64,000 nucleotides of DNA from assembly GCF_023638035.1 (NCBI RefSeq), contig NZ_JAKRVX010000001.1:248001-312000 (forward strand), written 5' to 3'. This DNA is from Natronocalculus amylovorans. GTDB taxonomy: Archaea > Halobacteriota > Halobacteria > Halobacteriales > Haloferacaceae. The translations under genes and the position numbers were made by a program. This document shows, piece after piece, positions 1 to 64,000 of this stretch (within the stretch, counting starts at the first letter, position 1; the number at the start of each line of letters is the position of its first letter). The notes below the pieces were generated by a model. The model did not search any database and was not told the origin of the DNA. It saw nothing but the letters and a program-made list of their open reading frames with translations.

Positions 1-1596
1 GATTTTCATTTTTTCAAAGAGTGGCTCAAGAGAGACCGTTTTCTCAATGAGCGCTGCAGCGCGATCGTACGGATCTGTCGATTCCATTTCAATATCCGGA
101 CGCGATCGATCCGCTGAGCGATACACTGCAGCAACAAATCCATCCCGTACAGTTTCGTTTTCAAAGAGCCCGTGTAGATACGTCCCAAGGACAGACTCAT
201 TGCAGTACCCAAGCGCTGGCGATCGATCGGTAACGCGAGCCTCAACATCTGCATCAGCATCAGCATCGGTATCAGTATCCGCGTCACCAAACGGAAGCGA
301 TCGGGTATCCACGGCCTCACCTGCAACGGCAGTTGTCTCTCCAGTATGAATCTCATACCCAGTGACAGTCCCGGAGACACCCGCAAGCGGACCGACGCCA
401 TCAACCGTCAGCGTCGCTGGACGAACCTGTTTCTCCGAAAAAAAGCGTGTCTCAACCGGGAGGAGCCCAAGCCCAGCGAGACAGTCATCGGTATCTGTTT
501 CGCTTGTTGCCTCGGTGTGAACAGCAGTGAGTTTCTCACCGAGCATCTGATAGCCGCCGCAAAGTCCGACGATCGGCCCGTCAAACGATCGGATCTGTTC
601 TGCCATCCCCTGCTCGTAGAGTGCGAGCAGATCGTTGACGGTGTTTTTTGTGCCGGACAGAATCAGTGCATCGGCGTCACTGAGATCATCATCCAGTGGA
701 GTATAGACGATTCGGACGCCAGGAACACGCGCAAGCGGTTCAAGATCGGTCATATTCGAGGCACGTGGAAATCGCGGAACCGCAATGGTGACGGACGATT
801 CAGGCGGGACGCCATCATCCGCACCAGTACGTTTCCGCTCCCCTTCAGCAGGCAGTGAGACGCTATCTTCTTCCGGCAACCCCGGATCGTCATACGGAAT
901 GACACCTAACACAGGAACGTCGGTTCGTTTCTCAAACGCATCTAGTCCTGGCTCAAGGAGCGAGGGGTCACCGCGGAACTTTGTGATGATCACCCCACAA
1001 ACCTGTTCACGAAGGTCATCAGGCATCAGTTCAAGCGTCCCAACAAGCGACGCAAAGACGCCGCCACGTTCGATATCCCCGACGAGAACGATCGATGCCT
1101 CTGCAAATCGGGCCGTCTCAACATTTGCTAAATCGCGATGGTGAAGGTTAATTTCGGCAATCGAGCCTGCGCCCTCTGCAACAATAACCTCATGTTCGCT
1201 CGCAAGCCGATCGTGTGCGGAACGCGCGGTTTCACGCGCCTGTTTCCAGTGGTCATCGTAGTAGCTCCCAGCAGCGAAGTGGCCAACACCAACGCCATCA
1301 AGCACAAGTTGTGATTCGCCATCACCACGCGGTTTGAGCAGCACCGGATTCATATCAGTCGTTGCGCTCACTCGTGCGGCTCGTGCTTGAACCGCCTGTG
1401 AGACACCAATCTCACCAAATGGAGGGCCATCGGCGTTCGTTCGCGGCACTGCATGTGCGTTGTTGCTCATATTCTGCGCTTTGAAAGGGGCAACTGAGAA
1501 TCCCCGATCAGCGAGGAGCCGACAGAGCCCGGCTGCAACCGTGCTTTTGCCAACATGGCTTGCAGTCCCTGCGATGAGAAGTGTCTCTGCTGACAT
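1..1596 (-). CDS. cbiP: Cobyric acid synthase CbiP (3' end cut by window edge)
   Basis: Glutamine-dependent amidase that converts adenosylcobyrinic acid a,c-diamide to adenosylcobyric acid in cobalamin synthesis. Reading leftward from the ATG at 1596, the frame is open for 532 codons to base 1, so nearly the whole protein is present and only the extreme C-terminus is missing. The N-terminal synthetase domain has the P-loop-like [10 protein letters not shown] at residues 10-19. The C-terminal glutamine amidotransferase domain has GLCGGYQML with catalytic Cys346 (codon 559-561), followed by GYEIHTGE and GTYLHGLF, which are typical of CobQ/CbiP. The start is 8 bases after the cobA stop, consistent with one leftward cob operon. 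The identification is firm. Confidence 0.95.
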
Positions 1597-1604
1597 GAGA
1601 GTAC

Positions 1605-2285
1605 TCAGTACTCAGTCCCACTGCGTGCACGCTGGCCAGCATCGATCGGATGCTTCTCTTTTCCGACCTGTGTGACGAGGTCTGCATGCTCATACAGGTA
1701 TTCGGGTTTGGTGTGACTTCCAGTTAGAACCAACTCCAGTCGGTCAGGAGCGCGATCGATAACGGCCAACACATCATCTTCAGTAAGGAGGCCTTGATCT
1801 GCAGCGTAGAGAATCTCATCCAGAATCAGCATATGAACGCCCGCAGCAGGATCGCTATCGGGATCAATCGGCTCTGACAACACTGCATCTTGCGCAGCGT
1901 CAAGGAGTGCAAACGTCCGTTCAAGGGCTGCATCCGCGTTTGTTTGATGGTCGCTATCCTCGCTTCCGTCTGCAAGCCCGTGCCAGCCGTAGTGGCCAGT
2001 ATTTTCGTAACTGAACCCCGGCATGGCGGCGATCGCGTTGTACTCTCCACGGACGGATTCGACGCTGTCTGCACCGCCTTTCATGAATTGGAGCATATGG
2101 ACTCGATACCCATGGCCGGCGGCACGAAATCCCATTCCCATTGCTGCAGTTGTCTTTCCTTTTCCATCCCCCCACCAGACCTGTGTGAGGCCGAACTCAT
2201 CAGGGGCAGTTGGTTCGATCGACTGTGCTGTTGGCTTGATCCCTTTGCCGGGTGTGTTGCGGCGAACCTCTTTTGGGTCAGTCAT
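1605..2285 (-). CDS. cobA: Cob(I)yrinic acid a,c-diamide adenosyltransferase (CobA/CobO type)
   Basis: Transfers the adenosyl group from ATP to the cobalt of corrinoids, the step that creates the upper ligand of coenzyme B12. The 226-residue protein has an ATP-binding P-loop GDGKGKTT at residues 39-46, then [11 protein letters not shown] and LQFMKGG, and a Walker-B-like LILDEIL. All are hallmarks of the CobA/CobO/BtuR family rather than the PduO family. The first 33 residues are a family-variable, charged extension. It lies just upstream of cbiP in the same orientation. The 32-base gap to cbiZ suggests co-transcription with the rest of the cluster. Confidence 0.95.
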
Positions 2286-2317
2286 AAAAGATACTCTGAC
2301 CGCAGGATGCTTGGTTG

Positions 2318-3046
2318 TTACTCACGACTGTGTTGTGAAAGTTCGCTCACAGTGGCAGTTGTTGTTGTTTCAATCCCATACGTCGCATCCGCAACTGATG
2401 TTGGGATCGGAACGGACGCATAGCGTGATTCAAGTGCAGCAACAAGTGCATCTCGAACACAGGCACGGGTCGCATCGCCGACCGCGGTTGCTGAGCCGGA
2501 GAATGTTTCTTTTGAGCCGTTCGGATCACATCCCACGACGATCGCATCGCTTGTGGTTCCAGTAAATCCCGTCAGCGGAAGCAGCGTGGCTGTTTTTGCC
2601 TCTGCAACGATCGCAACGAGATTTGCGAGTGCACCCGACGAGAGTGCCGTTGTGGTCCCCACAATAATATTGATTGTTCCAGGGCGAAACGTCGAGTCAG
2701 TCTGCGCGTATTCAGGTCTATCGGTATCTAACGGGAGCGTGGCTGGGTTCGAAACACCAGCTGTCACGATCGCTTCAACGGATCCATGTTGTGCCCGGCG
2801 TGCATGCCGGAGGTCAACACCGGTCAAGAGCGCAGGACCTCCAGTCGTAAACTCTGCTCCCTCCCGCCGTCGATCGATGTACGCTGACAGATTAGTCTCG
2901 CCCCACCCCTCCGGAACGGTGATATTGTACGCAGCGTCCGCCGTATGGGTCCCTCCACTAACACCGGTCGAGAGCCACCGTGTATGTGGGCGATACGCTT
3001 GGAGGACTCCCGACCGAACCGTACTCTCAAAGACATTCTCAGACAT
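2318..3046 (-). CDS. cbiZ: Adenosylcobinamide amidohydrolase CbiZ
   Basis: CbiZ cleaves the aminopropanol arm of adenosylcobinamide to give adenosylcobyric acid, so the cell can re-enter the pathway with salvaged corrinoids. The 242-residue protein shows the family's TRWLSTGVSGG near the N-terminus, a TAGVSNPA stretch in the middle, and the glycine/threonine-rich GTINIIVGT. I chose the ATG at 3046 because it gives the usual N-terminus (MSENVFEST). It overlaps the end of cobD by 8 bases, which fits translational coupling. A longer upstream reading would run about 110 bases into cobD. Its presence beside cbiP and cbiB points to archaeal-style cobinamide salvage. Confidence 0.92.
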   Translation of the reverse strand: MSENVFESTVRSGVLQAYRPHTRWLSTGVSGGTHTADAAYNITVPEGWGETNLSAYIDRRREGAEFTTGGPALLTGVDLRHARRAQHGSVEAIVTAGVSNPATLPLDTDRPEYAQTDSTFRPGTINIIVGTTTALSSGALANLVAIVAEAKTATLLPLTGFTGTTSDAIVVGCDPNGSKETFSGSATAVGDATRACVRDALVAALESRYASVPIPTSVADATYGIETTTTATVSELSQHSRE

Positions 3047-4079
3047 TGAGCGCCTCAAGCAGTCGATCGTTCTGCGATGGTTGTTTAATTGCGACCCGAA
3101 TGTGGGAATCAAGCCCACGGAACGTTGTCGCATCACGAATTGCAACTCCGTGTTCACGTGTCTCCGCCACTATTTCCGCAACCGGTCTGTCAGTCTCCAG
3201 CAATAGAAATGGTGCAGCAGAGGGATATACGGTAAACCGCTCTGAGAGCCGATCGGTCATTCTGGTTCGCTCGGTAGCGACGCGTTCGATTGTCTCTTTC
3301 ACGAACGCGGTTTGCGAGAAACAGTGTTCACCGACACGGCTTGCAGGCGTGCTCAATCCCCATGTTGGCTTCGCTGTCGACAGTCGGTCGCCGAGTGAGT
3401 CAGTTGTTGCAAGGAACCCAGCCCGGAGTCCGGGGAGGCCAAATATTTTGGTGAGCGATCGAGCCACAACGACACCATCCATCCCAACAAGTGAGCCTGC
3501 ATTCGTATAATCAAGAAATGCCTCATCGACCAGCAAGGTTGTCTCTGCGTCGACACAGCGCGTTGCAAACGAGGTGAGTGCGGAGCGATCGTACAGCGTA
3601 CCGGTTGGATTGTTTGGATTGCAGACAATGGCAACATCGTGGCCAGTAGGGTCGCAGCTGAGAATTGAATCATGCGAGACAAACACCGGTGTTGCACCCT
3701 GCAGCCTGACCTCTCGGGCATACTCACCAAAGCTCGGTGTTGGAACAAGGACCGAATCACCCTGTGAGAGCGTACACTCAAAGAGTAGACGCATTCCGAC
3801 CAACCCACCCGCAGTTGGAATGATTGACGCCGGTGTGAGCGGGGTCGCATGTACATCTGCCTGTGTGTGCTCCCATGTGAGATATTCCGCTGCAGCAGTT
3901 CGGTACGATCGGTAGGCCGGATCCGGATACCGTTTTGCGGCCGCAAAAGCGTCCATATAGGCCGCATGCGTGCCAGGCGGTGTGTTCGGGTTTGTGTTTG
4001 CACTGAAATCTAACACGCGTGGATCTGGGTCTCCGCCGTGTGGAACCTGTCCGAGCGTGTCGATCGCGCTATGATCCAT
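3039..4079 (-). CDS. cobD: L-threonine-O-3-phosphate decarboxylase CobD
   Basis: PLP-dependent enzyme of aminotransferase fold type I. In this context it most likely makes (R)-1-amino-2-propanol phosphate, the nucleotide-loop linker of cobalamin. The 346-residue protein carries CNPNNPTG at 153-160, VDEAF at 184-188 and the PLP-binding SLTKIFGLPG with Lys211. On sequence alone it could be histidinol-phosphate aminotransferase, a close relative. The tight packing with cbiZ (8-base overlap) and cbiB/cobS/cobY nearby favours CobD. The ATG at 4079 gives MDHSAIDTLGQVPHGGD, and the HGGD motif is usual at the start of CobD. Confidence 0.88.
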   Translation of the reverse strand: MDHSAIDTLGQVPHGGDPDPRVLDFSANTNPNTPPGTHAAYMDAFAAAKRYPDPAYRSYRTAAAEYLTWEHTQADVHATPLTPASIIPTAGGLVGMRLLFECTLSQGDSVLVPTPSFGEYAREVRLQGATPVFVSHDSILSCDPTGHDVAIVCNPNNPTGTLYDRSALTSFATRCVDAETTLLVDEAFLDYTNAGSLVGMDGVVVARSLTKIFGLPGLRAGFLATTDSLGDRLSTAKPTWGLSTPASRVGEHCFSQTAFVKETIERVATERTRMTDRLSERFTVYPSAAPFLLLETDRPVAEIVAETREHGVAIRDATTFRGLDSHIRVAIKQPSQNDRLLEALNV

Positions 4080-4182
4080 TACTCACTCTGGGTCCGTTAC
4101 CCACTTCAATCCCACTAGAAGACAGAGACTGCCGCGCTGTGAAGCTTTTTGTGGTGGTGTCACATTGTGATTTCAGAGCACC

Positions 4183-5112
4183 ATGACACGACCAGACGGG
4201 TTATCCGATCCACCCTCACTCACACCGTATTTTGACGTCCCACACACTGATGGCTACGCATCACTCTCCGACGGCTATCTCTACTACCGGAAGTTTGGAA
4301 CCGGAGAGAACGTCCTCATTGGGCTTCACGGTGGCCCAGGATCAACACACGACTACCTTGCACCGGTCGTTGATCTTCTCGGGGATGACTGGACGATCTA
4401 TTTATATGATCAGTTTGGCTGTGGCCGATCGAAGCGGCCGCCGGACGGAGAGTTCGATTATTACACTGTTGAAGGCTACCGCGATCGGCTAGATGCGTTT
4501 CGACAGGCGATCGGCGTTGAGACGGTGACACTCTATGGACACTCATGGGGTGGGATGTTAGCACAGGAGTACGCGCTGGCATATCCAGAGCACGTTCAGG
4601 GGCTTGTTCTGGCAAATACCTTATCGGAGACCCAACGGGCAGCAGCGTCGATGCGTGCGGCTGCATCATCTCTCTCTACGGACGATCGGGAACTGTTTGA
4701 CCAGTTGGTCGAAGCACGAGCCTTTGACGACGATCGATTCAGTGCGTTTGACGAAGCGATCAGGGAGAACCATGTGCTTCGAACGGAGAGAAAGCCACTC
4801 CACTACGAAATCGGGACTACGTTCAATATGGATATTTATGGCCTCATGTGGGGACAAAGCGAGTTCGTTGTTGCTGAGACCGCCCGGCTTCGTGGGTGGG
4901 ATGTGACCGACGAGATCCCTGCGATCGACTGTCCAACGCTTGTTTTGAGCGGCGAATACGATGAGATCGAGCCTTCGATTGCTGAAGAGATTGCAGCCAC
5001 CATCCCCGGTGCAGAACTGTTTGTCTTTTCGGATGCGAGCCACATGCCGTTTTGGGAACAGCGCGAGAAACACCAGTCAGTTGTTTCTGGCTTTTTATCA
5101 ACCGTTGTGTGA
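4183..5112 (+). CDS. Proline iminopeptidase-like alpha/beta hydrolase
   Basis: Alpha/beta-hydrolase of peptidase family S33, predicted to remove N-terminal proline or act on small amides. The 309-residue protein has the oxyanion-hole motif HGGPG at 49-53 and the nucleophile elbow GHSWGG with Ser121. Toward the C-terminus are a candidate acid in LSGEYDEIEP and a candidate His in DASHMPFW. It has no signal peptide, so it is probably cytoplasmic. It points right inside a leftward cobalamin cluster, and its 3' end overlaps that of cobY by 15 bases. This suggests an insertion between cob genes rather than a role in B12 synthesis. The family call is firm but the substrate is not. Confidence 0.85.
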   Translation: MTRPDGLSDPPSLTPYFDVPHTDGYASLSDGYLYYRKFGTGENVLIGLHGGPGSTHDYLAPVVDLLGDDWTIYLYDQFGCGRSKRPPDGEFDYYTVEGYRDRLDAFRQAIGVETVTLYGHSWGGMLAQEYALAYPEHVQGLVLANTLSETQRAAASMRAAASSLSTDDRELFDQLVEARAFDDDRFSAFDEAIRENHVLRTERKPLHYEIGTTFNMDIYGLMWGQSEFVVAETARLRGWDVTDEIPAIDCPTLVLSGEYDEIEPSIAEEIAATIPGAELFVFSDASHMPFWEQREKHQSVVSGFLSTVV

Positions 5113-5700
5113 ACAGTACCGTTCTGCAACCGCCCGATCGGCCGGTCGATTTACATTAACGGCCAGTTCGAGATCGGTTCGGACGATCGTCTCCTCACCA
5201 TCTGATGCAACAGTATTGACACCGCTTGGTGTAACAGAGTCATCAGCACCGGCAGGTGTAAATGAGGTATCGGCACTGAGTCCAAGCGCTCGTTTCCGAG
5301 CAACGGGAACACAGACTGTGGTCGATCGCACAGGCACAATGAGAGACTGACACAGATCATCGATGAGCGAGCCAGTTAGGAGTGGCAGATCAGCGGCAAC
5401 CGTTAGAACAGGCATCGATAGCCCTTCTAGGGCCGCTGAGAGATCAGCGACATACCCCTCACCCGATGTTTCGATCACCGTAAGATCCGGCTGTGATTCT
5501 AGGTACGTCGTCGTCTCAGGTGTATGCGGTGACGTGACGCAAACAACCGTCTCGATCGAACTGGCTCGGAGTGCGTTGCAAACGCGATCGACCATTGGCG
5601 TCCCACAAATCTCAACCAGCGGTTTTTCGGTCTCCGTATCGACAAGTCGTGTTCCTTTGCCACCACAAAGAACGAGTGCAGTCGTTACAGGAAGATCCAT
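5098..5700 (-). CDS. cobY: GTP:adenosylcobinamide-phosphate guanylyltransferase CobY
   Basis: Archaeal replacement for the guanylyltransferase half of bacterial CobU. It activates adenosylcobinamide phosphate with GTP to form AdoCbi-GDP. The 200-residue protein has the nucleotidyltransferase signature LVLCGGKGTRL at 9-19, followed by EKPLVEICGTPMVDRV, and a later VAADLPLLT. This is the usual layout of MobA/CobY-like NTP transferases. The match to CobY rather than a molybdenum cofactor enzyme rests on position directly before cobS and cbiB. Its start lies inside the end of cobS (16-base overlap), so the two are probably translationally coupled. Confidence 0.92.
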   Translation of the reverse strand: MDLPVTTALVLCGGKGTRLVDTETEKPLVEICGTPMVDRVCNALRASSIETVVCVTSPHTPETTTYLESQPDLTVIETSGEGYVADLSAALEGLSMPVLTVAADLPLLTGSLIDDLCQSLIVPVRSTTVCVPVARKRALGLSADTSFTPAGADDSVTPSGVNTVASDGEETIVRTDLELAVNVNRPADRAVAERYCSHNG

Positions 5701-6437
5701 CCAAGCACCCCTGCATGGAGGCCGACAACGCGACCCAGCTCATTTGTTGCACCGATCACATCACCAGTTGCGCCACCGAGCGATCGGTTCGCCCACCACA
5801 ACAGAACGAGTGCAACAAAGAGTGGTGATAAAAGGGCTGCAAAGATCGCACCGGATGCAAACGGCGGCGGATAGAGCGCAATCGGCAATGCCGCGATCAG
5901 TGCAATCCCGAACGATTTGGGACCGTTAACGGACAGCAGTTGTGAGCCAAGCCCATCGTGTGCTGCGGTTCCATAACAGATAATAAACACCATTGCGAGC
6001 TTTGCACCGACCTCTGCGGCGAGAAAGAGCCGGAAGGAAACAAGCCTTGAGCCAGTCCCACCAACACCTGTTGCACCGAGCGTTAGCGCAAGAAGCGTCA
6101 CACCAAGCAACAGCGTCCCGCCAACCCCCAACTGTGAGTCACCCATCACCGCCAAGCGGTCGGTTGCAGACCCATGAACGACCGCTCCATCGCCAAGGTC
6201 CGCCAATCCATCGGCGTGTGTAATACCGGAAATAAGATAGAGTAAGACGAGATACAGCGGCACAGACGTATTCAATGGGAGCGGAAGCAGAAACACGCTC
6301 CCAGCACCGGCACCAATGAGCGTTCCAACGAGCGGAATCGTTAACGGAAGTTGTCTGAATGCGTCCCAATCGGCTTCAGTTGTTGCGATCGGAACACGAG
6401 TTAAAAAACCGATCGCACCGCGGATTGCTGAGATCAT
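5685..6437 (-). CDS. cobS: Adenosylcobinamide-GDP ribazoletransferase (cobalamin 5'-phosphate synthase) CobS
   Basis: Polytopic membrane enzyme that joins AdoCbi-GDP to alpha-ribazole or its phosphate, closing the nucleotide loop. The 250-residue protein is mostly hydrophobic with about six to seven membrane segments. It carries the acidic metal-binding motif HADGLADLGDG at 74-84, diagnostic of CobS. The N-terminal GAIGFLTRVP is also family-typical. It overlaps cbiB by 4 bases upstream (ATGA) and cobY by 16 bases downstream, so cbiB-cobS-cobY form one coupled unit of membrane and cytoplasmic steps. Confidence 0.93.
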   Translation of the reverse strand: MISAIRGAIGFLTRVPIATTEADWDAFRQLPLTIPLVGTLIGAGAGSVFLLPLPLNTSVPLYLVLLYLISGITHADGLADLGDGAVVHGSATDRLAVMGDSQLGVGGTLLLGVTLLALTLGATGVGGTGSRLVSFRLFLAAEVGAKLAMVFIICYGTAAHDGLGSQLLSVNGPKSFGIALIAALPIALYPPPFASGAIFAALLSPLFVALVLLWWANRSLGGATGDVIGATNELGRVVGLHAGVLGWIFL

Positions 6438-7417
6438 GTTCCACCAATCGCTACCCCCGCAAGCACACAGACCAGAATAAAGAGTCGACCAGCTCTGGAG
6501 ACAACCTGTACACCGCGAAGTGCCTCAGAAACGGTTGGAAGCGAGGCAAGCTCATTGAGTGTGTACACACCCGGCTTTTCAAGTTTGACGTGAAGCGCAC
6601 CAGCGAGCGTTGCCATCGGCCATCCGGAGTTTGGTGACGGTGGGTTTTGTGCCCATCGACGTGCAGACAGCAACGGATCAGGGCTTGGAACTGCAAGTGA
6701 AATGAAACACGCGCTGATGCGTGCTGGAATCCACATGACGAGATCGTCCAGGCGGGCACTTGGAGTCCCCACCCGTTTGCTACGGTAGCCGATCATTGAA
6801 TCCATTGTATTGACTGCTTTCACCCACGATGCCGCAGCGATACCGACCGCAAGTGCAACGGCTGGTGATGTTGGAACTGCCGATGCAAAGACGGATGCAT
6901 CGAGAACAGTTATGAAAAGCGCACCAATTGTAAACGCTCCCAGTGGGCCAACAAGTCCATCTGCGAGATTCTCTGCAACGCTTTCTGTCGCAGCGCTCCG
7001 AATCTGTTCGGGTGAGAGCCCCGCTGCATCACGACCGGCAAGTGCTCGCAGGTCATGCCGTGCCGTTTCGAGATCATCTTTAGTAGCGGTGATAACCGAT
7101 CGGGCGGTTTCGAGGAGCATCCGCTGGCTGAACAGTGTGAATAGCAAGACGCCAGCGACAACTGGAGCTACTTGTGGCACTACTACGCCAACGAGATAGA
7201 CGATACCGCCAAGCACTGCCGCAAAGCCGATCGGGATACAGACTGCAGCGAGTGTCCCGACGAGAAGCGGTCGATCATAAGTGCCGTCAACAGGCTCAAT
7301 GACACGACCTAAAAACACGATGGGATGGAGCCGTGCAGGTGGCTCCGCAAACAGCGTATCAAGTGCGGTTGCAATGATGAGTGCGATCGGAATTGAGAAT
7401 GATACCACCACGCTCAT
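6434..7417 (-). CDS. cbiB: Adenosylcobinamide-phosphate synthase CbiB
   Basis: Integral membrane protein that attaches aminopropanol phosphate (the CobD product) to adenosylcobyric acid. The 327-residue sequence has the N-terminal family signature LDTLFAEPPARLHPIVFLG, ATESVAENLADG in the middle, NTMDSMIGY and the loop NPPSPNSGWPMA. Several hydrophobic segments lie between and after these. The ATG at 7417 overlaps the stop of the HAD gene by 4 bases, and its own stop overlaps the cobS start. This makes a tightly coupled HAD-cbiB-cobS-cobY run. The call is firm. Confidence 0.94.
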   Translation of the reverse strand: MSVVVSFSIPIALIIATALDTLFAEPPARLHPIVFLGRVIEPVDGTYDRPLLVGTLAAVCIPIGFAAVLGGIVYLVGVVVPQVAPVVAGVLLFTLFSQRMLLETARSVITATKDDLETARHDLRALAGRDAAGLSPEQIRSAATESVAENLADGLVGPLGAFTIGALFITVLDASVFASAVPTSPAVALAVGIAAASWVKAVNTMDSMIGYRSKRVGTPSARLDDLVMWIPARISACFISLAVPSPDPLLSARRWAQNPPSPNSGWPMATLAGALHVKLEKPGVYTLNELASLPTVSEALRGVQVVSRAGRLFILVCVLAGVAIGGT

Positions 7418-8037
7418 TCTACTGCCTCAAACCGATCGGGGAGCGTCTGTATCGACGGTACATCTGCCCCAATGTAGCGACCACCACAGGCTTCGATTCC
7501 GCCATCGGTTTGGTCGGTATCGCCAACATGCGTAAGTTCAGAGACTGTGCACTCGAGTTGTGTTGCGACCGCCTCAAACGCGCGGCAGTCGGGTTTTCGC
7601 CAGCCGCAGGCAACGCTCGTCACGATCGTATCAAACGCTGCCCGGTCAATATCCGATCGGATCAGCGTCCGGGCGACTAGTTCCGGAACTGAGCAGTTCG
7701 AGAGCAACCCAACGGGACCAATTGCACCGGCGGCTTCGATCGCGTCCTGTGCGCCAGGTGCGGTCTCAACGTCCGGGTCAAACGCATTGATAACCGCTCG
7801 TCTGATGAGACTGTCGTCCGGCTGTACGTCACCCTGTTTGAGTGCGGCCGAGACGTGCGCCGGAAGCGGAACCTCCGCACCGGATGGGGCGTCTATATGT
7901 GCAGTTCCGTACAGCGAATGCCAATCGTCGGGGACGGTAACGCCGAGCGATCGAAGTTCAGCGGCGACGGCCGCTGCTGGATCGGAGGGGTACGCAACGG
8001 CGACGAGCGTTCCGAATAGATCAAATGAAACTGCCAC
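7414..8037 (-). CDS. HAD-superfamily phosphatase in the cobalamin operon
   Basis: Haloacid-dehalogenase-type hydrolase of about 207 residues. Motif I is FDLFGTLV at the very start, and the later motifs are seen as GWRKPDCRAFE (Lys) and HVGDTDQTDG (acidic pair). The substrate is unknown. I take the GTG at 8037 as start because motif I normally sits within the first ten residues. A GTG at 8109 would add 24 non-conserved residues and overlap the next gene upstream. The stop overlaps the cbiB start by 4 bases, so it is the first gene of a coupled cob unit. That position makes it a candidate for a phosphatase step in B12 assembly, which is inference only. Confidence 0.8.
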   Translation of the reverse strand: MAVSFDLFGTLVAVAYPSDPAAAVAAELRSLGVTVPDDWHSLYGTAHIDAPSGAEVPLPAHVSAALKQGDVQPDDSLIRRAVINAFDPDVETAPGAQDAIEAAGAIGPVGLLSNCSVPELVARTLIRSDIDRAAFDTIVTSVACGWRKPDCRAFEAVATQLECTVSELTHVGDTDQTDGGIEACGGRYIGADVPSIQTLPDRFEAVE

Positions 8038-8099
8038 ACATACAGGTTCGACACGAGGCGCTTGAAAACATCGGTCGATCGAGAGCGAGCAACGAGTTG

Positions 8100-9128
8100 C
8101 TACTGCCACGTTGACGCGATCACACGACGCCAGTTTGTCTGTGCGAGCGCCGCCAGTTCCTCAGCTGTGTAGCCTCGCTCTCGAAGCGCTGCAAAGATCG
8201 GTTTGAGACCGGTTACGTCACCTACCGTATTCGGAATCGTCGCGCCGTCAAAATCAGAGCCGATGCCCACGTGGTCAATTCCAATGTGATCGACAACGTA
8301 CGAGATGTGATCACAGAAGACATCAATCGGCGTCTCCACATCATTGCGCCCATCCGGCCGGATATGTGCCACAGACAGTGTAATACCGACAATACCATCG
8401 GTCTCCGCGATCGCTGTAAGCTGTTCGTCGGTGAGATTGCGTGTTGCTGGACAGACCGAATGTGCACCCGCATGGCTGACAACCATCGGATGCGGTGTTG
8501 TGTCATACACGTCCCAAAATCCACGTTCGTTGAGATGTGCACAGTCAATAACAATCCCAAACTCGCCACATCGAGACACAAGCGAAATACCGTCTTCAGT
8601 GAGGCCGGGGCCAGTATCAGGGGAGTGGTCGTGAATAAACGGGACGCCATGTCCAAACTGATTCGGGCGGCTCCAAACAATACCGACCGATCGCAGTCCG
8701 CGATCGTACAAAGATGAGAGGTTGCGAAGGTCCGATCTAATTGCTGCTGCACCCTCAATATGAGGCACTGCACCAATGAACTCGCCTGTAAGACACGCAT
8801 CTAGCTGGTCAAGAGTGGTGACCGTTTCGAACCCATCAACGGACTTGCTCCACTGGTCCAGCCGATCGAACTGGTCGGCGATTTCACGCGCAGCGATCGG
8901 CTGTGGGACCGCAGCTGGTAGCTCCCCAGCCCACAGGTCGACATCAGCTGCGCCTGCAACTGCATCATTGCCGGCATACGCAGCAAAAAATCCACCCGCA
9001 AAGCCACCAGTTTGTGCACGCGTGAGGTCGATGTGCCCGCCATCAGGGCGATCGGTAATCGATCCTGTCTCACGCGTTGCGAACAACACGTCGTTGTGTC
9101 CGTCAAAGACACGAAGTGGTTCATTCAC
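8100..9128 (-). CDS. Membrane dipeptidase-type metallopeptidase (family M19)
   Basis: Zinc-dependent dipeptidase of the amidohydrolase superfamily, expected to cleave dipeptides. The metal-site motif FDGHNDVLF comes about nine residues in. IDCAHLNERGFWDV, VVSHAGAHSV and HVGIGSDFDG follow, all standard for M19 (renal dipeptidase) proteins. No signal peptide is visible. I prefer the GTG at 9128, which gives a typical short N-terminus and a 4-base gap after the M24 gene. A TTG at 9155 would overlap that gene by 23 bases. It is probably co-transcribed with the upstream M24 peptidase, forming a small peptide-degradation unit. Confidence 0.88.
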   Translation of the reverse strand: MNEPLRVFDGHNDVLFATRETGSITDRPDGGHIDLTRAQTGGFAGGFFAAYAGNDAVAGAADVDLWAGELPAAVPQPIAAREIADQFDRLDQWSKSVDGFETVTTLDQLDACLTGEFIGAVPHIEGAAAIRSDLRNLSSLYDRGLRSVGIVWSRPNQFGHGVPFIHDHSPDTGPGLTEDGISLVSRCGEFGIVIDCAHLNERGFWDVYDTTPHPMVVSHAGAHSVCPATRNLTDEQLTAIAETDGIVGITLSVAHIRPDGRNDVETPIDVFCDHISYVVDHIGIDHVGIGSDFDGATIPNTVGDVTGLKPIFAALRERGYTAEELAALAQTNWRRVIASTWQ

Positions 9129-9132
9129 AGGG

Positions 9133-10314
9133 TCACCGAATTGTGTTCGACGCAAGATCGCGTGGGAAGTAGGTTAGCCACTCGATCCCATCCTCAGTGA
9201 TTGCGATCGTATCCGAGTGACGGTAGCCAGCACGCCCTGTGTAGAGTCCTGGTTCGATCGTATACACGTGTCCTGGTTTCATCAGTGTATTCTCCTCGTG
9301 TTCTTGCGCATCGTCCCATCCTCTGTCAATATATGGTGGTTCATGACCTCCAAGACCAATGTTGTGTCCAACGTGATGCTGTGCCAGTTCGGTGACGCCC
9401 TGTTCTGTAAAGTAGTCCCAGACTACTTGATCAACGTGACTGACTGGAACGTCAGGCCCAAGCGCTTCAATTGCGATCGTCTGCGCCTCCAACATAAGTT
9501 CAAAATAGTGTTCGTCCTCATCAGTGTACTCCGAAACAAACATTGTCCGCTCAAGTTCCGAATAGTAGCCATCCACATTTGCGGTTGCACCGGTTATCAG
9601 CACATCTCCGGCTTTGAGCCGCTCATTTGGCGTATGGCCATGCGGGAGCGCAGTCTCGGTACCTGAAATATATCCTGCGTGAACAGGCCCATCGCCACGA
9701 ACACGGACTGCGTACCGATCGCCAAGCGTGTCTAACATCGCACGCGAACTGTCCATCGATGCCCGTTGGCTGACGGTTGCTGGATGTGCACCCACCTCGG
9801 TGTAGTCGGCGAGATACTGGTGGCCAAGATTTGCCCATCGTGCGGATTCCCGGATGAGTGCCACCTCTGCGTCGGATTTCTCCCATCGCATCCGACTCAC
9901 CCAGTTCTGTGTCTCAACATCGACAAACTCGGATAACGACGGTCCGGTGTACCCCATGACACCCGGTGCACCATCGGTATCGGCCACAACTGACGAGAGA
10001 TCTAGCTCCGAAAGCATGCTTGCGATCGTTTCGATCGGGTTCCCGCCAGGATAGTCGAAATAGCTGTGGACAGCATCGATTCGTGGATTTGGTTCAACCC
10101 GTTCAACTTCAAGCCGTGGAACGGTTATTTCGATCCGGTCAGGAGTCACAACCAATCCAACCGGCCGTTCGGTCTGAATATGATGAAATCCGGTTATATA
10201 ACCGATACTGGTTGCACTAAACCAGATCACTGCGTCTGCCTCGGTATCTGAGAGCCGATCACGAACGCGTGCAATGCGCGTATCATACGCTTCCGCTGGA
10301 AGGCGTGTTGCCAT
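9133..10314 (-). CDS. Xaa-Pro aminopeptidase/M24-family metallopeptidase
   Basis: Pita-bread-fold peptidase of 393 residues, probably acting on peptides with proline at the second position. The N-terminal creatinase-like domain runs to about residue 150. The C-terminal catalytic domain shows the metal-ligand regions ATANVDGYYSELERTMF, HHVGHNIGLGGHEPPY and YTIEPGLYTG. The first canonical metal Asp is in a degenerate setting here (ATANVDGYYSE instead of the usual D-G-x-Y-D-T), so activity or specificity may differ. It precedes the M19 dipeptidase in the same direction. The family is certain and the exact substrate is not. Confidence 0.87.
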   Translation of the reverse strand: MATRLPAEAYDTRIARVRDRLSDTEADAVIWFSATSIGYITGFHHIQTERPVGLVVTPDRIEITVPRLEVERVEPNPRIDAVHSYFDYPGGNPIETIASMLSELDLSSVVADTDGAPGVMGYTGPSLSEFVDVETQNWVSRMRWEKSDAEVALIRESARWANLGHQYLADYTEVGAHPATVSQRASMDSSRAMLDTLGDRYAVRVRGDGPVHAGYISGTETALPHGHTPNERLKAGDVLITGATANVDGYYSELERTMFVSEYTDEDEHYFELMLEAQTIAIEALGPDVPVSHVDQVVWDYFTEQGVTELAQHHVGHNIGLGGHEPPYIDRGWDDAQEHEENTLMKPGHVYTIEPGLYTGRAGYRHSDTIAITEDGIEWLTYFPRDLASNTIR

Positions 10315-10379
10315 ACGTGAGCCACTCTATGCGTGTGTATAACGTTCAGGGAACCGGAAGCCAAAACAAAAATGAGCCG

Positions 10380-10991
10380 TTAGTTATCGACGCGAGCGAA
10401 CGCGAGATTCCCGCTGATATTCTTGATATAGATGTTTACCACATCGCCTTCCTGTGCACCTGGGACGAAAATAGTGTAGTTACCTTTCTCAGCAACACCA
10501 TCGCCTTTGCGGCCAGTGCCGGTGATTTTGACCTCGTAGGTTTTGCCCTCTTCGAGGTCCGGGCGATCGTGATGGCTCTGTTTGCGGCGGCGTTTCGTCA
10601 CTGGGCGGAATGCACCACATGCCTCACAGCGAAGCATCTGCGTTCGGTTCTCCATGACAAGACGGGTGTCAGGAAGCCCACACTCAGAACAGGTGACGTA
10701 CTCTTCGATGTACGCATCAACTGCGGCCAAGAAGTCTTGTGGCGTAAACGATCCGTTGTATCGGCCACGGCCATTCTCAAACTGACCCGCAGTTCCGAGT
10801 TCACGCTGAATGCCACTGTGGAGATGCTCTGGGTCTCGCGAAAGTGCATCCGCAATTGTAGAGAGATTTGTCAGTCGTGTAAACGCACCATCTTTCTGTG
10901 CCTGTGGGTCGGGAACAGAAAGCCGCTCGTCCGATCCGCCAAGGTCCGGGAGATTCTCGATCGCTCGATCGAGGCCTGCTTCGTAGTCCAT
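10380..10991 (-). CDS. Translation initiation factor aIF2 subunit beta with C-terminal TRAM domain
   Basis: Beta subunit of the archaeal initiation factor that delivers initiator Met-tRNA to the ribosome. The 203-residue protein has an N-terminal acidic helix, the conserved core (around NGRGRYNGSFTPQDF) and a zinc ribbon with Cys101, Cys104, Cys122 and Cys125. From about residue 145 there is an added TRAM-type RNA-binding domain (EEGKTYEVKI to LAFARVDN). The TRAM extension is common in haloarchaeal versions. I chose the ATG at 10991 because the protein then begins MDYEAGLDRA. An earlier in-frame start at 11030 adds residues with no conservation. Confidence 0.93.
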   Translation of the reverse strand: MDYEAGLDRAIENLPDLGGSDERLSVPDPQAQKDGAFTRLTNLSTIADALSRDPEHLHSGIQRELGTAGQFENGRGRYNGSFTPQDFLAAVDAYIEEYVTCSECGLPDTRLVMENRTQMLRCEACGAFRPVTKRRRKQSHHDRPDLEEGKTYEVKITGTGRKGDGVAEKGNYTIFVPGAQEGDVVNIYIKNISGNLAFARVDN

Positions 10992-11080
10992 GTCTATTGG
11001 GATGTGAGCGTGACGTATAGATTCTTGCATCTTTGCGTATGGGCGCGAGACGCCCGTAGAACAATCACGACCTGAAATAG

Positions 11081-12067
11081 CTACCAGCGATGGTGGACAT
11101 GGCTACGAATATGCTCGTCATACACATTCGACGCAGCTGTATGTTCCGTATCGGTGAGCGATCGCAGGGTCGATACGTTTGCATTCGATCGGATGTGGTC
11201 CGAATTTGTTGATCCAGGTATGACTGTACTGACAGCGTCGTGATCCAGAATCCAACGGAGTGTAAACGTAGCAAGCGACCACTCGGCTGGTACGCCCTCT
11301 TCAAGTTGGGCCGCTGCCTCAACGCCTGTTTCGAACGGCACGCCAGCAAACGTCTCCCCGACATCGAACGCATCTCCATCTCGGTTGTAGTTTCGGTGGT
11401 CGTCCGCAGGAAACGTGCTATCTTTCGAAAGTGCGCCTGTCAAGAGTCCAGATGCAAGCGGGACGCGGACAATAATCCCCACATCGTTTGCTGCTGCCCG
11501 ATCGAACAACAGCTCGTTTGGTCGCTGTCTGAACGGATTAAAAATAATCTGGATTGACTCCACACCATCATACTCGATCGCTTTCAGCCCTTCTTCAACG
11601 CGCTCAACACTCACACCGTAATTGTTGATCAATCCATCCGCAGTGAACGTCTCTAGAGCATCAAAGACTGTTGGATCGTAATATACATCGGTCGGTGGAC
11701 AGTGCAGTTGGAGGAGGTCGAGGGTCTCAACGTCGAGGTTTTTTCGACTCCGGTTAATAAACGATCGGAGATTTCCCTCAGTGTACTCGGCTGCGGTATG
11801 TGGGGAGAGTCTGCGCCCTGCTTTTGTTGCAACAATCACATCGTCATACGCGTCGCGCTTAGTCAGCACCTCCGCAATCCGCTTTTCGCTCCGACCATCC
11901 CCATACACATCAGCGGTGTCGAGAAAGGTGATACCGCTATCAAGTGCGGCTTCGATCGCCTTACGGCCCGCGTCATCGCTAACAGGTCCCCAATCGGAAC
12001 CGATGTTCCACGTCCCGAGGCCGACTTCCGATACGCTACCAACTGCGCCAAGCGATCGTGTCTCCAT
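11081..12067 (-). CDS. Aldo/keto reductase
   Basis: NADP-dependent oxidoreductase of the AKR superfamily (TIM barrel), 328 residues. The start METRSLGAVGSVSEVGLGTW is the classic AKR first strand. Catalytic candidates are Asp50 and Tyr55 in FLDTADVYG, Lys82 in VIVATKAG and a His in DLLQLHCPP. The C-terminal half has VIPGSTN, which binds the 2'-phosphate side of the cofactor. The substrate cannot be told. The ATG at 12067 was chosen over a far upstream start because all conserved sequence begins there. It stands alone between aIF2-beta and the tRNA-Tyr region. Confidence 0.88.
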   Translation of the reverse strand: METRSLGAVGSVSEVGLGTWNIGSDWGPVSDDAGRKAIEAALDSGITFLDTADVYGDGRSEKRIAEVLTKRDAYDDVIVATKAGRRLSPHTAAEYTEGNLRSFINRSRKNLDVETLDLLQLHCPPTDVYYDPTVFDALETFTADGLINNYGVSVERVEEGLKAIEYDGVESIQIIFNPFRQRPNELLFDRAAANDVGIIVRVPLASGLLTGALSKDSTFPADDHRNYNRDGDAFDVGETFAGVPFETGVEAAAQLEEGVPAEWSLATFTLRWILDHDAVSTVIPGSTNSDHIRSNANVSTLRSLTDTEHTAASNVYDEHIRSHVHHRW

Positions 12068-12239
12068 ATGTGCCCTTGCAGATACAAATGAAAGAATCCA
12101 TGGTATGAACCACACTAGACCAGTCCACGTTTCCATGTTTGTTGTTTTTTCCCGATTTGAACCGTATGAGACGTTCCTGCTCGGCGACAGCCTGTGTGGG
12201 ATGCGACTCACTGGTCGCCACCCCCTTGCTCGCGGCGGC
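12068..12239. other. Non-coding stretch downstream of the tRNA-Tyr fragments
   Basis: No credible gene is seen between the aldo/keto reductase start and the tRNA-derived repeats. Short open frames here lack conserved features. The segment ends in a GC-rich patch (about 12217-12245). Confidence 0.5.
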
Positions 12240-12428
12240 GAGAGACAAGCAAATATCTCTCCATGTATTTGTGATCACACGAAAGTCCACTCTCCCCGAA
12301 TTGAAGCGTGCAAGACTCACTCTGATCGTCTTGCGGCCTCCCGTTCGCTTCGCTCACGGGAGCGGGGGACAAACCGATCGCTCTTTATTTAAATGGATCA
12401 AGCAAAAGTCCGCTCTCCCCGAATTGAA
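12240..12428. repeat. Diverged tandem copies of the tRNA-Tyr 3' half and flank
   Basis: The 24 bases at 12405-12428 (3' acceptor and T-arm of tRNA-Tyr plus three flanking bases) recur at 12282-12305 with one mismatch (AAAGTCCRCTCTCCCCGAAT followed by TGAA). The adjacent tRNA interior CGGGGGACAAGCCGATC at 12429-12445 recurs with one mismatch at 12363-12379, and more weakly at 12240-12256. The blocks 12240-12305 and 12364-12428 therefore align over about 65 bases. Between them, 12306-12362 carries a small inverted repeat (CTCCCGT ... ACGGGAG). The pattern fits repeated integration and decay at a tRNA att site. No integrase gene remains in the window. Confidence 0.75.
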
Positions 12429-12482
12429 CGGGGGACAAGCCGATCTACAGTCGGCTGCTCTACCAGGCTGAGCTAAGAGCGG
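12409..12482 (-). tRNA. tRNA-Tyr (GTA)
   Basis: Read on the minus strand, a complete cloverleaf is seen. The acceptor CCGCTCT pairs with AGAGCGG, with discriminator A. The D-arm contains AGCTCAGCCTGGTAGAGC. The anticodon stem GCCGA/TCGGC holds loop CTGTAGA, giving anticodon GTA. The T-arm is CCCCG TTCAATT CGGGG. The C1-G72 pair is the archaeal tyrosine identity element. There is no intron, and CCA is not encoded. A TATA-like TTAATTTA (plus strand 12506-12513) sits about 25-30 bases upstream, and a 7-bp inverted repeat (12483-12489 with 12498-12504) lies directly before the 5' end. Confidence 0.96.
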
Positions 12483-12560
12483 TCACCCGATTCTACCCGG
12501 GTGAGTAAATTAAGGGTTGCTATTTGAGCAGATCGTGTCTGCCATGCGTCAGACATACAG

Positions 12561-12577
12561 ATACATTCATTATGTAT
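12561..12577. promoter_or_regulatory. Inverted repeat just upstream of cdrL
   Basis: ATACAT-N5-ATGTAT, an exact 6-bp inverted repeat ending 19 bases before the cdrL start codon. It is a possible operator for a ribbon-helix-helix protein. Function is inferred from position only. Confidence 0.4.
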
Positions 12578-12595
12578 GAGTGAAATATCGCGTGT

Positions 12596-13204
12596 ATGAG
12601 CAAGATCACGTTCCGTGCCGACGACAATCTGGTCGATCGGCTCGACAGCCTTGAGGCCTCTAAAAGCGAGGTGATGCGCGAGGCGCTTCGATCATACCTT
12701 GAGACGATCGAATACGAACGTGACACGCTATCAGACAGCCCATCAACACAGTCACCACATATCGAAGGCGATGACGAATCACTTGATGGATTCCTCTCAA
12801 AACGAATCGACGAACTGATTTCTGAGCGGCTTGCCAAAACGCATCACCGCACGCTTAACGATCGCGGTGTCTCTGACTCACAGCCGATCACGGTGAATGT
12901 GAGACTCGAAGGCCCAACCGGCTCACAAGAAAGCATCTCACAACACTCATCGATCGAACAGAGCGAAACAGTATCAGAAACCCGACGTAAGACACAGCCG
13001 CGTAAGACAGATACACAAACCGCATGTACTCAGTGTGGCGAGTCTGTAATGGATGACCACGTGTACTGCCCAAACTGTGGTGAGAAGGCCTCTAACCGGC
13101 TTTTCTGTGAATGTGGTGACGAAGTTCGATCCGATTGGGCGTTCTGTCCTGGATGTGGAAGACGGACTCCAACTGCAGACGTCCTCGACAAGAGATCGAG
13201 GTAG
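12596..13204 (+). CDS. cdrL: CdrL-like ribbon-helix-helix protein with double zinc ribbon
   Basis: Predicted DNA-binding regulator of 202 residues. Residues 1-40 (ITFRADDNLVDRLDSLEASKSEVMREALRSYL) form a ribbon-helix-helix domain, followed by an acidic, disordered middle. Two zinc ribbons follow, with Cys144/147/158/161 and Cys171/173/184/187. Haloarchaea keep a long RHH gene next to cdrS-ftsZ2, called CdrL (cell division regulator, long), which regulates that operon. The name here rests on this gene order and domain plan. It ends about 210 bases before cdrS, in a region full of palindromic motifs. Two GTAAGACA octamers also lie inside its coding sequence (about 12985 and 13001). Confidence 0.8.
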   Translation: MSKITFRADDNLVDRLDSLEASKSEVMREALRSYLETIEYERDTLSDSPSTQSPHIEGDDESLDGFLSKRIDELISERLAKTHHRTLNDRGVSDSQPITVNVRLEGPTGSQESISQHSSIEQSETVSETRRKTQPRKTDTQTACTQCGESVMDDHVYCPNCGEKASNRLFCECGDEVRSDWAFCPGCGRRTPTADVLDKRSR

Positions 13205-13237
13205 AGGCGGTATAAGTAGATCTGAAGTGTTATTTTT

Positions 13238-13254
13238 GGTGTGTCTTACACACC
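13238..13254. promoter_or_regulatory. Inverted repeat in cdrS-ftsZ2 upstream region
   Basis: GGTGTGT-CTT-ACACACC, a 7-bp perfect inverted repeat around three bases. It contains the GTCTTAC core that recurs at 13296-13313 and 13388-13395, and it sits just upstream of the likely TATA box. Possible CdrS or CdrL operator. Confidence 0.55.
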
Positions 13255-13262
13255 GGCGGTAA

Positions 13263-13271
13263 TTTTATATA
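13263..13271 (+). promoter_or_regulatory. TATA box of cdrS-ftsZ2
   Basis: TTTTATATA lies about 25 bases before the 13296-13313 palindrome. It would place transcription start within that palindrome and give a leader of roughly 115 bases before cdrS. Inferred from the archaeal promoter consensus. Confidence 0.55.
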
Positions 13272-13295
13272 CTCTCGCCAAGACATTACTTTTGC

Positions 13296-13313
13296 GTAAG
13301 ACAATTGTCTTAC
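13296..13313. promoter_or_regulatory. Perfect 18-bp palindrome at predicted cdrS-ftsZ2 transcription start
   Basis: GTAAGACAATTGTCTTAC equals its own reverse complement. It lies about 25-40 bases downstream of the TATA element, the classic place for a repressor to block archaeal RNA polymerase. The half-site GTCTTAC is repeated at 13238-13254 and at 13388-13395, the latter 18 bases before the cdrS ATG. RHH dimers bind such short inverted repeats, so CdrS autoregulation or CdrL control is plausible. Confidence 0.65.
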
Positions 13314-13412
13314 ACCGCGATCCGCCCACAGGGTCCCTACTCCTGTATGTTGGAAGACGGTGTATGACAGAAATCGGTTTTGCCGTCTGTCTTACCGGGG
13401 GAATACACAACT

Positions 13413-13595
13413 ATGGAGCGTGTGACACTACGAATTCCGAAACAGCAGATTGAGGAGGTCGAACAAATGGTCGAAACCGGCCAGTTCCCGAACCGGAGCG
13501 AAGCGATCCGGTCGGCAGTTCGAGAGATGCTTAACGAACAAGACGAGACGGAACCTCACCGTCGTAGTACTGAACGAAGCTGGGCTAAGGTGTAA
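13413..13595 (+). CDS. cdrS: Cell division regulator CdrS (short ribbon-helix-helix protein)
   Basis: A 60-residue RHH protein starting [20 protein letters not shown], with helix residues [16 protein letters not shown]. In other haloarchaea CdrS is a small RHH factor co-transcribed with ftsZ2 that controls cell division genes. The ATG at 13413 is used because the conserved sequence begins there. An upstream in-frame start (13380) would add 11 unrelated residues and lie in the operator region. The stop is 3 bases before the ftsZ2 ATG, so the two are almost certainly one operon. The C-terminal 15 residues are basic and probably disordered. Confidence 0.92.
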
Positions 13596-13598
13596 ACT

Positions 13599-14807
13599 AT
13601 GCAGGATATTGTCCAAGAAGCCCTAGAAAACGCCGAAGCCGAACAGCGTGAAATGGATGCATCAAGCAGTGCAGATGACTTTGGCGATCCTCGGATTGTC
13701 ATAGTCGGCTGTGGTGGTGCAGGAAATAACACGATCAACCGCCTCTACAATATTGGTGTCGATGGTGCGGAAACGGTCGCAATCAACACTGATAAACAAC
13801 ACCTCGAGATGATTGAGGCGGATACGAAGATCCTTGTCGGGAAATCATTGACGAGCGGTCTTGGTGCAGGCGGTGACCCAAGTATGGGTGAGCGTGCAAC
13901 CGAGATGGCACAAGGAACCATTAAAGAGGTTCTTGGTAACGCAGACCTTGTGTTCGTCACCGCAGGAATGGGTGGCGGAACTGGAACCGGTGCCGCACCT
14001 GTTGTTTCAAAGATTGCCAAGGAGCAAGGTGCGATCGTCGTCGGAATGGTCTCTACCCCATTCAACGTCGAGCGTGCACGAACAGTGAAAGCCGAAGAAG
14101 GCCTCGAACAGCTGCGAAATGCAGCAGACTCGATCATTGTCCTTGACAATAACCGGCTGCTTGACTACGTGCCGAACCTACCGATCGGTAAAGCCTTCTC
14201 TGTGATGGATCAGATCATCGCAGAGACGGTCAAAGGAATCTCCGAGACAATCACCCAACCATCGCTCATCAATTTGGACTACGCAGATATGTCCACGATT
14301 ATGAACCAAGGTGGTGTTGCGGTGATGCTCGTTGGCGAAACCCAAGATAAAAACAAGACACAAGAGGTCGTCAACGATGCAATGAACCACCCACTGCTGG
14401 ATGTTGACTACCGTGGTGCATCAGGTGGACTTGTCCACATCACTGGTGGACCTGACCTCACACTCAAAGAGGCAGAAGGAATCGCTCACAACATCACGGA
14501 GCGACTTGAAGCAAGTGCAAACGTGATTTGGGGTGCCCGAATCCAGGATGAGTACAAAGGAAAAGTCCGTGTGATGGCGATCATGACCGGTGTCCAGAGT
14601 GCACAGGTGCTTGGCCCAACGACGCAGAAACAGGCTGACAAATCCCGTGCAAGCATCAATGGTGGCTCCGAGTTCGAATACGAAGGCAGTCAGAACCGAA
14701 GCCGAAACCAAAGGCAGTCAGAAACGACTCCAAACACAAACTCATGGCAGTCCGACGGCGGACGAGACGAGCTCGAAAAGAACAACGGGCTTGACGTAAT
14801 CCGTTAA
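13599..14807 (+). CDS. ftsZ2: Cell division protein FtsZ2 (tubulin superfamily)
   Basis: GTPase that forms part of the archaeal division ring. In haloarchaea FtsZ1 and FtsZ2 have separate roles and FtsZ2 is needed for constriction. The 402-residue protein has the N-terminal nucleotide loop [14 protein letters not shown] at 36-48, tubulin signature [10 protein letters not shown] at 125-134, and the T7 loop region [16 protein letters not shown] GTPase-activating core is followed by a polar tail from about 345. The last residues NNGLDVIR form a short terminal motif typical of this paralog. Coupling to cdrS supports FtsZ2 rather than FtsZ1 or CetZ. Confidence 0.95.
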
Positions 14808-14861
14808 GCGGGATACTGCTTATTCGCAATTTTTCACTGGTATTTCGATCGTCAGCCTGTC

Positions 14862-15827
14862 TTAGACAGCGTGTATTGCATCGACAAGCTTACATTTTCG
14901 GCAGCGGGTGCCACTCGTTTTTGAGCCGCATTCTTCGCACTCGTTGAGTGTGACTTCACCAGCGCCTCGATACTGATCTGCCGCGAGTTTTGACAGCTCT
15001 TCATACCCTGCGAGAATCGAGTGTCGCGTACCAGGGTGGTTTTCTTCAAGTTTCCAGAGTAGCTTTTGGATCTCACCGCGGTATGCTTCGCTCGCGTGTG
15101 GACATTCGGTAATATGTGCGGGTAGATCTCGAAGGTGTGCATACAATGCAACCTCTTTTTCAGGGATGTCACGGAGCGGCTTCGCACGCGGAATGAACTC
15201 GGACTGTTCGTTCCGATCGTCAAAGCTTCCTAAGCTTGCATCGAAGTGTTTTGCAACCTGCTTGACGTCACCCTCAAGGAAGTTCATCATTGCAGTTTGC
15301 GCTTCGTCATCGAGGTTGTGCCCCGTGAGCAGTTTACTTGCACCAAACTCGTCCGCATATCGCTCAAGCAGATCGCGTCGGAAGACACCACAGTATGCAC
15401 ACGGAGCCATATTCATCGGGTCACTCTCTGCGACATCGTCCATTTTGACACCAATCTCGTCTTCGTATGTCACAAGTTCGTGTCGTATATCGAGCGATTC
15501 TGAAAGCTCAACACAGGCGTCAACAGATTTGTCTCGGTATCCCTCGATGCCCTCATGGATTGTCAGCGCAAGCATCTCAATCCGTGGATCGTTTCCAAAC
15601 GTCTCATCCAAGATTTGTGTGAGTACAACGCTGTCTTTGCCGCCTGAAAGCCCAATGACCCATCGTTCTGGATCCTCCGGTGTTGCATCGCGAGGGATTA
15701 ACGAATCCTCTCTGATTCGCCTTCGGACCCGTTTTTCGATCGATCGACAAAAGTGGGTTTCACAAAGATGTGCACCCGAGTATGCCGCATTCATCACGGC
15801 ATCACGACCACATTTATCGCATTCCAT
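14862..15827 (-). CDS. ncsA: tRNA thiolation enzyme NcsA (TtuA/Ctu1 family)
   Basis: PP-loop ATPase that activates tRNA uridine for 2-thiolation at the wobble position, using sulfur from a ubiquitin-like SAMP protein in haloarchaea. The 321-residue protein has an N-terminal zinc site (CDKCGRDA and the Cys/His cluster at 22-27), PP-loop SGGKDS at 61-66, central APCAYCGVFRR, HNLDDEAQT, and a C-terminal zinc ribbon CEECGSKTSGTRCRKC. The E1-like enzyme UbaA that would supply activated SAMP is also in this window (38197-39018). The gene ends in a small inverted repeat (CTGTCT-T-AGACAG, 14857-14869) shared with the end of ftsZ2. Confidence 0.92.
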   Translation of the reverse strand: MECDKCGRDAVMNAAYSGAHLCETHFCRSIEKRVRRRIREDSLIPRDATPEDPERWVIGLSGGKDSVVLTQILDETFGNDPRIEMLALTIHEGIEGYRDKSVDACVELSESLDIRHELVTYEDEIGVKMDDVAESDPMNMAPCAYCGVFRRDLLERYADEFGASKLLTGHNLDDEAQTAMMNFLEGDVKQVAKHFDASLGSFDDRNEQSEFIPRAKPLRDIPEKEVALYAHLRDLPAHITECPHASEAYRGEIQKLLWKLEENHPGTRHSILAGYEELSKLAADQYRGAGEVTLNECEECGSKTSGTRCRKCKLVDAIHAV

Positions 15828-15875
15828 TACCGTTCGATTACGGGTGCGACGGGATACCGGTTTCGGCTCCCCCTA

Positions 15876-17081
15876 CTACTGTTCAGGGACCAACTGTGCA
15901 ATGAGTGCAATGGTCACCGCAAACACCGCAAGCAACATGAATCCTTGATCAAAATAGCCACGATCAGCGATCGCCCCAAATACAACTGGGCTTGCAGAGC
16001 CGACAGTAAACGAAATCGTTCGAAGCAGTCCAAAACCAGTCCCCTGTGCGGTATCGGACAGCGAGCTAATCAGGTATGACTGTGACACGGTTGCAAAGCC
16101 AAGCAGACTACTGCAGAAGATTGTAATAACAACGAGTGGCGCAACATGATCAACAAAAGGCAGCAGTGCAAGCCCGACCGCAGCAAGTAACATAATCACT
16201 GCGAGCGTTTTCTGAATACCGAACCGATCGTATGCCCCACCTGAAAGCGGCTGGACAAGCACACCTAATAAAAAGAAGATACCAAAGAGTGTCCCCGCGA
16301 GCGTCTCGGAGAATCCTTTAATTTCGATAAGATACGTGGGGTAAAAGCCTGTAAACGCCTGCCACAGACAGACACCTAACAGAAGTGCAACTGTTCCACG
16401 AACAACTGCTTTTGTCCGCAGTTCACCAGATAAGATCTGGATATCTTTTTTCGACAACGAACCTGATGAGGACGTTTCTGCAGACGATCGGGGAGGAACC
16501 ATCAACCAGATCGCGATCGCAATGCACAGAAATAGCGGAATTGCAAACGCAAGGCCGAACTGCCAAGCAACGACCGCAGCAATCAGTCCACCAAGCGGTG
16601 GTAACAGCGACTGTCCAGCGTCAGCGGCTGCAGATGCAACACCGTTTGCAGCACCGATTTGGTCGGGATATATTGATGCAAGGAGTGTATAGCGCGCGAC
16701 AGCATACAATGCAAGCCCAAAGCCAAACAGTGCAGTCGCAAGGAACAAAACGGGTGTCGAGGACGCTGTGACGACAAGTGCAAGCGTCGCCGCAGAGACC
16801 AACGTACTGAGTGTGAGAATAAGCCGCTCACCAAATCGGTCCGCGAGCATCCCGCCAGGGAGCTGTCCAAGCCCATATAACAGAAAGAGGACGGTCAGTA
16901 AGAGCCCGGCAGTTGTTAGGTCGAGGCCATATGCCGATCGGATATGCGGAAGTAATACCGGGTAGATCATCCGTGCACCCATCGAAAGGAACCATCCAGC
17001 AGCAACAGCGACCAAAATGCCGCCACGGCCATCGCTCAGCAGCTCTCGAAATCCGTTGGAAAGCGTTGACAGATACTGCAC
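15876..17081 (-). CDS. MFS transporter (copy 1 of two paralogs)
   Basis: Major facilitator superfamily permease of 401 residues with about twelve membrane segments. The cytoplasmic loop between helices 2 and 3 reads GMLADRFGERLIL, the family's D-R-x-G signature. The substrate is unknown. The nearest relative in the window is the MFS gene at 36937. Both share GWFLS-x-G-x-R near the N-terminus and FTGFYPTYLI in the seventh-helix region, so they look like an old duplication. The start is a GTG at 17081, and no better ATG keeps the first conserved residues. Confidence 0.85.
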   Translation of the reverse strand: MQYLSTLSNGFRELLSDGRGGILVAVAAGWFLSMGARMIYPVLLPHIRSAYGLDLTTAGLLLTVLFLLYGLGQLPGGMLADRFGERLILTLSTLVSAATLALVVTASSTPVLFLATALFGFGLALYAVARYTLLASIYPDQIGAANGVASAAADAGQSLLPPLGGLIAAVVAWQFGLAFAIPLFLCIAIAIWLMVPPRSSAETSSSGSLSKKDIQILSGELRTKAVVRGTVALLLGVCLWQAFTGFYPTYLIEIKGFSETLAGTLFGIFFLLGVLVQPLSGGAYDRFGIQKTLAVIMLLAAVGLALLPFVDHVAPLVVITIFCSSLLGFATVSQSYLISSLSDTAQGTGFGLLRTISFTVGSASPVVFGAIADRGYFDQGFMLLAVFAVTIALIAQLVPEQ

Positions 17082-17227
17082 GTGTATAACCTATACTACC
17101 CAGTCGTTGCGATGCAAGTACAATCAACGTTCGCTCTCCATACGTTTTTGGCCGGATATTTCTACATGATTTGCAATTTGGTTTGATGCCGTAACCTGTA
17201 TGCGTTGATAGTACGGAAATGTAGCTA

Positions 17228-17872
17228 ATGGAACGATCGAGCGCATTAGATCGGGTCGAAGCGTTTCTCGACACGATTGAATCTGAACCGATGGCAGTCC
17301 CAATCAGAGAAGTATGGGTGTATGGCGATGTTGCACTTGGATTGGATCCGATAGACCGATTAGATATCTATGTGACAAAAGATATTTTATTGCGATCCGA
17401 TCGTGAAGCAGCAGCAGAATTTGAAGAAACACATGGTGTGAAGGGAATTGGCCAGACTGTAACTGCAGAATGGGCAGAAACCTATCCGGAGTATATTCGA
17501 ACAACTGATAGCGGTCATGCCGCACCTGAAAAATGTCTTGCTACACACTTATTGGATGAGGATGAGCCAATCCATCTTGAAGTGTGTAACGCGAGTTTCG
17601 ATGATAACGTAACCCAGCGGCTCAAAGGTGCCATAGCAAACGAAACATATGAGCAGATTCTCGATCCACGCGGCGTTTGTCTCTGGGTTGATGGACAGCG
17701 CGGCGAGGAAACGTTACAGAAACTTCGCGGTGGTGAACTTCCGTTCCCAACACTTTCTGGTGCACTAGAGATGTTGGGAATTGATACAGAGACAGCAACA
17801 GAAGCAGCTGCTGCGATGCAGGCGTACCGATCGAAGCAAACCGGTTCGACAGTTCGTGGCGATATCGTCTAG
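17228..17872 (+). CDS. Conserved haloarchaeal protein, nucleotidyltransferase-like N-terminus
   Basis: A 214-residue acidic protein that I cannot assign to a characterised family. Residues 28-50 (VWVYGDVALGLDPIDRLDIYV) resemble the first strand-turn of a nucleotidyltransferase fold, where a G-D/S motif precedes a D-x-D, although the metal-binding pair is imperfect. A C-terminal helix-rich part follows (LSGALEMLGIDTETATEAAAAM). I recall proteins of this type only from haloarchaea. It is transcribed away from the MFS gene and converges on the methyltransferase, 5 bases from its 3' end. Local base composition is more AT-rich than its neighbours. Confidence 0.6.
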   Translation: MERSSALDRVEAFLDTIESEPMAVPIREVWVYGDVALGLDPIDRLDIYVTKDILLRSDREAAAEFEETHGVKGIGQTVTAEWAETYPEYIRTTDSGHAAPEKCLATHLLDEDEPIHLEVCNASFDDNVTQRLKGAIANETYEQILDPRGVCLWVDGQRGEETLQKLRGGELPFPTLSGALEMLGIDTETATEAAAAMQAYRSKQTGSTVRGDIV

Positions 17873-17877
17873 CTGTC

Positions 17878-18708
17878 TTACGGTACTTTGCCAACGGTCA
17901 CATCGAATGGCACTAATTCAACACGTCGATACTCCTCGGTTTGCATCTGGTCAATTACGTCTCTCCCCATCGACCGCCACTTCGATCGGAGCGTGTCATA
18001 TCCCATATTCGGCTCGCTTCCTGCTAACCCGGATTTGATCTCTATATCGTGTTTCTGCAGCCCCGAGCCGGTTGCTTTCGCCTTTGCATCTGCGAGCGCA
18101 GCCGCCGAGTAGGGCGGTTCGATCCGTTTTTTATGGTGATACCGTGTTGTCGATCGGTTGCGTAACCCAACCTGCTCAAACAATGTTTGCACTGTGTCTC
18201 CGAGTGCTACGTCAGTTTCGACACCACGGAGGAATGCATCCCGGACAGTTTGTTCGAGTTCTGCTTCTTCCCGCACTGTTGAGGTGACACCAACCTGTGC
18301 GTTGTTTGGCTCAATCGCAGCTACGAGGTCCGAAGAAACCCGAGCAAACTCCTCAACCGCGACCTGCGGATCTGGGAGATTGATAAGCAGTGCTTGACAG
18401 ACCACGAGATCAAAACTATCTGTTGCAAACGGGAGACGAAACGCATCCCCCTGTACGTACTGCCCATCAGTTTGTCTCTGTGCAACATCCAACAGTGATC
18501 GATCTGCATCCACACCAACAACAAGCGGTGGCGTTGTCTGTTGTGCTGTTGCTTCTACAGACAGTGTCTGTGTGAGTTCGCCAGTTCCGCAGCCAACGTC
18601 AAGAATTCGATCGCGATCACCAAGCGAAAGTGCAGAGAGCGCTGCTGTGGAGTCTTCCCACATCCCGTCACGGGTTCGCGTAAGGTACTCAGCAGAGAAC
18701 CGGCGCAT
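17878..18708 (-). CDS. Class I SAM-dependent methyltransferase
   Basis: Rossmann-fold methyltransferase of 276 residues. Motif I is ILDVGCGTGELTQ at about residue 36-48, the acidic motif II is VVGVDADRSLL, and the motif IV region is FDLVVCQALL. The C-terminal part is extended and varied, so the substrate (small molecule, lipid or protein) cannot be read from it. The gene is 8 bases downstream of the endonuclease IV gene in the same orientation and probably shares its mRNA. Confidence 0.82.
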   Translation of the reverse strand: MRRFSAEYLTRTRDGMWEDSTAALSALSLGDRDRILDVGCGTGELTQTLSVEATAQQTTPPLVVGVDADRSLLDVAQRQTDGQYVQGDAFRLPFATDSFDLVVCQALLINLPDPQVAVEEFARVSSDLVAAIEPNNAQVGVTSTVREEAELEQTVRDAFLRGVETDVALGDTVQTLFEQVGLRNRSTTRYHHKKRIEPPYSAAALADAKAKATGSGLQKHDIEIKSGLAGSEPNMGYDTLRSKWRSMGRDVIDQMQTEEYRRVELVPFDVTVGKVP

Positions 18709-18716
18709 TCGGTATG

Positions 18717-19595
18717 TTACTCTCCGTTTCGGTACTGGCGGACACGTTCAATATTCCACGCGAAGCTTTTGCCATCTTCCGTTGGCGTTTCTAGTGCAAG
18801 TGGAACGTCCGCAAGATCTGGATGCGTAATGAACGCCCGCATCCCCTCCTCACCGATGAGCCCTTCACCAATGTGTGCATGCTCGTCTTTGTTCGTTCCG
18901 CATTCGTGTTTGGAGTCGTTCAGGTGAATGTATTTGAGGTGTTCGAGCCCGACAACATCGTCGAGTTCAGCGATTGTGTTATACACCGCCTCTTCGGTAG
19001 AGAGGTCATAGCCTGCGGCGAAGGCGTGGGCAGTGTCAAGACAGATGTCAAGATCTTGGTTGCTCAGTTCGAGAACCCGAGCAAGATGTTCAAAGTCACC
19101 GCCAAGTTTGGTTCCGCTGCCTGCGTCTGATTCGATGAGAACGGTCACTTCGTCAGGAATGTCGAGTTCATCGAGCACGCTTGCAGCGTTCTCAAGCCCT
19201 TGGTCAACACCAGCGCCGGTATGTGCCCCAAGGTGGACGTTAACATACGGGATTGAGAGTTTCTGCGCTGCATCAATCTCTTTTTGCATCGAATCGATCG
19301 ACTTTGCTCGAAGACCGTCCTTTGGTGTGCAGAGGTTGACAAGGTATGAAGTGTGAATTACCCATGGACCATCGAGCGTTGCTTCAGTTTCGGAGATAAA
19401 CAGTTCAATCTCCTCGTCGTCAAGGTTAGGATCTTGCCACACCTGCGGAGAGTGAGTAAATATCTGTCCGCAGTTACCGCCAAACTGCTCCTGTCGAAAT
19501 ACCGCGTTTGCAATGTTGCCGTGCGGTGGCGTTGTCGGATCATTGTATGCTTTCGAACTGGAGATGGAAACATGTGCTCCAACGTGAAATGTCAT
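18717..19595 (-). CDS. nfo: Endonuclease IV (AP endonuclease, Nfo family)
   Basis: Metal-dependent TIM-barrel endonuclease that cuts DNA at abasic sites in base-excision repair. The 292-residue protein starts [12 protein letters not shown], the family's N-terminus, which decides for the ATG at 19595 over one at 19622. Zinc-ligand regions are visible in order: [60 protein letters not shown] and the terminal ALETP. All expected His, Glu and Asp positions appear present. Confidence 0.93.
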
Positions 19596-19700
19596 TATAT
19601 CCTCAAAGAGATGCGCCGACAAATGGACTTCGATATACGAAATATCAGCAACGATACTTTCGACGGTAGCTCTATGTAGCCGATCGAAATAGAATCTATA

Positions 19701-20252
19701 ATGACTGGAACTGACGGGCTAGTTGTAGGTGAGGAAGTCCCGGAGTTTTCTGCACCGCTTGTGGCACCCGATGCAGATCGAGAGGAACGATCGCTCTCAG
19801 AATTGCTTTCCGATGGCCCAGTGCTCTTTTGTTTTTATACTGCGGATTTTAGCCCTGACTGTATCGAGGAGTGGTGTTCGTTCAGAGATTTTGACTGGTT
19901 CGCAAGCACAAGCGACGTACAGGTTGTTGGGATTAGCAAGTCTCGGTCGTGGATTCATCAGCAGTTTATCGATTATTTAGATCTACAGTTCCCACTGTTT
20001 AGTGACCGAGACCTCACAATTGCGGAGGCATTTGACGTTCGGTACCGAGTATTTGGCCTGTTTGAGCGATCAAAACGGTCATGCTTCCTCATCGATGAGG
20101 ATCGAACTGTTCGGTACAAATGGGTCGGACAGCATTGGCTCGATCCAACTCGTGACGTGCCGCCAGTAACCGAGATTTTTGAAGGTGTGAGAAACGAGCT
20201 TGGTGCTCCAGAAACGGAGACGTTTGGATTTGATGCGGCGATGACAGACTGA
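19701..20252 (+). CDS. Peroxiredoxin, PrxQ/BCP-like
   Basis: Thioredoxin-fold peroxidase of 183 residues that should reduce hydrogen peroxide or organic peroxides. The strand [14 protein letters not shown] leads to peroxidatic Cys54, and Cys59 follows in a C-x4-C spacing that is characteristic of PrxQ-type enzymes with a resolving cysteine in the same helix. The usual P-x3-T/S-x2-C motif is slightly changed (ADFSPDC). Later conserved pieces are [30 protein letters not shown] and [18 protein letters not shown]. It converges on lplA with a 4-base gap. Confidence 0.83.
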
Positions 20253-20256
20253 GTAC

Positions 20257-21063
20257 TTAGCTTCTGCTTCGCTCTATTACCCACGAATCTGCATTGTACT
20301 TTTTTTCTGCTCGGTCGTGAGCACGTGACAGCTCTGCATCCGTCCACGCCCCATTAGTTGCGGCAGCCCACTCACGGAGTGTTTCTTCAAGTATATTGAC
20401 GGCAGCCGATCGGGAACAGTCGCTTTCTTCGTCAATACCGGTAACACGATCTCGAAACTGCGCTGGTGAAACAGTATCAGTATTAAATACGCCAAGATGC
20501 TCCGGTGCACGGACACGATATGTGAGCGAGCCGTGTTGAATGACTGCATCGGACTGTCGATATTGGGCATTGCCACTAATTTTTCGACCATTCGCGACAA
20601 TATCATGTGCCGGGTGTAATGCCCGAAGGTAACAGGCGGGATGATAGATTTCAGGAAACTCTTCAGAGACAAACGCTGCGCTAACGCCCATTCGATCGAA
20701 CGCAGCGAGGATTGGATCACACAACAGTCGATAACAGTCCATGAGGTCTCCAGGGAGTTCGTCTTTTGGTGCGATTATCGAGTAGGAGATATCACCGTCA
20801 AAGTCGTGATAGATGCCGCCGCCGCCGGTTTGTCTTCGTGTTACGTCGATCCCATTTCTTCTACAGTAGCCCCACTCAACCGTGTCAGGATCTTGTGTAT
20901 ATCCAAGCGAGAGACAGCTTGGCTCCCACTGGTAAACACGTACTGTCCGTGGTCCACCAGAAGCCGCTGTTTCGGCTGCGATTTCATCAAGTGCCATGTT
21001 CATCGCTCCCGATCGGCGCTCTTCTGTGATCAGGCGCCACTCTCTGTCGGCCAGTGTACTCAT
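20257..21063 (-). CDS. lplA: Lipoate-protein ligase A-type enzyme
   Basis: Attaches lipoate (or octanoate) to E2 or GcvH proteins. The 268-residue protein shows the family motifs RRQTGGGGIYHDFDGDISYS and NGRKISGNAQY with the lipoyl-AMP-contacting Lys, then HGSLTY. The N-terminus WRLITEERRSGAMNMALDEI is the canonical first helix. The ATG at 21063 is preferred because the extra upstream 20 residues of a longer reading are unlike the family. It could equally be a BPL/LplA-type octanoyltransferase. The disulfide oxidoreductase at 50973 belongs to the dihydrolipoamide dehydrogenase family but is not adjacent. Confidence 0.88.
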   Translation of the reverse strand: MSTLADREWRLITEERRSGAMNMALDEIAAETAASGGPRTVRVYQWEPSCLSLGYTQDPDTVEWGYCRRNGIDVTRRQTGGGGIYHDFDGDISYSIIAPKDELPGDLMDCYRLLCDPILAAFDRMGVSAAFVSEEFPEIYHPACYLRALHPAHDIVANGRKISGNAQYRQSDAVIQHGSLTYRVRAPEHLGVFNTDTVSPAQFRDRVTGIDEESDCSRSAAVNILEETLREWAAATNGAWTDAELSRAHDRAEKKYNADSWVIERSRS

Positions 21064-21113
21064 ACAAAAACAAGACGGCCAGGTGTGAAATTCGTTGTGT
21101 CCCGATCGATCTG

Positions 21114-22409
21114 TTATGGCCAAAGACCGCGGGTATCTTTTGCGGCTGCAATGCGTGAGAGTGCGACTGCGTAGGCCGCATCACGCCAAGTCATTTCATC
21201 ACGTTCGTAGACTGCTGTAACATCATCCCACGCAGAAAGCATCTTTGTCTCAAGTTCGGAGGTAATCTCCCCGTAGGTCCACGACTGGCGGTTAATGTCT
21301 TGGAGCCACTCGAAGTATGATACAGTGACACCACCGGCGTTTGCGAGAATATCCGGTACAACTGGAATCCCCCGCTCCTCCAAGATTGCGTCTGCCGCGA
21401 AGGTTGTTGGGCCATTTGCCCCTTCAACAACAATATCTGCGGAGATATTATTCGCGTTCTCTTTGGTGATTACGTTACCAATTGCGGATGGTGCAAGGAT
21501 GTCAACATCAAGCTCAAGCAGCTCAGCGTTCGAAAGCCGTTCCGGAGCACCATCGAACTTCGTAACTGCTTCTGGCTCCTGTTCGTGGTCTGGGATCTCA
21601 CTTGTGTCAAGTCCATCCGGATCGTATGCTGCACCGTTCACGTCGCTGACTGCGACAACTTTTGCACCCCAGTCGTCGAGCAGCCGAGCAGCGTTTGCGC
21701 CGACACTTCCGAACCCTTGGACAGCAACGGTTAGTTCGTCCATCGGCTTATTATAATATTTTGCTACCTCTCGGCTGATAATCGCAACACTGCGTCCTGG
21801 TGCTGCTTCACGCCCTTCGCTACCACCAATAACAGGTGGCTTTCCAGTTACAACACCAGGAATTGTTTCTCCTTCTTGCATACTGTATGCATCCATGAAC
21901 CACGCCATCGTCTGTGCATCAGTTCCCATATCTGGTGCAGGAACGTCTTTCGTCGGCCCGATCGATCCACGGAGCTCTTCTGCAAATCGTCGGGTAAGAC
22001 GCTCTTTTTCCGCGTGGCTCAACGACTTTGGGTTAACAGCGATGCCGCCTTTTGCGCCCCCGAACGGGAGATCCATCACTGCACACTTCCACGTCATCCA
22101 CATTGCGAGGCCGGTACATTCCTCTGCGGTTACTTCTGGGTGGTATCGAAGCCCACCTTTGTACGGCCCTCGAACATCGTCATGTTGTGCACGGAAGCCG
22201 GTGAACACCTCAACTTCACCTGAGTCACGGCGGAGTGGAACCGAGACCTGCAACACTTTTGTTGGGTGTTTCAGTCGCTCAATAACGTTCGGATCGACTT
22301 CGGTGTACTGTGACGCCCGCTCAAGTTGGAATAAGGCGTTGTTGAGCGTTGAATCCGGGGACTCTGTGGAGTGCTCTTCGTCGGAATGGTCGTCAGTGCT
22401 GGCCTGCAT
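21114..22409 (-). CDS. gdh: Glutamate dehydrogenase
   Basis: Oxidative deamination of glutamate to 2-oxoglutarate and ammonia, or the reverse. The 431-residue protein has the substrate-binding [19 protein letters not shown] with the catalytic-region Lys, [14 protein letters not shown] and a Rossmann site [12 protein letters not shown]. The end, [16 protein letters not shown], is typical of hexameric archaeal GDHs. The N-terminal 25 residues are an acidic, variable extension. Haloarchaea usually carry several GDH paralogs differing in NAD or NADP use. The cofactor here cannot be fixed by eye. Confidence 0.94.
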
Positions 22410-22516
22410 TGGTAGATGTTACGCTAACAAAAACAATTAAATATGACTATTTGATCGTCCTGTGGCATTGTATATCATAAATAATCACAAAAATGTCGTG
22501 GTGAGACCGGAGGATG

Positions 22517-22524
22517 CTTTATTC
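22517..22524 (+). promoter_or_regulatory. TATA box of LysE-type exporter gene
   Basis: CTTTATTC lies about 24-27 bases before the ATG at 22544. It supports a leaderless mRNA starting there and argues against the upstream ATG at 22514. Confidence 0.45.
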
Positions 22525-22543
22525 ACTATTTCTGAGCAGTGGT

Positions 22544-23179
22544 ATGGAGGCTATCGCAGTTGTTCACGGCGTGCTTCTCTCACTTGGGTTAATTGCTGCG
22601 CCGGGGCCACAGAATATTTTTTTATTCCAACAGGGTGCGGCACATCAGCAACTCCGATACGCAGCACCGAGTGCGATCGTTGCAAGCGTTGCAGATACAG
22701 TGTTGATCGTTGCGGCAGTGGCTGGTGTTTCGATTTTGTTGTTGCAGTTCGTCTGGCTTCACGCCGTGCTGTTTGCAGCAGGGAGCGTATTTTTATTCTA
22801 CTTCGGGTGGCTGTTGCTCACGAGTCCAGCACTCTCGTTTGATCCAGCGGTGAGTGAGCCGCTTGGGGCACGCGCTCAAATTGGATTCGCTACGTCGGTG
22901 TCACTACTAAATCCACATGCGCTGTTAGACACGATCGCCATTATTGGAGCAAATGCAGCGGTGTATACCGGGATCGATCGGTGGCTGTTCGCTGCTGGGT
23001 GTATCGCTGTTTCGTGGCTGTTTTTTGGTGGCCTCCTCGTCGCTGGGCACCTGTTTGGAATGCGAGCAGACACAGATTCATGGGCAAGACGGCTCCGGTA
23101 TGGCTCGACCGCGATCGTCTGGGTTGTTGCAGGCTATCTTGGATGGCAGTTTTTGACGATCGGCATTGATTTTATATAG
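22544..23179 (+). CDS. LysE/ArgO-family amino acid exporter
   Basis: Membrane protein of 211 residues with about six hydrophobic helices. The first loop APGPQNIFLFQQGA is the LysE/ArgO signature (arginine or lysine exporters), and the later LLNPHALLDTIAIIGA is the matching second-half motif. It is predicted to export basic amino acids or regulate their pool. The ATG at 22544 starts directly at the conserved first helix. It stands alone between the divergent gdh gene and rio2. Confidence 0.87.
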   Translation: MEAIAVVHGVLLSLGLIAAPGPQNIFLFQQGAAHQQLRYAAPSAIVASVADTVLIVAAVAGVSILLLQFVWLHAVLFAAGSVFLFYFGWLLLTSPALSFDPAVSEPLGARAQIGFATSVSLLNPHALLDTIAIIGANAAVYTGIDRWLFAAGCIAVSWLFFGGLLVAGHLFGMRADTDSWARRLRYGSTAIVWVVAGYLGWQFLTIGIDFI

Positions 23180-23248
23180 CATAATAAGATATATCTTCAT
23201 GGTCGATAACTCGCCGGGCTTTTACTCTCGGCTGTCCGATTAGGCCTC

Positions 23249-24157
23249 ATGGTCCAGAATATCGCGGGTATTGTCCGCGAACTTGAGCCCAAAGATTTCT
23301 ATCTCTTATCTGGTGTTGAACAAGGGATGCGATTCTCCGAGTGGGTCAACCGGGAGAAACTGCCGAACTACTCACAGCTCACAGAAAAAGAGGTTCAGTA
23401 TCGGCTCGATCGGTGTATGCGACGTGAACTCATCGAGCGACGGACAATCCAGTACGAAGGCTACCAACTGACATTTGAGGGCTACGACGTGCTTTCGCTT
23501 CGGACGTTTTCCGAGCGCGGCACGATCGACGGTGTTGGTGCACCTCTTGGAGTGGGTAAAGAGAGTGACGTCTACGAGGCAATGTCGTACAAACCGCTTG
23601 CATTGAAGTATCACCGAGAGGGCTATACAAACTTCCGAGAGGTCATGCGCGAGCGCGACTATACATCCGAAAATCGCCACGTCTCTTGGTTATACACGGC
23701 TCGAAAGGCAGCCGAACGCGAGTATGAGGCACTCGAAGCGGTGTATCCGCGAGTATCCGTTCCCCGACCGATCGATCAGAATCGACATGCGATCGTCATG
23801 GACAAATTCGACGGTGTCGAGCTTGCACGGACCAAGTTGGAATCCGAGCAGGTGGTGGGGGTAGTTGACTTAGTGTTTGATGAACTTGCAGGTGCGTACA
23901 CAGAAGGGTACATCCACGCAGATCTGAGTGAATATAATATTGCGATCGATGAGTCCGGGATTACGATCTTCGACTGGCCACAAGCAGTCCCAGTTGATCA
24001 CGAAAACGCGGTAGAGTTCTTGGACCGCGATATCAAAAACGTCCACAAATACTTTGCTCGCAAATATCCCCGTGAGATTCCTGCAATCGATATTCCGGCA
24101 GTACGGGATGCAATCATCTCGAATTCGTTTGATTCGCTGCGATCGTATAGTGAATAA
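23249..24157 (+). CDS. rio2: RIO2-type serine/threonine protein kinase
   Basis: Atypical kinase involved in small-ribosomal-subunit maturation. The 302-residue protein has an N-terminal winged-helix domain (about residues 1-90). The RIO kinase fold follows with GVGKESDVYEA as the nucleotide loop, LALKYHREG with the catalytic Lys, HADLSEYNIAID as the catalytic loop and IFDWPQAVP in place of DFG. The winged helix distinguishes RIO2 from RIO1. A TATA-like GCTTTTACT about 27 bases before the ATG suggests a leaderless mRNA. It is a single-gene unit. Confidence 0.93.
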   Translation: MVQNIAGIVRELEPKDFYLLSGVEQGMRFSEWVNREKLPNYSQLTEKEVQYRLDRCMRRELIERRTIQYEGYQLTFEGYDVLSLRTFSERGTIDGVGAPLGVGKESDVYEAMSYKPLALKYHREGYTNFREVMRERDYTSENRHVSWLYTARKAAEREYEALEAVYPRVSVPRPIDQNRHAIVMDKFDGVELARTKLESEQVVGVVDLVFDELAGAYTEGYIHADLSEYNIAIDESGITIFDWPQAVPVDHENAVEFLDRDIKNVHKYFARKYPREIPAIDIPAVRDAIISNSFDSLRSYSE

Positions 24158-24303
24158 ACCAATTAGTGCGATATCAAATACCGTTCTCACCGGCTGCCTC
24201 TCGGTACACGCTGTAGATGCGCCACGTTGCGTTTTTAAATTGGGCGAAAACAGTACGAGTGCAGTGGAACGATCCGTGTACCGCAAGACAACAGAGTATA
24301 CGG

Positions 24304-25359
24304 TTAGTTCGGTGCAGACAATGCAAGCGTTACGGACTCCGCTTCAATATCCTCAACGAATGCCCCCCGACCGCCAACCGTGACCAATGCTTCGTCCTCA
24401 GTTTCGATCGTGAGGCTGTTTTCTACGGGGAACGTATTGTTGACAGGCGCGACGATTCCTTGGACAACATCAACGACTCGACCCGAAACCGTCGTGTGCT
24501 CGTTTGTTTCAGTCGATCGGCCGGAAACAGTCACCCAGAGATCGGAGTCTGACCAGAGCCACAGTGTGGCTTGGAACACTGCTCGCCTGAAGTCAGTGTA
24601 CGTTACGGGGAGTTCGTCAGGATCTGCAACCGCAACCTCGTCTGCAACTGGCCAGTAGTTTCCGAAAAATGAGCCAACAATCACTGGACCGAGCTGTTCC
24701 TGTGCAAAGACGATCGCCTGTTTCCCCGAGTTCGCGCGAACAAGCATTTCAGCCGGTGCAACAAGGCCAAGCTGTCGGTCAACAGCAACCATTGTCGGCA
24801 TCAGCTCTCGCCAGACGCGGGTGACGCTTGCAATTGATTGTGCATCTTCCGGCGCGTCGTCAGTTCCGGAAACAATGAGTAGAACAAGGACGCCACGATC
24901 GACAGCTGCGGTGAGTTCGGAGCGAAGTTCCGTAAGAATCGGTTGTGGAACGGAGATCGTCAGCTCCGTCTCAGCTTCAGCAATAAGCGCCTTAATTCGT
25001 TTTTCAACAGTAACCCGAGCTTTGATAACCTCAAACTGCTCGACTGCAGGCTCCGTTTTGGCGAACCGCTCTTCGAGTCCAGGTTTCATTGATTCAACAT
25101 CGGCAGTAAGACGCGCAATAACTTCTTCTGGATCACGTGCACGGATCATCGTAGGAACAACGTGGTCGTTAACGTCCACGAACCCTCGATCTTCCAGTAC
25201 CTCACTGACACTGTAGACATATCGTTTTGAAACACCGGCGGCCTCTGCGATCGTACTGGCTTTCGCCTCTCCGTGCGCTAAGAGCGTAAGATACGTATCC
25301 ACCTCTTTATCAGAGAAGCCGAACCGATGAAGAAGATCGCTCAATGTCGAATCGTCCAT
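24304..25359 (-). CDS. trmB: TrmB-family sugar-responsive transcription regulator
   Basis: A 351-residue regulator with an N-terminal winged helix (LLHRFGFSDKEVDTYLTLLAHGEAKASTIAEAAGVSKR..., described here by its start at residue 10 and end near 75). A coiled linker and a C-terminal TrmB effector-binding domain follow from about residue 115. TrmB proteins sense maltose, glucose or related sugars and switch glycolytic and transport genes. It lies next to an amylase-type enzyme, glucoamylase and a sugar ABC importer, its likely targets. A TATA element (plus strand 25382-25389) suggests a leaderless mRNA, and a TACTC half-site overlaps its start codon, so autoregulation is possible. Confidence 0.88.
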   Translation of the reverse strand: MDDSTLSDLLHRFGFSDKEVDTYLTLLAHGEAKASTIAEAAGVSKRYVYSVSEVLEDRGFVDVNDHVVPTMIRARDPEEVIARLTADVESMKPGLEERFAKTEPAVEQFEVIKARVTVEKRIKALIAEAETELTISVPQPILTELRSELTAAVDRGVLVLLIVSGTDDAPEDAQSIASVTRVWRELMPTMVAVDRQLGLVAPAEMLVRANSGKQAIVFAQEQLGPVIVGSFFGNYWPVADEVAVADPDELPVTYTDFRRAVFQATLWLWSDSDLWVTVSGRSTETNEHTTVSGRVVDVVQGIVAPVNNTFPVENSLTIETEDEALVTVGGRGAFVEDIEAESVTLALSAPN

Positions 25360-25396
25360 ACTCTCACACCTGTTGGAAGCTATTTATAAACGATGA

Positions 25397-27466
25397 TCAA
25401 TTTGATGATGCCTGTTCGAGAATAACAATATCATCGACAGCGATCGCATCGCCATCCTCGACAGCTGTTTCAGCGACTAAATCAGTCGTATCAACAGCGA
25501 CTGGAAGCGTGACCGTAGCGGTGTCTGTTGCGAAGTTACACACAACAACATACGATTCCGTCTCATCCGATCGCGTGTACGCAATGACTGCAGCTGGCTC
25601 TCCGCTGTGGACCGTCGGGGATATCTGTGTGAGTTCGCCGCTCGCAAGGGCAGGATGGTCCGATCGGAGCGTAGTGAGCCGGCGATGGAACTGAGTCAGT
25701 TCGGCATCTCCATCGTGCCATTTCATTGGGCCTCGGTACGCAGTCATCCCACGCTCTTGGCCGTAGTAGATCATTGGCGCGCCGGGGAGCGTAAAAATAG
25801 TGCCAACTGCGGCACGAAGTGCCTGTTCACCACACTCCGCAATGTATCGATCCTCATCATGATTTTCGACGTAGCGGAGATGGACTGAATCATCAGGGAA
25901 TCCCTGCCAGCGGCTGTTTGCAAGCGCATCAAAGATTGCGGTTGCAGGGCGCTCTCGTGAACCGACAGCCAAGAGTGTGTCATAGAGTGTCGTATCGTAG
26001 TGCATATGGAACTCGTTTTCATGGTAGAACGGATCTCGAGGAATGGTCTCATCAAGGAGTAAAAAGTTATCAGGAACGCGATCGCGTACCTCTTTCCAGA
26101 ATCCGTGTGAGACACCCCATGCAACATCACAGCGGAATCCATCAACGACGGTCGCCCACTCGTCTACAACATCAAGCATCCACTGTCGAACCGCAAGCGA
26201 ATCGTAGTTCAGATTTGGAATCCGCTGCCAGGTGAAATAGAACTCCGGTGAGTCCTCACCAGCCCACGAAACACCGGTTGTGTCCCACGCTGCAGGCATG
26301 CGTCGATAGTAGTCGCTGTAGCTGTCAACACCCGCGGAGTAGAGCTGGAATGCGGGGTGGTCCCGTGAGCTGTGATTGATTACAAGGTCAAATACAACTT
26401 TGATTCCAGCGTCGTGACATCGATCGACAAGCGACTCGAACGCTGCCCGCGTCCCAAGGTCGCTTGCGGTGGTGAAGAAATCAGTAATGTGATAGCCATG
26501 CCTTGTTGGACTCTCCAACACCGGCGTCAGCCAGAGCATGTCAATATTGAGCGATTCGAGATACGCAACTCGACGCTCAATCTCGCGGAACGTGGTTTGG
26601 AGTGTCTCACCGGCAAATGATCGGACGAAAATCTCATACACCGTCGGTGACCTCGCCCATGTCGGTGGTTCATTTGGACGGTCAATGTCGATCGCCCCAC
26701 TGTCTGTAACCGAAATAACGATCGTATCTGCAACGCTGTGTCGCTCACCAACCGCAACGGCGTGAAGCCGGAATGGCTCGGAGGAAAGTTCAGCCGTCTT
26801 TATTTCGACGGTTCGCGATGTCTGTTTGAGTATGTCCGCTGCGACCGTTTTCCGATCGTCACTGAACCACTCAACAGACAGGCTCTCATCGTCGTGTTTG
26901 CTATCGTATGGGGCAGTTGGTGTTGCAGTCACCGTGATTGAATCTCCAGTAACAGCACCGGAGAGCGATATTCGCGGGCGACCGGGGCCGGGAACTGTGA
27001 CCGTTTTTCGGACCTGTTGAGAGAGATCGTCGTTTGGGCAGAACGAAACAGTGTGTTCACCCGGTGCAAGCATACATTCAAGCACGTACGCATCCTCCGT
27101 GCGGGCTGGTCTATCAGCACCAACAAAGTGGTCATTGAATGCACCGATTGCGGAGACGGAGTCAATGTCTGTAGCTGGCAGTTGAAATTCGTCAGTGTCG
27201 CAGTGAACGGTTGTCAGTTGCCGATCGTCTTCGAACACACGAACAGTTTGGGTGTGTGTTCCATTCGGGCCGGCCAGTGTCAAAAGATATGTCCCAGTTG
27301 TATCGGGAGAAAAGTGAATCACCGGACCATCTTCAAGAGCAACAGTACTGTTTGACGGGGCAGATTCGAGACGCCAACGGTACGTTGCAGTTGGATCAGG
27401 ATCACGAGGTGCGAGTTCGATCGATCGACCAACCGTTGTGAACCGAGGTGGTCCAGGATGATGCAT
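25397..27466 (-). CDS. GH13 alpha-amylase-type enzyme (cyclomaltodextrinase/neopullulanase-like) with long N-terminal beta region
   Basis: Alpha-glucan hydrolase of 689 residues. About the first 270 residues carry beta-rich, PKD/Ig-like modules (TATYRWRLESAPSNSTV and GTYLLTLAGPNGT in the first). The GH13 barrel follows with VFDLVINHSS (region I), DGFRCDVAWG with nucleophile Asp (region II), LLDETIPRDP with the acid/base Glu (region III) and YVENHDED (region IV). No signal peptide or Tat motif is seen, so it should act inside the cell on imported maltodextrin. A TrmB-type operator touches its start codon. The glucoamylase is transcribed divergently. Confidence 0.88.
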   Translation of the reverse strand: MHHPGPPRFTTVGRSIELAPRDPDPTATYRWRLESAPSNSTVALEDGPVIHFSPDTTGTYLLTLAGPNGTHTQTVRVFEDDRQLTTVHCDTDEFQLPATDIDSVSAIGAFNDHFVGADRPARTEDAYVLECMLAPGEHTVSFCPNDDLSQQVRKTVTVPGPGRPRISLSGAVTGDSITVTATPTAPYDSKHDDESLSVEWFSDDRKTVAADILKQTSRTVEIKTAELSSEPFRLHAVAVGERHSVADTIVISVTDSGAIDIDRPNEPPTWARSPTVYEIFVRSFAGETLQTTFREIERRVAYLESLNIDMLWLTPVLESPTRHGYHITDFFTTASDLGTRAAFESLVDRCHDAGIKVVFDLVINHSSRDHPAFQLYSAGVDSYSDYYRRMPAAWDTTGVSWAGEDSPEFYFTWQRIPNLNYDSLAVRQWMLDVVDEWATVVDGFRCDVAWGVSHGFWKEVRDRVPDNFLLLDETIPRDPFYHENEFHMHYDTTLYDTLLAVGSRERPATAIFDALANSRWQGFPDDSVHLRYVENHDEDRYIAECGEQALRAAVGTIFTLPGAPMIYYGQERGMTAYRGPMKWHDGDAELTQFHRRLTTLRSDHPALASGELTQISPTVHSGEPAAVIAYTRSDETESYVVVCNFATDTATVTLPVAVDTTDLVAETAVEDGDAIAVDDIVILEQASSN

Positions 27467-27482
27467 TACTCATACCTGAGTA
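27467..27482. promoter_or_regulatory. TrmB-type operator between amylase and glucoamylase genes
   Basis: TACT-CATACCT-GAGTA exactly matches the TACT-N7/8-GAGTA motif described for haloarchaeal TrmB. It abuts the GH13 start codon, between that gene's likely TATA (plus strand 27488-27496) and its coding region, which is a repressing position. For the glucoamylase it lies about 60 bases upstream of the TATA box. Confidence 0.75.
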
Positions 27483-27541
27483 GGCGGGGAATAATGACTA
27501 TTGCCATCGCGCTAAAACGTGTGAAATACAATTACACCAAG

Positions 27542-27549
27542 AATTATAT
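27542..27549 (+). promoter_or_regulatory. TATA box of glucoamylase gene
   Basis: AATTATAT lies 25-32 bases before the ATG at 27574, consistent with a leaderless transcript. Confidence 0.5.
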
Positions 27550-27573
27550 GTGCGCAACACGGCTGAATGAACA

Positions 27574-29634
27574 ATGCAGTTACGCGATGCGCTCGATGAC
27601 TACAAGCGCTATGTGGAATCAGGGACACGGTTTCCGGGTGAGCGGCGCACGACAGGTGGCCGGTTTACGGGTGACGCCGACCGGTTAGTACATATAACTG
27701 AGAACGGATCACTCAGAGATTTTGGTTATCCACTCTCCGGATTAACTGGTATTGAACGATCGAGATTTGGGCTCCGTGTCGATGAGACGATTATTTGGTT
27801 TGATGATTCTGAGGTCACATCTACGCAGTCATACGGTGAAGAAACAGTCGTAAAAACAGTTCACAAGACGGCACGTGGAACGGTAACACAGTATGATCGT
27901 ACCGTTGGCCGAACACATCTGACGCAGTTTTCGGTCTCAACCACGTCGAATGTGGGTGCAAACAATATTTCGATCGTTGCGTATGTCTCGCTGGCCCCCG
28001 ACGGGCAGGATACACGAATTGGGCAGCTACACCACGATGAGTCGATCGAAGTGTATCATTCCGACGAGCATGATTTTATTTCATCATCAACCGGATTCCG
28101 ATCGTTTCGTGGACAGGTGCCTGCGAAATTTGATGACGTGCTTGCAACGGATCCAACCGAATATCCTCGGCCAAAAGCAGATGGACGGTATGAAGAGGAT
28201 AGACTCAGTGGTGATGTCGTTTGTTACCTCCCTCTCGAAGACGGTCAGGTAACATACGCGACGATGCTTACCTCGCGAGCAGAGACAACGCGACCTGAAG
28301 CGCAAGATCTGCTCTCAGGACTGTTCGAAACCTACGCGGACGAATTAGAATACCCGCCGACGGGAACAAACCATTCAACCCGTTACGCACAGCGCCCAAA
28401 CGCACCAACAATTACGGCCGATCTACGCGTCCTCTCGTTGCTTGCTGCACCAACTGGACTCAGAATCGCCGGGCCTGATTTTGACCCATACTATGTTCAC
28501 TCAGGTGGGTATGGCTACACATGGTTCCGCGACGATGCGGAAATCTCACGCTTCCTGTTTGAGACTGATGAACTGGCGGAGTTAGGTCTTGAGGAATGGC
28601 ATGAACGAAGCGCTCGTGCCTACTGTGTGGCCCAACGCGATGATGGAAGCTGGCCACATCGTGTCTGGCCACACAATGGATCGCTTGCACCAGGATGGGC
28701 GAACGCACGATTGGAAGCTGGAAGCAATGACGATTATCAGGCTGATCAGACGGGGAGTGTGATTGCCTTTTTGGCACGCTACCGATCCTCGATTACTGAT
28801 GAAGCCCTGCTTGAGATGGTTGATGCAACGCTCGAAAAGGCGCTCGAGAGTTTGGATGAAACCCTTGAACAGGATGGTCGGCCAGTGCAGTGTCAGAACG
28901 CATGGGAGGACACAATCGGGCGGTTTGCACACACTGCCGCAACCTTCCTTGAGGCATATAGCGCGCTTGCAGCAAGCGAATATGAACGAGCAGCCCATGC
29001 AAGGGCACAAGCGGATCGCGTATATGATGCGATCGATGATCTCTGGGTTACCGATCGAGAATTGTACGCGATGCGAGAGCGGCCAGCCACGGAGATTGCT
29101 AATGGAAAATCACGTATTGACCGTCGGGCAGATGCTGCAACGCTCGCACTTGTTGGCGCACACAGAGCTTACGCGGCGATTGGATCGATCGATGAAAAAC
29201 GGCGAACACGGCTGTGTTCTCATCTTGAATCAGTCATTGACACGCTTTGGCACGATCCTGACGAGAGTGAGGTTTCAGGATTGGTTCGGTATGAAGGCGA
29301 CGGGTGGCGACAGCGCGATCAGGATCACGAAAAGATCTGGACAGTCTCAACGGCATGGGGTGCAAACGCTGCTGCACAGCTTGCAGAGTTGCTCTCGGAT
29401 GCGGATGATCCCCGGGCGATTGAAGCTGCAGCGGAGGCCGAGCGGCTACTAGCGTGTATTGCACTTGATGGGCCACTCTCTGCGTCAACAACGTATCTTC
29501 CGGAACAGTACTTTGATGATGGAACGCCCGATAGTGCGACACCGCTTGGATGGCCACATGCGCTTCGACTTGCAACAACGGTTTTACTCGAAGAAAGTGA
29601 CGTTGCAAGCGCGCTTCGACAACCAGCAGACTAG
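27574..29634 (+). CDS. GH15 glucoamylase-type glucan 1,4-alpha-glucosidase
   Basis: Exo-acting enzyme that should release glucose from maltodextrin ends. The 686-residue protein has an N-terminal beta-sandwich of about 270 residues (SLRDFGYPLSGLTG) and an alpha/alpha-barrel. The barrel carries GGYGYTWFRDDAEISRF, a substrate-binding region, QCQNAWEDTIGRFAHTAA near the first catalytic Glu, and DHEKIWTVSTAW toward the end. It has no signal peptide and is probably cytoplasmic like its GH13 neighbour. The two genes are divergent and share a 107-base control region with a TrmB-type site. Confidence 0.9.
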   Translation: MQLRDALDDYKRYVESGTRFPGERRTTGGRFTGDADRLVHITENGSLRDFGYPLSGLTGIERSRFGLRVDETIIWFDDSEVTSTQSYGEETVVKTVHKTARGTVTQYDRTVGRTHLTQFSVSTTSNVGANNISIVAYVSLAPDGQDTRIGQLHHDESIEVYHSDEHDFISSSTGFRSFRGQVPAKFDDVLATDPTEYPRPKADGRYEEDRLSGDVVCYLPLEDGQVTYATMLTSRAETTRPEAQDLLSGLFETYADELEYPPTGTNHSTRYAQRPNAPTITADLRVLSLLAAPTGLRIAGPDFDPYYVHSGGYGYTWFRDDAEISRFLFETDELAELGLEEWHERSARAYCVAQRDDGSWPHRVWPHNGSLAPGWANARLEAGSNDDYQADQTGSVIAFLARYRSSITDEALLEMVDATLEKALESLDETLEQDGRPVQCQNAWEDTIGRFAHTAATFLEAYSALAASEYERAAHARAQADRVYDAIDDLWVTDRELYAMRERPATEIANGKSRIDRRADAATLALVGAHRAYAAIGSIDEKRRTRLCSHLESVIDTLWHDPDESEVSGLVRYEGDGWRQRDQDHEKIWTVSTAWGANAAAQLAELLSDADDPRAIEAAAEAERLLACIALDGPLSASTTYLPEQYFDDGTPDSATPLGWPHALRLATTVLLEESDVASALRQPAD

Positions 29635-29658
29635 TAGAACGGATAGTTTTCGGATCGT

Positions 29659-30765
29659 TTAGACGGTCGCAGTGATACGGTTTCGTTCCGCAACGATCGA
29701 CGTTCCGGAGTCCGTAGCAAAGAGATGCAGGTCTTCATCAGCAAAATCAATCGAGACACGATCGCCAACAGTTGGCTCGATTGCCGAGTCAACGCGGGCA
29801 ATAAAATCAGGCGATATATCCAAATAAAGGTAGTTATCGCTTCCAACGGGTTCAACAACATCAACGGTTGCTTCAATACCACCGCTCTCTACGATTTCAA
29901 TATCTTCCGGCCGTATTCCTGCGGTGTATCGTTCACCATCGGCAACGTCGAACGCCGTGGTTTCATAGACGAATGATTCGCTCTCGCTCCGTAGTTCGGC
30001 AGTGCCCGATCGCTCGTTGATACCCACATCGACGAAGTTCATACTTGGAGAGCCAACAAACCCACCAACAAACTTGTTTACTGGATGCTGATAGACGTGT
30101 TTGGGGGCACCGACCTGCTGGAGTTCGCCATCTTTGAGAATGACCATGCGATCGCCCATTGTCATTGCCTCTTCTTGATCGTGTGTCACGTAGACCGCAG
30201 TGATGTCGAGTTCATCCTGGAGTCGCTGAATCTCCGTTCGCATCGTGGTTCGGAGTTTTGCATCAAGATTTGAAAGCGGCTCATCAAAGAGAAACACATC
30301 AGGTTCACGGACGATCGCACGGCCGAGTGCAACGCGCTGTTTCTGTCCACCGGAGAGCTCATCCGGTTTCTGTTCGAGCAGCATCTCGATACCCATCATC
30401 TCTGCGGCCCACTCGACTTTCTCTCTGCGAGCAGCCTTGCCGAGATCTGTGCTCATTCGGAGTCCGAACTCCATGTTCCCGAACACAGTTTTGTGCGGGT
30501 AGAGCGCGTAGTTTTGAAAAACCATCGCCACATCTCGCTTTCGCGCACTGAGGTCAGTCACGTCTTCATCACCAATATAAATATGACCGTCTGTTGGCTT
30601 TTCGAGACCCGCAAGCATACGAAGTGTTGTCGACTTTCCGCAGCCGGATGGGCCAACGACAGTGATGAACTCACCATCTTTGATATCGAGTGAAAAATCA
30701 TCAACAGCGACTATTTTCCCTGTATCAAATTCTTTCCTGAGATTTTCAAATCGTACTGTTGCCAT
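29659..30765 (-). CDS. Sugar ABC transporter ATPase (MalK/UgpC/MsmX type)
   Basis: Energising subunit of a CUT1-class sugar importer, 368 residues. Walker A is GPSGCGKST, the Q-loop region is MVFQNYALYPH, the signature is LSGGQKQRVALGRAI and Walker B is VFLFDEPLSNLDAKLR. A C-terminal OB/TOBE regulatory domain follows (from about 235, with GIRPEDIEI). It is divergent from the binding-protein/permease operon at 30899 and convergent with the glucoamylase. The whole block is therefore arranged as enzyme-ATPase/binding protein-permeases. I see no exact TrmB motif in its short upstream region. Confidence 0.92.
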   Translation of the reverse strand: MATVRFENLRKEFDTGKIVAVDDFSLDIKDGEFITVVGPSGCGKSTTLRMLAGLEKPTDGHIYIGDEDVTDLSARKRDVAMVFQNYALYPHKTVFGNMEFGLRMSTDLGKAARREKVEWAAEMMGIEMLLEQKPDELSGGQKQRVALGRAIVREPDVFLFDEPLSNLDAKLRTTMRTEIQRLQDELDITAVYVTHDQEEAMTMGDRMVILKDGELQQVGAPKHVYQHPVNKFVGGFVGSPSMNFVDVGINERSGTAELRSESESFVYETTAFDVADGERYTAGIRPEDIEIVESGGIEATVDVVEPVGSDNYLYLDISPDFIARVDSAIEPTVGDRVSIDFADEDLHLFATDSGTSIVAERNRITATV

Positions 30766-30859
30766 TATTCATTGTGGTAAGAGCCAATAATTAAGTCTTG
30801 CCCTCAATTGTAAATTTGTGAACGGATATTTCATCCCAAATTACATCAGAAACCCAATC

Positions 30860-30867
30860 TTTAAATA
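30860..30867 (+). promoter_or_regulatory. TATA box of sugar ABC operon
   Basis: TTTAAATA lies 32-39 bases before the ATG at 30899, giving a very short leader. The 133-base gap from the divergent ATPase gene is otherwise AT-rich without a clear TACT-N7/8-GAGTA site. Confidence 0.5.
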
Positions 30868-30898
30868 AACGAACTCATTATTCATCATAGATTCACGC

Positions 30899-32185
30899 AT
30901 GTCAATGGATCGCAGAACACTACTCGGAATTCTTGCAGGTAGCGGCTCCCTAGCCGTTGCAGGTTGTATCGGCGTCGAAGACTCAGGAAACGGCAACGGA
31001 AACGGAGGCTCCGGAAACGGGAATGGAGACGGTTCTGGGAATGGCTCCAGCGATGACTCCTCATCTGCTGGGTCAACTGGCGGTGACGCGAGCTTTTGGT
31101 ACGCACTTTCTGAGAGCGAATTGGCGATCGTCGAAGAGGCGATCGACGATTTCAGTGGCGAAAGTGACTATGAAATTGACGGCTCCGATATCGCAGAACT
31201 TGAAGACCGACTTGTAAGCGCAATCCCAACTGGCGAGGGTCCAGAGGTATTCAATTGGGCACACGATTGGGTCGGTGACTTTGCAGAGAGCGGATTCCTC
31301 TCCGCACAGACGGACAACATCGAATTAGATCTTGAGGGTACGTTCACCGAAGCAGCTGCACAAGCGGTGCAGTATGACGGTGATATCTACGGTGTTCCAA
31401 CTGCAGCAGAAACGGTTGCCCTCGTGTACAATCGTGATATGGTTGATGAACCGCCGGAGACACTCGAAGAGATGCAGGAGATCATGGACGAGTACCACGA
31501 TCCTGCAAACGGAATGTATGGCCTGAGCTTCCCGCTTGATCCGTATTTCTACAGTGCGTTTGCTCACACATTCGGTGGCTACTACTTCGATGAGGAGGAC
31601 CTGTCGCTTGGTCTCACAGACGACGACACGATCGAAGGTTTCCGTGTGATTCTTGAGGAGCTTGATCCGTATATGCCACAGGATCCGGAGTACGATGCAC
31701 AGGCTGCGGTCTTTAACGAAGAGAGTGCCCCATTTGCGATCAACGGCCCATGGTTCGTTGGTGGGCTTGAGTTTGATCACGGTGTGACAACGCTTCCAAC
31801 CGTTGACGGGTCACAACCATCCCCGTACACTGGTATTCGGATGCTCTACTTTGCGTCAGAGATGGACAACGACGAAGCGCGTGCATCAGCTGCACGAGAG
31901 TTTGTTGAGTGGTACGCAACAAATCCGGAGCTGGTCACAGATATCTCAGAGGCACAAGGATTCGTTCCAGTGCTCCAAGAGGCAGCAGAAAGCGACGATC
32001 TTTCCGAGTCAGTCCAAGGCTACGCGGAATCCGCAGATACTGGAATTCCGATGCCGACACATCCGAATATGAACAGCGTGTGGGAGCCGGTTGAAGATGC
32101 ATTCTTGAACGCCTACACAGGTGATCAGAGCCTCGAAGATGCAATGGCAGAGGCAGAAGAGCGGATTGAGTCAAACTGGGACTAA
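30899..32185 (+). CDS. Sugar ABC transporter substrate-binding Tat lipoprotein
   Basis: Family-1 (MalE-like) solute-binding protein of 428 residues. The N-terminus MDRRTLLGILAGSGSLAVAGC has a twin-arginine motif at residues 5-6 and a lipobox ending in Cys23. It should be exported folded by Tat and anchored by a lipid, as is usual in haloarchaea. A Gly/Asn/Ser-rich linker of about 50 residues separates the anchor from the binding domain. Conserved pieces include YGVPTAAETVALVYNRD, FAINGPWFVGGLE and GIRMLYF. With the neighbouring amylase and glucoamylase, maltodextrin is the best-guess ligand. Confidence 0.92.
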   Translation: MSMDRRTLLGILAGSGSLAVAGCIGVEDSGNGNGNGGSGNGNGDGSGNGSSDDSSSAGSTGGDASFWYALSESELAIVEEAIDDFSGESDYEIDGSDIAELEDRLVSAIPTGEGPEVFNWAHDWVGDFAESGFLSAQTDNIELDLEGTFTEAAAQAVQYDGDIYGVPTAAETVALVYNRDMVDEPPETLEEMQEIMDEYHDPANGMYGLSFPLDPYFYSAFAHTFGGYYFDEEDLSLGLTDDDTIEGFRVILEELDPYMPQDPEYDAQAAVFNEESAPFAINGPWFVGGLEFDHGVTTLPTVDGSQPSPYTGIRMLYFASEMDNDEARASAAREFVEWYATNPELVTDISEAQGFVPVLQEAAESDDLSESVQGYAESADTGIPMPTHPNMNSVWEPVEDAFLNAYTGDQSLEDAMAEAEERIESNWD

Positions 32186-32194
32186 TTACGAATA

Positions 32195-33169
32195 ATGTCT
32201 ACCTCAACCGTTGCACAGCGCGTGCGGGAGTTTGAGTCAAAACTCCCGGACAAATACTCGGACAACGTTGCATTCTTGCTTGTTGCACCGGGGTTGTTCT
32301 TCTTTTCGGCGTTCATGTTCATCCCGATGGGATACCTCATCATGATGTCCTTTACTGACGCCGAGCTTTCCACCGTATTTCAAGATGCTCCCGGCTTGTG
32401 GGGCTCATTGTTTGGGACTGCAAACTTTGTTGGATTAGAAAACTACACGACGCTGCTTGCAGATCCACTGTTTTGGAATTCAATCGGCGTGACCTGGCTC
32501 TTCGTTCTGACGAGTGTTACGCTCAAAGTCCTACTCGGGCTCACTGTTGCTGTTGTGTTAACACACAGTCTGGTTCGTGGAAAGCGGTTCATGCGCGCGC
32601 TTGTAATTATTCCACTTGGCCTGCCGGCGATCTTTTCGATCACGGTCTGGCGTAACGTCTTTTCGTCAGCACGGTTCGGGCTTGCGAACCAAGCTCTCAC
32701 GAGCCTTGGCTTCGATCAGGTGGCATGGCTTAGTAACCGATGGCTTGCGTTCCTGTCGTACAATATCACCGAGATGTGGCTTGCATACCCGTTCATGGTG
32801 ATCATTACGGTAAGTGCACTGCAGAACGTCTCCGATGAGCTTCATGATGCAGCGAAAGTTGATGGTGCAGGATTCCTCGCACGCTTTTGGCACGTGACAC
32901 TTCCATCGATCAAGCGGCCAGTCATGTTCGCGGCGATCTTGACTGCGGCGGCGTCCTTCCAGCAGTTCCTTATTCCGTTTATTTTCAACCGGGGTGGGCC
33001 TGCTCGATCGAACGAGCTCATCATCCTCTTTGGCTACCGTGAGGCGTTCTCCGGCCGTGCATACGGAGAGGGTGCGGCAATCATGTTGACTGCAATCTTC
33101 TTTATTGCAATCTTCATGGTTGTCGCGGTGACCAAAGGCAAACTCGCAGAGGGGGCACACGAAACATGA
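32195..33169 (+). CDS. Sugar ABC transporter permease (MalF-like)
   Basis: Inner-membrane permease subunit of 324 residues with about six helices. The cytoplasmic EAA loop is DAAKVDGAGFLARFWHVTLPSIK, which contacts the ATPase. A short cytoplasmic N-terminus precedes the first helix (VAPGLFFFSAFMFIPMGY). It begins 9 bases after the binding-protein stop and its own stop overlaps the next permease ATG by 4 bases, so translation is coupled. Confidence 0.93.
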   Translation: MSTSTVAQRVREFESKLPDKYSDNVAFLLVAPGLFFFSAFMFIPMGYLIMMSFTDAELSTVFQDAPGLWGSLFGTANFVGLENYTTLLADPLFWNSIGVTWLFVLTSVTLKVLLGLTVAVVLTHSLVRGKRFMRALVIIPLGLPAIFSITVWRNVFSSARFGLANQALTSLGFDQVAWLSNRWLAFLSYNITEMWLAYPFMVIITVSALQNVSDELHDAAKVDGAGFLARFWHVTLPSIKRPVMFAAILTAAASFQQFLIPFIFNRGGPARSNELIILFGYREAFSGRAYGEGAAIMLTAIFFIAIFMVVAVTKGKLAEGAHET

Positions 33170-34278
33170 ATATGCTCAAAGCGATCGTTGCACAGATCAG
33201 AGACGATACGCTGGAGGTGCTACGTGCACCTGCGAGGTTGTATCGTGGCTCCCGGTATCAACTCAGACAGTACCGAAAAGGGAAAATCGGGTTAGGGACG
33301 CTTGTTGCACCGTTGTTTGCAACCGCAGGCGCACTTGCGATGGTGTCGTTGCTCCTGTTGCCGATGTACTGGATTCTCATTACGGCGCTCTCCGGTGGTG
33401 AGGGCTCGCTTGTCTCCGCTGGCGGCTTCCAACTGCTCCCGGACGGATTTAATCCGTTCTTGATCTTCCAAGGCGACTGGTGGATGGGGATGGACTTATC
33501 CGCGTTTGTCTGGGTGATTGGTGATGTTGTCATTCCAAGTCTCCGTATCTCGCTTGGCCCGCTCGGCATGGACATTGTCACGTCTGAGCTGGTCCTGTTC
33601 GAGGCGGCAAACTACGGTGTTGAGAATCCATCAAACTTCACCTTGTACGCGTGGAATAGCTTCACTGTCGCAGTTCCAACAGTCTTGTTAGGCATGGCTG
33701 TTGTTGTACCGGCAGCGTATGCATTCTCCCGTCGTGAGTTCATTATGCAAAAGAAGATTCTCTACGGCTACATCCTGTTTACACAGGTCGGTGGTGGCCT
33801 TGGAATTGCAGTGCTTATTGCACTGTATGCACTCTTTGTTGAATTTGGGCTCACGAATGACAAACTTGCGCTTGCCGCCTACTACGCTGCATTGGCAGTA
33901 CCATTCAATACGTGGCTTCTGAAGACGTTCATGGACTCGATTCCAGCGTCGTACGAGGAGGCCGCAATTATTGATGGTGCGCCGCCATGGCGGATCGCAT
34001 ACGAAATCATTCTCCCGCTTTCAAAAGCAGGGATGGCTGCGATCTTTATTTTCGTCTTCCTTGCAGGATGGACGGAGTTCATTGTTGCCCAAACAGTGTT
34101 GCAGCCCGAGAACTACACGCTCCCTGTTGGACTGTTCGCCATCGTCGGTGAGTACTCCACGCCATGGGCACGATTCTCTGCATTTGCATTGACATTCGCG
34201 GCGCCGATCATGTTCATCTACCTGTTTGCACAACGGTATATTGAACAGGGGCTGTCCTTCGGCGGCATGGAAGGATAG
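33166..34278 (+). CDS. Sugar ABC transporter permease (MalG-like)
   Basis: Second permease subunit, 370 residues, longer than usual because of an extracytoplasmic loop of about 80 residues after helix 1 (roughly residues 75-160) and a 45-residue N-terminal cytoplasmic part. The EAA motif is EEAAIIDGAPPWRIAYEIILPLSKAG. The C-terminus ends QRYIEQGLSFGGMEG, the usual MalG-type end with QGL-x3-G. It is the last gene of the binding protein-permease-permease operon. Confidence 0.93.
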   Translation: MNMLKAIVAQIRDDTLEVLRAPARLYRGSRYQLRQYRKGKIGLGTLVAPLFATAGALAMVSLLLLPMYWILITALSGGEGSLVSAGGFQLLPDGFNPFLIFQGDWWMGMDLSAFVWVIGDVVIPSLRISLGPLGMDIVTSELVLFEAANYGVENPSNFTLYAWNSFTVAVPTVLLGMAVVVPAAYAFSRREFIMQKKILYGYILFTQVGGGLGIAVLIALYALFVEFGLTNDKLALAAYYAALAVPFNTWLLKTFMDSIPASYEEAAIIDGAPPWRIAYEIILPLSKAGMAAIFIFVFLAGWTEFIVAQTVLQPENYTLPVGLFAIVGEYSTPWARFSAFALTFAAPIMFIYLFAQRYIEQGLSFGGMEG

Positions 34279-34346
34279 CAAAAACTCGGCGATCGCCTAT
34301 TTTTTCGCAAGCGACTGAGAGACATACCCACAGAAGGGGTGTTCCG

Positions 34347-34360
34347 AAGCCCTTAATGTA
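34347..34360 (+). promoter_or_regulatory. Promoter of rpl15e
   Basis: AAGCCCTTAATGTA matches a strong haloarchaeal BRE/TATA-type promoter of translation genes. Transcription would start near 34380, giving a leader of about 100 bases. Confidence 0.55.
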
Positions 34361-34380
34361 CCCACACGGGTAGAACACAT

Positions 34381-34479
34381 AACTCGCTGGCAGACGGGCT
34401 CCCAGCGGGCACCCGAACACCGTTCGGGACGAAATGTGGCGGTATATCCGCTGAATCGCAAGCGCCCGTGGTGATACAT
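34381..34479 (+). ncRNA. Structured 5' leader of rpl15e
   Basis: About 100 GC-rich bases between the predicted transcription start and the ATG. They contain a hairpin GCTGG...CCAGC (34386-34390 with 34402-34406) and a perfect 7-bp hairpin CCCGAAC-ACC-GTTCGGG (34412-34428). Most other genes here appear leaderless, so a long folded leader stands out and may serve autoregulation by L15e. No known riboswitch class is recognised. Confidence 0.45.
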
Positions 34480-35070
34480 ATGGCACGAAGCTTCTACTCA
34501 CACATCAAAGAGGCCTGGAAAAACCCGAAAGACGGCAAACTCGCTGAACTCCAGTGGCAGCGAAAGCAGGACTGGAGAAAGCAGGGCGCGATCGAGCGGA
34601 TCGATCGCCCAACTCGACTTGACAAAGCACGCGAACTCGGCTACAAAGCCAAACAAGGCGTTGTTGTCGTTCGTGTTGCAGTTCGAAAAGGTGGCGCTCG
34701 GAAACAGCGACACAAAGCAGGCCGCCGATCGAAACGACAGGGTGTCAACCGAATCGGACGACGAAAGTCGATTCCACGAATCGCAGAGGAGCGCGCGGCA
34801 CGCAAATATCCAAACCTGCGTGTGCTGAACTCCTACTGGGTCGGTGAAGACGGATCGCAGAAATGGCACGAAATCATTCTTGTCGATCCAAATCATCCAG
34901 CGATCCAGAACGACGACGATCTCAGCTGGATCTGTGAGAACCAACACAACCGCCGTGCATTCCGTGGCCTGACCAATAAAGGCAAGAAGGGACGCGGACT
35001 CACAAAGAAAGGGAAAGGAACCGAGCACGTCCGTCCAAGCATTAACGCAAACCGCGGACGCGGCAAATAA
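34480..35070 (+). CDS. rpl15e: 50S ribosomal protein L15e
   Basis: Large-subunit ribosomal protein of the archaeal/eukaryotic type, 196 residues. It starts MARSFYSHIKEAWKNP and contains KQGVVVVRVAVRKGGARKQ, GRRSKRQGVNRIGRRKS and LNSYWVGEDG. The protein is basic, unlike most neighbours. The ATG at 34480 is chosen because L15e universally begins near MARS. An upstream in-frame GTG would add four residues. A T-rich run (35121-35138) downstream may end transcription. Confidence 0.96.
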   Translation: MARSFYSHIKEAWKNPKDGKLAELQWQRKQDWRKQGAIERIDRPTRLDKARELGYKAKQGVVVVRVAVRKGGARKQRHKAGRRSKRQGVNRIGRRKSIPRIAEERAARKYPNLRVLNSYWVGEDGSQKWHEIILVDPNHPAIQNDDDLSWICENQHNRRAFRGLTNKGKKGRGLTKKGKGTEHVRPSINANRGRGK

Positions 35071-35211
35071 CGGCCGCTGCGACGGTTCAGTCCAGTTCAG
35101 TTCAGTTCGATTCAACACCACAGTTTTCTATTTTTCGCCTGTTTGAGCGACAGCGCAGTCTTTGTGAACCGTATTATCGGGGGATGGGAATCTACATACA
35201 GGATTTAGAGC

Positions 35212-36903
35212 ATGTCTGGTAACAGTACAGCTATGAGCGTTGTGAGTCAGTATGAGGCTGTTCTGTGGCAGACCATGGAGTGGCTGGGAATTACCGAATC
35301 GATCGAACGGAAGATCTTGGTTGCAGTTGGAATCCAGTTTACGATCTCCATCGGTATTTTTGTACTTCCGTTTGTGCTGTCGGGGGGAATACTGGTCGCT
35401 GCCCAGATTGGCCTCTTTAGTGGGGCAGTGATTGCGTTTCTCAATACGATACTCATCGTTAGACGTGACCTCATAGACCCATTATATCGGATCGAACAAG
35501 CTGCAGAAACAATTGCCCGTGGGAATGTTCAGACAACACAGCTTGAGACCGCGCAACAGGACGAGGTCGGTGATCTGATCCGATCGTTCAACGGCCTGCA
35601 GTCGTACCTAACAACCGTTTCACGAAAGGCGGATGCGCTCGCAGCACAGTCGTTTGATGATCCAGCGCTCGATGAGCCGGTTCCAGGGCCATTTGGTGCG
35701 TCGATCGATCGAATGGCAACTAATCTCAAATCACACACTGCAGCGCTGGAAGCTCGATCGAAGGAGCTACAACAGCTTATTGGTGCGTTTGAACGCTCGA
35801 CTGAGGCCGCAGCCGATGGCGACCTGACTGCGACGATCGATCCGGACGTTGTCGATGACACGGGCGAATATGCGGCGGTGATACAGCAGTATAACCAGCT
35901 GCTTGAGCGGCTGAGCGAGTCGATCGGGGAAGCAGCAACGGTTGCTGATGGGGTTGCAGACTCAACAAGTACTGTTGAATCGAGCGCACAGGAACTCAAC
36001 CACGCGGGTACGGAGATTGCCGGCGCAACGGATGATATCGCAGCAGGTGCAGACGCGCAACGAGAACGGCTCTCTACAATCACGACCGAGATGAGCACGC
36101 TCTCTGCGACTGTCGAAGAGATTGCAGCATCGGCCGAAGAAGCAACTCGGACCGCGACCGAGGCGGCTACTGTTGCAAAAGGGGGACAAAAAGAAGCCAC
36201 AGAGACCATTTCGGAGCTTTCAACGATCGAATCAGAGATTGAGAACACTGCTGATGCGGTTGAGGCTCTTGTCAGCAGAATCGATGCGGTAGATGAGATT
36301 GTAACCGTGATCGAAGAGATCGCAAACGAAACGAACCTGCTTGCGCTGAATGCGTCGATCGAAGCAGCCCGTGTCGATGGCGATGGCAGTGGATTTGCGG
36401 TCGTTGCTGATGAGGTCAAGTCGCTCGCAGAGGAGACAAAGGAATCAGCAGCGGAGATTGGCGACCGACTAGACGCAATCCAAACGCAGTCTGATGAAAC
36501 GGTCACTGATGTTCGAACCGCAAGAGATCGAGTTCAGGCACGGATCGACGACGTTGAACAGTCGCTTGAGCGGTTTGATGAGCTCGAAACGGTTGTGACA
36601 GCGGTGAACGAGAGCGTCCACGAAATTAGCGATGCAACAAGCCAACAAGCCGTCTCTGCAGAGGATGTTGCAGCGCTCGTCGAGGAAGTATCAGACATTA
36701 GTCAGTCAACAGCGAACGATGCGGGATCGGCAGCAGCAGCGGCAGAAGAGCAGACTGCATCGCTCACAACGGTTGCAGATGCAACAACACAGCTCTCTGG
36801 ACAAGCAGACCAACTCGCATCGCTGCTCTCTCAGTACCAGACAACACAGTTCACGCGCGATGACCGAATAGCACAAGCAACCGTTGTAAATTCCACAAGC
36901 TAA
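35212..36903 (+). CDS. Halobacterial transducer-like methyl-accepting chemotaxis protein without a sensor ectodomain
   Basis: A 563-residue signalling protein. Two hydrophobic helices (about 37-57 and 61-83) are joined by only a few residues, so no extracellular ligand domain is present. A HAMP region follows ([16 protein letters not shown], then [14 protein letters not shown]). The C-terminal antiparallel coiled coil carries the CheA/CheW tip [37 protein letters not shown] (described by its parts) and flanking Glu/Gln methylation-type segments. It may sense membrane state or couple to a partner protein, as HtrI-type transducers couple to rhodopsins. No che, archaellum or rhodopsin gene is nearby. 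Confidence 0.88.
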
Positions 36904-36936
36904 TTGCGTTACAGCAATCAGATGTAATCAGATACC

Positions 36937-38151
36937 GTGAGTACCCGGGCACAACAGGCTACAAATCGCCTCAAAAAGAGTGTTCACGAACTCTGGAGAG
37001 ATGGAAATGGATGGATACTTGTTTCGATCAGTCTTGGCTGGTTTCTTTCGATCGGTGTGCGACTTGTGTATCCTGCAATTGCGCCGTTCTTTCGAACCGA
37101 ATTTGAACTAACACTTGGGACAACTGGCTTCCTTCTCACCGTGCTTTGGGGCGCGTACGCGATCGGCCATATTCCGGGGGGAGTTGTCGGCGACCGATTC
37201 GGTGAAGGGCGAATTCTTGTCATCAGCTCTATTCTTGCCGCAGCGACAGTCCTTGCTGTTGCAACTGCGGTTAACGTGTGGATGCTGTTCGCCGCAACGA
37301 TCACATTTGGACTTGCGACGGCGCTGTTTGGGCCAATGCGGTTCACGGTATTCACCGACATTTACGAGCACAGAGCCGGTTCTGCGGTTGGCATCACAAT
37401 GGCGGCAGGCAGTGCAGGCAACGTTGTGCTACCGATCGTTGCGACGGCCATTGCAACGTATCTCACGTGGCGATACAGTTTCTTGTTGTTTGCACCGTTT
37501 TTCTTGCTCGTCGCGATCGCACTCTGGCGAACGGTGCCAGCCCGAACGTCAACCGGAGCACGTGCAGTTGAAGAACTGTCAAGCAGAACGATCGCACGCA
37601 TTTGGGAGGGGATCTCTCATGGCGTCATTCCGACAGTAGTCCTGATTCAGATCTGTTTCTCGTTCATGTTTCAGGGCTTTACCGGGTTCTATCCAACGTA
37701 TCTTATTGATGTGAAAGGGGTTTCACCAACGAGTGCCGCGACATTGTTTGGGCTCTTTTTTGCCATGTCGTTTCTTATTCAGCCGCTCGCCGGGGCGATG
37801 ATGGACCGAATTGGATCACGGCCAACACTAATCGGCATTTTGGGCGTGAGTGCGATCGGGCTCTGGCTGTTACCGTTTGTTGATGGGCTCTTTTTGTTAG
37901 TTGCTGTGACGGTTGTGCTGAGCATCCTCAGTGGGTGCGCGGTGGTAACACAGACGTACATTGCAGATGAGCTCCCTGCGGATATGAAAGGAACCGGACT
38001 TGGAACAGTGAAAGCAGGCTGGATGCTTATCGGGGCAACGAGCCCGCTCATTATTGGTGCACTTGGGGACAGCGGCTACTTTGCGGAGAGTTTCTTACTG
38101 CTCGCAGCTGTTGGGACGATCGGGCTCGTAATCACAGTTACTCGATTGTAA
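36937..38151 (+). CDS. MFS transporter (copy 2 of two paralogs)
   Basis: Major facilitator permease of 404 residues with about twelve helices and the loop signature GGVVGDRFGEGRIL. It closely resembles the MFS protein at 15876-17081 along the whole length (shared GWFLS near the start and FTGFYPTYLI in the second half). The start is a GTG at 36937, which yields a cytoplasmic N-terminus of similar length to copy 1. The substrate is unknown. It follows the transducer gene by 33 bases in the same direction, so co-transcription is possible. Confidence 0.85.
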   Translation: MSTRAQQATNRLKKSVHELWRDGNGWILVSISLGWFLSIGVRLVYPAIAPFFRTEFELTLGTTGFLLTVLWGAYAIGHIPGGVVGDRFGEGRILVISSILAAATVLAVATAVNVWMLFAATITFGLATALFGPMRFTVFTDIYEHRAGSAVGITMAAGSAGNVVLPIVATAIATYLTWRYSFLLFAPFFLLVAIALWRTVPARTSTGARAVEELSSRTIARIWEGISHGVIPTVVLIQICFSFMFQGFTGFYPTYLIDVKGVSPTSAATLFGLFFAMSFLIQPLAGAMMDRIGSRPTLIGILGVSAIGLWLLPFVDGLFLLVAVTVVLSILSGCAVVTQTYIADELPADMKGTGLGTVKAGWMLIGATSPLIIGALGDSGYFAESFLLLAAVGTIGLVITVTRL

Positions 38152-38196
38152 CTGCAGCCGCGAACGCTTATTCACTTCGCGGTGGAATCTTAGCAT

Positions 38197-39018
38197 ATGT
38201 CACTCTCACTCGATGCAACGCAGCTCGATCGGTACTCCCGACACATCATTATGGATGAGATCGGACCCGAGGGACAAGCACGGCTGCTTGATGGGTCGGT
38301 GCTCGTAATTGGAGCAGGCGGGCTCGGTGCCCCCGTTATTGAGTATCTCGCGGCAGCCGGTGTTGGAACGATCGGCGTCGCAGATGATGATATTGTTGAA
38401 CGATCGAACCTCCAACGGCAGGTAATTCACACAGATGAAAACGTCGGTGTCCCAAAAGCCGACAGTGCAAAACAGTTTGTCAACAGGCTCAACCCCGATG
38501 TGACTGTTGAAACGTACGAAACGCGTGTCACCCCCGAGAATGTTGAAGAGTTGATTGATGGGTATGACGTTATTGTTGATGCATCAGATAACTTCCCAAC
38601 ACGGTATCTGGTGAATGATGCAGCACGACTAGCAGGAATTCCAATTGCTCACGGAGCGATCTACAAATTTGAAGGCCAGATAACAACGCTTGTTCCCGAT
38701 GGGCCGTGTTATCGATGCTTGTTCCGCGAAGCACCGGAGCCGGGATCAGTCCCCGACTGTGCAACAACCGGCGTACTCGGTGTCCTGCCCGGAACCGTGG
38801 GCTGTATCCAAGCAACGGAGGCATTTAAACTGCTGCTTGGAGCTGGAGAGCCGCTTGAAGGAAGACTGCTGTTCTATGATGCGATGGACATGACATTCGA
38901 GACAGTCCCATATCAAAAAGATCCTGACTGTCCCGTCTGTGGTGATGATCCGATCGACTCGATCGATCATATTACCTATCAAGATGGCTGTCGCGTGAAT
39001 ATCACCAGCGAACAGTGA
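38197..39018 (+). CDS. ubaA: E1-like SAMP-activating/ThiF-MoeB family protein UbaA
   Basis: Adenylates the C-terminal glycine of ubiquitin-like SAMPs and related sulfur carriers for protein conjugation, tRNA thiolation and molybdopterin synthesis. The 273-residue protein has ATP-binding VIGAGGLGAP, ERSNLQRQVIHTDENVG, DASDNFPTRYLVND and the candidate active Cys in VPDCATTGVLG. Zinc pairs are present in PCYRCLF and DCPVCGDD. Haloarchaea normally have one such E1 serving all roles, and its tRNA-thiolation partner NcsA is encoded at 14862-15827. A TATA-like GCTTATTC about 25-30 bases before the ATG suggests a leaderless mRNA. Confidence 0.9.
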   Translation: MSLSLDATQLDRYSRHIIMDEIGPEGQARLLDGSVLVIGAGGLGAPVIEYLAAAGVGTIGVADDDIVERSNLQRQVIHTDENVGVPKADSAKQFVNRLNPDVTVETYETRVTPENVEELIDGYDVIVDASDNFPTRYLVNDAARLAGIPIAHGAIYKFEGQITTLVPDGPCYRCLFREAPEPGSVPDCATTGVLGVLPGTVGCIQATEAFKLLLGAGEPLEGRLLFYDAMDMTFETVPYQKDPDCPVCGDDPIDSIDHITYQDGCRVNITSEQ

Positions 39019-39051
39019 AACAGTAATGTCTCATCTGCTCGTTCACATACG

Positions 39052-39059
39052 TTTTTATT
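39052..39059 (+). promoter_or_regulatory. TATA box of thioesterase gene
   Basis: TTTTTATT lies 23-30 bases before the ATG at 39082. It supports that start over an upstream TTG at 39064. Confidence 0.45.
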
Positions 39060-39081
39060 CAGTTTGTGCAATGGTGGGGAT

Positions 39082-39519
39082 ATGGATGAGTTGGTCACAC
39101 TGATGAACGAGATGCCATTTGTGTCGGATATTGGCATTGAAATTACCGCTGCAGCTGATGGACGTGCTACTGGACAGCTCAAACTTGAACCCCGACACTC
39201 ATCAGTTCCGGATCGAACGATCGCTCACGGCGGTGTCACATATGCACTTGCAGATACTGTTGGTGGGGCTGCGGTTCTGTCGGTGTGTGGGCAACCAACG
39301 CCAACGATCGATATGCGAATTGATTATTTAACACCAGCACAGACTGCGCTCGTTGCAGAGGCGACGGTTGTCCGAAACGGAGGGACTGTTTCGGTCGTCG
39401 AGATCCATATTTCGGACGCGGACGGGATCGCAGTAGCGGACGCCCGAGGAGTGTACAAAACAAGCGGTGGGAGTGGAGACACTGCATGGGGATCGATCAA
39501 GAGAAACCGAGAGCAATAG
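39082..39519 (+). CDS. PaaI-type hotdog-fold thioesterase
   Basis: Predicted acyl-CoA thioesterase of 145 residues with the single hotdog domain. The signature TIAHGGVTYALADTVGGAAVL carries the catalytic-region HGG and Asp. It is followed by TIDMRIDYLTPA, the usual second motif. The physiological acyl-CoA is unknown. The ATG at 39082 agrees with a TATA box 25 bases upstream and the family's N-terminus. It follows ubaA but has its own promoter. Confidence 0.88.
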   Translation: MDELVTLMNEMPFVSDIGIEITAAADGRATGQLKLEPRHSSVPDRTIAHGGVTYALADTVGGAAVLSVCGQPTPTIDMRIDYLTPAQTALVAEATVVRNGGTVSVVEIHISDADGIAVADARGVYKTSGGSGDTAWGSIKRNREQ

Positions 39520-39597
39520 GCATAATACATGAATCTATTGCCGTAAGAGAGGGCAAAAATACTAAACCCTAATACTTAGCCAGTGTTACGTTAATAT

Positions 39598-40074
39598 ATG
39601 ACCGTTGTTAGTGTCTCAATGCCAGAAGAACTGCTTGAGCGAATTGACGGGTTTGCAGATGAGCACGGCTATACTGGTCGAAGTGAGGTTGTGCGGGAAG
39701 CAGCACGGAACCTGCTTGGCGAGTTTGAGGACAAGCGGCTTGAAGATCGAGAGTTGATTGCGATCGTTACCGTGTTGTTCAATTACGAGACAACAAGTGT
39801 TGAAGAGCGGATGATCCGTCTTCGACATGAGCACGAAGATCTTGTTGCGTCTAATTTCCACAGTCACGTTGGAAACCATTACTGCATGGAGCTATTCGTT
39901 CTTGAAGGTCAGCTCACAGATATTTCGACGTTCGTCGGCAAGATTCGCGCGACAAAAGATACGCTTACCGTAGATTACTCAGTAATGCCTGTTGATGACT
40001 TTGGACCGTTTGCAGCGGAGGCAAACGCATCTCATGGACACGGCCATGGTCACGACCACGGCCATGATAACTGA
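39598..40074 (+). CDS. nikR: NikR-like nickel-responsive regulator with His-rich tail
   Basis: A 158-residue regulator with an N-terminal ribbon-helix-helix ([30 protein letters not shown] up to about residue 45) and a C-terminal ACT-like metal domain. The nickel-site motif HSHVGNHYC provides the H-x-H...C ligands. The last 14 residues ([13 protein letters not shown]) form an extra metal-binding tail beyond the core. NikR represses nickel uptake genes in other prokaryotes. No nik permease is in the window, but a family-5 binding protein is 820 bases downstream on the other strand. A TATA-like CCTAATACTTA (39567-39577) supports a leaderless start. Confidence 0.87.
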
Positions 40075-40892
40075 GACTCCGATGAACTGTCTCTGAATGA
40101 ACCGTATTTTACGTAACGACGACCGAGTTCGACAGAAACAACTGCGAGGATAGTCCCTGCAATAACGTCTAAAAACCAGTGAATTCCAAGGTACATCGTA
40201 GAGATAACAACGCTCGTCGCAAGAATGATCGAAAGCCAAAACCAGATTGGATATTCTCGACGGCTATGGAATGCTAAGAGTGCAGCCGTAACCGAAAGTG
40301 AAGTATGTAGCGATGGGAAGACGTTTGTATTGACGTTAACTGTGCTTGTGAGGAATTGAAACTGGGGGTATACCGTATACAAGAGTGATTCAACTTCCCC
40401 GCTATCAAAAGAGTTTCGCGGCCCATACGCGATGAAGATGATGTAACAGATCAGTCCAAGCCCGTAATTGAGTGTGTACGCAATAAGGAGTGATTTGAGA
40501 TGATCTTGGTCGGACAGCGCAGCGTATGCGATAAACGGGAACACAAGCAAAAAGACGTATCCAAATACATAGATGTACGAGAAGTAGGCCGTCAAAAACG
40601 GCGTTGCAAATGATTGGATAAAGATTACAAATCCACCTTCAATATCCCGAATGAGGGGCGTAATATTCCATCCGATTAGCCATGAAAGCTCTTGGGTCGC
40701 ATCACGAACAAGGGCGTTCAGAATAAGCACACAAAGGAGGATTCCGACCGCTGGCGCTGCTTCACGTGCACGGTCCCGGAGTTCGACCTGAAGTTCACGA
40801 AGTCGAACTGGACCAATCAGCGTCACCGATCCAATTAGGCAAAGGACAATAACCACAACCGCAATATCAAAAATAACTCGAAGTAGCGCCAT
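40050..40892 (-). CDS. PAP2-family membrane phosphatase/phosphotransferase
   Basis: Membrane protein of 280 residues with about six helices. The PAP2 active-site pieces are GPRNSFD (weak first motif), [10 protein letters not shown] with the middle His, and [13 protein letters not shown] with the final His and Asp. Such proteins dephosphorylate lipid or prenyl phosphates, or transfer phospho-headgroups like inositol-phosphoceramide synthase. The substrate is unknown. Its ATG overlaps the stop of the upstream binding-protein gene (TAATG), suggesting coupled translation. Its 3' end overlaps nikR by 25 bases in convergent orientation. Confidence 0.82.
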
Positions 40893-42700
40893 TATCGCCC
40901 CACAATTGTGAGTTCTCCCTCATCATTGTATTGGAATCCCTCTGCTCGGAGCATCTCCCGTGCAGCGTCTACATCAAGCTCACCCTCGTCAGTTGCAAAG
41001 AACGGTAGTGTTGGATCCTCTCCCTCCCAAGACAGTGCTGGATCGAGCCACTCTGTGTCAGCAAGAATGCTCGCAATCGGGACCGCGTAGTTTGAAAATG
41101 CATCTTCAACCAGTCCTGCTTTATCGATGACACGGGCAACTGCGCGTCTAAAATGTGGGTTTCCAAGCGGTGCAACACGGGTATTAAACCCAAGATGGTA
41201 GAACGATCGTGATCGACTCGTTATAAGCCGGACATCTGACTCTCGGCCAATCCGCGGAACAAGATCAGGACTGACGTTTGAGAGAGTTGCATCCGCATCA
41301 TCTGTTGCAATCATCTCCAGTGCGCTATTATCCGATGCAATCGGCTCGATAGAGAGCTCCTCATACTGCGGTGCACTCACAAATCGGTCTGGAATGGTGG
41401 GATCTGATTCCGACACATTTTGAAGGAAATGATCTGGGTTGCGAGCAATAATAAGTTCAACACCGTCGCTGGCGGAGACGAACTCAAAGGGACCGCTTCC
41501 AACTGGCTCTGGATTGTTCCAGACAAGTGCCTCAGTTGTTTCAGTATCGATTTCAATTCCTCCGATTGTCGCGCCTCCTGTCTTCTCACTCCAAATATGC
41601 TCGGGAAGGATTGGCAGCGTTAGTGCAGTCTCTGCGACCTCCTGTACCGCGTCGGAAAATTCAATGAGGACAGTTCGCTGTCCAGTGACATGAACGTCTG
41701 TAACGAGCGACGATCTGCCTCTGTACCTCGCGGTTGGAAGCGGATTTTCAGTCCGTCCAAGTGAGGTGTCCGCATAGAATTCATAGGTGAATGCAACGTC
41801 TGCGGCAGTAAGATCGGTGTCATCGTGCCAGGTGAGGTTCTCCCGAAGCGTTACTGTTGCACTTGTTTGTTCGTCATCCTCATTCCACGTAATTGATTCC
41901 GCAAGCCAGGGGATCTGATCGCTGCGATCATATCGAACAAGTGAGTCATACAGTAGTCCAGAAACCAATCCGTGTTGTCTGAACTCTGCTGCGATCGGAT
42001 TTTGATTAACGGTAATTCGAGCATCAGTAATTACCAACCGAACTTGTGAGTCCCCATCGTGTTCGTCTGTCGGGGACAATACTAACAGACTCATCGGATC
42101 AGTCGGGGCTGTCTGTCTCCACCCGGTAAATCGGGTGTTTCGAACCGCAGTGAGCGTATCCGGGAATGCAATTGGGACAAATGGTTGCGTCCGAGAGAGA
42201 TACTGTTGCAGTTCATGAACGGTCTCGAGTCGATCAGCGCCACTGGTAGTCCGTTGTGAAACTAACAGGTCATCACAGTTGAGATCAGTATATCCAAACG
42301 GATTCTGCCATCCCGGCTCGGAGTCAAATGATGAGTGAGTAAGCGGAAATAACACATCTGGATCCGCAAGTGGCGGATGCGAGAATTGGGAGACGTAGAG
42401 GTCGAAGTTATGATTAATAAGAACCTGACGGTAGAGCTCTTCAATTTCAAGCGGCATTATTTGTGCATGGATGCCAATCGCTTCCAGATGTTCTGCAACG
42501 TGATTTGCAATTCGAAGTGCGAACGGATCGTTGTCTGATGGTGGCGTTTTAATTTCGAGTGTTAACTGTTCTCGTCTATCACGGCCTGCGATGTTTCTGG
42601 CTTCGCGAACACACCCCGCGGTTGCAGTCATACCGAGCGCTACACCGGATGCGAGGAGCGTTCGGCGGCTGATCGTGGAGGGGTGGGGTCTGTCTGTCAT
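40892..42700 (-). CDS. Family-5 extracellular solute-binding Tat lipoprotein (oligopeptide/nickel type)
   Basis: A 602-residue ABC-type binding protein. The N-terminus has twin arginines at residues 12-13 (SRRTLLASGV) and a lipobox TAGC with Cys30. The body is a type SBP_bac_5 protein, with GLLYDSLVRYD, ENLTWHDDTDLTAADVAFTYEF and PHFRRAVARVIDK as family landmarks. It is larger than the average of about 540 residues. No matching permease or ATPase genes are adjacent, so it is an orphan subunit that must use a transporter elsewhere. It overlaps the PAP2 gene by one base. NikR nearby makes a nickel or metal-complex ligand conceivable, but peptides are equally possible. Confidence 0.85.
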   Translation of the reverse strand: MTDRPHPSTISRRTLLASGVALGMTATAGCVREARNIAGRDRREQLTLEIKTPPSDNDPFALRIANHVAEHLEAIGIHAQIMPLEIEELYRQVLINHNFDLYVSQFSHPPLADPDVLFPLTHSSFDSEPGWQNPFGYTDLNCDDLLVSQRTTSGADRLETVHELQQYLSRTQPFVPIAFPDTLTAVRNTRFTGWRQTAPTDPMSLLVLSPTDEHDGDSQVRLVITDARITVNQNPIAAEFRQHGLVSGLLYDSLVRYDRSDQIPWLAESITWNEDDEQTSATVTLRENLTWHDDTDLTAADVAFTYEFYADTSLGRTENPLPTARYRGRSSLVTDVHVTGQRTVLIEFSDAVQEVAETALTLPILPEHIWSEKTGGATIGGIEIDTETTEALVWNNPEPVGSGPFEFVSASDGVELIIARNPDHFLQNVSESDPTIPDRFVSAPQYEELSIEPIASDNSALEMIATDDADATLSNVSPDLVPRIGRESDVRLITSRSRSFYHLGFNTRVAPLGNPHFRRAVARVIDKAGLVEDAFSNYAVPIASILADTEWLDPALSWEGEDPTLPFFATDEGELDVDAAREMLRAEGFQYNDEGELTIVGR

Positions 42701-42784
42701 TAAGTGCGTTCTTGTATGTTAGTTTCCCGAATGTATAACAGTACTGTGGTTGTGATATACTCATCGAGCGGTTATCAACGACGG

Positions 42785-43429
42785 TTACACGCCCTCAATA
42801 AGGCGCTGAAGATGCTCAGGAGGCACTGCGCCCCGAGCAGCGTGGCCATCATACGCAAACGTTGGGACACCAGAGACGCCATGTTGGTTTGCGCGCACAA
42901 ACTGTTCGGTGACTGTCTCTCGAAGCGTATCATCCGAAAGCGAGTCATCGACGATCGTCGGTTCAAGGCCAACATCTTCGGCAACTGTTTTCAGAACCGA
43001 TCTATCGCCAATATCTTTCCCTTCTTCCCAGAGGGCAACAAAAACCGCTTCATCAAATGCGAGCCAAGTCTCATACGGAGACTCGTTTTTCACAGCATAC
43101 GAAACAAGCTGTGCAGGAAGCGAATCAACCTCTCGTGCGATCTCAACCGTCATTTCAACGTCGTATTTGTCTGCAAGCCGCCGAACGTTTTCTTTAGCCT
43201 GCTCAAAGTAGGTGTCATCTTTTCCATCATCAACTGAGTGATCGATTGTTCCATCCGAGTTTCGTTTTTGGCTCCGTAAGTCGAACGGGTGCCAGTCAAT
43301 CCTCACTGGGTCGGTGCGGGTATTTTGATACTGTTCGAGTGACGCACGTCCCAAATAACAGAACGGACAAACGTAATCCGAGTAGATTGTCACCGTCTCA
43401 AGATCAATATCTGTGTCTGTATCGCTCAT
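42785..43429 (-). CDS. DsbA-family oxidoreductase, FrnE-like
   Basis: Thioredoxin-fold protein of 214 residues with active site CPFC at residues 21-24 ([18 protein letters not shown]) and a cis-proline loop [12 protein letters not shown] before the last helix. The order of N-terminal CxxC, all-helical insert and terminal beta strand fits the FrnE/2-hydroxychromene-2-carboxylate isomerase branch of the DsbA family. It has no signal peptide, so a cytoplasmic redox or isomerase function is likelier than periplasmic disulfide formation. It is divergent from thiD. Confidence 0.85.
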
Positions 43430-43536
43430 ACCAACCGTTGGTGGTCACGATACAAGAACACACGGCGGTTTTGAGACCAAACAACACAGACGCCGAACCC
43501 TCACTGCTTTGTAACACAGACCTGTACCACACAGTA

Positions 43537-44427
43537 ATGAAACCATACAAGCCAGTGAAACCACCGGTTGCACTGACGATCGCAGGAAGTGACTCGGGCG
43601 GTGGCGCCGGTATCCAAGCGGATTTAAAAACAATGGAGGCACATGGCGTCTTTGGGACATCCGTCCTGACAGCAGTTACGGCACAGAATTCCAATGGTGT
43701 TCACAGTTCGCACGTACTTCCCACGGAGGAAATCACCGCGCAGTATGAGGCTGTGACGCGTGATTTTCCAGTCGGTGCAATCAAGACAGGAATGCTTGCA
43801 ACGACTGATGTTGTAGAGGCAGTGACCGAGGCAGTAGATACGTTTGCTGGGCCGATCGTTGTTGATCCAGTGATGATTGCGGCAACGGGCGATCGACTAC
43901 TGAGCGAGCGTGCAGAGAAGGCGTATGATGCACTGATCGAGGCGGCTACGGTTGTGACACCGAATGCTGATGAGGCCGAAGTGCTAGTCGGTATCGATGT
44001 CGATTCAGTTGACGCTGCGGAAGCTGCTGGAAAAAAACTGGTTACTGCCGGTGCAGATGCGGCACTCATCAAAGGCGGACATATTGAAGGAGACGACGTT
44101 GTTGATACGCTCGTTGTTGGCGATGGAACTGACTCGACAGTCGTACAGTTCTCACACGAACGGGTGGACACAAACGCAACACACGGCTCTGGCTGTACGC
44201 TCTCAAGTGCGATCGCGGCACGGCTTGCACACGGGATTGGGCTCGAAGCAGCAGTGGAACAGAGCGTCTCATATATGCAACGAGCTGTACAGTATGGAAT
44301 TGACGTCGGAAACGGCCCGGGCGCAGTACACCACATGATCGACGCACGGACGAAAGCAGCGTATGGAACAGTGCAGCCGGAGTCAGTGTCAAGCGCGGAA
44401 ATTTGTCTCCCACCGGATACCCAGTAG
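43537..44427 (+). CDS. thiD: Hydroxymethylpyrimidine (phosphate) kinase ThiD
   Basis: Phosphorylates HMP and HMP phosphate in thiamine synthesis. The 296-residue ribokinase-fold enzyme has [19 protein letters not shown] near the start, then [24 protein letters not shown] and the anion-hole/catalytic [18 protein letters not shown]. The ATG at 43537 is chosen because the conserved sequence begins eleven residues later. A long upstream open frame overlaps the divergent DsbA gene and is not credible. It lacks the C-terminal ThiN (ThDP) domain that some archaeal ThiD proteins carry. The 40-residue C-terminal tail is family-variable. Confidence 0.92.
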
Positions 44428-44452
44428 ACCGAGGGCACAGAGACCCGCAGCG

Positions 44453-44460
44453 TTTTACAA
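44453..44460 (+). promoter_or_regulatory. TATA box of mutS
   Basis: TTTTACAA is centred about 25 bases before the ATG at 44482, consistent with a leaderless mRNA beginning at that codon. Confidence 0.5.
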
Positions 44461-44481
44461 TACGCACTGCACAGTGTGGAT

Positions 44482-47166
44482 ATGGCAGATGGAATCGTCG
44501 GGCAGTTTCTTTCGCTCAAAGCGGAAAGCGGGGCAGATCTATTGGCGATGCAGTGCGGTGATTTTTATGAGTTTTTTGCAGAGGATGCAGAGATTGTCGG
44601 AGATGAACTCGACCTGACAGTCTCACAAAAATCATCACACGGGTCATCATATCCGATGGCAGGCGTTCCGCTTTCGGAGCTCACACCGTATCTGAAAGCC
44701 TTGGTAGAGCGAGGCTATCGGGTTGCTGTTGCAGACCAGCACAAACCGGAGAACGGTGATATCTATCGAGAAATAAGCCGAATTGCAACGCCGGGGACGC
44801 TGTTGGAAACCAGTGACGCAGCAGCACAGTATCTTGCAGCAGTCGTCAGCACAAACGCAGTGGCGCATGGTTCGGGGGATGGGGTTGATGGCCCGTATGG
44901 ATTAGCCTTTGCAGATATTACGACCGGGCGATTCCTCGTGACAGCGGTTGAGACCGTTGGAGATGCACATGCGGAGCTGTATCGGTTTGCACCCGCAGAG
45001 ATCCTCCCAGGGCCAGGAATTCGAAATGACGACGCGTTTTTGTCGCGCCTTCGTGAGGAGACGCCCGCATCACTCACCCTCCATCGATCGGATGCGTTTG
45101 CTCCCGGTCGCAGCGAGCATGCAGTCCGATCGCAGTTTGGCAAAGAGACGATCGACAGCATTGGACTCGAATCAACAGTCGCAATTCAGGCGGCGGGCGG
45201 CATTCTCTCGTATATCGACGAGACCGGTGTTGGCGTCTCACAGTCGATGACACGGCTGCAGACATACACGGACACCGAACAGGTTGCGCTTGATGCGACC
45301 ACACAACGAAATCTCGAGCTTGTCGAAACAATGCAGGGCGATCGGCGTGGGTCACTCATCGACACGATCGACCACACCGTGACAAGTCCTGGTGGGCGGC
45401 TGCTCAGAGAGTGGATCACGCGGCCACAGCGCGATCGATCGGCGCTACAGCGACGACATGACGCAGTAGAAGCACTTGGGTCCGAAGCGCTTGCCCGCGA
45501 TCGGCTTCGAGAAACGCTCTCGGATGCCTACGACCTCGAACGGCTTGCAAGCCGATCCGCAAGCGGTAGTGCAGATGCCCGCGATCTCCGAGCGGTCGAA
45601 CAGACACTCTCGCTGCTGCCAGCGTTAGCGAAAGATATCTCGGAGACTCCACTTGCACAGTCACCGGTTTCGGATATGCTTACACAGGTAGATCAAGCGC
45701 AGACGGCACGGCTGCAGGAAACGCTCGATTCTGCACTTGCTGATGAACCACCGAAGACTGTCCGTCAGGGTGGATTGTTTTCGTATGGCTATCATGACGA
45801 ACTTGATGGGTTGATTGAGAAGCATGAGGCCGCAAACGAGTGGCTGGGGGGGTTAGCTGGCCGTGTGAAATCCGAGTATGGGCTCTCGCATGTGACAGTC
45901 GATCGAAACAAGACAGACGGCTACTACATCCAAGTTGGAAAATCACAGGCAGATTCCGTCCCCGATCATTTCCGGCATATTAAGACCCTCAAGAACTCAA
46001 AACGGTTTGTTACCGAAGAGCTCACTGAACGCGAACGGCAGGTGCTGCGGCTTGAAGAGGCACGCAGTGAGCTAGAGTATGAGCTGTTTGTCTCGTTGCG
46101 AGAGGAGGTTGCCGTACACGCAGAGCTGCTTCAAGATGTCGGACGAACGCTTGCTGAGATTGACACTGTCGCCTCGCTTGCAGAGCATGCTGCCCGATCG
46201 AACTGGGTTCGTCCAGCGCTCACAGATGCTGGAACGCTGTCGATTGAGGCCGGCCGGCATCCGGTCGTTGAGACAACGACAGAGTTTGTTCCGAACGATC
46301 TGTTGCTTGACGAGGACCGGGGCTTTCTCATCGTGACTGGGCCAAACATGAGCGGGAAATCAACGTATATGCGACAGGCGGCGTTGATTACGCTGCTTGC
46401 ACAGGCTGGCAGCTTTGTTCCAGCAACGAACGCAACGATCGGCGTTGTCGATGGAATCTACACCCGAGTTGGGGCGCTTGACGAATTAGCACAGGGCCGG
46501 TCAACGTTCATGGTTGAGATGCAAGAGCTGTCCAACATCCTCCACTCCGCAACGGAGGAGTCGCTCGTCATTCTCGATGAGGTTGGTCGCGGAACCGCAA
46601 CATATGATGGGATCTCAATTGCGTGGGCAGCGACCGAGTATCTCCATAATGAGGTCCGCTCGAAAACGCTGTTTGCGACACACTATCACGAATTGACCAC
46701 GCTTGCATCGCACTTGCCGCGCGTTGAGAACGTTCACGTTGCCGCCGATGAACGAGACGGCGATGTAACCTTCTTACGAACGATTCGTGACGGCCCAACA
46801 GACCGATCGTACGGAATCCATGTTGCGGACTTGGCGGGCGTTCCGCAGCCGGTTGTGAGCCGGGCAGATGAGGTACTGACAAAGCTCAGAGAAGAGAAAG
46901 CGATCGAAGCAAAAGGCGGGTCTGACGGTGAACCTGTACAAACAGTGTTTAATCTTGGAAGCGGCCAGTTCGCCTCGGCAAATGGGACGACACACGCAGA
47001 AACAGCAGCAGCAACAGACCAAACTGAGGCACCAACAGCAACAGACCCGAAAGCGGAGGCGGTCATTGATGAGTTAGGGGAGGTTGACGTGAACAGCACC
47101 TCTCCGATCGAGCTGATGACCATGGTGCAAGAGTGGCAACAGACGCTTAGAGACCGTGACTCGTAA
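44482..47166 (+). CDS. mutS: DNA mismatch repair protein MutS
   Basis: Mismatch-recognition ATPase of 894 residues. The N-terminal domain has CGDFYEFFAEDAE with the Phe-x-Glu mismatch-reading motif. The lever/clamp domains follow (middle region DRNKTDGYYIQVGKS). The ABC-type ATPase has Walker A GPNMSGKSTYMRQ, FMVEMQELSNIL, Walker B LVILDEVGRGTATYDG and the signature region. The C-terminus has an acidic Ala/Thr-rich linker before a final helix pair. MutS/MutL are rare in archaea overall but usual in haloarchaea. The matching mutL lies 1.5 kb downstream. Confidence 0.95.
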   Translation: MADGIVGQFLSLKAESGADLLAMQCGDFYEFFAEDAEIVGDELDLTVSQKSSHGSSYPMAGVPLSELTPYLKALVERGYRVAVADQHKPENGDIYREISRIATPGTLLETSDAAAQYLAAVVSTNAVAHGSGDGVDGPYGLAFADITTGRFLVTAVETVGDAHAELYRFAPAEILPGPGIRNDDAFLSRLREETPASLTLHRSDAFAPGRSEHAVRSQFGKETIDSIGLESTVAIQAAGGILSYIDETGVGVSQSMTRLQTYTDTEQVALDATTQRNLELVETMQGDRRGSLIDTIDHTVTSPGGRLLREWITRPQRDRSALQRRHDAVEALGSEALARDRLRETLSDAYDLERLASRSASGSADARDLRAVEQTLSLLPALAKDISETPLAQSPVSDMLTQVDQAQTARLQETLDSALADEPPKTVRQGGLFSYGYHDELDGLIEKHEAANEWLGGLAGRVKSEYGLSHVTVDRNKTDGYYIQVGKSQADSVPDHFRHIKTLKNSKRFVTEELTERERQVLRLEEARSELEYELFVSLREEVAVHAELLQDVGRTLAEIDTVASLAEHAARSNWVRPALTDAGTLSIEAGRHPVVETTTEFVPNDLLLDEDRGFLIVTGPNMSGKSTYMRQAALITLLAQAGSFVPATNATIGVVDGIYTRVGALDELAQGRSTFMVEMQELSNILHSATEESLVILDEVGRGTATYDGISIAWAATEYLHNEVRSKTLFATHYHELTTLASHLPRVENVHVAADERDGDVTFLRTIRDGPTDRSYGIHVADLAGVPQPVVSRADEVLTKLREEKAIEAKGGSDGEPVQTVFNLGSGQFASANGTTHAETAAATDQTEAPTATDPKAEAVIDELGEVDVNSTSPIELMTMVQEWQQTLRDRDS

Positions 47167-47208
47167 GCGCGTGTGACAGATTCTCACGACGTGCCAACGG
47201 CCACCGCG

Positions 47209-47216
47209 TATTAAGG
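47209..47216 (+). promoter_or_regulatory. TATA box of uspA-like gene
   Basis: TATTAAGG lies 27-34 bases before the ATG at 47243, so the gene probably has its own leaderless transcript rather than read-through from mutS. Confidence 0.5.
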
Positions 47217-47242
47217 GCATCTCAACGAATGGTATATCCGAG

Positions 47243-47668
47243 ATGTACGATCGGATCCTCGTTCCAACAGATGGCAGTGATGCAACCGAAAAAACAGTTA
47301 CACATGCACTCAAGCTTGCAGCAGACAACGATGCGACAATCCATGCACTGTATGTCATTGATAAACGGATCGTCCAAGCGGGGTCAAAAAAGCTACAGTC
47401 GGAAGTCCGCGACGAACTGAATACACAGGGGAAAAAAGCCGTCTCCGCGGTCCGATCGAAAGCGGAGGCAGCAGACGTCCCGGTTGAAACCGCAATTACG
47501 TCTGGAACTCCCGACAAAGAGATCGCAAGCTACGCTGAAGCAAACAGTATTGATCTCATAACGATCGGGACACACGGCAAAACACCACGAGAGAAACTGC
47601 AATCACTTGGCAGTGTCTCCGAACGTGTGGTCGATTCAGCATCGTGTCCTGTGCTTGTGGTAAAGTAA
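47243..47668 (+). CDS. UspA-type universal stress protein
   Basis: Small alpha/beta nucleotide-binding protein of 141 residues with one Usp domain. It starts MYDRILVPTDGSDATEKTV and has the ATP-binding loop GTHGKTPREKLQSLGSVSERVV (G-x2-G-x9-G-S/T), then the closing strand SCPVLVVK. Usp proteins bind ATP and modulate stress responses; the specific role is unknown. It sits between mutS and mutL with its own promoter. Confidence 0.9.
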   Translation: MYDRILVPTDGSDATEKTVTHALKLAADNDATIHALYVIDKRIVQAGSKKLQSEVRDELNTQGKKAVSAVRSKAEAADVPVETAITSGTPDKEIASYAEANSIDLITIGTHGKTPREKLQSLGSVSERVVDSASCPVLVVK

Positions 47669-47753
47669 ATAATACGGAAACGATTTGAGATGTTGCTGGC
47701 AGGTATACATTTTAATAGGAGCAACTATACGGGCTGCATACCTCCATACTCGT

Positions 47754-48572
47754 ATGGAAACTCAGCGCAACGGTATTTATTATTTACTTGATGAGTTTCC
47801 ACTGACAATTACCATCATTGACACGGACGGGACTATTCTATGGGTGAATAAATCATGGACCCTGTTTGGGGAGCAAAACGGGCTTGCCCCCAGCTACAGT
47901 GCCCTTGGAGACAACTATTTAGAAATAACAGACGCGGCACGGGTTCAGTCTGCTCAAACGGTCTCACGTGGTATTCGATCGCTCTTAGATGAGACGCGGA
48001 CAGATAATACGTTTACAACCGAGTATCCCTGCCACAGCCCAAATCGATCGAGATGGTTTCGGCTCTGTGCAGTGGCGAGTAAGATCGATGGGCAAAGCTG
48101 TGTGTTGATCGCTCATCAAGAGATTACCAAAGACAAGATCACGGATACATTGCCGAAAGAGCAACAAGAACAGATCACATCGCTGCTTCGTGTTCTCTCA
48201 GATGGCGCTCGTATTGACAAAACCAAGTCAGAGCATATTACGTTTGATTTGCCGGATGGCATTCGGCAAAGTCAGTCATCAGAACGTACAGAACTCCCAG
48301 CAATCCACGAACAAGCGTACGGGCGATTGCTCACATATCAGATTCAACTGGATGAATCGGTTGAGGAAGCGATCATCAGTGCATTCTACACGCTTGGTTT
48401 TGAGGTCATGTCCGAACAGACTGTGTTAGAGGAGTGGGTTGACGTCGATGCGTTAGATCGGCTTCTCGCTGGCCCAACACCAGCGCGAGCAACAGTCCGG
48501 ATTTGGAACCATCCGGTCGTGGTTACGCCAGAGACAGTGACGATCTATTCGCTGACACCGACCGGACGTTGA
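47754..48572 (+). CDS. PAS-domain protein with C-terminal HalOD1-like output domain
   Basis: A 272-residue signalling protein. Residues 1-130 form a PAS fold (LTITIIDTDGTILWVNKSWTLFG at the start, and a PAC-like RSRWFRLCAVASKIDG). The last 85 residues (from RLLTYQIQLDESVEEAI to VVTPETVTIYS) resemble the haloarchaeal HalOD1 output domain. There is no kinase, receiver or DNA-binding domain, so it is probably a signal adaptor. The ATG at 47754 is preferred to an upstream GTG-type start, since the PAS sequence begins right after it. TATA-like TTTTAATA lies at 47710-47717. Confidence 0.72.
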   Translation: METQRNGIYYLLDEFPLTITIIDTDGTILWVNKSWTLFGEQNGLAPSYSALGDNYLEITDAARVQSAQTVSRGIRSLLDETRTDNTFTTEYPCHSPNRSRWFRLCAVASKIDGQSCVLIAHQEITKDKITDTLPKEQQEQITSLLRVLSDGARIDKTKSEHITFDLPDGIRQSQSSERTELPAIHEQAYGRLLTYQIQLDESVEEAIISAFYTLGFEVMSEQTVLEEWVDVDALDRLLAGPTPARATVRIWNHPVVVTPETVTIYSLTPTGR

Positions 48573-48682
48573 GCGCGTATGCGACCCGTGTGTTCAAGTA
48601 ATCGGCCTGCAGAACACACAACTAATGAATACGCTGCTAGATTGGTATGTAGGGACTCAATTCAAAAGAGGGCCAGTGATAC

Positions 48683-50905
48683 ATGGATAAACACGACGAG
48701 TCGCCCACAATCACGCAGTTAGACGCAAAAACAGTTGACAGAATTGCAGCTGGTGAAGTTGTTGAACGTCCCGCATCTGTCGTCAAAGAGCTAGTCGAAA
48801 ACAGTCTCGATGCAGGCGCCTCTCGGATTACGGTTGCAGTACAAAACGGTGGGAAGAATGGGATTCGGGTTCGAGACGACGGGCGTGGAATCCCGGAGGC
48901 AGAGCTTTCGATCGCAGTCAAACCACATACCACAAGTAAGATTCGGAAGTTAGCTGATCTTGAATCAGGTGTTGGAACGCTTGGATTCCGTGGTGAAGCG
49001 CTTTCAACAATCGCTTCGGTCTCCCGGCTGACCCTTCGATCGAAGCCGCAAGATGCGGTAGCTGGAGCCGAAGTTCATGTCGAAGGTGGGGATATCGGTG
49101 AGACACGCCCTGCTGGCTGTCCCACTGGAACCACTGTTGTTGTTGACGACCTTTTTTATAATACCCCTGCACGAAAGAAATTCCTCAAAAAAGATGCAAC
49201 CGAGTTTGATCATATCAATACAGTGGTAACGCAGTATGCACTGGCAAACCCGGATGTTGCGGTATCGCTCGAACACAACAATCGCGAGCGGTTTGCCACA
49301 GATGGATCTGGAAATCTGCAGTCTGCAATTTTGTCAATTTATGGCCGAGAGGTTGCAGAGTCAATGCTTTCAATCGATGTCAAGCCAGACGTAGATGGAA
49401 TCACACGGATTCATGGAATGGTAAGCAACCCCGAAACTAATCGGAGCACGCGAGAGTACCTTGCAACCTTTGTTAACAGTCGCTATGTCACCGCATCGAT
49501 CCTTCGAGATGCCGTTATTTCCGGCTACGGCGGCCAATTGTCGAGCGATCGATACCCGTTTGCCGTGCTGTTTGTAACAGTCCCTCCGGATCGTGTTGAT
49601 GTTAATGTACATCCACGGAAGTTGGATGTCCGATTTGACGCAGAAGAGGCGGTCACAACCGCGATCGAAACGGCTGTTGAGACAGCGCTTGTTGATGCAG
49701 GGTTGATTCGATCAACTGCACCACGCGGTCGATCGGCACCCGAAGAGACCACTATCGCGCCGACAAGTCAACAGCCCACAGAGAGTACCGAAATCGTCGG
49801 CGGTGCAGGGACAAAGCATCAAACAGCAGCGGCTGAACAGAAGCCGACCGCCGACACAAAGACGGCACACACCAGCCGTTCAGCGTCTGATGAGGACACT
49901 CAGCAACAAACAGGTGACCATCGACAAGCCGAACCCACAGAAACAGAACCCAAACAACCCACCGAATCAGCACAGACAACAACCCCTGATCAACCACATC
50001 CGACCGAACACAACGAAGGTGCAGACAGCCAACAGGGCGATCGGTCGGTCGAACGGGTCGACCCATCAGATCCAGCTGCGTGGGAAGTAACTGCTTCAAC
50101 AACCGATTCGTCGATCGAAACGCCAGAAACAACCGATTCACGACAGCCGGATGGAAATGGTGAACAGAGCAAAGAGCCCGAATCAAGCCGACAGGCGACA
50201 AAGAGCAACACTCCAGGGTCGCAATCCAATGCTGTGACCCAGCAGACACTCGCGGGGTCGGATGCGACAGCGTCGCGATCGTATGAATCACTACCAGCGC
50301 TTCGGCTGCTTGGACAGCTCTATGAGACGTATATTGTTGCGGAGAGCCCAACTGGGCTCGTACTCATTGACCAACACGCCGCAGATGAGCGCGTTAATTA
50401 TGAACGACTCCAAAATGCCTTCGAGGGACAAGTGACCGCACAGGCGCTTGCGACGCCGGTTGAGCTTGAATTAACGGCTCGTGAAACGTCACTGTTCGAC
50501 GCGCATACTGATTCGATTTCGCCGCTTGGTTTTGCAGCGGAACGGATTGACGATCGCTGGATTCGAGTGAGCCAAGTTCCGGCAGTGTTTTCGAAAACGC
50601 TCTCTGCGGAACTGCTCCAAGATGTGTTGGTCTCATTTGTCGAGTCAACAAGTGCTGGCGAAAAGACTGTTGGAGATGTCGCAGACGAACTCTTGGCAGA
50701 CCTTGCATGCTATCCATCGGTTACCGGGAATACATCACTCACTGAAGGCTCGATGTTTGAGTTGGTTGAAGCGCTTGATTCGTGTAAGAACCCGTATGCC
50801 TGTCCACATGGCCGACCAACGATCATCAAATTTGATCGGACAGATATTGAAGACCGGTTCGAGCGTGATTATCCAGGTCACGCCGGAGACCGGCGAAAAG
50901 AGTAG
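48683..50905 (+). CDS. mutL: DNA mismatch repair protein MutL (endonuclease-type)
   Basis: A 740-residue GHKL ATPase that couples MutS recognition to strand incision. The N-terminal ATPase has RIAAGEVVERP, KELVENSLDAGA, DDGRGIPEAEL and TLGFRGEALS. A very long acidic/polar linker (about residues 350-525) joins it to the C-terminal dimerisation domain. There, LIDQHAADERVNYERL provides the metal-binding DQHA-x2-E-x4-E endonuclease motif, and CPHGRPT completes the site. The nuclease is therefore expected to be active, as in most non-Dam bacteria. Confidence 0.95.
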   Translation: MDKHDESPTITQLDAKTVDRIAAGEVVERPASVVKELVENSLDAGASRITVAVQNGGKNGIRVRDDGRGIPEAELSIAVKPHTTSKIRKLADLESGVGTLGFRGEALSTIASVSRLTLRSKPQDAVAGAEVHVEGGDIGETRPAGCPTGTTVVVDDLFYNTPARKKFLKKDATEFDHINTVVTQYALANPDVAVSLEHNNRERFATDGSGNLQSAILSIYGREVAESMLSIDVKPDVDGITRIHGMVSNPETNRSTREYLATFVNSRYVTASILRDAVISGYGGQLSSDRYPFAVLFVTVPPDRVDVNVHPRKLDVRFDAEEAVTTAIETAVETALVDAGLIRSTAPRGRSAPEETTIAPTSQQPTESTEIVGGAGTKHQTAAAEQKPTADTKTAHTSRSASDEDTQQQTGDHRQAEPTETEPKQPTESAQTTTPDQPHPTEHNEGADSQQGDRSVERVDPSDPAAWEVTASTTDSSIETPETTDSRQPDGNGEQSKEPESSRQATKSNTPGSQSNAVTQQTLAGSDATASRSYESLPALRLLGQLYETYIVAESPTGLVLIDQHAADERVNYERLQNAFEGQVTAQALATPVELELTARETSLFDAHTDSISPLGFAAERIDDRWIRVSQVPAVFSKTLSAELLQDVLVSFVESTSAGEKTVGDVADELLADLACYPSVTGNTSLTEGSMFELVEALDSCKNPYACPHGRPTIIKFDRTDIEDRFERDYPGHAGDRRKE

Positions 50906-50972
50906 TAGTCGGTTGTGCAACTGTCGTGTCGAGCGGGCACAAGAATAAGACCGTAACTGTCGAACGTAGGGT

Positions 50973-52382
50973 ATGCATGTTCTTATTATCGGTGCATACG
51001 GCAGTGCTGGATCTGCCGTTGCAGAAACGCTCGCGCCACAGGTAGGCCCGGATGGAGCACTGGATCAACTCACGCTCGTCGATGATGGAGAACCCGGAGG
51101 CGGGCTGTGTATTCTTCAAGGCTGTATGCCATCGAAAGCAGTACTTTCGGCTGCAGGACACAGATATCAAGTTCGCGCTGACGAGCGACTTCGTGGGGAA
51201 CCAGCAACGATCGATCTTGAGTCAGTTGTTGACATAAAAGACGATCAAGTGCTTGGCTTTGCGGAACATCGACGTGCGGCAATTCAGGACCTCACTGAGC
51301 AGGAGGGCGTGACATTTATTCATGATACCGCACAGTTTGTTGACGATCGTGTTGTCGAGGTTGGTGATGAACGCTTCAACCCCGATTATGTGGTCGTTGC
51401 AACCGGTTCAGCTCCGAACATTCCGAATCTGGATGGGATGGATTCAGTTTCGTATATGGGGAGTGCAGACGTTCTTGATGCAACGTCACTCCCGGAGTCC
51501 GGGATTGTCATGGGCTTTGGCTATGTTGGAATCGAACTCGTGCCGTATCTTGTTGAGGCAGGTGTCTCTGATCTCACGGTGATTGAGCACGATGAACGGC
51601 CGATTGATGAGGCGGACCCCGAGTTCGGAGACGAACTGCTTTCGCTGTATCGAGAGGAGTTTGGTGTGACCGTCTTGACCGAGACGCATGAGCGGCGTAT
51701 CGAACAGACTGCCGATGGGGTTCGTCTCACTGTCGATCGAGACGGTGCGGAGGAGACAGTCGAAGCGGAAGAGCTCTTTTTATTCACTGGCCGACAGCCG
51801 AACCTCGATCGGCTCCAACTTGCACACACAACACTCTCGCCCGAGGAGGGGTGGGTTCGGCCAACAATGCAGGCGGCCGATGACGATCGAGTGTATGTTG
51901 TTGGTGATGTCAACAGTCGCGAACCGATCCTTCACGTTGCAAAAGAGCAGGGCTACACGGCGGGGGAAAATATTCTGCGTGCGATCGATGGGGAAGCGCA
52001 AGTTGCGTACGAAAATATCCATCACCATGTGATATTCTCAGGTGCGAGCGTCTATCCATTTGCCCGAGTTGGGCATACCAAAGCGAGCGCGATGGAGGCA
52101 GGCCATACCGTTGTTGAGGCAACTCGATGGGCAGCAGATGATGGTGTATTCAACGTGAAAGACATCCCATGGGGACTCGCGCGCCTGACTGTTGATGCAG
52201 ACACTGGTGTTGTCCTTGGATATCAAGGCTTGCACGCGGACGCAGATACAATGGCAAAAACGATGCAGGTGATTATTGAGTTAGGATTAGATGTCCGGAC
52301 AGTACCGGATCGATCGTATCATCCAACGCTTCCGGAGATTCTTGATGGGCTATTTCGCGAGACTGCGGCACTGGTTGAGTAA
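50973..52382 (+). CDS. FAD-dependent pyridine nucleotide-disulfide oxidoreductase (Lpd/mercuric-reductase-like)
   Basis: Class I flavoprotein disulfide reductase of 469 residues. Visible parts are the FAD Rossmann VLIIGAYGSAGSAVAE, the redox-active pair in GGLCILQGCMPSKAV (C-x4-C), the NAD(P) site MGFGYVGIELVPYLVEAG, FAD-binding VYVVGDVN and a C-terminal SYHPTLPEIL with the proton-relay His. The GAYGSAG version of the usual GxGxxG is unusual. It may be dihydrolipoamide dehydrogenase, but no E2/E1 genes are nearby, so a soluble thiol or coenzyme reductase is also possible. A TATA-like GAATAAG at about 50944 suggests a leaderless start. Confidence 0.85.
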   Translation: MHVLIIGAYGSAGSAVAETLAPQVGPDGALDQLTLVDDGEPGGGLCILQGCMPSKAVLSAAGHRYQVRADERLRGEPATIDLESVVDIKDDQVLGFAEHRRAAIQDLTEQEGVTFIHDTAQFVDDRVVEVGDERFNPDYVVVATGSAPNIPNLDGMDSVSYMGSADVLDATSLPESGIVMGFGYVGIELVPYLVEAGVSDLTVIEHDERPIDEADPEFGDELLSLYREEFGVTVLTETHERRIEQTADGVRLTVDRDGAEETVEAEELFLFTGRQPNLDRLQLAHTTLSPEEGWVRPTMQAADDDRVYVVGDVNSREPILHVAKEQGYTAGENILRAIDGEAQVAYENIHHHVIFSGASVYPFARVGHTKASAMEAGHTVVEATRWAADDGVFNVKDIPWGLARLTVDADTGVVLGYQGLHADADTMAKTMQVIIELGLDVRTVPDRSYHPTLPEILDGLFRETAALVE

Positions 52383-52401
52383 GCGCAGTCGCGTGGTGTC
52401 G

Positions 52402-53883
52402 CTACCACTCAATCTCATCAGGCTCGCTCTTTTCTGCTGCTCCTGAATCAGAACCGGAACCAAAGGCGTCTGCAAGCGTTCCGCGGACAGATTCAAATTC
52501 AGAGACTGCGTCCCTGAGTGCATCGATTTCTTGGGTCGTTTCGGTGTCAAGCGCCTCCAACTCCGATTGCAGTGTGTTGTACTGTGTATCGAGTGCATCT
52601 ATTGCAGCGGTATGCTCCGTCTTTGCTTGGTGGACTGTTGTCTCAATATCAGCGACATCTGTTGTGAGGTCGCTAAGTTCGTGATCAACGCTATGAAGTT
52701 CTGTTGCGAGCTCTTCTGTGGATGATTCAACAGCCTCAATCGTATCAGCAAGCGAGAGCAACTCTGTTTCTACTGCAGTGGCGTGTTCATCGATCGTCTG
52801 CTCTAATCCGTTAATTGCGGCTTGTTGCTGTTCGGCGTAGCTGAGGAGTGACTCGTACTGCTCTAAGAACTCCTCAAACTGCGTGAGGTATGCTGAAAAA
52901 TCAGCCATCCGGGCTTGTACATGCTGGAGCCTGATCTGTTCTGTTGGGCTGTATGACTCATCTAATGCTTTTCGAAGTGCAGCGAGTTCATCCGGTGAGT
53001 GTTCTCCAGTTTCGATCTCCGATACAAGCGCAGTGAGGAGCGATCCGTCAGTGTCTACAGTCGATGCTTCTGTCTCTTTGGCTCCCCCCGGCTCATCTGT
53101 CGACTCGAATGTAAGCGGTTCATTGTCGTCAGTATCGAATTCCACTGCGCCAGAGCCATCTGTGTTGACCGCTTCAGTGCCGTTAGTACCTGTTTTTGTA
53201 GTTGTCTCTGTATCCCATGCATCGTCGTCCCAACTCTCCGTTTGTTGTTCTCTCATTGGTATTTTTTGTGCGATCGTGGTGTCTGTATCCGTGTCGCTCT
53301 CGGCCTCAGTCTCGTCGTCAATCGGTGCATCTGTATCCGCAGAGAGAGTCTGCGTTGTATTCCCCTCGGTTGTGGGTTCAGTGTCTGGTGTAGCCTCAGT
53401 CCCATTGAGGAGCGTCATCTTTGCTCGCTGGAAGAACCCACCAGACTGTGTTGTGTCTTCTGAGAGGTCCTCATCGGCCGCCTCTGTAGCGGGTTGGTGA
53501 GTAGTATCATCAGGTATAAATTCGATCGACCCACGAAGATCAGCAGCAGAAAGACTCACATCAGGAGAGAGGACGCCAAGCACAAACTCCGTTTCAGTAG
53601 TCTCTGTTAGCTCCTGCGTAATCGTAAGCTGGTTCTGTGTAGTATTCGATTCCCAAGCGGTCGGTGCATGTTGTGGATGAAAGCCACACTCACACGAGTC
53701 GACTGCAGCAAACTGGTCGGTGAAACGGATTGTTTCAGGTGCAGTTTCGTCTGAAGTGATCGTATATGTAATTACAGCTCCGTCAGGACGGTTCTCTGGT
53801 TGACGAGTCAGTTGTACTGTTTCGTGGGTGAACGTTTGTTGTTCAAACGAGGCCGTCTGTGGATTGGCTTTGTGGCTAGACAT
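52402..53883 (-). CDS. Uncharacterised haloarchaeal protein: beta domain, acidic linker, long coiled coil
   Basis: A 493-residue protein of unknown function. Residues 1-125 look like a beta-sandwich and contain a compact Cys/His cluster CECGFHPQH (Cys64, Cys66, His69, His72) that could bind zinc. Residues 126-280 are a Thr/Asp/Glu-rich disordered linker, broken by a short hydrophobic-basic stretch GFFQRAKMTLL at 149-159. Residues 283-470 are helical with heptad character (repeats of LEQTIDEH, LSSTEELATEL-type segments), predicted to coil. The ATG at 53883 is preceded by a clear Shine-Dalgarno GGAGG seven bases upstream, which decides it over earlier starts. No transmembrane segment is seen. 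Confidence 0.7.
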   Translation of the reverse strand: MSSHKANPQTASFEQQTFTHETVQLTRQPENRPDGAVITYTITSDETAPETIRFTDQFAAVDSCECGFHPQHAPTAWESNTTQNQLTITQELTETTETEFVLGVLSPDVSLSAADLRGSIEFIPDDTTHQPATEAADEDLSEDTTQSGGFFQRAKMTLLNGTEATPDTEPTTEGNTTQTLSADTDAPIDDETEAESDTDTDTTIAQKIPMREQQTESWDDDAWDTETTTKTGTNGTEAVNTDGSGAVEFDTDDNEPLTFESTDEPGGAKETEASTVDTDGSLLTALVSEIETGEHSPDELAALRKALDESYSPTEQIRLQHVQARMADFSAYLTQFEEFLEQYESLLSYAEQQQAAINGLEQTIDEHATAVETELLSLADTIEAVESSTEELATELHSVDHELSDLTTDVADIETTVHQAKTEHTAAIDALDTQYNTLQSELEALDTETTQEIDALRDAVSEFESVRGTLADAFGSGSDSGAAEKSEPDEIEW

Positions 53884-54125
53884 TACATGTCCTCCGTAAC
53901 TGGTGGCTACAGTCATCCCGGACTGTGGATTGTCGTCGTCGCGTTGTTGATCGTAGCATACTATTTCCCTCACTTATCCGCCGTTAGCAGTTGATAATGT
54001 GCCGTTGGCGAGGTACACAGCAGACAATCAGCGCCATCCGTTTTGTTACTACATTAATACTATCTAGTAGCCTGCTCCTATCGACACTTCGACCCGCTTA
54101 TGGGGCCGCCAACAAATGAGGAAAT
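53884..54125. promoter_or_regulatory. Divergent intergenic control region
   Basis: The 242 bases serve both the coiled-coil gene (leftward) and the 210-residue protein gene (rightward). The leftward side has an SD-like GGAGG. The rightward side has a TATA-like ATTAATAC (54053-54060). An imperfect CTA-rich palindrome ACTATCTAGTAG (54059-54070) follows the rightward TATA box and could be an operator. Confidence 0.4.
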
Positions 54126-54758
54126 ATGGATACGACGACGACAGGTCGGTACCGCGTTCTTTCAGTTGACGCTGCCAAATCTGTCGCACGGCTCGTTAAT
54201 TTCGATGACGCGACACGTGCCGTCGATGCACCGCATGACGCAACAGAGGATGACGCGGATCCGTTTGCACCGATCGCCGTCTCAGTAACTCCAGATACGA
54301 TTCATCCAGGTGCAGTTATTGATGCAACGATCGAGTGGGAGGGGGACACAGCACAGTTGAAGACTGTTTCAGTTGTTAAATCCGATCGGTTCTATTACAA
54401 ACGGTCTGTGACCGGAATGTTCGAAGCGGCGACAGATGCGTGGCGAACGGCACGCGCTGCGGGTGATGCTGTCGGATCGACAGTCACGCGAAGCACTGAT
54501 GGAGAGCCAAACGGTGTGCTGTACGTGTTTGCAAACCAACCAGGTGAACAAACGTTTGATGCCATTCGAACCGGCGGCATTCCGATCGAACCACTGATTC
54601 TGCGTGCAGAAGCAGACCTGTCTGACGATGTCGATCGAGGTGTGTTCATCTTAGAATCGGCGGAGCATGGATTTGTTGCGGTGTATATTGTATTCCGGAA
54701 TGACGGGATACTTGCAGAGACGGTTCGAGATACGTACGATATTCGGACTGACGAGTGA
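54126..54758 (+). CDS. Conserved haloarchaeal protein (DUF6663-like)
   Basis: A 210-residue acidic protein that I recognise only as a haloarchaeal conserved family. The N-terminal third is predicted beta (TGRYRVLSVDAAKSVARLVNFD), the middle has PDTIHPGAVIDATIEWEGD, and the C-terminal third reads like a beta sandwich (RGVFILESAEHGFVAVYIVFRNDGILAETVRDTYD). No catalytic motif, signal peptide or membrane segment is visible. It is divergent from the coiled-coil gene with a shared 242-base control region. Confidence 0.65.
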   Translation: MDTTTTGRYRVLSVDAAKSVARLVNFDDATRAVDAPHDATEDDADPFAPIAVSVTPDTIHPGAVIDATIEWEGDTAQLKTVSVVKSDRFYYKRSVTGMFEAATDAWRTARAAGDAVGSTVTRSTDGEPNGVLYVFANQPGEQTFDAIRTGGIPIEPLILRAEADLSDDVDRGVFILESAEHGFVAVYIVFRNDGILAETVRDTYDIRTDE

Positions 54759-54840
54759 CGAAGTAACTGGTCACCAGTTTTAACAGCCATCTCTGATTAT
54801 AGAAATCGACAGATCGCAAAGAACTGATCAAAAATTTTGA

Positions 54841-54952
54841 TGGGCCCTGCAGGATTTGAACCAGCGGTCACCCGGTGTCTCATTCCACCGATCGACGATT
54901 GCGCCAGTGGAATTATGAGCCGGGGGCTTTAACCAGACTAAGCTAAGGGCCC
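54841..54952 (-). tRNA. Elongator tRNA-Met (CAT) with 37-base intron
   Basis: Minus-strand cloverleaf. Acceptor GGGCCCT pairs with AGGGCCC (discriminator A), and the D-arm is GCTTAGTCTGGTTAAAGC. Anticodon stem CCCGG/CCGGG encloses CTCATA and A, giving anticodon CAT. A 37-base insert (54877-54913) interrupts after position 37, the canonical site, and folds on itself (TTCCAC with GTGGAA), consistent with a bulge-helix-bulge intron. The T-stem GCTGG/CCTGC has a T-T mismatch at the middle pair, which is unusual. Haloarchaeal elongator tRNA-Met genes commonly carry an intron. Confidence 0.93.
54877..54913 (-). other. Intron of tRNA-Met
   Basis: Thirty-seven bases between anticodon-loop positions 37 and 38. 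They contain complementary arms TTCCAC and GTGGAA that would form the helix recognised by the archaeal splicing endonuclease. Exact cut sites are inferred from the standard position. Confidence 0.8.
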
Positions 54953-55073
54953 GCTGTTGCGTTATTTTTGCGCGGAGGTATTTATGCTGTTGGGAATTGG
55001 TCGACGCAAAGCGATCGATCGAGACAAAACGAGCGATATCGATCGGTCTCTGAAACTGAAAGATGGAAAATGA

Positions 55074-55146
55074 CGCCGTCGCCAGGACTCGAACCTGGGA
55101 CCACCTCGTTAACAGCGAGGTGCTCTACCAACTGAGCTACGACGGC
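55074..55146 (-). tRNA. tRNA-Asn (GTT)
   Basis: Minus-strand cloverleaf of 73 bases. Acceptor GCCGTCG pairs with CGACGGC, with discriminator G. The D-arm is GCTCAGTTGGTAGAGC, anticodon stem CCTCG/CGAGG has loop CTGTTAA (anticodon GTT), and the T-arm is CCAGG TTCGAGT CCTGG. There is no intron and no encoded CCA. It lies 121 bases from tRNA-Met on the same strand and just upstream of the divergent CCA-adding enzyme gene. Confidence 0.96.
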
Positions 55147-55241
55147 TCGCAATCAATGGTTGTCGAGTGGTATAATTAGGGCTTTCGTTTTCGCCCGACG
55201 GAAGCGACACGCTTTCACACCTCACCACAGTAGCGGAGTGT

Positions 55242-56594
55242 ATGACTTCCCTCGATCGCATCCAAACGGAGGTTCTCGAAGAAATCACGCCGGGCCAAGC
55301 AGAACGCGATCGGCTTGAAGCGGTCACAGACACGCTCACCGATCGGGCAGCGGATGCAATCGAAGCGCTTGCGGTTGATGCAACAGTGACACGTGTTGGG
55401 AGTACTGCGCGAGGAACGTGGCTTGCAGGCGATCGAGATATTGATCTGTTTATTCAGTTTCCACCAGCCCTTTCAAGAGACGAATTAGAATCCTGCGGAC
55501 TGAAAATCGGACACACAGTCCTCCCAGATGGTCATGAAGAGTATGCTGAACACCCATACGTTAAAGGCGAATATGAGGGATTTGACATCGATTTGGTTCC
55601 TTGTTATGCAGTTTCGGCGGCAACGGAAATTCAATCGGCAGTTGATCGAACGCCGTTTCACAATGCGTACCTCCAATCGAAACTTACCGATGAACAGAAA
55701 TCGGATGTCCGCGTCGCGAAGCGATTTTTAAAAGCGATCGGAGCCTACGGAAGCGATCTCAAAACAAAGGGCTTCTCGGGCTATCTCACAGAGTTGCTTA
55801 TTATTGAGTACGGAGATTTCCAATCGTTTATTCAGGCGGCAGCGGCGTGGCGACCACCAGTTGTTCATGATCCAGAAAATCATAGCAGCACCTCATTTGA
55901 TGACTCGCTTGTTGTGATCGATCCAACGGATCCGGAGCGAAACGTTGCAGCAGTTCTTTCTGCAGAGAACGTCGCTCGAGTACAACACTACGCTCGACAG
56001 GTACAATCCACGCCACATATAGATCTCTTCTTTCCAGAGCCAACTGAGCCACTCAGTACAGAGCAGTTCAAAGATCACCTGAGGCAACGAGAGACAACAC
56101 TCATTGGCGTTGTTTTTGACACGCCCACTATTGTCGAAGACCAACTCTACCCACAGCTTGAGAAGTCACGTAACGGCATTGTTGCAGCCCTCAACCGACA
56201 CGGGTTTGGGGTACTTCGATCGATGGTTGCCGCTGAAACAGAGTCACTCATTCTTGTCGAACTCACTACGCGAACACTGCCTGCAATTGAGCGACATGTT
56301 GGACCGCCAGTACACGTCCGATCACATGCAGAGGGGTTCTTCAACGCGTATATAGATGATGAGTCGGTATATGGACCATTTCTCGATGGAGACCGCTACG
56401 TTGTTGAGCGACCGCGATCGTGTCGAGATGCAGTCTCCTTGCTCGAGAGTGAGATGCTGTTTGATGTTGGACTCGGAACACATGTACAAACGGCTCTTGA
56501 GGAGCGCTATCGGGTGTTAGTTGATGAAGAGCTTACTGAGCTCTGCTCACCATTTGGAACAACGTTTGCAGAGTATTTCGCCCCACATCCGTAG
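55242..56594 (+). CDS. cca: CCA tRNA nucleotidyltransferase (archaeal class I)
   Basis: Adds or repairs the 3'-CCA of tRNAs; none of the four tRNAs here encodes CCA. The 450-residue protein has the class I active site GSTARGTWLAGDRDIDLFIQF with the Asp pair, FDIDLVPCYAV with the third acidic residue, and the helical middle domain DVRVAKRFLKAIGAYGSDLKTKGFSGYLTE. The tail domain ends FAEYFAPHP. A TATA-like TATAATTAG (55171-55179) gives a leader of about 45 bases. It is placed beside two tRNA genes. Confidence 0.95.
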   Translation: MTSLDRIQTEVLEEITPGQAERDRLEAVTDTLTDRAADAIEALAVDATVTRVGSTARGTWLAGDRDIDLFIQFPPALSRDELESCGLKIGHTVLPDGHEEYAEHPYVKGEYEGFDIDLVPCYAVSAATEIQSAVDRTPFHNAYLQSKLTDEQKSDVRVAKRFLKAIGAYGSDLKTKGFSGYLTELLIIEYGDFQSFIQAAAAWRPPVVHDPENHSSTSFDDSLVVIDPTDPERNVAAVLSAENVARVQHYARQVQSTPHIDLFFPEPTEPLSTEQFKDHLRQRETTLIGVVFDTPTIVEDQLYPQLEKSRNGIVAALNRHGFGVLRSMVAAETESLILVELTTRTLPAIERHVGPPVHVRSHAEGFFNAYIDDESVYGPFLDGDRYVVERPRSCRDAVSLLESEMLFDVGLGTHVQTALEERYRVLVDEELTELCSPFGTTFAEYFAPHP

Positions 56595-56601
56595 TCAGAG
56601 A

Positions 56602-57606
56602 TTATATTCCGAGTCGGTCTCTGAGCTCATCCGTAATTTCGATCGTCTGCCCATCAGGCTCGTCTTCACACGGCATTGGCTCGCGACCGTCGAATGTTTC
56701 ATGAACCGTTGAAACGCCATCTGCGAGCGTATCTAATCCATAGCCACCCTCAAGAACAAAAGAAAGCGGCGCACCGATCGTCTCACTGGCAGTTCGCATC
56801 CGATCGGTCATCAGTGCATAGCCCTCCGTCGAAACTCGCATCCGTGAGATTGGGTCGTGTCGATGCGCATCGAACCCAGCACTAATGATGAGTGCATCGG
56901 GATCGAAGGCTTCCAATGCGGGTATAAGAGCGGCGTCAATAACATGCATATACTCCGCATCACCAGCACCAACAGGGAGTGGTGCGTTCAGCGTTGTTCC
57001 GTCTCCATCGTCAGCGCCGATCTCTTCAATCGCACCCGTTCCGGGGTAGAGTCCATCTTCGTGGATTGATGCATAGAATACATCGTCACGTTCATAAAAG
57101 ATGTCTTGCGTTCCGTTCCCGTGATGCACATCCCAGTCAAAAATTGCGACTCGATCGATCGGGTACTCATTAAGCGCGGTTTGGGCTGCAACAGCAGCAT
57201 TATTAAAGAAACAGAAACCCATCGCGTCATCATACACTGCATGATGTCCCGGTGGACGACCGACGGCGAACGGTGTTTGCCGGCCATCTGCGCCCTCAAG
57301 CGACTCTTTTACCGCCCATTCAGCAAGTCCTGCACTCTGTAATGCTGCATCCCATGTTTTCTCGCAGGCGACAGTGTCCGGGTCCCAGTTCCCACCACCG
57401 TCGTTACAGAATGATTCAACCTCATCAACATAGTCTGCATCATGGACTGCAGAAACTGATGCTTTTGTTGCACGTTCGCTGTCGTGGTACACAACACCGT
57501 GGCGTTTCTGCAGGCCACGTTTGATTGCACGGAGCCTATCAGGTGTCTCTGGGTGTCGAGTACCGGTATCGTGTTCCAGACAGGTATCGCTGTATCCAAA
57601 TTGCAT
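56602..57606 (-). CDS. Histone deacetylase-superfamily protein (acetoin utilisation/HDAC-like)
   Basis: Zinc-dependent deacetylase of 334 residues. The N-terminus is CLEHDTGTRHPETPDRLRAI. Active-site pieces are GRPPGHHAVYDDAMGFCFFNN with the His pair, FDWDVHHGNGTQDIFY with the Asp-x-His zinc ligands, SAGFDAHRHDP with the second Asp, and a C-terminal LEGGYGLDTLADGV with the catalytic-pocket Tyr. All ligands look intact. Its ATG overlaps the stop of the doublet histone gene by one base (TAATG), so the two are translated as a coupled pair. Histone or another acetyl-lysine protein is a plausible substrate. Confidence 0.93.
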   Translation of the reverse strand: MQFGYSDTCLEHDTGTRHPETPDRLRAIKRGLQKRHGVVYHDSERATKASVSAVHDADYVDEVESFCNDGGGNWDPDTVACEKTWDAALQSAGLAEWAVKESLEGADGRQTPFAVGRPPGHHAVYDDAMGFCFFNNAAVAAQTALNEYPIDRVAIFDWDVHHGNGTQDIFYERDDVFYASIHEDGLYPGTGAIEEIGADDGDGTTLNAPLPVGAGDAEYMHVIDAALIPALEAFDPDALIISAGFDAHRHDPISRMRVSTEGYALMTDRMRTASETIGAPLSFVLEGGYGLDTLADGVSTVHETFDGREPMPCEDEPDGQTIEITDELRDRLGI

Positions 57607-58037
57607 TACTCAAAAAGGGAAAAGTACGTTGTGATATCTTCAGCCTGTACAGTCCGTCGGTCCGCATGTCGTGCGAGTTTTGCAGCAGCCGCAGCGATGT
57701 TATCAGCGTAATCTTCAAGAATGTCTGCAAGCGCGATTCGGGCTTCCATCGAAACACGATACTTGTCGTCAAGTTCTAGCCGTGCGATTCGATCAACCGG
57801 TGCAACCGGCAACTCAAGCCGATCGCGATCAATAACTTGCTCAACAGCAAAATCGACAGCCATGAGCGTTTTCCGACCATCTTGTTCTGCAAGCGTTGCA
57901 GCATCAACCGCAAGCGCTGCCCCATGCGCTTGAATCCGCTTTGCCAACTCTTCGGCGGCGCCAGCACTTACTCGCAAGTCACCGGCGTTTCGCCGGATAA
58001 TTGCATCCACTGGTGCAAACGGCAACTCAACACTCAT
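57606..58037 (-). CDS. hpyA: Archaeal histone, doublet (two tandem histone folds)
   Basis: DNA-packaging protein of 143 residues with two histone folds in one chain. The first (about 4-70) begins LPFAPVDAIIRRNAG and has the RVSAGAAEELAKRI helix. The second (about 75-143) begins LPVAPVDRIARLE and ends RRTVQAEDITTYFSLFE. Each repeat shows the P-h-x-P-h-x-R-h-h start of HMf-type histones. Haloarchaeal histones are usually such doublets, and are acidic rather than basic. It is coupled to the downstream HDAC-like gene. Confidence 0.94.
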   Translation of the reverse strand: MSVELPFAPVDAIIRRNAGDLRVSAGAAEELAKRIQAHGAALAVDAATLAEQDGRKTLMAVDFAVEQVIDRDRLELPVAPVDRIARLELDDKYRVSMEARIALADILEDYADNIAAAAAKLARHADRRTVQAEDITTYFSLFE

Positions 58038-58127
58038 ACCGTGATACCGGTCCGTACGGCGTATAATCCTTTCCGTTGCTTCGTTTCAGTTCGCCCAGCC
58101 ATATAAAAACTCGAAGAGAGCCGTGAA

Positions 58128-59567
58128 CTAAAAGACTTCGTCAGCGTCGATTGTCCCGTCTCGTTCAACGCCGCGAACAGTCACTTCTTCGCCCAATCGG
58201 ACCTCTACGCTCGTATTAACGCTTCGTGTCTCATCGCCCTGCATCAACACCACTGGGTTACCTGCTTGAACGACGGTCCCTGTAAACTCGATCTCTGCAC
58301 CTGCTGGCAGCTCATCTTCAGCGCCAGTACCATTTGTTGACGCCTGAGTGCCTGTACTGTCTGTCACAGCTCCGTTTTCAAACGCACTGAGGCCACTGTT
58401 TGATTCAGTATCACTCTCAGATGATGGTTCGTCCTCGGTTATCGGATCGGATTCTAAGACACTGATTGTCGATCGCCAGCCAGCAGATGCCTCCAAATCG
58501 TCTTGCCAGCCATCCTTGATCTCGACGTCAGTGAACACCACGTAATCAGCAAGGTCAAGATCAGCGTCGGCCTTTTCTCCCCACAACGCAACTCTAATCT
58601 CACCCGTCTCATCTTTAATTCGGACGTTTTTAACTTGCCCTTCGGAGCCATCTTTTCGATCGAACGTTCGTTTCGGATCAGTCTCGATAACGCCACCAGC
58701 AATATCAACGGTTTGTCCGATCTCGAGCGAGCCAATATCTGTAGTTTCTGGGACGTACTCAATTGATTCCTCCAGTTCATCGATCGCACCACGCGAGCCA
58801 AGATGAAGTTCAATATCACCATCACGCTCGCGAACGTAGCCATCGACAATTTCAACCGATTGTCCGGCATCAAACTTTTCAACGAGATCGGCTTTCTCAT
58901 CCCAGAGTGTTAAGCGAACGCGACCGGTTGGATCACCTACAGTCATATTTGCGACTCGGCCTTCAGAGCCGTCATTTCGTGAAAATGTTCGAACCGCATC
59001 AAGATCAAGAATAGTTCCTTTGAGATTAATATCTGAAAGCCCGAGCGAGAGGTCCTCTATACGATACACATCGAGCACTTGGATATCAATCTCTGCATCC
59101 TCGTCAGGCTCGACTTTGTTTACACTCACTTCAACGCCGTTGTACCCATCTTGCGGTCGCCCAGCAATCCGGAGGACGTCGCCAACATCGAGTGCTCCCG
59201 GCTCATCCTTGGTTCCGATCGCGTCGTACGCAACTTGATCCCACAACGAGATTCGGATGCGTCCAGTCTCGTCTGCAACTTCAACATTTGCGACTCGACC
59301 ATCTTCTTGATCGCCGTCTCGCTCGAAGGTTCGGAGTTCACCGATCGACACCACTTTGCCCATAAATTTCACGTCATCCATCCCGGGCGCGATGTCTGCA
59401 ATGCTGTTTACCTCCTCATCTTGTAGCTCGTGCGCGATGAGCATTGCCGCGGTCTCCTCGTCGGCAAGTCCGGCCATCTCTTCTACTTTTTTCTCGACAG
59501 CCTCCTTGAAATCCTCAAAAGAAACGTCAGTGTCGAGGTCGTCGTAGGCGTCCTCTATGGCTCCCAT
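58128..59567 (-). CDS. RPA-like single-stranded DNA-binding protein with repeated OB folds
   Basis: Replication protein A-type protein of 479 residues that protects ssDNA in replication and repair. An N-terminal helix pair (MGAIEDAYDDLDTDVSFEDFKEAV...) precedes at least three OB folds. A repeated unit reads R-T-F-x-R-x-D-G-x-E/Q-G-x-V-x-N-h-x-V, then TG-x-I/V-R-h-x-LW, at roughly residues 80-140, 190-250 and 310-370. An acidic Ser/Thr-rich linker follows, and a short C-terminal OB-like end (EIEFTGTVVQAG). No zinc finger is seen, which fits the haloarchaeal RPA2/RpaC type. The ATG at 59567 is preferred over a start 171 bases upstream that adds unrelated residues. Confidence 0.9.
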   Translation of the reverse strand: MGAIEDAYDDLDTDVSFEDFKEAVEKKVEEMAGLADEETAAMLIAHELQDEEVNSIADIAPGMDDVKFMGKVVSIGELRTFERDGDQEDGRVANVEVADETGRIRISLWDQVAYDAIGTKDEPGALDVGDVLRIAGRPQDGYNGVEVSVNKVEPDEDAEIDIQVLDVYRIEDLSLGLSDINLKGTILDLDAVRTFSRNDGSEGRVANMTVGDPTGRVRLTLWDEKADLVEKFDAGQSVEIVDGYVRERDGDIELHLGSRGAIDELEESIEYVPETTDIGSLEIGQTVDIAGGVIETDPKRTFDRKDGSEGQVKNVRIKDETGEIRVALWGEKADADLDLADYVVFTDVEIKDGWQDDLEASAGWRSTISVLESDPITEDEPSSESDTESNSGLSAFENGAVTDSTGTQASTNGTGAEDELPAGAEIEFTGTVVQAGNPVVLMQGDETRSVNTSVEVRLGEEVTVRGVERDGTIDADEVF

Positions 59568-59762
59568 ATTCGTAGATTGTGGCAGGGCCAGCCTGCGCTT
59601 AAGCGTTGTCCTTGCCCTGAGAAAATCGGCGTACTGGGCCGCAGTTCGATCATGAGTTGATGCATATGATCGGTCGATCGTACTGATATATAAATCTCCG
59701 TTGGCAAACAGGTTCTCGGCGGTATGTCGACATGACACATAGGGCGGCAGTATCGTAACGGT

Positions 59763-59769
59763 CTTAAGT
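59763..59769 (+). promoter_or_regulatory. TATA-like element of tRNA-Arg
   Basis: CTTAAGT ends 23 bases before the tRNA 5' end, the usual haloarchaeal tRNA promoter spacing. Confidence 0.5.
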
Positions 59770-59792
59770 TGCAGTCGGGTATCTGTAGATGA

Positions 59793-59865
59793 GTCCTGGT
59801 AGGGTAGTGGACTATCCTCTTGGCTTGCGGAGCCAGGGACCGGAGTTCAAATCTCCGTCAGGACG
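59793..59865 (+). tRNA. tRNA-Arg (GCG)
   Basis: Plus-strand cloverleaf of 73 bases. Acceptor GTCCTGG pairs with TCAGGAC (one G-T pair), with discriminator G. The D-arm spans GGGTAGTGGACTATCC. Anticodon stem TTGGC/GCCAG encloses TTGCGGA, giving anticodon GCG for arginine CGC (and CGT) codons. The T-arm is CGGAG TTCAAAT CTCCG. No intron or CCA is encoded. It is followed directly by a T-run (59866-59870) that can terminate transcription. Confidence 0.93.
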
Positions 59866-59972
59866 TTTTTGTCGATACCTACACTCGAACAGAACCATTG
59901 GAGCGTCACAAAACACACGATAGAGACCGCTGCGACAGTGACCGTTTTCCGACTGTCGATCGAAAGTCGTCT

Positions 59973-60584
59973 ATGGATGCTGCACTGCAGGCTGGAATCG
60001 CCGTGTACAACGCTGGTGAGTACCACGCAGCCCACGATGCGTGGGAAGCAACGTGGCTCGAACTCGATCGCGGCAGTGATGACGAGCGCTTCCTCCATGG
60101 GCTAATACAGTTCACTGCCGCAGTGTACCATGCACGAAATCAAAACTGGAGTGGCTGTGTTGGACTCTGTGACAGCGCGATCGGCTATCTCCATCAGCTC
60201 CCATCTACGTACCGGAGTGTCGATCTTGATCGGGTTCGCTCCGCACTAAAGATGCTCAAAACGGATCCAGAGCAGATCGAACGCCGACCCGTGCCTGCGC
60301 TCTACTACCGGGGCATGCGATTGACCGCGGACACACTCTCGTTGGAAGCACTGTCACTCGCAGCCAAAACGATCGCAACCGAGTATGGATATGACAGTAC
60401 AGTAGTTGCAGATGCAAGCAGCTATGCCACTGATGAAGCGGTACATGGCCGTTCAAAATACGCTGGGCTGCTAACGGAGTTCATTCTAGAAGGCGATCGG
60501 CGAGCGATTGTGTTCACCCGACTGAGCCAACATGTCGATCACGAACGGGCAAAAGCCGATGATGTTCGTGGGCTGTTCGAGTGA
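59973..60584 (+). CDS. DUF309 family protein
   Basis: All-helical protein of 203 residues. The signature YNAGEYHAAHDAWEATWLELDRGSDDERFLHGLIQF spans residues 11-46 or so, containing the conserved H-x3-E/W pattern of DUF309. This family is found in bacteria and archaea and has no agreed function. The second half (LYYRGMRLTADTLSLEAL...) is a haloarchaeal extension with no recognisable motif. The ATG at 59973 is chosen since conserved sequence begins there. A longer frame would run back into the tRNA. Confidence 0.8.
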   Translation: MDAALQAGIAVYNAGEYHAAHDAWEATWLELDRGSDDERFLHGLIQFTAAVYHARNQNWSGCVGLCDSAIGYLHQLPSTYRSVDLDRVRSALKMLKTDPEQIERRPVPALYYRGMRLTADTLSLEALSLAAKTIATEYGYDSTVVADASSYATDEAVHGRSKYAGLLTEFILEGDRRAIVFTRLSQHVDHERAKADDVRGLFE

Positions 60585-60645
60585 GTACATAAGATGTCGT
60601 CACCGTAACTAGTGGTTCTTTCCAGTTTCCGCACATATACGTGGT

Positions 60646-61587
60646 ATGGCTACTGCGACGTGGACTGAAGCCGATATTCCAGACCTCCAAGGAAAAACAG
60701 TTGTTGTAACCGGTGCAAACAGCGGGCTTGGATATGAAGCGACCCGGATGTTTGCCGAACGCGGCGCAGACGTGATTCTCGCATGTCGGAGCGTCGATCG
60801 CGGCAAAGATGCCGTCCGGTCAATAAGAGAAGCAGTTCCAGACCCATCACTCTCTGTTGGTGCACTTGATTTAGCAAGTCTCGACTCGATCAGAAACTTT
60901 GCAGAGACGCTTATTTCGGAAGAAACACCGATTGACATCCTCTGTAACAATGCAGGCGTGATGGCAATTCCTCGAACCGAGACCGAGGATGGATTTGAGA
61001 TGCAGTTTGGTGTGAATCATCTCGGCCATTTTGCACTCACGGGATTGCTTCTTGAACGATTAATCGAGACGCCAGGAGAGAGTAGAGTGGTAACACATAG
61101 TAGCGGCGCACACAAACAAGGAACAATCGATTTTGATGACTTACAACAGGGGTCGTCATACAGTCGGTGGGGCGCATACGCCCAGAGCAAACTCGCAAAT
61201 CTGTTGTTTGCGTATGAGCTCGATCGAAAGCTCAAAGCCGTAGATTCCTCCGTCGTGAGTACTACCTGTCATCCAGGCTATGCAGCAACGAATCTACAGC
61301 GCCGTGGCGCGGAGATGGATGGCTCAAAACTGAAACTGGCGATGATGAATGTTGCGAACCGTGTGTTTGGACAGTCGCCAGCGATGGGTGCACTTCCGAT
61401 GATGTATGCAGCGGTCGAACCAACACTCACTGGCGGCGAGTACGTTGGGCCAAGTGGGTTGTTGAATATGCGCGGATATCCGGAAACACAACGATCGAGC
61501 GATCGATCGTATTCGGAGGAAACAGCAACACAGCTATGGGATGTGTCGGAATCGTTGACCGGGTTTACGTACCCACTCTCGTCTTAG
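60646..61587 (+). CDS. Short-chain dehydrogenase/reductase (retinol-dehydrogenase-like)
   Basis: NAD(P)-dependent SDR of 313 residues. The cofactor loop is TGANSGLGYEATRMF at about 23-37, followed by ILACRS and LDLASLDSI for NADP selection. NNAGVMA is motif II, HSSGAHKQG has the catalytic Ser and YAQSKLANL has the Tyr-x3-Lys pair. The final 40 residues form a substrate lid (GPSGLLNMRGYPE). The family branch resembles retinol dehydrogenase/WW-domain oxidoreductase proteins, but the true substrate in this archaeon is unknown. Confidence 0.87.
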   Translation: MATATWTEADIPDLQGKTVVVTGANSGLGYEATRMFAERGADVILACRSVDRGKDAVRSIREAVPDPSLSVGALDLASLDSIRNFAETLISEETPIDILCNNAGVMAIPRTETEDGFEMQFGVNHLGHFALTGLLLERLIETPGESRVVTHSSGAHKQGTIDFDDLQQGSSYSRWGAYAQSKLANLLFAYELDRKLKAVDSSVVSTTCHPGYAATNLQRRGAEMDGSKLKLAMMNVANRVFGQSPAMGALPMMYAAVEPTLTGGEYVGPSGLLNMRGYPETQRSSDRSYSEETATQLWDVSESLTGFTYPLSS

Positions 61588-61592
61588 GCCCC

Positions 61593-62387
61593 CTACTGCG
61601 GTACTTCGTCTTTTGGCGTCCCATCAAAATGATACTCTGCAGAATTATCTTGTGGGTTATATCCAAGCACGTCTTTTGCACGATCGATCGAGTAGTACTT
61701 GCGATCGTTATCCGAGATTCCGTAGACAACCTCAAACCCATAATCGGCTTGGATACAGCGGTCAAAGAGGTGTGCACAGTCACGGTGTGAGAGCCACATT
61801 GCATGTCCACGCTCGTAGTTCCGTGGTGGATGGTCCTTTGTGAGATTTCCAATCCGAACTGCAACCGTCGAAAGGTCGTACTCATCGTAGTAGTATCGGC
61901 CAAGGAACTCGCCAGTTGCTTTTGAGACACCATACAGATTTCCCGGCCGTGGGTGTTCTGACCCATCTAGCCGAAAGTCATCATTTTCTCGGTACATCTC
62001 TGGCGTTCGTGTTTCGGTTTCGAAGTGTCCCACCGCGTGGTTTGAGGATGCGAATGCAACTTTTTCAACGTCAGCATTGACTGCAGCCTCATACAGTGCT
62101 TGTGTGCCATCGATGTTGTTCCGAAGAACGCTCGTCCATGGCGCAGTTTTTCGCGGGTCTCCTGCAAGGTGGATAATTGCACCAACACCGGAGACTGCCT
62201 CACGAAGCGCCGGTCGATCGGTAATGTCTGCAACAATCACATCATCTTTTGATGTTCCCTCCGGGAGTTTATCACGAGAGAGTGGCTCACGATCAAGTAG
62301 CCGCCAGTCGTATTTTGGTCCAAGATCCCGGAGGACCGCCTGCCCGACACGCCCGCCGGCTCCGGTCAGAAGGACTGGTCGATCCAT
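61593..62387 (-). CDS. azf: NAD-dependent glucose-6-phosphate dehydrogenase-like (Azf) extended SDR
   Basis: Extended SDR of the NAD-epimerase family, 264 residues. The cofactor loop is LLTGAGGRVGQAV. HLAGDPRKTAPW, SSNHAVGHFE and the catalytic YGVSKATGEFLGRYYYDEY follow. Strong points for Azf, the haloarchaeal oxidative-pentose-phosphate enzyme, are IGNLTKDHPP, MWLSHRDCAHLF and YGISDNDRKYYSI, as I recall them from that protein. It would oxidise glucose-6-phosphate, linking the glucose released by the amylolytic enzymes to NADH/pentose formation. Uronate dehydrogenase is the close alternative. The ATG at 62387 is used because homology starts there. Confidence 0.78.
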   Translation of the reverse strand: MDRPVLLTGAGGRVGQAVLRDLGPKYDWRLLDREPLSRDKLPEGTSKDDVIVADITDRPALREAVSGVGAIIHLAGDPRKTAPWTSVLRNNIDGTQALYEAAVNADVEKVAFASSNHAVGHFETETRTPEMYRENDDFRLDGSEHPRPGNLYGVSKATGEFLGRYYYDEYDLSTVAVRIGNLTKDHPPRNYERGHAMWLSHRDCAHLFDRCIQADYGFEVVYGISDNDRKYYSIDRAKDVLGYNPQDNSAEYHFDGTPKDEVPQ

Positions 62388-62502
62388 ATAGTTGTCTAAG
62401 AGACGACAGAGCGTAAGTAAGCCGCGGTTTGTGCACGGACCTGTACGAATATGAACAGGTAGAAGTCGATACTCCTTACCAGCCGCCAATAGTAGATGAT
62501 GT

Positions 62503-62844
62503 ATGGCGACTACTGCAGAACAGGCCTGTTTTGAAGCAGGAATAAAGTTCGGATCGCTCTACCACCAGTTTGCTGGAACACCGATTAGCCCGCACAGTAC
62601 ACGAAGTTTAGAACAAGCAATGGCTGAATCGATCGAAAACCAACCCTTCTGTACAAGTGTGACGGTTGAAATCGATGATGAAAAAGTGGCGGACGCGATC
62701 GATCATACAAACGGATACACAGAACTCACCGGGTCGTTAATGGAGGTAACAATGCAGATTGAATATGAAGATGTAGTAGTCACCACTCGAATGGAGATGG
62801 AAAACGGCTATCCGCTGATGAAACTTGAGTCTGTCACACAGTAG
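62503..62844 (+). CDS. mptD: Dihydroneopterin aldolase MptD-type
   Basis: Archaeal-type dihydroneopterin aldolase (a family unrelated to bacterial FolB) of 113 residues, working in folate or methanopterin-like pterin biosynthesis. The sequence FEAGIKFGSLYHQFAGTPIS at about 10-29 is the family signature. Later comes SLEQAMAESIENQPFCTSVTVEI. It is shorter than most relatives but appears complete. It is transcribed away from azf with its own promoter region. Confidence 0.85.
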   Translation: MATTAEQACFEAGIKFGSLYHQFAGTPISPHSTRSLEQAMAESIENQPFCTSVTVEIDDEKVADAIDHTNGYTELTGSLMEVTMQIEYEDVVVTTRMEMENGYPLMKLESVTQ

Positions 62845-62932
62845 CGTATAGTGAAACTAATCGCGTAAGATACGGCAAACAGCACACAAAATAGTCCGAT
62901 AGAGTGAATTTCACTTTCGCTTTTGGGATCGC

Positions 62933-62940
62933 TTTTAAAA
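62933..62940 (+). promoter_or_regulatory. TATA box of 62964 gene
   Basis: TTTTAAAA lies 24-31 bases before the ATG at 62964. It favours that codon and a leaderless mRNA over the upstream ATG at 62904. Confidence 0.5.
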
Positions 62941-62963
62941 AGGCAGGAGTCGAAATAGTGGGT

Positions 62964-63413
62964 ATGAGCCAATCAACGTTTGATGATGACGATCTCTTCA
63001 GCGAAGGTGCAGATGAGATGCGTGCAGATGTCGAGAAACATCTCGATGCGGCAAAAGCCGAACTCCCAAGCGCAGCCGAAGTTTGGGAGACTGATGCAGA
63101 GAATGTTCTCGGCGTACTAAATGCATTAAAAGGCGCTCTTGATGTTGGCGACGCAGCCGATGAGCTTCGACAGGCGAAAAAATGGTATGTGATCGGTGAG
63201 CGTGCAGATGCATTCGAGGACGCAGACGATCTCAAAACGGAGATTGAATCCGTGGGTGAGCTCATCGAACAGATTTCCGATGCGAAAGAGCAGGTAAGTT
63301 CGCTTGCAGGTACAATTCCAGCTCTCAAGGGCGCACTTGACGATGCAGAATCGGATGTTGACTTGGTTGATGAAGGCGATGACACCGCAGAAGCTGCAGA
63401 GTCAGACGATTAA
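62964..63413 (+). CDS. Small acidic haloarchaeal protein (DUF5790-like)
   Basis: A 149-residue very acidic, mostly helical protein that I recognise only as a haloarchaeal conserved family. It starts MSQSTFDDDDLFSEGADEMRADVEKHL and is Ala/Asp/Glu-rich throughout, with NVLGVLNALKGALDVGDAADELRQAKKWYVIGERADAFEDADDL as its most conserved-looking central region (positions about 45-92). No catalytic motif or membrane segment is seen. Function is unknown. It ends 2 bases from the creatininase-family gene on the opposite strand. Confidence 0.7.
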   Translation: MSQSTFDDDDLFSEGADEMRADVEKHLDAAKAELPSAAEVWETDAENVLGVLNALKGALDVGDAADELRQAKKWYVIGERADAFEDADDLKTEIESVGELIEQISDAKEQVSSLAGTIPALKGALDDAESDVDLVDEGDDTAEAAESDD

Positions 63414-63415
63414 TA

Positions 63416-64000
63416 TCAGCGCTTCTGTTGTGTTCGAGCAGAAACCGCTTCCAGCAGTGAGACCAACTCATCTGTAGCAGTTTCGAGAAGTTCTACACCA
63501 AGTTCGGCGCTTGCATCAGTTGGCTCTCCAACGACACCATTTTCTGTGAACTCGATCGAATCATGCGCGAGGTTCACGCCAGCGACCCACTCACCCCACC
63601 GATCGGCACCCCTTTCTGCTGCAGTTTCAAGCTGATCCGATCGAATGGTGTCTGGGTACGTGTGCTGGAGCAGGCTTGTCTCTAACACGCCACCATGACC
63701 CATTCGTGTGCTGTGTTCACCGACAGCGTTGAACCATGTGAACCCAACCGCGTAGGCGTCATCATGGCGAGAGATGATGCCAGTCAGTTCGTTGAGCGCG
63801 TCGATATTGCCACCATGGCCGTTCACGATCACGACGCGATCGAACCCGTGGTGCGCCAAGCTGGCGACAGTCTCACGGAGATATGCCCGAAACGTATCGG
63901 GTGAGACCCACAGTGTTCCAGCAAAGCTGCGATGTTCCTCCGCGATACCGATCGGGATTGTCGGAATAACGACGATTTCGCGACCTGTTTGTGCTTCATA
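63416..64000 (-). CDS. Creatininase-family amidohydrolase (N-terminus cut by window edge)
   Basis: Partial gene whose frame is open to the last base, so the beginning is missing; 194 codons are seen. The hallmark HHGFDRVVIVNGHGGN and MGHGGVLETSLLQHTYPD are creatininase-family metal-site regions, and GIAEEHRSFAGTLW lies before them. In archaea the family includes ArfB-type formamide hydrolases of flavin/F420 synthesis as well as creatininase and mycofactocin-type peptidases. I cannot separate these on a partial sequence. The haloarchaeal ArfB role is attractive but unproven. Confidence 0.82.
   Translation of the reverse strand, partial: YEAQTGREIVVIPTIPIGIAEEHRSFAGTLWVSPDTFRAYLRETVASLAHHGFDRVVIVNGHGGNIDALNELTGIISRHDDAYAVGFTWFNAVGEHSTRMGHGGVLETSLLQHTYPDTIRSDQLETAAERGADRWGEWVAGVNLAHDSIEFTENGVVGEPTDASAELGVELLETATDELVSLLEAVSARTQQKR

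Follow-up and report, generated by a model that had tools for sequence, protein, structure and literature searches.

Among the closest described systems is that of CdrL and cdrS/ftsZ2 in Hbt. salinarum, which comprises the same genes and the same promoter as those considered here. ChIP-seq of CdrL in this organism gave a sole reproducible site, a peak upstream of cdrS-ftsZ2 defined at promoter resolution, and CdrL was reported to be absent outside Halobacteria (PMC7439475). The portion of that paper's text consulted here gives no boxes, spacing or start-site geometry. For CdrS, ChIP-seq in Hfx. volcanii identified 18 sites that share a symmetric motif; ftsZ1 and hisB are among them, but the cdrS promoter is not. 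The protein used in that experiment carried an N-terminal FLAG tag and was expressed from a plasmid promoter (PMC8406309).

We analyzed a window of 64,000 nucleotides from Natronocalculus amylovorans that contains the corresponding genes. cdrL (12596..13204, plus strand) encodes an RHH_1 domain and a double zinc ribbon (PF01402 and PF12773 above cut-off; PF24252, CdrL_M, below cut-off). Downstream are cdrS (13413..13595, plus strand, ATG at 13413), which encodes an RHH_1 regulator with the N-terminus MERVTLRIP, and ftsZ2 (13599..14807, plus strand; PF00091, PF12327). RHH_1 is above the curated cut-off in both CdrL and CdrS, in agreement with a preliminary description in which an operator array is flanked by two RHH regulators. 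Box 1, GTCTTAC (13243..13249), starts 21 bp upstream of TTTATATA and is contained within a GGTGTGT-CTT-ACACACC repeat (13238-13254); the TATA box, TTTTATATA, is at 13263..13271 on the plus strand, with the first T of TTTATATA at 13264. Box pair 2, GTAAGACAATTGTCTTAC (13296..13313, that is, GTAAGAC-AATT-GTCTTAC with boxes at 13296 and 13307), falls at the predicted transcription start, and downstream of it lies box 3, the variant GTATGAC (13362..13368). Box 4, GTCTTAC (13389..13395, within TGTCTTAC at 13388-13395), directly precedes an SD-like GGGGG (13397-13401).

The repeat, the 18-mer, the start-proximal box and the TATA box between the first two elements all lie where the preliminary description had put them. 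Its three GTCTTAC sites before cdrS are all present, but the list was incomplete: in addition to the variant at 13362 it had missed two GTAAGAC boxes within CdrL R-K-T codons (12987..12993 and 13002..13008) and a pair at the cdrL promoter (12537..12554; GTCTGCC-atgc-GTCAGAC), in which symmetric boxes are 11 bp apart and the first has 1 mismatch. Further upstream, 12273-12305 and 12396-12428 form a 33-nt direct repeat (88%) that takes in the end of a tRNA-Tyr gene (12408-12482, minus strand). This repeat beside cdrL is possibly the trace of an integration event; that integration next to cdrL is a route to cdrL loss in other genomes is only a guess.

Counting both strands, GTCTTAC occurs 11 times in the window (4.4 +/- 1.8 expected; none of 100 shuffles has as many), and four of these copies are in the cdrL-cdrS gap of ~210 bp. 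The 18-mer pair is a single copy in the organism's own genome, where the closest other sites carry 3 mismatches. Two other dyads from this genome are recorded here: the hybrid GTAAGACAGTCGTCTGAC (G000:C12:468685-468702), which has a carB-like frame a few hundred bp away, is a candidate extra site, and GTGAGACGATCGTCTCAC, of the same shape (G000:C12:499973-499990), overlaps a reading frame.

Conservation in relatives had been set beforehand as a test, and GTCTTAC boxes were found upstream of cdrS in all 181 non-redundant clusters of Halobacteria. Each 250-bp upstream region contains 2-6 exact boxes; shuffled copies contain 0 (175 clusters) or 1 (6 clusters), and none occurs within 170 bp of coding sequence from cdrS in any of the 181 clusters. 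The pair GTAAGAC-N4-GTCTTAC is present in 309 of 391 Halobacteria genomes, as one copy in 308 and as two in the remaining genome (G239), against 1 of 391 for the reversed-pattern control. The exceptions that were sampled mostly contain the same boxes with a spacer of 2, 3, 5 or 6 bp instead of 4. Across the clusters the spacer is 4 bp in 125, 5 in 38, 2 in 6, 6 in 3 and 3 in 1; these 173 clusters, defined by an exact pair at a spacer of 2-6 bp, are the denominator below, and in the 8 further clusters a box is damaged. Spacer length is clade-specific, the boxes being unchanged. When spacers of 2-5 bp are allowed, the pair is found in 31 of 33 Halobacteria versus 1 of 164 genomes from the rest of the phylum, and this sole match (G440) lies at a distance from the cdrS of that genome.

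Counted downstream from the first T of TTTATA, the pair begins at exactly 32 bp in 112 of the 173 clusters and at 31-34 bp in 151. Given the usual archaeal TATA-to-start distance, it would lie at about the transcription start; the earlier placement of the array over the predicted start accords with a core pair 32 bp past TATA whose phase is kept across clusters. A box upstream of TATA (GTCWTAC/GTAWGAC) is present in 156 of 173 clusters, box 3 (GTAWGAC) downstream of the pair in 106 and box 4 in 163. The orientation of box 1 varies by clade (GTCTTAC or GTAAGAC), and either A or T may stand at its center; the unit is therefore a 7-bp box read either way. An RHH operator is expected to consist of short boxes, repeated or inverted, with a fixed spacing, and here the boxes are 7 bp long with a dominant spacing of 11 bp.

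Two larger units were entertained and rejected. The perfect 18-bp palindrome of the preliminary description does exist and is unique in the genome, but palindromy is not conserved: the window's pair is perfectly palindromic because its spacer is AATT, a spacer found in only 2 of 173 clusters, while GGTC is found in 69. The 17-bp GGTGTGT/ACACACC inverted repeat is likewise present at 13238-13254 but is not conserved across clusters. The unit is the 7-bp box, and perfect 18-bp palindromy is incidental.

A sister box, GTCWGAC, is found at CdrS targets. In one Haloferax genome (G556) GTCAGAC-N4-GTCTGAC occurs with zero mismatches only twice, before ftsZ1 and before hisB, and all 14 genomes examined have an 11-bp-spaced GTCWGAC pair (each box with at most 1 mismatch) upstream of ftsZ1. 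These sites and the cdrS pair have the same 7+4+7 architecture and differ at one box position (GTCWTAC versus GTCWGAC). We propose that GTCWGAC is the box behind the CdrS regulon, its match to the published motif being judged from two targets, ftsZ1 and hisB. The ftsZ1 pair ends about as far upstream of TATA as does box 1 at cdrS, a position that fits the published activation of ftsZ1 by CdrS. The idea that spacing at ftsZ1 co-varies with spacing at cdrS was rejected: two genomes (G005, G036) have N5 at cdrS and N4 at ftsZ1. A looser genome-wide scan for CdrS targets (2 mismatches) returned 16-25 matches per genome versus 3-7 in controls, and is mostly uninterpretable beyond ftsZ1, hisB and cdrS. 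Weaker box pairs (2 mismatches) kept in two Haloferax genomes were seen before a small protein that has no Pfam match (L370, L378) and between divergent DUF6432/DUF7093 genes (L366, L379).

The sister box is also found at cdrL and beyond Halobacteria. At 164 cdrL promoters there are 156 exact boxes (7.9 in shuffles), mostly GTCWGAC, and a spacing of 11 was counted 88 times (0.8 in shuffles). A search for GTCTTAC at non-haloarchaeal cdrS promoters found almost none; instead, the leaders (40 loci, 37 clusters) contain tandem GTCWGAC boxes with spacings of 11, 22, 33 and 44 counted 47, 59, 43 and 25 times, respectively, against at most 0.06 in shuffles, the box having been defined by eye from these promoters and then counted with shuffles as the control. 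All 181 Halobacteria clusters share the same nine N-terminal residues of CdrS, and those outside Halobacteria are similar, M(E/D/Q/K/R)R(I/V)T(I/L)R(L/I)P.

The boxes inside cdrL leave a mark on codon choice. The tripeptide RKT is spelled CGT-AAG/AAA-ACA/ACG: CGT encodes the arginine every time (121 of 121; 19% usage in CdrL overall), and threonine is always ACA/ACG and never ACC/ACT (0 of 121, versus 38% overall). In 111 of 121 cases the codons spell CGTAAGAC. Because the clusters are related, these cases cannot be treated as independent, but their bias suggests selection acting on the DNA itself, and the codons locked to CGTAAGAC(A/G) across Halobacteria are likely binding boxes hidden in coding sequence.

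Which protein reads the boxes can be approached through genomes that lack CdrL. Searches of 14 non-Halobacteria genomes gave no CdrL match in 9 and zinc-ribbon matches only in the other 5. Within Halobacteria CdrL is detected (E<=1e-10) in 376 of 391 genomes. Three of the remaining 15 also have no cdrS match; the other 12 keep the box pair, ten as the exact N4 pair and two (G026, G311) with a 5-bp spacer. These 12 cdrS-bearing genomes without a detectable match contrast with the statement that CdrL is present in all sequenced Halobacteria (PMC7439475). With two less complete assemblies (G182, G353) set aside, the CdrL-less set is ten genomes from six genera (g6, g24, g25, g39, g53, g62), which represent at least five clearly separate losses, and at six CdrL-less loci no CdrL frame was seen in the DNA upstream of cdrS. 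Between two CdrL-less sister species (g6) the box bases are identical at 35 of 35 positions, compared with 139 of 197 for other bases. Since the boxes are kept and constrained without CdrL, a reader other than CdrL is likely, and CdrS is the simplest choice. The 11-bp box geometry, shared with the ChIP targets of CdrS and with the cdrS leaders of archaea reported to lack CdrL, also speaks for a role of CdrS. A connection between box 1 and the presence of CdrL was considered and rejected, there being a genome with CdrL and no box 1 (G346) and CdrL-less genomes with it (G137, G281).

These losses bear directly on the possibility that GTCTTAC is read by CdrL alone, CdrS reading only GTCWGAC boxes elsewhere. 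Several observations favor such an arrangement: the one reproducible CdrL ChIP site is the cdrS-ftsZ2 promoter (PMC7439475), matching one exact pair per genome; the cdrS promoter is missing from the CdrS sites (PMC8406309); and the great majority of genomes have a detectable CdrL. CdrS need not bind the cdrS boxes, because GTCWTAC differs from GTCWGAC at one position. Against it are the lineages, represented by high-completeness genomes, that have boxes but no detectable CdrL, and the strong constraint on boxes between two CdrL-less species. Persistence of the boxes without CdrL weakens the claim that CdrL is the only reader, not the claim that CdrL binds where present, and we regard exclusive reading by CdrL as unlikely. 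The DNA-reading strand of RHH proteins is N-terminal; an N-terminal FLAG adjoining this strand, together with plasmid expression, may have hidden some CdrS sites. A different conserved regulator, with the RHH proteins merely its neighbors, is very unlikely: GTCTTAC is not named in the consulted text of PMC7439475 or PMC8406309 and no direct footprint was found, but CdrL ChIP falls on the cdrS-ftsZ2 promoter (PMC7439475), and related boxes are present both at the targets identified by CdrS ChIP and upstream of cdrS in other archaea.

Two further readings set regulatory proteins aside. That the boxes are a chance or low-complexity repeat without function is refuted because they are conserved; conservation across genomes, the window count relative to shuffles, the fixed TATA phase and the 11-bp lattice outside Halobacteria leave this view with virtually no weight. 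The boxes might instead act mainly as RNA, the pair and boxes 3 and 4 forming 5′-leader hairpins that govern translation or the stability of the mRNA. In favor of this, transcription covers most of the boxes, the leader has a modest folding advantage over shuffles (z -2.0), a fully complementary partner for box 4 exists in 111 of 163 clusters, and post-transcriptional control of the operon has been suggested (PMC8303175). However, box 1 is upstream of TATA and flips orientation, full pairing is absent in 52 of the 163 box-4 clusters, cdrL codons contain identical boxes, and at ftsZ1 related boxes lie upstream of TATA. Moreover, neither the 8 exception clusters inspected nor the box-4 partner counts gave evidence of compensatory stem changes: in the 8 clusters without an exact pair, changes in one box are mostly uncompensated in the other. 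An RNA role as the main function is highly improbable.

We therefore favor, with reasonable though far from complete confidence, a multi-box RHH operator of the cdrS-ftsZ2 operon, with CdrL and most likely CdrS as its readers and feedback on dose as its outcome. One RHH dimer would occupy each 7-bp box (Y-GTCWTAC-R, read in either direction), and at a separation of 11 bp, roughly a single helical turn, two boxes would hold two dimers side by side. Protein bound to the core pair at the transcription start would block initiation. Box 1 occupies the place where haloarchaeal activators bind; just upstream of TATA/BRE, like the CdrS site at ftsZ1, it may activate or help to hold the complex, and boxes 3 and 4 would extend the operator through the leader to the Shine-Dalgarno. 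The resulting feedback circuit would set the dose of CdrS and FtsZ2. Repression as the sign of control at the cdrS promoter, which the preliminary description had suggested as autorepression, we infer solely from box position; the effect of CdrS on ftsZ2 reported for Hbt. salinarum is activation rather than repression.

The operator is probably descended from ancient CdrS autoregulation, as what looks like a modified copy of an older operator of symmetric GTCWGAC boxes. Such boxes are still present at the cdrS promoters of other archaea, and haloarchaeal ftsZ1, hisB and cdrL retain the symmetric form. A more speculative extension, which we think is probably wrong, is that CdrS homodimers ancestrally occupied an 11-bp GTC-W-GAC lattice and that Halobacteria converted the boxes to a hybrid GTC-W-TAC, one GTC half plus one GTA half, for a CdrS-CdrL heterodimer. 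If this hand-over took place, CdrL would gate cdrS-ftsZ2 alone, and CdrS homodimers would keep ftsZ1, cdrL and other targets.

The boxes provide base-level candidate binding sites for a switch controlling FtsZ2 dose in archaea, and a possible reason for CdrL's single ChIP site. They also describe a division regulator whose operator can be traced from methanogen-type archaea to haloarchaea, and reduce the question of how archaeal FtsZ dosage is set to a small set of point mutations. Among known RHH systems the array resembles the operators of MetJ and Arc, in which short boxes are repeated, each binds one RHH dimer and neighbors are cooperative; MetJ boxes recur every 8 bp, and the 11-bp spacing at cdrS is closer to Arc. 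Unlike these operators, the cdrS array sits on an archaeal TATA promoter. NikR, also an RHH protein with 6-7-bp half-sites, recognizes GTATGA-N16-TCATAC (PMC7055735), and GTATGA is contained in the GTATGAC variant; however, NikR is a nickel-responsive tetramer with half-sites 22 bp apart, whereas here there are many boxes with an 11-bp core spacing, and CdrS has no metal domain. The CdrS sites of Hfx. volcanii (PMC8406309) are comparable in having a symmetric motif, with 11-bp-spaced GTCWGAC pairs at ftsZ1 and hisB; in contrast to these sites, the cdrS boxes are the asymmetric GTCWTAC, and the cdrS pair lies downstream, rather than upstream, of TATA.
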